DNA of 20,036 nucleotides from a virus. The stretch spans positions 1-20,036 of IMG/VR virus record IMGVR_UViG_3300032676_000250; one strand, 5' to 3'. A program made the translations under genes and the position numbers. Shown in pieces: positions 1 to 20,036 of this stretch. The notes under the pieces were generated by a model. It was not told the DNA's origin. It saw only the letters and a list, made by a program, of their open reading frames with translations, and ran no database searches. The first letter of the stretch is position 1. Each line of letters starts with the position of its first letter.

Positions 1-3000
1 TTGATTGGTTCCCGTATGTACTACCTACAGTGGTATGTGTAACATTCATAGTAGGGGCCGAAATATTACCGCTAGAGGTTAATCCAGTTAGTGTACCTAC
101 TGATGTTAGACTACTTGCTGTAACACCACTGGCTAAGGTACTACCAGTCAATGAACCTGCTGGAGCAGCACCGCCGATACTCAAACTACTTGCTGTACCA
201 GTTAAACTGGTACCAGCGCCACTAAATGTAGTTGCTGTAACTGTACCGGTTACACTTACGCCGGATGATGTAACGTTGGCAATTGGTGTGTTACTTGCCC
301 AAAGACTTTGGTAACCATTTTGACTTGATGCACCACGAACATATTGTGTAAAGCTATCCCAACCAGCGGTATTATAGTTAATACCAAAACGTGCCACTTC
401 ACTACCAGTAGTATTATATCCTACTCCGTTTTGTGCTGTTAATTGGAAGTTAACATCACTACCGTGTGTAAATATTGCAGTTGCGGTATTGGCTGTGGTT
501 AACGAATAGTTAACTAGACCACTAACAGTCAAACCAGTTAATGTGCCAACTGATGTTATGCCGCTTGCGCCAGTATATCCCGGCAAGTAGGCAGCCACGT
601 TGGTGTTAGCATACCCAGCTGGTAGGCCTGTTAGCAAACTACCGTTACCCACAATGTAGGTTGCACTTACGTTACCAGCATTGATATTACCTGCGATACC
701 AGCACCACCATTAACTACTAATGCACCTGTAGTTGTACTTGAACTTGGTGTTGTATGATAGATTGTAACATTACTGTATGCTGTAGATGAGCTACGAGCA
801 ATAAACACGTTACCTTGTTCATCAATGCGCATTTGTTCAGTTAATGAACCACCACTACCATTACGTGTATAAAATGCCAATTGACCTGTGGCTGTGTCAC
901 TTGCTGAGTTAGTTACTGCTATACGAGCAGTATTGTACATAACGTTAGATGTTGCCTTGGCTACAAAGTCAATCTTACTCTGTAATCCGCTACCACTTGC
1001 AGAACCACCTTGTAATTCTAAAGCACCGACGCCAGTTACTTGTGAACCTGTATCACCTAAACGTGCACCTAAGATAGTTAAGTATGCTGATGATCCTGAG
1101 ATTAAACCATAACTGCCTAATCCTGTACCAGGAGTTTGTCCAATTAATATATTGCCCGATGTTATAGCACCTGTTACACCAACACCACCTGCTACTTGTA
1201 ATGCACCTGAGGTTGTGCTTGATGATGCTACACCGCCTGATACTAAAACTGTAGTATTACCTGAAAAATATTGTAATGCCGCCGCGCCACCAAATGATGT
1301 GCCACCGCTGTTGTAGATAATTTGATTGGCTGATCCGCCCGGAATTGCAGCTGCATTACCTAACGGCCCCCAATTGTTTACATAGTATCCTTCGTATGCT
1401 CCTGTATCTGTGTTATAACGAATTTGTCCAGTAGTTGGACTACTTGGACGTTGAGCTGTATTACCATAACCAACACTGGTACCTACGTTACTGGTAAACA
1501 CACCAATGGTAGCATATAGGTTACCTTGTATACCAGCACCACCACTAACTTGTAGTGCGCCTGTACCAGTTGAAATAGCTGTAGTTGTAGCTGGAATTAT
1601 CAGGTTACCGTTGATATCCAAGGTCATTCTAGTAGTGCCCGGAGTAAACCAACGGAAGCTACCACCATAGTTATCTATTTGCCAGTTTTGTGTAGCATTA
1701 CCAGTAAAGAAACCTACACGTGGACTTGGTGTTCCAGATCCAGCATTACCGATAAACACGCCTGGTATAGTTGTATTTTCAGTGTATGGTCCGCTAAATT
1801 GGCCATTACCATAAACAGTGATATTACCAGCCGAACTCATGGCTGTTAGGTTACCAAGAGTCGTAATATTAGTTTGACTTGCAGTTTGTATAGTACCGTA
1901 ATGATTTACTGCATAGAAATTGCTCCACCATTGGGTTGAAGTACCTAAACTTACACTGGCATTTGAAGCAGTGCTTGGGTTTACAGAACCCTTCATTATT
2001 AATGAAGTTGTACTGTTACTAAAACGACCGATTTCATTTGATACATTTGCACCACCTACTGCAAATACAATATCATTAGACATACCAGTTGATAATAATA
2101 AGTTACCACCACCTGTTATAGAATTACCATAGGCAATTAAATAACCATCGTTGGGTTTAATTAAACTGTATCCTGGATAGTTATATGTGCTGCTTGCAAC
2201 ACCAATGTCAAAGAATGTATCATTAGGCGAACCGTTATTTGGAGTAAGAATAAGATCGCTAGATGCTAATGGGCCAGCATTAATATTCTGCATATTAAGC
2301 ATAGCATAGCCATTATAGTTACTAGATATTTGGAAAGTAGTTTGTGGTTCTATTAAATATCCGGAACCGATACCTGCGTATAATGCACCAAATCCGTTTA
2401 CGTTACCAAAGAATTGTCCACTATTACCAGTAATTTGTACCTGTGTTACGTTACCAATAACAGAAATTTCACCAGTTACTATCAAATTGCCGTTTACTGT
2501 TAGGTTGCCGCCATTGCCTACATTAGTTAAACCAGCTAGAGTAGTAAGATTTGGCTGACTTACTGTTTGTAATGTACCTGTTAGTGTTGTTGAACCACTT
2601 GCACCAATACTGGTCACACCAGCAAGTGTTGTAATATTAGGTTGACTTGCTGTACTTAACGTACCAGTTAGGGTTGCACCTGTATTACCAATCTGTGGAC
2701 TGTATACTGCACCTGCGCTTACATAGGTAGTACCATAGATATATGCGCTGATTATATTGCCAGCATTGATATTACCTGTAGTTATATTTCCTGCAATAAC
2801 ATTTCCTGATACGTTAGCACTTGGCGGATTAAATGATACAGCTGAACCTAATTGCACTGTTGACCCATTGCTGGTAAATGACCAAGTACCAAGGCCATCT
2901 TGACTAAGACTAATAGATTCACTGCCTATATAAACTGTATTAGCACCGAAATATGCGCTATGAAATTTGTTTGTTGGTGATCCTAAATTATAAACTACAT

Positions 3001-4168
3001 TAGCTGAAGGAATTAAATTACCGGTTATGTATACATCAGTTAATACTGATCCGCCACCAATGTTACCATAATGTGTTGTTGCATATATATTACCTGCAAC
3101 ACCTAAACCGCCTGCTACTACTAATCCACCTGTTGATATACTTGTGCTGGTAGTAGAACTATTAGCATAATGGATGCCTGTTGCAGCCAGTCTGGTAAAG
3201 TCACCACTCGCTGGGGTGGCATTACCGATTACTGTATTATTAATACTTGCGGCCGACAACGCACCTAATGTAGTAGTACTGGTTGATTGTAATGTAGTAA
3301 ATGCTCCCGTCGATGCCGTTACATTACCTATTGCTGTAGCCTGGATATCTCTAGCATATACACTTAATCCAACACCTAATCCGCCAGTGACTACTAAACC
3401 ACCAGTAGTTGTGCCACTTGCTAACGCAATTGAGTTAGCGTAAACAATACCAGTTGCAGCCAGTCTGGTAAAGTCACCACTGGCTGGAGTAGCATTGCCG
3501 ATAATTGCATTGTTAATGCTGGCCGCAGTTACCGCACCTAATGTTGTAATGTTGGGTTGACTTGCTGTTTGTAGTGTACCAGTAATGCCATTATAGAAAG
3601 TAGCCGCTCCCCAATACGAACTTGTACCACCTACACTTAATGATGTTAGGTTACCGACTGCGGTAATATTAGTTTGACTCGCTGTTTGTAGTATACCTGT
3701 TAAGGTAGTTGAACTACTTGCACCAATACTGGTTACTCCAGCAAGTGTTGTAATGTTGGGTTGACTTGCAGTAATTAGTGTACCACCAATACCACTATTA
3801 CCATATATGTAACCAAGTGTTTGTATAGTACCTTGCACATTTAATGATGTAATTGTGCCTAGCGAATTGATATTGGGCTGTGCGTTAGTTAATAATGTAC
3901 CTGTTAGGCCGTTTACTGTTAGATTTGCATATTGTGAAACTGCAATATTAGAATTAATTAGACCAGAATTACCTGTAAAACCCAAGATAAATTGATCAGT
4001 AGTTTCGTTCCAATAAACTGCAACATTAGAACCAGTACCACCACGATTGAATATAAACCCAATATCAGTATTGGCTAAGGTTGATGTACTGTTAAGTCCG
4101 ATAATAGGGTCGGCAAAATATTCTACAGTGGTATCAAGGTTATCTATTTTTACTCTGGTTAATGGCAT
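1..4168 (-). CDS. Giant repetitive tail-fibre-like protein, C-terminus beyond window
   Basis: An open frame runs from the ATG at 4168 to the left edge with no in-frame stop, giving at least 1389 codons; the stop lies outside the window. The N-terminus (MPLTRVKIDNLD, then DIGFIFNRGG) resembles the start of fibre-like proteins of marine T4-like phages. The rest is low-complexity Gly/Thr/Ser/Asn-rich sequence built from recurring modules: at least five TGALVVxGGxGVxGN-type units, several TASQPNITTLAGVTSIGAS-type units, two INNxxIGNATPASGDFTRLAATG units (about residues 207-239 and 298-330), and an RPSSPTTGQIRYNTDTGAYEG motif near residues 906-928. Such modules are typical of trimeric beta-structured fibres. 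Role by inference: adhesion or receptor recognition on the virion, with the receptor-binding part probably in the unseen C-terminus. It has its own late-like promoter box and is insulated from the upstream gene by a terminator. Confidence is high for the gene, moderate for the exact fibre role. Confidence 0.88.
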   Translation of the reverse strand, partial: MPLTRVKIDNLDTTVEYFADPIIGLNSTSTLANTDIGFIFNRGGTGSNVAVYWNETTDQFILGFTGNSGLINSNIAVSQYANLTVNGLTGTLLTNAQPNINSLGTITSLNVQGTIQTLGYIYGNSGIGGTLITASQPNITTLAGVTSIGASSSTTLTGILQTASQTNITAVGNLTSLSVGGTSSYWGAATFYNGITGTLQTASQPNITTLGAVTAASINNAIIGNATPASGDFTRLAATGIVYANSIALASGTTTGGLVVTGGLGVGLSVYARDIQATAIGNVTASTGAFTTLQSTSTTTLGALSAASINNTVIGNATPASGDFTRLAATGIHYANSSTTSTSISTGGLVVAGGLGVAGNIYATTHYGNIGGGSVLTDVYITGNLIPSANVVYNLGSPTNKFHSAYFGANTVYIGSESISLSQDGLGTWSFTSNGSTVQLGSAVSFNPPSANVSGNVIAGNITTGNINAGNIISAYIYGTTYVSAGAVYSPQIGNTGATLTGTLSTASQPNITTLAGVTSIGASGSTTLTGTLQTVSQPNLTTLAGLTNVGNGGNLTVNGNLIVTGEISVIGNVTQVQITGNSGQFFGNVNGFGALYAGIGSGYLIEPQTTFQISSNYNGYAMLNMQNINAGPLASSDLILTPNNGSPNDTFFDIGVASSTYNYPGYSLIKPNDGYLIAYGNSITGGGNLLLSTGMSNDIVFAVGGANVSNEIGRFSNSTTSLIMKGSVNPSTASNASVSLGTSTQWWSNFYAVNHYGTIQTASQTNITTLGNLTAMSSAGNITVYGNGQFSGPYTENTTIPGVFIGNAGSGTPSPRVGFFTGNATQNWQIDNYGGSFRWFTPGTTRMTLDINGNLIIPATTTAISTGTGALQVSGGAGIQGNLYATIGVFTSNVGTSVGYGNTAQRPSSPTTGQIRYNTDTGAYEGYYVNNWGPLGNAAAIPGGSANQIIYNSGGTSFGGAAALQYFSGNTTVLVSGGVASSSTTSGALQVAGGVGVTGAITSGNILIGQTPGTGLGSYGLISGSSAYLTILGARLGDTGSQVTGVGALELQGGSASGSGLQSKIDFVAKATSNVMYNTARIAVTNSASDTATGQLAFYTRNGSGGSLTEQMRIDEQGNVFIARSSSTAYSNVTIYHTTPSSSTTTGALVVNGGAGIAGNINAGNVSATYIVGNGSLLTGLPAGYANTNVAAYLPGYTGASGITSVGTLTGLTVSGLVNYSLTTANTATAIFTHGSDVNFQLTAQNGVGYNTTGSEVARFGINYNTAGWDSFTQYVRGASSQNGYQSLWASNTPIANVTSSGVSVTGTVTATTFSGAGTSLTGTASSLSIGGAAPAGSLTGSTLASGVTASSLTSVGTLTGLTSSGNISAPTMNVTHTTVGSTYGNQS
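3181..3274 (-). repeat. In-frame fibre repeat, copy 2 of the INN...TPASG module
   Basis: This stretch matches 3454-3547 at an offset of exactly 273 bases (91 codons). The first 28 bases are identical apart from what follows them, and the remainder is similar. Both copies encode a unit of the form ASINNxxIGNATPASGDFTRLAATG inside the giant fibre gene, so this is an internal duplication of a fibre module. Confidence 0.8.
3454..3547 (-). repeat. In-frame fibre repeat, copy 1 of the INN...TPASG module
   Basis: Partner of 3181-3274, 273 bases away and in the same reading frame. The shared core begins with 28 identical bases (3454-3481 against 3181-3208). A second related pair of about 70 bases is at 2581-2653 and 3700-3772, offset 1119 bases (373 codons), encoding the TASQPNITTLAGVTSIGAS-type unit. 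Confidence 0.8.
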
Positions 4169-4195
4169 TGGTTATACTCTTAAAGATGTTCTAAG

Positions 4196-4203
4196 TATTT
4201 ATT
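4196..4203 (-). promoter_or_regulatory. T4-late-like promoter box (AATAAATA)
   Basis: Read on the minus strand this is AATAAATA, one base from the T4 late consensus TATAAATA. It lies 27 bases upstream of the ATG at 4168 and directly downstream of the terminator of the preceding gene, where a new promoter is needed. T4 late promoters consist of this -10-type element alone; assignment here is by analogy. Confidence 0.5.
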
Positions 4204-4231
4204 CAAAAAAATAGGACCTACGGGTCCTATT
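4204..4231 (-). terminator. Rho-independent terminator after the 1280-aa virion gene
   Basis: A 9-bp perfect stem (AATAGGACC / GGTCCTATT) closes a CGTA loop on the minus strand and is followed by a run of seven T. It begins 18 bases past the stop of the upstream gene (4250), so it ends the long virion transcript. Confidence 0.85.
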
Positions 4232-4249
4232 CTTTATACTACAGTTATA

Positions 4250-7200
4250 CTACGCTTGTGATTCGTTCCATTGAATTTGAATTTCACCTGTAACTGCAAC
4301 GTTAGCAGTTGGTACAAGAGCAGTAATATTAATTGCTAATAACTCTGGACCATCTGGATAGACGTTGTATCCCGGAATACCACTGTTACCCAACTGTTTA
4401 ACCATTGACAAGTCTAGCTGACCTGAGTTGGTATAGTTAACTGGAATAGCAAATAAACGTTCACCGCCTGTGGCCCATGTTACGCCACTACCACTGGTAG
4501 TAAAGCTGATCTGACCAGTTTGGCCAGCAGCACCGGTAACGTTACCATAGGCAATCTGCGTATAGCTCGGTTGGATAGCACCACTTGGGTTAGTTGTTGC
4601 ATTATATGGACTGTTGTACATAAAACCCCATGTGGTACTTGTAGTGCTGATGTTATTTGGATTTAAAATACCTTCAATTAGATAACGTGCACCAGTTGTA
4701 GTTGATACGTTATTACCAGAGAAGTTAATAATCATGTTTTGTAACAACAACTGCGCACGATTAACTAGATCACGTTGTCCTAGATCACCCGGAATTTGGT
4801 TACTTACCGCAGGTGACAAACGCATAGCAAACGATGTAACTGTTGTGTTACCTGCTGCTAGGCCTGTTGGGAACGCCACGTTCGCTGTTGAATATGTATA
4901 AGCATAACCACGGTCAACGTCGAATCCACCGTCTAGGATAATTGCACTACCCCAGTGGTTCAAGCTCGGTGCTGATGTAGCTGAAATAACACGAACCGAT
5001 ACGTTGGCATTGTGAGCCGCCGCACTACCCGCCGAGAACGATTTGTTAGCACCATCTTGCCATAAGTTAAATGTTGCAGCACGTGTTACGCCAGTAACTG
5101 TAGCAGGAGTTACTCCACCAACAGTAGTACCTTGTGTAATACCTGTACATTTTAAAATCTCATTGTCAATTAATACATAAACTGGCTGTGTTGGTGTTGG
5201 TGTTGGGAATTGTGTACTATCTAAAATAGTAAATGTTGTATCAGTACTGTTTATACCTGTATAGTTATATGCAGTGCTATTAGCATTTAATATTTGATAT
5301 GGTGTATCATTAATAGCTTCGTAACGTGCAGGTAAGTTACCAGTACGCATATACGCTTGATAATTCAAGTTGTTGTTCATAAAACGATGACAGAATACAT
5401 AATTACCGTTTTGTCCGCGAACACCGTAGTCTACGAAACCAGCACCGTACCATGTGTATTGAATCATCAACATCTGCATCTTAGTTGGATCCATTAAGTA
5501 ACCACTTGGGCCAGTACCATCTAAACGGTCTAGGTTCCACTGTGCTTGTTGCACACGACGTTCAACAACCTTACTTGGTTTAATACGTGTTTGGTTAGTT
5601 AGGCCACGCCATACTGGTGAAATCGTTAGTTGGTTATCATCAATAATACTTGTAACAGTGTGTGTCATACCACGTAACACAATCTTATCACCAGCTACAT
5701 ACTGTTGAGTAAAGTGGCAAGTACCATCGCCTGTACACAAGTTAGTAGCAACTTCAACTGACACAGTACCAGTCATGTAGTAAGTGGCTGAACGTTGTAC
5801 TACGTTAATCTGTGTACCTGTGTTTTCAAAGAATACACCGTTTTGTGCATCAAAAATACCAGCACGTACACTTGCACCAATCCAACTAACTGTAACTGCT
5901 TTTGGTTGGTTTTGATAAATTACGTTAGCACCAGTATCGCCTAATGAACTTGCAGCATTAACTTGGAATGTGTGGTCACCAGTGATAGCCTGTACTAGAT
6001 AATAACCGTTATAACCAGTAGTAGTAATACCACTAATTTGAATATTGGCACCAATTTGTAATTGATGTTCCTGGTCAGTGGTAACTGTAATTGTACTACC
6101 TGCACCTGTCCCTGTCGAACTAACTGCTGTTAGGTCAAAGTTAGAACCTAATAGTGTACCTGATGTCCACATTAGACCTTTACCAGATTGGTAACGGAAG
6201 TATTTCTTAGTTTGACGTGCTGCACTTGCGCCGTGATGCGGTGTACCTGTACCTAGTAACACACCACCGTCTGCAGCTCTATGTGTAAAGAACGCACTTG
6301 GACGAGCATAAATTGCACCAGTGATTGGACCAGTTACACTTGCACCAGCTTTAGCTTGGAATGTAAATGTAGTTGGGCTAGGAATACTTAAAATAGTAAA
6401 CGAACCGTTGCAATAAACACTATTAGTTGCTGCAATCAAGTTAGCCAGAATAGGTGTTGCTGGAGCTAGGCCGTGTGCATAAGCCGTTGTACCTGTGATA
6501 GTACTCGGTGTAGCACCATCAGATGTAAATGATACCTGTGGTAAACTTGCTGTACCATAGAAACCAGCATAACGAATCTGTGTGTCCCAACGATTTAGTT
6601 GGTAACCGACTGTAGCTGTACTACCACGACGTGGATAGTAGGTAAAGTAGTTAGTGTATGTATTAACTATTTGATATTGTCCTTCACTATTAGTATCATA
6701 GTGGTTAGTTGTACTTACAGCACCATTGGCCACAAAGTGGTGACCAGGTAAATTAATACCAATTAATGGTAAGTTAGCTGAACCAGCTACAAATATACCG
6801 CTTAAACGTACAATCGGACTACCAACCGGTACTGATGAAACTGCTGTGGTGCCCATCGCACCACGTGCGATTGTTGCTGTATTACCTGCTGTTGTACCAA
6901 TTGTAGTTGTTTGTAAAATTTCAACGTTGGTACCTGAACCATTTGATGCATCCCAGTTAATTGCTTGGATAACTGAACCTTGTGTTAACAAGTCTTGTGG
7001 GGTTGTATTCATGTAAGCACGGTTAACGTTAATAGTTGTTGAACTTGGAATACTTACGATATTAGCCAGTTCAGCTTGTGCAACTACATATACAGCCGAA
7101 CCTGAGGTAATATAAGCATTACCTGCATTTGTTCCTAGACGATTACGTGCTACTGTTAATGAACCTGTACCACCACCTGCTGTAACTGTCATTAATTCTG

Positions 7201-8092
7201 TGGTAAATCCTAGTCCTGAAGTAGTGTTAGCAGTAAACACCATGATCATGCTACCAGTCGAAATACCAGTACCACTTGCTACTGCTAATGATGTAGTACC
7301 TGGTGACAAGTTTGATGTAGATACTGTTGTAGTTGGGCCGTTAGCTGATGTTGGAGCATAGATAATAACAACATTCTGACCAACTGAGAAATTAGAGCTA
7401 TTGGCTACAGTTAGACCACGTTGGTTTTCGCTGGCTACGTTGGCTGTTACATAGGTAGTTGCTGGCGGACTTGCTACATATGGGTTCCATGTAATTGCAA
7501 AGTCACCACTGGTCCAGTTAGGCTGATTGTTGCCTGCCATACCGTTGTTACTGATAACTACAGAAGTTTGTGAGTTAGAAGTAATTGCAGTTCCTGTAAA
7601 TCCAACATATGAAATAATGTTAGCATAAACATCTGAACCCGGAACTTCATAGATACTTGGGTTATCGTTATTAGTAAACAAACTTTGCCATTTGGTATTT
7701 TGTAGACCATACTCAAAGTCAGCGTCAATTAATGACTGTGGATTAGCAACACGCATACGTTCAACAGCATCTGTAGCAAATGGACGTTGTGCTTGATAAG
7801 CAGCTTCAACGTAAATAGCTAATTTGTCAGTACTACTCAAACTTGAAGTATTTGTGTTCAATGTAATTGTAGTTACACCGTCAATACTTGTTGGAAAATT
7901 AGCATTCGGACCGCTGGCCCAAGAAATAGTACCACTAAGTGTAGTATCAGCAAAGTTATAAATGAACGTCTGAGATGTTGCATCTAAAATTGCTAATACC
8001 TGAGCTGAACCATAGTTGCCTGGTATTTGTACGTATCCTAAACCTGCTGTGTTTGGTGAAAATACGTATTGTTTAATCTGTTGTCTTGCCAT
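4250..8092 (-). CDS. Large conserved virion structural protein (1280 aa)
   Basis: A complete 1280-codon gene starting MARQQIKQYVF and ending in TAG. The central part (THRAADGGVLLG, ARQTKKYFRYQSGKGLMW, VRAGIFDAQNG, then RGMTHTVTSI, DGTGPSGYLMD, WTWYGAGFVDYGVRG and YMRTGNLPARYE) matches from memory a large structural protein conserved in T4-like cyanophages and other marine myoviruses. The N-terminal half is Thr/Ser/Asn-rich and probably beta-structured. There is no signal peptide or membrane segment. It starts 3 bases after the stop of the 134-aa gene, is the last gene of the virion operon and is followed by a strong terminator. A tail, baseplate or fibre-anchor role is likely but the exact position in the virion cannot be told from sequence. 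Confidence 0.9.
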   Translation of the reverse strand: MARQQIKQYVFSPNTAGLGYVQIPGNYGSAQVLAILDATSQTFIYNFADTTLSGTISWASGPNANFPTSIDGVTTITLNTNTSSLSSTDKLAIYVEAAYQAQRPFATDAVERMRVANPQSLIDADFEYGLQNTKWQSLFTNNDNPSIYEVPGSDVYANIISYVGFTGTAITSNSQTSVVISNNGMAGNNQPNWTSGDFAITWNPYVASPPATTYVTANVASENQRGLTVANSSNFSVGQNVVIIYAPTSANGPTTTVSTSNLSPGTTSLAVASGTGISTGSMIMVFTANTTSGLGFTTELMTVTAGGGTGSLTVARNRLGTNAGNAYITSGSAVYVVAQAELANIVSIPSSTTINVNRAYMNTTPQDLLTQGSVIQAINWDASNGSGTNVEILQTTTIGTTAGNTATIARGAMGTTAVSSVPVGSPIVRLSGIFVAGSANLPLIGINLPGHHFVANGAVSTTNHYDTNSEGQYQIVNTYTNYFTYYPRRGSTATVGYQLNRWDTQIRYAGFYGTASLPQVSFTSDGATPSTITGTTAYAHGLAPATPILANLIAATNSVYCNGSFTILSIPSPTTFTFQAKAGASVTGPITGAIYARPSAFFTHRAADGGVLLGTGTPHHGASAARQTKKYFRYQSGKGLMWTSGTLLGSNFDLTAVSSTGTGAGSTITVTTDQEHQLQIGANIQISGITTTGYNGYYLVQAITGDHTFQVNAASSLGDTGANVIYQNQPKAVTVSWIGASVRAGIFDAQNGVFFENTGTQINVVQRSATYYMTGTVSVEVATNLCTGDGTCHFTQQYVAGDKIVLRGMTHTVTSIIDDNQLTISPVWRGLTNQTRIKPSKVVERRVQQAQWNLDRLDGTGPSGYLMDPTKMQMLMIQYTWYGAGFVDYGVRGQNGNYVFCHRFMNNNLNYQAYMRTGNLPARYEAINDTPYQILNANSTAYNYTGINSTDTTFTILDSTQFPTPTPTQPVYVLIDNEILKCTGITQGTTVGGVTPATVTGVTRAATFNLWQDGANKSFSAGSAAAHNANVSVRVISATSAPSLNHWGSAIILDGGFDVDRGYAYTYSTANVAFPTGLAAGNTTVTSFAMRLSPAVSNQIPGDLGQRDLVNRAQLLLQNMIINFSGNNVSTTTGARYLIEGILNPNNISTTSTTWGFMYNSPYNATTNPSGAIQPSYTQIAYGNVTGAAGQTGQISFTTSGSGVTWATGGERLFAIPVNYTNSGQLDLSMVKQLGNSGIPGYNVYPDGPELLAINITALVPTANVAVTGEIQIQWNESQA

Positions 8093-8095
8093 CTT

Positions 8096-8500
8096 TTATG
8101 CCCCAAAAATAAGTGAGTTTGCTAACAATGTAGCTTTTGTAGTAGTTGCCAATGTGCCATACTGTACTGTGCCCGGAACGAACATTGAGTTAGTAAGTGT
8201 ATTGTTACTTGGTATACCAGTATTTAATACATCTCCGTAGACCATGACAAAAAAGTGTCCTAGTAAACTCGAACTAGGAGCAGTTGCAAAAACTATAGTA
8301 GTTCCGCTAAAATAATAATCAACACCTGGATTAAGTATTGCTCCATTGGCTACTACAATAGTAGCATAGGGGTTACTAACTGTATAACTCTTTCCAGAGA
8401 CTGTTGTATTAAAAGATGATAAGCTACCGTTAAATTGACTTGAAATATCATCTAATTTAACAAAATTACCTACCTGTGGTGTTTGACCTAAGTATGACAT
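8096..8500 (-). CDS. Small fibre-associated virion protein (134 aa)
   Basis: Begins MSYLGQTPQ and carries a module of the form IVVANGAILNPGVDYYFSGTTIVFATAP, which is common at the N-termini of phage fibre proteins. The adjacent 499-aa protein begins MSYVGLKP and has the matching IVQVGNTLQIPGVSYTAAGTTLTF, so the two share a paralogous N-terminal module and this protein is little more than that module. A Shine-Dalgarno AGGGGA lies 5 bases before the ATG and overlaps the end of the upstream gene (8-base gap). Probably a fibre attachment or accessory subunit; the role is inferred. Confidence 0.85.
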   Translation of the reverse strand: MSYLGQTPQVGNFVKLDDISSQFNGSLSSFNTTVSGKSYTVSNPYATIVVANGAILNPGVDYYFSGTTIVFATAPSSSLLGHFFVMVYGDVLNTGIPSNNTLTNSMFVPGTVQYGTLATTTKATLLANSLIFGA

Positions 8501-8508
8501 GTTTTCCC

Positions 8509-10008
8509 CTAAACTCTTCCGACTACAACTTCAATCACGCTTTCTAATCCATCGTGATCTTCTAATGCTTTACCAATTACTGATCCAATCACTGGGTTAG
8601 CTTCTGCACGGGCATAACCATTGCCGGCACTTACCATCATGTCACCTTTCTTAACTATACCTTGTACTCGGCAAGGAACACGTCCTGTAAGAGCAACACT
8701 AACTGAAAATTGTCCATTTAGTGAATCGTATGCTAGGTCTTCATTCATTAAGAAAGCAGGTTTAGTAGAAACAACACCTGCTATAGTAGTATCCATATTA
8801 GTTGTACTTTGTGTTACTTCGTATGCACCACCGAATGATACCACAGTACCTGGAGCATAGTCGGCATCACCGATATATTTTTCTGCAACGTCAGCGTATT
8901 GTGCATATTGTGCTGTGGCAAAAATTGTATTAAATCCTGCACCACTTGCACCAATATTACCTACTCCGCCAGTGCCACCATTACCGATAGCAATACTACT
9001 GTTTTGTCCATTAACATACATTGTTCCTTGTACACCAACACCACCGCCTACCACTAATGCACCAGTAAGTGATGTAGTTGATTGCGTAGTTGCTGTAACA
9101 TTCGCATTGCCGATCCATAAGTCTGCATAGACATAACTACCGTCGTTAGTTGTAACTAATGTACCTGGTTGTGTGACTAAGTTAGCAAATAATCTATAAC
9201 GTTTGTCTGATTGCGCACGATATAAACCTGTGTAACGTTGTGTTGTACCGTCGTTGTATGTACCAACAAAACCTTGGTCAACAGAGTCACTTACGTTTGT
9301 GTTAGCTAAAAACAAGAAAGGTGTATTAACAACTAAACTATTTGTACTTGTGGTATTAAATGCCCCTGCTACAGTTAATCCGCCAGAGATAATCATACTA
9401 CCACCAACGTTTAAGCTCTTAGCAACACCCATACCTCCTGCTAAAATAACAGCACCCGTTGCACTACCGGATGAATCTGTAGAATTAGTAACATGCAATG
9501 TACCAGCAACATATTGTGATCCACTGATACCAACACCACCATTAACTACTAAAGCACCCGTAGTTGAACTTGATGAAACCCCTTGTCCGCTGTCACTCAT
9601 GGTTACACGAGTATTACCTGCTAAAGTAAATGCTAGACTGTTGGTGCTTGGCCAGTATATACCTGTAGAAGCCGCCGCAGTTGAATAAAGACTTGGAGCA
9701 GTAGTTGTTCCTACAGGAAAGGCATTTGCACTAAGATATACAGTATTAAGGCTACCAGCAATAAATGTTACACTAACATTATTAGTACCTGCTGTAGGGG
9801 CATTGCCTGAAGTAAATGTCAGTGTAGTTCCGGCCGCTGTATAACTAACACCAGGAATTTGTAGTGTATTACCTACCTGTACAATAATATCAGATGCCTG
9901 ACTAATACCCTGTTGTAGAGAAAATTGTAATGTAGAACCAGTGCCACTAAAATATTGTGTAGCAGTACTTAAAGTCTGTTGAACTGGTTTTAAACCAACA
10001 TAAGACAT
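8509..10008 (-). CDS. Tail-fibre-like protein with conserved C-terminal phage domain (499 aa)
   Basis: Three parts are visible. Residues 1 to about 90 are the MSYxG...IPGVSYTAAGTTLTF module shared with the 134-aa neighbour. The middle carries at least three TGALVVxGGxGVxGxxY repeats like those of the giant fibre gene. From about residue 371 to the end is a conserved domain starting YADVAEKYIGDADYAPG, with GVVSTKPAFLMN, ALTGRVPCRVQG and KKGDMMVSAGNGYARA, which is recurrent at the C-termini of marine phage fibre and structural proteins. It loosely recalls the intramolecular-chaperone/autoproteolytic ends of some tailspikes, but I cannot confirm a catalytic residue. The start is preceded by GGAGATT, with only one base between the previous stop and the ATG. 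Confidence 0.88.
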   Translation of the reverse strand: MSYVGLKPVQQTLSTATQYFSGTGSTLQFSLQQGISQASDIIVQVGNTLQIPGVSYTAAGTTLTFTSGNAPTAGTNNVSVTFIAGSLNTVYLSANAFPVGTTTAPSLYSTAAASTGIYWPSTNSLAFTLAGNTRVTMSDSGQGVSSSSTTGALVVNGGVGISGSQYVAGTLHVTNSTDSSGSATGAVILAGGMGVAKSLNVGGSMIISGGLTVAGAFNTTSTNSLVVNTPFLFLANTNVSDSVDQGFVGTYNDGTTQRYTGLYRAQSDKRYRLFANLVTQPGTLVTTNDGSYVYADLWIGNANVTATTQSTTSLTGALVVGGGVGVQGTMYVNGQNSSIAIGNGGTGGVGNIGASGAGFNTIFATAQYAQYADVAEKYIGDADYAPGTVVSFGGAYEVTQSTTNMDTTIAGVVSTKPAFLMNEDLAYDSLNGQFSVSVALTGRVPCRVQGIVKKGDMMVSAGNGYARAEANPVIGSVIGKALEDHDGLESVIEVVVGRV

Positions 10009-10009
10009 A

Positions 10010-10348
10010 TTATGTAATCTCCATGATGCTCATATATGCATCAACTGATCCAGATGCTGTACTAGATACATAAATGCTGTCATTTGACTGTAATACCATC
10101 TTCTGATCACCACCGACTATAACTAATGTACCACCTGCTGAAATCGGTGCGCTTTTAACTAAGTTAACATTACCCGAAGCAGTATTAACGTATGCTGTTG
10201 CACTAATTGTTGATCCCGAAGTATTTGCTATTGAGAACCCAACCACAATAGTTGTAGTAGCTGGAGTATAGTTGACTACATAGCTACCTACTTGGGTTGC
10301 AGTTGTACCAACGTTTGCGCTAAATTTTCTATAAAATGTATTTGCCAT
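10010..10348 (-). CDS. Small virion protein of marine T4-like phages (112 aa)
   Basis: Starts MANTFYRKFS and has the pattern VKSAPISAGGTLVIVGGDQKMVLQSNDSIYV, which recurs in short structural proteins next to fibre genes in marine myoviruses. It is a compact, likely all-beta protein without signal or membrane segment. AGGAA lies upstream of the ATG. It sits between two fibre-like genes in the late virion operon. Probably a decoration or fibre-attachment subunit; this is by context and remembered pattern, not a specific assignment. Confidence 0.82.
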   Translation of the reverse strand: MANTFYRKFSANVGTTATQVGSYVVNYTPATTTIVVGFSIANTSGSTISATAYVNTASGNVNLVKSAPISAGGTLVIVGGDQKMVLQSNDSIYVSSTASGSVDAYMSIMEIT

Positions 10349-10360
10349 CTTGTTTTCCTA

Positions 10361-10705
10361 TTAACCACCTAATGCTATTGCTAATGCTGTGGCATCAGCT
10401 TGAGATGCTGCATTTATGCCTTTAATTGTTTCTGCTACTAAAACTGTAACTGTATTTGCGGTTATAAGGTTAGCCGTTAAACTTGCTACTGTTTCGTTTA
10501 GACTCACTGTTAAATTTGCCACTGTTTCATTTACTGCAACGTTGATCACGTTGGCAGTTTCGTTTGACATGGTAGTATTACCAACAATGGTGGTAGCACC
10601 TTGTACTATAAGATTACCTGCAATTAGTACATCGCCTGTTGCGGCTGTGATAGTCGTAGATCCGACTGTTAGTCCATTATGGACTACGAAGTTTTGATTA
10701 GCCAC
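10361..10705 (-). CDS. Short fibre-like protein, first gene of the virion operon (114 aa, GTG start)
   Basis: The start is GTG at 10705 (ANQNFVVHNGLTVGSTTI follows); a nearby ATG in another frame hits a stop within ten codons. The N-terminal part has the LTVGSTTITAATGDVLIAGNLIV pattern seen in phage fibre N-termini. Residues about 45-90 are a run of Asn/Val/Thr-rich near-repeats (VNETVANLTVSLNETVASLTANL) likely to form a repetitive beta or coiled fibre stalk. It is the first gene downstream of the late-like promoter at 10739. Function inferred from composition and position. Confidence 0.8.
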   Translation of the reverse strand: MANQNFVVHNGLTVGSTTITAATGDVLIAGNLIVQGATTIVGNTTMSNETANVINVAVNETVANLTVSLNETVASLTANLITANTVTVLVAETIKGINAASQADATALAIALGG

Positions 10706-10738
10706 TGTTCCATATCTCCCAAATAGCTTTATTAAAGT

Positions 10739-10746
10739 TATTTATG
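10739..10746 (-). promoter_or_regulatory. T4-late-like promoter box (CATAAATA)
   Basis: On the minus strand this reads CATAAATA, seven of eight bases of the T4 late consensus. It is 33 bases upstream of the GTG start of the virion operon and just downstream of the groEL terminator. No TTGACA-type -35 element accompanies it, unlike the four sigma70-like promoters elsewhere in the window. Confidence 0.55.
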
Positions 10747-10770
10747 CTATTTTTAAAAAATGTCTAGCCA

Positions 10771-10798
10771 AAAAAATAGCACCCGAAGGTGCTATTTT
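10771..10798 (-). terminator. Rho-independent terminator after groEL
   Basis: An 11-bp perfect stem (AAAATAGCACC / GGTGCTATTTT) closes a UUCG tetraloop on the minus strand, followed by further T. It lies 18 bases beyond the groEL stop and separates the groESL transcript from the virion operon. The A-run on the other side would let it work in both directions. Confidence 0.88.
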
Positions 10799-10816
10799 AA
10801 CTTAAACTAATTTAGT

Positions 10817-12436
<1,620 letters not shown>

Positions 12437-12730
12437 TTAGTTCTCCTCAATAACTGCGTAAATTTCTGATTCTTTTAGAACAAGTAATTCTTCACCTTCA
12501 ATTTTTACAAGTTCACCTGTGTTTTTGCCAAACAACACACGGTCATTAACTGTTAATGACATTGGAATTAGAGTGCCTTCTTCTGTTCTGCGTCCTGCAC
12601 CAACAGCTAACACTACGCCTTGATCTGGTTTTTCTGCTACGTTGTCAGGGATAAAAATACCGCCTGCTGTTTGTGTGTCTGCATCGACACGTTTGATTAC
12701 TACACGATCGTGTAATGGATTTAATTTCAT
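12437..12730 (-). CDS. groES: GroES-type co-chaperonin
   Basis: A 97-residue protein, the same length as E. coli GroES. It starts [14 protein letters not shown], followed by the mobile loop at about residues 16-32 with GGIFIPD; IFI at 25-27 takes the place of the IVL tripeptide that contacts GroEL. The later [24 protein letters not shown] is the usual C-terminal strand pair. It caps the GroEL ring. This is a true bacterial-type GroES, not a T4 gp31-like protein. It is preceded by AAGGAGTAAG and by a sigma70-like promoter about 65 bases upstream. Confidence 0.97.
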
Positions 12731-12793
12731 TTCTTACTCCTTAATTAAGCAAATAAAATATATGCTACGCCCTATATCAGGCACGAAACATAT

Positions 12794-12822
12794 AGTATAA
12801 TACAGACAACTATTTAAGTCAA
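12794..12822 (-). promoter_or_regulatory. Sigma70-like promoter for groES-groEL
   Basis: On the minus strand, TTGACT (12822-12817), a 17-base spacer and TATACT (12799-12794). The predicted leader of about 57 nt contains a small GCCT/AGGGC inverted repeat. No heat-shock CIRCE element is visible. This is one of four promoters in the window with the same geometry. Confidence 0.8.
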
Positions 12823-12834
12823 AAGTTTTGGTGA

Positions 12835-13410
12835 CTAAAGATTTTCTAAATCCGTTAATTGGATTTGGTAAAGTTTTTTCCAACGTTGATGGTCGTCGCT
12901 ACCATAGCGTACACCCATGGTATATTCAACATGTTCATTTAGTAGAATAGCAGTAGGAGTACCATGGCTTACAATTAGATTCAATTTTTCAGCTTCTTCT
13001 AATACCTGTGCTTTGGTTAGAAGATATAGGTCTACAGTAATATTTTCACTATCTGTATCATCTACGTGACCATATAGATAGTAGTCAATTTCCTGCCAGA
13101 AACGATGTTGTAGGCCTGTTGGGCCAGTGTCAGTGCGAATGCACCATTTTTGTTCAATGTATTTGCCACTTAGTGTAAGACTATCACCACGATCTGCTTT
13201 GGCTTTTAATCTAGTCCAACCAAACTGATTATTGATCCATTTCTCAAATTTCGGACCGTATTGTTGCGCACTTGGATATGTAGCACTGATCAATGCCAAG
13301 TCTTCTAGACTAAGGTCCATACCCCAGTTTGATTTGCTGTACATTTTTTTAATTAATTTTTTCTGTTTGTGAGCCGCTACTGCCATTGCGCGATCAAAAT
13401 TTGTTGTCAT
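12835..13410 (-). CDS. Unknown protein with possible PD-(D/E)XK nuclease motif (191 aa)
   Basis: I do not recognise the family. The N-terminus is basic (KQKKLIKKMYSK) and suits nucleic-acid contact. Residues 74-91 (RGDSLTLSG, then KYIEQKWCI) place Asp76 ten residues before an E86-Q87-K88 triad flanked by hydrophobic residues, the layout of the PD-(D/E)XK nuclease core. A second strand-like segment follows (FWQEIDYYLYGHV). No other nuclease domain is visible. It starts shortly after the tmRNA terminator and has only a weak ribosome site (GAAAG). It ends 12 bases before the groES -35 box. A phage endonuclease is a reasonable hypothesis, but motif-level evidence alone is weak. Confidence 0.8.
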   Translation of the reverse strand: MTTNFDRAMAVAAHKQKKLIKKMYSKSNWGMDLSLEDLALISATYPSAQQYGPKFEKWINNQFGWTRLKAKADRGDSLTLSGKYIEQKWCIRTDTGPTGLQHRFWQEIDYYLYGHVDDTDSENITVDLYLLTKAQVLEEAEKLNLIVSHGTPTAILLNEHVEYTMGVRYGSDDHQRWKKLYQIQLTDLENL

Positions 13411-13432
13411 ATTAGTCTTTCATAATAGATTA

Positions 13433-13454
13433 GAAGAAACCCGCCGAAGCGGGT
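13433..13454 (-). terminator. Rho-independent terminator of the tmRNA gene
   Basis: On the minus strand, ACCCGC-UUCG-GCGGGU is a 6-bp GC-rich stem with a stable UUCG loop, followed by TTTCTTCT. It sits about 50 bases after the tag stop codon and ends the ssrA transcript before the 191-aa gene. Confidence 0.85.
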
Positions 13455-13501
13455 GGTTGTTTTGGTAACAAGGTAAGTCCTACCCCGGACGTTGCAGTTT
13501 C

Positions 13502-13588
13502 TTAGGCTGCTACAGCTTCGGTACCACGAGCGAAGCGGAAGCCACGACCCATAGATACTTTAACTACGTCTTTAGTATTTTCGTTTGC
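13502..13588 (-). other. tmRNA tag reading frame (28 codons plus stop)
   Basis: Resume codon GCA at 13588; the tag starts ANENTKDVVKV, passes through SMGRGFRF and ends ARGTEAVAA, then TAA. ANEN at the start and a hydrophobic-Ala-Ala end are normal for ssrA tags, and the VAA end suits ClpXP-type recognition. Length is unusual: bacterial tags typically have about 8-15 encoded residues. Within the frame, GCTTCG (13536-13531) and CGAAGC (13520-13515) are perfectly complementary around a 10-nt loop, so a helix is translated as part of the tag. Confidence 0.85.
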
Positions 13589-13670
13589 ATTTACTTGAGT
13601 TTGCGTTTTACATCCACATGATGTGTTGACCCTTATCCTATCCCGCCACGTCGAAACCAAATACACCCCC

Positions 13671-13699
13671 ACTCAAGACACTTTTTCAAATGCCCTCAG
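13671..13699 (-). other. Intervening segment between the two tmRNA pieces
   Basis: The 29 nt between the discriminator A and the coding-piece 5' end, taken with that A, fold into a hairpin of 13 positions with one G-G mismatch and a GAAA loop. This hairpin stacks directly on the acceptor stem. In permuted tmRNA genes such a segment is removed by processing to leave separate acceptor and coding RNAs, after which CCA is added. Confidence 0.8.
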
Positions 13700-13780
13700 T
13701 GGAGGTGGCCGGGGTCGAACCGGCGTCCGCAACGATATTACTTTAGAGCTTATACAACAATTCTTTAATACAATACTTAT

Positions 13781-14161
13781 CTAGGTATTAGGTTTTACTA
13801 CCACTTCTGGTGCTCGTATAGTCATTGGGTTCTTATCATCAGTCCAACGTGCTTTATTAGGACTAAACAACCTCTGTCTAAAGCTGGCCATTAGGCCTGG
13901 ACCCCAATAGGTACTAACCATACTTTCTGCAAATTTATCATACTCTGGGTCAGTGAATCTAGTCCAACAGCCTTCATGTAGCGCAGGTCCTGACTCTGAC
14001 TCTGTAGCATAGGCCCTATAGGGATAATCTGAAGTTTTAACTCGACAATCTTCTAGGGTTAATACAATGTACCCGCCACTGTCATTTGGCATGTACATTT
14101 CAGTTGGTTCATCTGCCATTGCAGACAATGACACTAATAGTGCAAGTGTAGCGATCCTCAT
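13781..14161 (-). CDS. Exported small protein of unknown function (126 aa)
   Basis: The N-terminus has a short signal peptide: MR, a hydrophobic stretch IATLALLVSL, then SAMA followed by DEP, giving a probable cleavage after residue 16. The mature part of about 110 residues has two cysteines (DCRVK and EGCWTRF) that could form a disulphide in the periplasm. No lipobox and no known domain. GGAGG lies eight bases upstream of the ATG. The stop abuts the tmRNA gene. The gene-start region has a direct repeat CGGGAT-N5-CGGGAT. A role in the host envelope is inferred from the signal peptide only. Confidence 0.85.
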   Translation of the reverse strand: MRIATLALLVSLSAMADEPTEMYMPNDSGGYIVLTLEDCRVKTSDYPYRAYATESESGPALHEGCWTRFTDPEYDKFAESMVSTYWGPGLMASFRQRLFSPNKARWTDDKNPMTIRAPEVVVKPNT

Positions 14162-14222
14162 AACATATCCTCCATAGTAGCGGTCGGGATAGAATCGGGA
14201 TCGCTATACCAGTATTTACACC

Positions 14223-14540
14223 TTAGGCAACGATTCCTGCACGTGTTTTGATAGCCTCAATGCTTAATGCACTCTTAGGACGGCTTAATTTAACAGCATA
14301 ATTATGATTGTATTTCTCATCTGCAAGTGTAATAGCTTCTGCAAAACGAGGAGTATCCATTAATGTTGTTGCTTTTAAGTGTGTAACTGCATCAGCTTTA
14401 GACAGCGGTTCTGGAAGTTCATACAATTCGATATCAGTATGACCATCTTTGACCAACATCTTAACACGGCTAACAAAATCATTAGCAAAACGCACTTTGG
14501 TAACACCGTTAAGTGTCGAAACTCCAACTACTTTAAACAT
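14223..14540 (-). CDS. Conserved phage protein of unknown function (105 aa)
   Basis: Begins MFKVVGVSTLNGVTKVRFANDFVSR, with HTDIELYELPEPLSKADAVTHL after it. I recall this pattern as a small conserved protein of T4-like marine phages without known function. Predicted cytosolic and mixed alpha/beta, with no signal or membrane segment. AGGAGAA lies upstream of the ATG. It is the first gene after the sigma70-like promoter at 14581-14609, so early expression is likely. Confidence 0.87.
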   Translation of the reverse strand: MFKVVGVSTLNGVTKVRFANDFVSRVKMLVKDGHTDIELYELPEPLSKADAVTHLKATTLMDTPRFAEAITLADEKYNHNYAVKLSRPKSALSIEAIKTRAGIVA

Positions 14541-14580
14541 ATTTTTCTCCTACAAGTTAATATTATACTGCTCAGTTACT

Positions 14581-14609
14581 ATTATACTACCAAAATATCA
14601 AAAAGTCAA
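14581..14609 (-). promoter_or_regulatory. Sigma70-like promoter upstream of the 105-aa gene
   Basis: On the minus strand, TTGACT (14609-14604), a 17-base spacer and a consensus TATAAT (14586-14581). It starts 6 bases after the stop of the 148-aa gene and would drive the 105-aa gene, the exported protein and possibly the tmRNA. Confidence 0.85.
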
Positions 14610-14614
14610 CCAAA

Positions 14615-15061
14615 TTATTCATAAATCCAACCTAAATTTTCAATGTTATGGATCCAAGTATAAATTGGAGTTGTAAATTCCAAAGTCCAAATACCATTCC
14701 ACCCTAGATAGGTATGATTAGTTAACTCTGGTTCACCTTGTGTGTGATGTGGGTAATTTGGTCTATATATCCCAGACCAACCAAACTTAGGATTGGTAAT
14801 ACCATTGAATTCAATTTCCTCAATTACTACTGCAGTATCATAGCCATTGGCCATATCTGAATCTAGGTCAGTCTTGCCCAGTAGTTCAACTTCAAGGTGA
14901 TGTACACCTGCAGGCTTATTCAGATGATAGTAATAGGTTATAGTATCCCTTAGAGAAGTTTGTCTATACTCCCCATCTAGTCCAACTCTAACCGTGGGAG
15001 GTTCCCTAAACCAAATTGGTTTTAATTTAACTACAATATTAACTGGGTAGGTTCTTTCCAC
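14615..15061 (-). CDS. Conserved phage protein overlapping the radical SAM gene (148 aa, GTG start)
   Basis: The start is GTG at 15061 with GAAGAG upstream, 23 bases inside the end of the radical SAM gene, which implies coupled translation. The middle (HHLEVELLGKTD, AVVIEEIEFNGI) and aromatic-rich end (SGIYRPNYP, TYLGWNGIWTLEF, WIHNIENLGWIYE) resemble a family I recall from marine myoviruses, probably a beta-sandwich. Many exposed-looking Trp/Tyr/His residues could suit carbohydrate or surface binding, but this is inference. No signal peptide. Being tightly linked to a radical SAM enzyme, it may be a partner or substrate. Confidence 0.85.
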   Translation of the reverse strand: MERTYPVNIVVKLKPIWFREPPTVRVGLDGEYRQTSLRDTITYYYHLNKPAGVHHLEVELLGKTDLDSDMANGYDTAVVIEEIEFNGITNPKFGWSGIYRPNYPHHTQGEPELTNHTYLGWNGIWTLEFTTPIYTWIHNIENLGWIYE

Positions 15062-16349
15062 GTGTAAACTCTTCTGTTAGTTCTGGATATAATTCCACTG
15101 CATCAAATCCATAGACCTTGTCCCACTTTAGGCAATGCTCTACCAAACTATTAGTTCCCGGCCGGAATGTCGGGGTTGTTTCTAATAGATTAAGTGCTTG
15201 GATAACCTGTAGTTTAATTGATTTCTGATAGTTATGAGGATCACTTTCGTTAAATGGTGCCGTGCTGACATCGGCTAACTTGGTCATAAGTTCTGCATAT
15301 CTAAGTTTGTATGCTTGTTTTACCCCTTGTGGCAATGCCGATACACTTAGATAATCAGGATTGGTAACAATTAAACTTTTAATTAAGAATTGATGGTCTA
15401 GACAATATTCTAATAAAGTATGATAGTATCCAATGCTTAATGCACTGATCGCAGGCCGTAATGTAATTGAAATCGAATCATTACATAATTCTTTATAACG
15501 TTGTATATTCGTCAAGACGTCTTGTAGTTTAGATCCTTGACGAATATAGTCATTGTGTTTGGTCACAGTTTCTATACTAATTTCAATTCCTGTACGAGGA
15601 AACTTTGACAATTTTTTAATTAGGTCAGGTTTGAATACTGTGCCATTGGTTACAAAACTAAATGACACATCGAATCGTTTATGTAGAGTCATAAAGTCCA
15701 CCAGCTCTTCAAAACGATTAGTCAGCAGTGTTTCTCCGCCCATTAGATGTATGTTTTTAAGATGGGGTATAGATAAGAGATCATTTAAGAATCTAGTCCA
15801 AACCTCTGAATCTTTAGTCCAATCAGTACCTAAGAATTGTCGATGTTCTGCATGCCCCCACTTGACCATTTGGGTAGCAATAGTACTACTTGCACCACTC
15901 CAACACATCTTACAGGCCAAGTTACAATAGTTGCCTAGGTCAATGTGTAGATCGACTGGTAGGGTATTAGTAAGACCATCCATGCCTTCACTGAATTTAA
16001 AATTATCATAGTGCGGGCTTTGTTCAAAACTGTCATAAAACGCAATTTCTGTAAATATTGCACTCTTATGGTTAGCACGATGTCTGCGACTTGTGCCACC
16101 AAATTCTGTTTCGTTATAACAGCGATTACAAACAGGAGTTCCACTATTGTCTAATACGTCTAATCGAAATTGCCTTACTGGTTTGCTGTTAAACCAATCA
16201 TTCAACGACATTGTTTTGATATTGTACTGTGAGGCTTTTGAAGGAGGATATAATTTCATATCCTCTTGACAACAGATGCCGAGACTCCCATCCCAATAGA
16301 TGTGAGCCTCGTACCATGGTGTATTACAAAATACGTTTGTATTGGCCAT
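15039..16349 (-). CDS. Radical SAM protein with N-terminal twitch/SPASM-like cysteines (436 aa)
   Basis: The radical SAM core carries C142-NLA-C146-KM-C149, the CxxxCxxC motif that binds a 4Fe-4S cluster and S-adenosylmethionine, followed by GGET at 204-207. Ahead of it are further cysteines (C8, C26, C27, C74 and C77, in CNTPWYEAHIYWDGSLGICC and CNRCYNE) that could bind an auxiliary cluster as in SPASM or twitch domains, here N-terminal to the core. Such proteins recur in large marine phages with unknown substrates; relatives modify peptides, nucleic acids or sugars. Its ATG overlaps the clpP stop in TAATG and its end overlaps the 148-aa gene, so the three are translationally coupled. Enzyme class is secure; the reaction is unknown. 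Confidence 0.93.
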   Translation of the reverse strand: MANTNVFCNTPWYEAHIYWDGSLGICCQEDMKLYPPSKASQYNIKTMSLNDWFNSKPVRQFRLDVLDNSGTPVCNRCYNETEFGGTSRRHRANHKSAIFTEIAFYDSFEQSPHYDNFKFSEGMDGLTNTLPVDLHIDLGNYCNLACKMCWSGASSTIATQMVKWGHAEHRQFLGTDWTKDSEVWTRFLNDLLSIPHLKNIHLMGGETLLTNRFEELVDFMTLHKRFDVSFSFVTNGTVFKPDLIKKLSKFPRTGIEISIETVTKHNDYIRQGSKLQDVLTNIQRYKELCNDSISITLRPAISALSIGYYHTLLEYCLDHQFLIKSLIVTNPDYLSVSALPQGVKQAYKLRYAELMTKLADVSTAPFNESDPHNYQKSIKLQVIQALNLLETTPTFRPGTNSLVEHCLKWDKVYGFDAVELYPELTEEFTRGKNLPS

Positions 16350-16969
16350 TAACGCTGAGTAATTACTTCGTCGGCTAGGCCGTAGGCTACTGCTTCTTCT
16401 GCTGATAAGAATGTATCAAACTTCATAGTTTCAAACAGTTCATCGTAGGTTTTACCTGCGGTATTGTGCTTGACATACAGTTGAGTTAGACGTTCATTTA
16501 AACGCTTGCTTTCTTCCATTGAACGCACAGCATCTTCAAACTGTAGTTCTTGTACGTGTACACTACCACGTGTACCAGGAGTACCTGAACTCACACGGTG
16601 AATCATTGTACGGCTTTCTGGTAGAACAAAACGTTTACCTTTGGTACCCGCCTGTGCTAGGAAACTTCCCATACTACATGCTTGACCTAAAACAATAGTT
16701 CTCACATCAGGTTTGATAAACTGCATAGTATCATAGATAGCCAAACCAGCAGTTACACTACCACCTGGACTATTGATATAGAATAGGATGTCTGTTTCTG
16801 GACTTTCACTTTCTAGGTATAACATCTGTGCTACGATTGAACTGGCAGTATGTTCATTAACATCAGTGTCTAACATTACAATACGATCTTTAAGTAGACG
16901 TGAATAAATGTCATAGGCACGTTCACCTTGACTTGTGCGCTCTACTACCATTGGGACTAAATTTGACAT
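16349..16969 (-). CDS. clpP: ATP-dependent Clp protease proteolytic subunit ClpP
   Basis: A 206-residue serine peptidase that forms a barrel and degrades proteins fed by ClpX or ClpA. The catalytic triad is visible: Ser99 in GQACSMGSF, His124 in [10 protein letters not shown] and Asp185 in [12 protein letters not shown]. The N-terminus ([25 protein letters not shown]) matches the processed E. coli N-terminus, so there is no propeptide. Ser-to-His spacing equals E. coli (25 residues), but His-to-Asp is 61 rather than 49, so the handle region that joins the two rings is about 12 residues longer. No ATPase partner is in the window, so it would rely on a host or distant phage unfoldase. AAGGAAC precedes the ATG. 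Confidence 0.97.
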
Positions 16970-16988
16970 ACTGTTCCTTTTGTTTTAT

Positions 16989-17240
16989 TTAACGGCGTTC
17001 TTGCTTCTCTTTACAAAATACGCACAAGCGACAACCAGGAATTGCTAGGCGACGTGCTTCTGGAATTTCGTCACCACACTCTTCACATTCTTCCAAACTC
17101 GGTTGTGCCGCTTGCTCTGCTAATTTGCGACGAACGTCTGCTACAGCATTCATATTATTATGAATAGCATGAAGCTGACCAAACTCTTCTTCAGCTAAAT
17201 TATTCATGAAGTTATCATCTTCTACTATAAGTTGTTTCAT
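16989..17240 (-). CDS. DksA/TraR-type zinc-finger protein (83 aa)
   Basis: The C-terminal half carries CEECGDEIPEARRLAIPG followed by CRLCVFC, the family zinc finger with C52, C55, C73 and C76 as ligands and an extra C70. The N-terminal half is acidic and helical. At 83 residues it is close to plasmid TraR rather than full-length DksA. Proteins of this type bind the RNA polymerase secondary channel and alter promoter choice, and short versions are known in phages. It is first in the operon with clpP and follows a consensus promoter, so it could be an early regulator of host or phage transcription. Binding to polymerase is inferred from family. Confidence 0.92.
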   Translation of the reverse strand: MKQLIVEDDNFMNNLAEEEFGQLHAIHNNMNAVADVRRKLAEQAAQPSLEECEECGDEIPEARRLAIPGCRLCVFCKEKQERR

Positions 17241-17254
17241 TTTACCTTCTTAAT

Positions 17255-17262
17255 GATAAATA
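17255..17262 (+). promoter_or_regulatory. Possible T4-late-like box for the homing endonuclease
   Basis: GATAAATA on the plus strand, seven of eight bases of the T4 late consensus, about 100 bases upstream of the only plus-strand gene. It overlaps the leader of the divergent DksA-like gene. The AT-rich surroundings make chance occurrence quite possible. Confidence 0.35.
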
Positions 17263-17271
17263 ATACTATGT

Positions 17272-17300
17272 ATTATATATTCAAATAATACAAAAGTCAA
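17272..17300 (-). promoter_or_regulatory. Sigma70-like promoter for the zinc-finger/clpP operon
   Basis: On the minus strand, TTGACT (17300-17295), a 17-base spacer and a consensus TATAAT (17277-17272), about 32 bases upstream of the ATG at 17240. The best match to consensus in the window along with that at 14581. Confidence 0.87.
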
Positions 17301-17336
17301 GAAAATTGTCCTTCGCGATACTGGTAATATCCAAGG

Positions 17337-17357
17337 ACTCTATTACTATATAGGAGT
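17337..17357 (+). promoter_or_regulatory. Possible ribosome-site hairpin before the homing endonuclease
   Basis: ACTCTAT (17337-17343) can pair with ATAGGAGT (17350-17357), leaving one bulged G, and this would bury the GGAG ribosome-binding sequence of the gene at 17364. An alternative stem of similar strength is CTATTACT with AGTAACAG. T4 homing endonuclease genes are known to use such RNA hairpins to delay translation; here it is inferred from sequence only. Confidence 0.35.
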
Positions 17358-17363
17358 AACAGC

Positions 17364-17957
17364 ATGAATATTTATTCTATCTATAAAGCCACTAACCTTA
17401 TTAACGGAAAATCCTACATAGGATTTGATGCCTGTTGGCCTACTCGACAAAAAGATCATAAACGAAATTATACTAAGAAAAATAATAAATTCTATGCTGC
17501 AATTCGTAAACATGGATGGAAGAATTTTAAATGGGACATTCTGTACCAATCCAATGACAAAGTTTATACTCATAAAGTTATGGAAGAACATTTTATAAGA
17601 GAATATAATACCCATTGCGATAGTGGGCACGGCTACAATATGTCGTACGGTGGCGACGGCGGAAACAGGTCTATAGAGACTATAGAAAAAATGAAATACA
17701 ACGCTGTTAATCGATCGCCGGAATATCAAGCCAAACTCAATGGGCAATTTGAAAAAGGCTGCATAGCATGGAATAAGGGGATGGTCGGTGTTTGGAAAAG
17801 GACTGAAGAGTTTAAAGAAAATCTTCGCAAACCGAAGTCTGAAAAATTTAAAGAAAATCTGCGGAAACCCAAACCCAAGGTTGTGTGTCGCATTTTTGAT
17901 AGAAAGGAAATGGCTATACAACATTATTCACAATGGATTAACCGATTATCTCAGTAA
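17364..17957 (+). CDS. GIY-YIG homing endonuclease with NUMOD3-like repeats (197 aa)
   Basis: The only gene on the plus strand. The N-terminal nuclease domain has SIYKATNLINGKSYIG (a GIY-YIG signature with Ser for Gly), a likely catalytic Arg in PTRQKDHK, the Glu in MEEHFIREYN, and the family GYNMSYGGDGG. Residues about 130-175 contain AWNKGM and a tandem EFKENLRKPK / KFKENLRKPK pair, DNA-contacting NUMOD3-like motifs. The C-terminal FDRKEMAIQHYSQWI looks like a DNA-binding tail. It would cut intronless or HEG-free relatives and spread by repair. TAGGAG precedes the ATG. Its last 7 bases overlap the end of the convergent 73-aa gene. It interrupts an otherwise one-directional gene array, as expected of an inserted element. 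Confidence 0.93.
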   Translation: MNIYSIYKATNLINGKSYIGFDACWPTRQKDHKRNYTKKNNKFYAAIRKHGWKNFKWDILYQSNDKVYTHKVMEEHFIREYNTHCDSGHGYNMSYGGDGGNRSIETIEKMKYNAVNRSPEYQAKLNGQFEKGCIAWNKGMVGVWKRTEEFKENLRKPKSEKFKENLRKPKPKVVCRIFDRKEMAIQHYSQWINRLSQ

Positions 17958-18172
17958 TCACTCTTTATGTTTTTAGGTAAAACCGGTCTGTCAACGTCAA
18001 GCATATTTAACCTAGTATATAGTATGCTCAACAAATTCTTTACTGACTGTTCTGTTCTGGTACGATACTCATCAGTAATACCTGGATTGGCAACCATAAT
18101 GCGTCCAAGTTCGTGCGCTTCTGTGATAGCTCGTTGTAGAGTTTCTAGTTCTGTCAACCAAAATAATGCCAA
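17951..18172 (-). CDS. Small helical protein of unknown function (73 aa, TTG start)
   Basis: The frame opens with TTG at 18172 inside the end of the 77-aa gene (19-base overlap) and has no clear Shine-Dalgarno sequence, so the start is uncertain; the first downstream ATG would give about 48 residues. The protein looks helical (LETLQRAITEAHELGRIM, TRTEQSVKNLLSILYTRLNML). No family recognised. It is the last gene of the small-gene operon and converges on the homing endonuclease. Confidence 0.6.
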   Translation of the reverse strand: MALFWLTELETLQRAITEAHELGRIMVANPGITDEYRTRTEQSVKNLLSILYTRLNMLDVDRPVLPKNIKSDY

Positions 18173-18387
18173 AATAAACCAGCGACGGCAGTTAACATCA
18201 TAATGCCATTAACTACAATTAGACTAGGTTTACGCCAACGGATGCTAACGGTTAACCAACACACTCCACCAAAGCACAATAAGATTGGACCTTGGGGATA
18301 GTAGCCCAAGCTGTTTACGGCTGTGCCTAGAATAAGGATAGCAGTGCCTAGCCATTCTAACCATTGATTGACGCGATTATTTTCCAT
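18154..18387 (-). CDS. Small multi-pass membrane protein (77 aa)
   Basis: Three hydrophobic stretches are visible, near residues 11-30, 33-48 and 55-75, with basic residues (SIRWRKPS) between the second and third. No family recognised. Its ATG overlaps the stop of the 61-aa gene as TAATG, so translation is coupled. A phage inner-membrane protein of unknown purpose. Confidence 0.75.
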   Translation of the reverse strand: MENNRVNQWLEWLGTAILILGTAVNSLGYYPQGPILLCFGGVCWLTVSIRWRKPSLIVVNGIMMLTAVAGLFWHYFG

Positions 18388-18572
18388 TAAAACGCAACCG
18401 TACCAAGTTCAACATATTCAAGTTCTTCTAAGGCTTCTTGTTCGCTGTCAAAGCCACATACATCATAGCCGGTAGCATAGTGCTTGACATACCAACGACC
18501 ATTGCCTGGACTTGCTTCGGTGTCAATACCAACTTCACCAACGCCTTGAATTACTTTTTTTACTAGATCCAT
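18387..18572 (-). CDS. Small soluble protein of unknown function (61 aa)
   Basis: Starts MDLVKKVIQGVGE with a central RWYVKHYATGYDVCGFDSEQEALEELE pattern that looks like a compact alpha/beta fold followed by an acidic helix. No signal or membrane segment. AAGGAAC lies 6 bases upstream of the ATG. No family recognised. Part of the small-gene operon. Confidence 0.75.
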   Translation of the reverse strand: MDLVKKVIQGVGEVGIDTEASPGNGRWYVKHYATGYDVCGFDSEQEALEELEYVELGTVAF

Positions 18573-18582
18573 TGTTTGTTCC

Positions 18583-18828
18583 TTAGTTTGTAATTACACA
18601 ATCACCGCTAACACGCACTAATTTATGTGTGTTGGCATCTTCTAAGAACCAACCATCACTGCCCTGTTCAGTAGCAATTTTACCAGTGCTATCTCCTTCG
18701 TAGATGGTTTTACCACCCGAATAGCAGACAATATGACCAGCACTACCAATAGTAGTAATTTGTTTGAGTTTAGCATCAGTACATGCTGTCACTGATACTG
18801 CTAAGATAATTAATAATAATTCACGCAT
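18583..18828 (-). CDS. Small phage lipoprotein (81 aa)
   Basis: A lipoprotein signal is visible: MRELLLIILAVSVTAC with the lipid-accepting Cys16 in a VTAC box. The residue after it is Thr, not Asp, which favours transport to the outer membrane. The mature part (IVCYSGGKTIYEGDSTGKI, then DGWFLEDANTHKLVRVSGDCVI) is a small beta-rich module with two more cysteines, a pattern I recall from short phage lipoproteins. Some phage lipoproteins of this size block receptors against superinfection; that role here is inference from type and location only. Start has GGAG upstream and lies one base after the previous stop. Confidence 0.83.
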   Translation of the reverse strand: MRELLLIILAVSVTACTDAKLKQITTIGSAGHIVCYSGGKTIYEGDSTGKIATEQGSDGWFLEDANTHKLVRVSGDCVITN

Positions 18829-18829
18829 G

Positions 18830-19018
18830 TTATTTTCTCCTTATGCTGTCGTTAATAAGTTCGGCTATATCTTCGTTTTTGTATGCCCAACCAGTGAATG
18901 TGTTCATAGCCATTTCAAAATGGTCATTAATCAAATTCACGACCTTTGTTAAGACCACTACTGCAATTACCAATGGTAGTGTAATCAGTGCCACTGCCCA
19001 AAATAAGCATTTACGCAT
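18830..19018 (-). CDS. Small single-pass membrane protein (62 aa)
   Basis: MRKC followed by a hydrophobic segment at about residues 5-24 (LFWAVALITLPLVIAVVVL), then a soluble tail ending in IAELINDSIRRK. It resembles a signal anchor, with the tail probably periplasmic. The ATG overlaps the stop of the 36-aa gene (TAATG). No family recognised. Confidence 0.75.
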   Translation of the reverse strand: MRKCLFWAVALITLPLVIAVVVLTKVVNLINDHFEMAMNTFTGWAYKNEDIAELINDSIRRK

Positions 19019-19128
19019 TATAATTGTCCTTTATTATAAACTACAGCCCAAATAATCCAAGCCGCCAATGTACCCCAGGTACCTACAGCCAGCAACGTGA
19101 ACAGTACGTTAAGTAAGAATGTTTTCAT
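19018..19128 (-). CDS. Very small membrane protein (36 aa)
   Basis: Fills the gap between two neighbours exactly: its ATG overlaps the stop of the 96-aa gene in TAATG (19130-19126), and its TAA overlaps the ATG of the 62-aa gene in another TAATG. It reads MKTFLLNVLFTLLAVGTWG, then TLAAWIIWAVVYNKGQL, one long hydrophobic helix with short polar ends. The double stop-start coupling is good evidence that it is translated. Function unknown. Confidence 0.75.
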   Translation of the reverse strand: MKTFLLNVLFTLLAVGTWGTLAAWIIWAVVYNKGQL

Positions 19129-19418
19129 TATCTACCTGTGCCCCATCCGCGCCACTCACTACCATCGTTGCCGTGATACGCTGTAACGCCGCTGTCCTCA
19201 TTATAACCAATCAAGTCGAAGATGTATTGACTCCATACCCTAACAAATACAATTGGAGTGATCTTAGCTGGATCTGCTGTCTTACGGTTAACTGCAATTA
19301 ACCATAGTGTTACATCAAATGCTAGGACTATGCCACGGATGATGTGATAGACAAAGTATGCTAAAATTAAACTAACAATACCTAAGAAAAATACACCCGA
19401 TATTTCTAAAAAGTTCAT
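19128..19418 (-). CDS. Small membrane protein with soluble C-terminal tail (96 aa)
   Basis: The first 45 residues are hydrophobic (MNFLEISGVFFLGIVSLILA, later IVLAFDVTLWLIAV) and could form one or two membrane helices. The tail is polar and ends in a Gly/Trp-rich HGNDGSEWRGWGTGR. AAGGAA lies upstream of the ATG. No family recognised. Confidence 0.75.
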   Translation of the reverse strand: MNFLEISGVFFLGIVSLILAYFVYHIIRGIVLAFDVTLWLIAVNRKTADPAKITPIVFVRVWSQYIFDLIGYNEDSGVTAYHGNDGSEWRGWGTGR

Positions 19419-19432
19419 GTCAAATTCCTTTA

Positions 19433-19672
19433 TTAAAATTCTCTAATTTCGAGATAATCTGACGCATCGTTGTAAAAACGATCAGCTACCCAAGCCATCG
19501 GGTCACCATCACGTGCTTTAGCAGTACCATAAGGCATCATTCCGTTAGACAAATAGTAATCATACAGTGCTTCGTATAAGTTGTCTGACATGTCGTCACC
19601 TTTAAGGAATGACTTAACATCATTTAAATGCTGTTCGATTAGTGCAGCCATTGCTATGTACAATTTGTTCAT
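19433..19672 (-). CDS. Small acidic protein of unknown function (79 aa)
   Basis: First gene behind the promoter at 19705-19733. Helical N-terminus (MNKLYIAMAALIEQHLNDVKSFL), then NLYEALYDYYLSNGMMPYGTAKARDGDP, and an aromatic, acidic end (MAWVADRFYNDASDYLEIREF). AAGGAGC precedes the ATG. Probably cytosolic. No family recognised. Confidence 0.78.
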   Translation of the reverse strand: MNKLYIAMAALIEQHLNDVKSFLKGDDMSDNLYEALYDYYLSNGMMPYGTAKARDGDPMAWVADRFYNDASDYLEIREF

Positions 19673-19704
19673 ACGTCTTGCTCCTTATTAAGTTTACAAG
19701 TGCT

Positions 19705-19733
19705 ACTATAGATTCTTTTAACCAAAATGTCAA
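19705..19733 (-). promoter_or_regulatory. Sigma70-like promoter for the small-gene operon
   Basis: On the minus strand, consensus TTGACA (19733-19728), a 17-base spacer and TATAGT (19710-19705). The -35 box overlaps the TGA stop (19732-19730) of the upstream frameshifted gene. Confidence 0.85.
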
Positions 19734-20031
19734 GCTCTTTTTTTAGGTTTACTTAACATAGCCATGGTTACAATACCAAAGTTATCTGGATCTTTGAAGT
19801 AGAGACGACCATCTTTGTATTGCCAAACAGCCTCTTCATCAACTACCCACGGATATTGCCCAGTGTGCTACCACTTTTCTGCCAACGTGGACTCCGACGA
19901 TAGTAACACTTACCTAAAACTTCGCGACATAGTTTTTGTGCGTGTGTTTTGAACCCTTGCGGTACAGCAATTGAATAGGGTAAGGCCTTTTCAAGTTTTT
20001 TAAGTGTTGGTTCGTATGCGTAGCGTTTCAT
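19730..20031 (-). pseudogene. Conserved small phage gene split by an apparent -1 frameshift
   Basis: The frame from the ATG at 20031 (MKRYAYEPTLKKLEKALPYS) is coherent through CREVLGKCYYRRSPRWQKSG and STLG, then hits TAG at 19843. In the next frame the reading continues sensibly from about 19858: QYPWVVDEEAVWQYKDGRLY, then FKDPDNFGIVTMAMLSKPKKRA, with TGA at 19732-19730. The junction GSTLG/QYPWVVDE fits a protein pattern I recall in phages, so one base seems to be missing near 19855-19860 (within a GGG run). The product would have about 100 residues. It could be a real inactivating mutation, an assembly error or a recoding site; no classic slippery heptamer is visible. Only five bases precede the ATG, so an earlier start cannot be excluded. 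Confidence 0.7.
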
Positions 20032-20036
20032 TTATA

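Follow-up and report, generated by a model that had tools for sequence, protein, structure and literature searches.

A circularly permuted phage tmRNA gene with a conserved, lineage-specific long tag in the company of phage clpP and groESL

We identified, on the minus strand of a 20,036-nucleotide stretch of viral DNA (hereafter the window; IMG/VR record IMGVR_UViG_3300032676_000250), a complete and intact circularly permuted (two-piece) tmRNA gene, located between phage genes coding for ClpP and for GroES/GroEL. Its tag is long and contains a core, KV.M.[KR].FRF, that recurs in tmRNAs on many contigs of a single huge-phage lineage and is conserved as a peptide. What is new is this lineage-specific, conserved, long tag on a permuted phage tmRNA, tied to phage proteostasis genes; we found no description of a private tmRNA tag linked to phage Clp proteins in the open-licence literature. 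We hypothesize, with slightly less than even confidence, that the gene yields a working two-piece tmRNA whose core is a phage-private degron, most likely routed to phage ClpA(S)P.

The gene was called by ARAGORN and recognised by two Rfam models of permuted tmRNAs, tmRNA_permuted (RF04321; 116.5 bits, cut-off 47, E 1.5e-22, full model, positions 13502–13759) and beta_tmRNA (RF01850; 100.2 bits, cut-off 84, whole model, 13545–13811). The one-piece standard model is not among the Rfam matches listed for the window, in which clan competition hides lower-scoring models, and a one-piece reading of the gene has no support. An earlier note, made from the letters alone, had placed a phage-encoded permuted tmRNA at 13456–13770, and both permuted models, as well as the phage structural genes in the window and its origin in a virus record (G000), bear this out; the span did locate the gene, leaving out only the terminator and some of the 5' leader. 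When we re-derived the anatomy from the sequence, the T-arm and the 3' acceptor strand again preceded the coding half, the two acceptor strands paired at all seven positions, with a G–U pair at position 3–70, and the spacer together with the discriminator A (position 13700) formed the near-perfect GAAA hairpin that had been described, with 12 pairs and one G–G mismatch (−12.1 kcal/mol, z −4.8). Folded with the acceptor strands, the spacer reaches −29.2 kcal/mol (z −7.6), which 0/200 shuffles equalled, and it is expected to be removed during maturation. The G3–U70 pair is present in 28/28 tmRNA loci examined, and the acceptor and T-stem show compensatory changes among relatives, in an alignment whose rows were picked by a pairing-favouring script, so that the counts lean towards structure. 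Model scores, shuffles and compensated pairs rule out an artefact or a chance origin (the coordinates of all features are collected in Table 1).

The same observations bear on whether the gene could be a decaying, non-functional capture of a host tmRNA. No phage SmpB was found in 35 records and the window copy does not encode CCA (A-CTG follows the acceptor strand), unlike most relatives, which encode ACCA; nevertheless, the fully paired acceptor stem with G3–U70, the compensated T-stem, the open tag frame and the terminator are all retained, and the same slot is maintained across many diverged contigs, which makes decay hardly credible.

Table 1. Positions of the tmRNA gene, its parts and its neighbours in the window.
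Feature	Position	Strand	Basis or remark
Permuted tmRNA gene, whole (ARAGORN tmRNA* extent)	13411..13789	-	ARAGORN, Rfam
T-arm GCCGG-TTCGACC-CCGGC, tRNA-like domain, acceptor piece	13708..13724	-	5/5 stem pairs
3' acceptor strand CACCTCC	13701..13707	-	Read from sequence
29-nt spacer (intervening sequence), hairpin with GAAA loop	13671..13699	-	Folding
5' acceptor strand GGGGGTG, start of coding piece	13664..13670	-	7/7 pairs with 3' strand
Tag reading frame ANENTKDVVKVSMGRGFRFARGTEAVAA and stop	13502..13588	-	ARAGORN call
Conserved tag core KVSMGRGFRF	13532..13561	-	Common to phage tmRNAs; pN/pS 0.33
Intrinsic terminator ACCCGC-TTCG-GCGGGT, then T-rich TTTCTTCT	13439..13454	-	Paired changes in L085
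p103, conserved 103–105 aa, upstream of tmRNA	14223..14540	-	21/21 loci
Sigma-70-like promoter TTGACT-17-TATAAT upstream of p103	14581..14609	-	11/12 consensus matches
clpP, catalytic Ser/His/Asp motifs intact	16349..16969	-	
DksA/TraR-type zinc finger protein	16989..17240	-	Adjoins clpP in 20/21 loci
groES	12437..12730	-	
groEL	10817..12433	-	

The tRNA-like part of the gene varies within the wider group. The T-loop is GGCAGNN or GGCGGAG instead of TTCGANN in L129, L202, L203, L212, L227 and L230, with the stem still paired, and most of these altered genes were missed by ARAGORN and detected by Rfam. Open reading frames were also observed in the spacer that separates the halves of the tmRNA: one of 150 aa within a 494-nt spacer in L261 (2468–3158), and others of 34–83 aa, apparently membrane-spanning, in L229, L142/L206, L219, L230 and L128. 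To our knowledge, protein genes nested within a tmRNA spacer are unfamiliar.

A permuted phage tmRNA is not a novelty in itself, as the OM43 phage Melnitz carries a two-piece tmRNA and 53 of 133 unique phage tmRNA structures are two-piece (Buchholz et al., 2022; PMC9004378); a tmRNA database paper lists 79 phage sequences and gives 10 aa as the commonest tag length (PMC11915505). Given these published counts, and at least 119 viral loci retrieved by a scan for the permuted-core pattern, the view of phage tmRNAs as one-piece, which the earlier note had given for those known to it, is out of date. Its proposal that the permutation points to the donor host lineage is weak: the beta model is the best fit for the window tmRNA, but among relatives that occupy this gene slot some score above the cut-off with the alpha model (L203, L214 and L230) and others with the beta model (L231, L232 and L234), so that a single donor host cannot be identified from the permutation. 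That a two-piece tmRNA would require RNA processing by the infected host is a reasonable expectation. The conserved phage-specific long tag and the clpP – tmRNA – groESL company, which are more unusual, had gone unmentioned.

Trans-translation tags normally have about 10 residues and are read by host proteases. The tag frame in the window is open and encodes 28 aa, with an Ala resume codon and a hydrophobic C-terminus (AVAA). When viral DNA was searched with a degenerate nucleotide pattern of the core, 26 stretches matched. Permuted tmRNA tags account for 25 of them; the match in L130 is due to chance and is not a tmRNA tag. One locus retrieved through the permuted-core scan, L085, has the core VKVSMGxGFRF as in the window, in DNA that is otherwise diverged. 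Across genomes from 84,980 species of bacteria and archaea, the core pattern produced 11 matches, none with an evident tmRNA-tag context, and in eight large phage contigs it does not occur outside the tag. No match to the window tag was found in isolate phages, where BLASTN with the tmRNA returned nothing beyond short chance-like matches, and no homologue of the tag core was found in solved structures.

To avoid the circularity of searching by tag pattern, a second set of loci was retrieved with p103, a neighbouring gene unrelated to the tag. A diverged version of the core (KVAMNKGFRF, KVAMGKNFRF, KVSMGRDFRF, KVKMAKGFRF, KVTVGKGFRF and KVTKARGFRF), is present in seven of these loci (L200, L202, L203, L212, L219, L245 and L258), and a more distant long tag, SFKFSGKGVKLASARREAVLA, in five (L217, L220, L222, L229 and L230). 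The pN/pS ratio of the core is 0.33, versus 0.86 for the five codons before it and 0.64 for the four codons at the end of the tag. When only the loci retrieved independently of the tag pattern are considered, the core still has a ratio of 0.39. Such conservation could in principle lie on the RNA, if the core codons took part in a tmRNA pseudoknot or a protein-binding site, and the core does diverge little in nucleotides among the closest members. However, the core contains many synonymous changes (TCT/TCA/AGT, CGT/CGC, GGT/GGC, TTC/TTT and GTA/GTG/GTC), with a pS of 0.53 as in the flanks, K, V, F, R and F stay constant and replacements are rarer than in the flanks, which indicates selection on the peptide and not on the RNA alone; conservation of the RNA is, in our view, a very improbable explanation.

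The main rival to a private degron is an ordinary two-piece tmRNA that tops up host rescue, with AVAA read by host ClpXP or ClpAP and the long middle of the tag being a trait of the lineage that has no special role. This would agree with the hydrophobic-Ala C-terminus of nearly all members, with the short host-like tags carried by two-piece tmRNAs of the same gene slot (L218, L226, L227, L231–L233, L241 and L261) and with the long tags of other sequence in other phages. Nevertheless, the core is better conserved than either the last four codons or the codons that precede it and persists across diverged contigs, where a neutral linker would drift, and we regard simple supplementation as unlikely, if a serious contender. 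The unrelated long tags belong to permuted tmRNAs of L024, L044 and L120, of L091, L092 and L102, and of L012, L016 and L080, and some of them are common to several contigs (ANAFKPEVTVPMSVFADQELVAA; ANDDSFDFAALSFTGNTVGGRVALAA).

The gene order around the core-tag tmRNAs is constant. In 25/25 core-tag records, clpP and groEL lie on the tmRNA strand within about 12 kb, in the order clpP – tmRNA – groEL, and the 21 mapped loci, which include duplicate assemblies and represent about 15 distinct ones, have the order dksA-like – clpP – p103 – tmRNA – groES – groEL, with variable genes in between; the single locus without a dksA-like gene next to clpP is cut by the contig end. Median pairwise identity among distinct loci is 79% for GroEL, 85% for ClpP, 70% for GroES and 64% for p103, and distances are correlated across the neighbourhood genes and the tag. 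In the wider lineage p103 alone, and not clpP, is fixed to the tmRNA slot. We considered p103 as a known adaptor and rejected this, as it has no Pfam, PHROG or fold match. Promoter-like sites comparable to that of the window are located 73–100 nt upstream of p103 in L166, L173 and L179, and a second sigma-70-like site, by consensus match only, precedes groES (12822–12794). Judging from these sequence signals, the strong consensus match at 14609–14581 likely starts a p103 – ORF126 – tmRNA transcript that ends at 13439, and groES – groEL likely forms a separate transcript. Just downstream of p103, L259 carries a dense tRNA array (14 tRNAs in 2.5 kb, 8046–10506), and in the window a GIY-YIG homing endonuclease-like gene is located upstream of clpP on the opposite strand (17364–17957, +).

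Between clpP and p103 the window encodes a Twitch-domain radical SAM/SPASM protein (15039–16349, minus strand; NF033640, 242 bits), of a family present in 12/21 loci. This gene, together with the basic-aromatic character of the core, would fit a role of the core outside proteolysis, as a functional peptide label: for example a nascent-chain element with an effect on ribosome release, a K/R/F-rich binder of membranes or nucleic acids, or a substrate of the radical SAM/SPASM enzyme. Since the family is missing from 9/21 loci that keep the core, the degradable-looking C-terminus is retained and clpP is always near, we consider such a label improbable.

The phage ClpP retains its Ser/His/Asp motifs in 15/15 records; most of the ClpP sequences have 10 additional residues in the handle area, following the region of the catalytic His, and only L166 and L167 are without them. 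An AAA+ protein of about 770 aa is encoded 42–60 kb away in 8/16 records, which are all those that extend far enough. It scores 828 bits with the ClpA model TIGR02639, below the curated cut-off of 993 and far above ClpB (647 bits), and both Walker A motifs, the D1 pore motif and the IGF ClpP-docking loop are present in 8/8 sequences. ClpS was found in 13/15 large records and ClpX only in two of 15 (G026 and G027), which disfavours ClpX as the partner in place of ClpA. The 20-kb window itself contains clpP; the presence of clpA and clpS, observed in longer relatives, would extend to the window phage by kinship. On contigs of at least 100 kb the long tag is associated with ClpP (12/12 against 2/7), a comparison uncorrected for kinship. 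Clp genes also occur independently of the long tag, since ClpA and ClpS are encoded by relatives with short host-like tags (L241/G029 and L253/G032), together with ClpP in G032. No SmpB was found in 35 phage records, many of them fragments, which implies the use of host SmpB.

In the mechanism that we propose, the expressed precursor would be cut by tRNA-processing enzymes of the host (RNase P and those acting on the 3' side), the 29-nt spacer would be lost and CCA would be added, alanyl-tRNA synthetase would charge the tmRNA via G3–U70, and host SmpB would bring it to stalled host ribosomes, which would append the 28-residue tag. The core, placed between the resume codon and the degradable AVAA C-terminus, sets this tag apart from host tags and would most likely act as a phage-private recognition element, delivering tagged proteins to phage ClpP with ClpA and ClpS, and the phage GroES/GroEL encoded next door would refold salvageable proteins. 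There is precedent for the tag sequence deciding the choice of protease, and this, with the co-occurrence of the tag core and the Clp genes, suggests that the core may steer proteins to phage ClpA(S)P. The more specific proposal of a private branch, in which the core KVxMxKxFRF is a degron read by phage ClpA(S)P and not by host ClpXP and GroESL is the folding arm, we put forward tentatively, as a possibility short of an even chance.

Among known systems, the window tmRNA resembles those of Melnitz and related marine myophages in being phage-encoded and circularly permuted, with no known phage SmpB partner; however, the ssrA of Melnitz is alphaproteobacterial (SAR11)-like and has a glutamine riboswitch (PMC9004378), whereas the window tmRNA is matched by the beta model, encodes a 28-aa tag that contains the conserved core, and is flanked by clpP on one side and groES/groEL on the other. 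With the betaproteobacterial permuted tmRNA (RF01850) it shares the permuted layout, a score over the whole model, G3–U70 and a short spacer, and it differs in its long tag, whose KVSMGRGFRF core the genome scan did not find in any tmRNA; in its relatives, T-loop, spacer length and acceptor sequence vary. Phage Clp proteins are also already known, as ClpA, ClpP, ClpS and ClpX are encoded by isolated jumbo phages such as Pseudomonas phage PA5oct, whose suite comprises ClpP, ClpA, ClpX, ClpS and FtsH. Such phages likewise encode ClpA, ClpP, ClpS and a chaperonin, and the closest isolate proteins have 64.7% identity (ClpP) and 43% identity (ClpA). However, the 12 kb around clpP of PA5oct contain no annotated tmRNA, whereas in the present lineage clpP is linked to a tmRNA that has a tag of its own. 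Mycoplasma and Mesoplasma also have long tmRNA tags, where the tmRNA is cellular and one-piece and the tags are read by Lon. Like the phage tags, they are long and have an internal segment that could switch the choice of protease, and differ from the phage case, in which the tmRNA is two-piece and the protease probably ClpAP.

A core conserved as protein and linked to the ClpP and chaperonins of the virus would amount to a virus rewriting the quality-control degron for its own protease. If this is true, the virus decides the fate of every protein released from a rescued ribosome. Whether the core determines the choice of protease can be tested directly, and a positive answer would add to the tools for protein degradation in bacteria a new degron/protease pair that is orthogonal to the host proteases.
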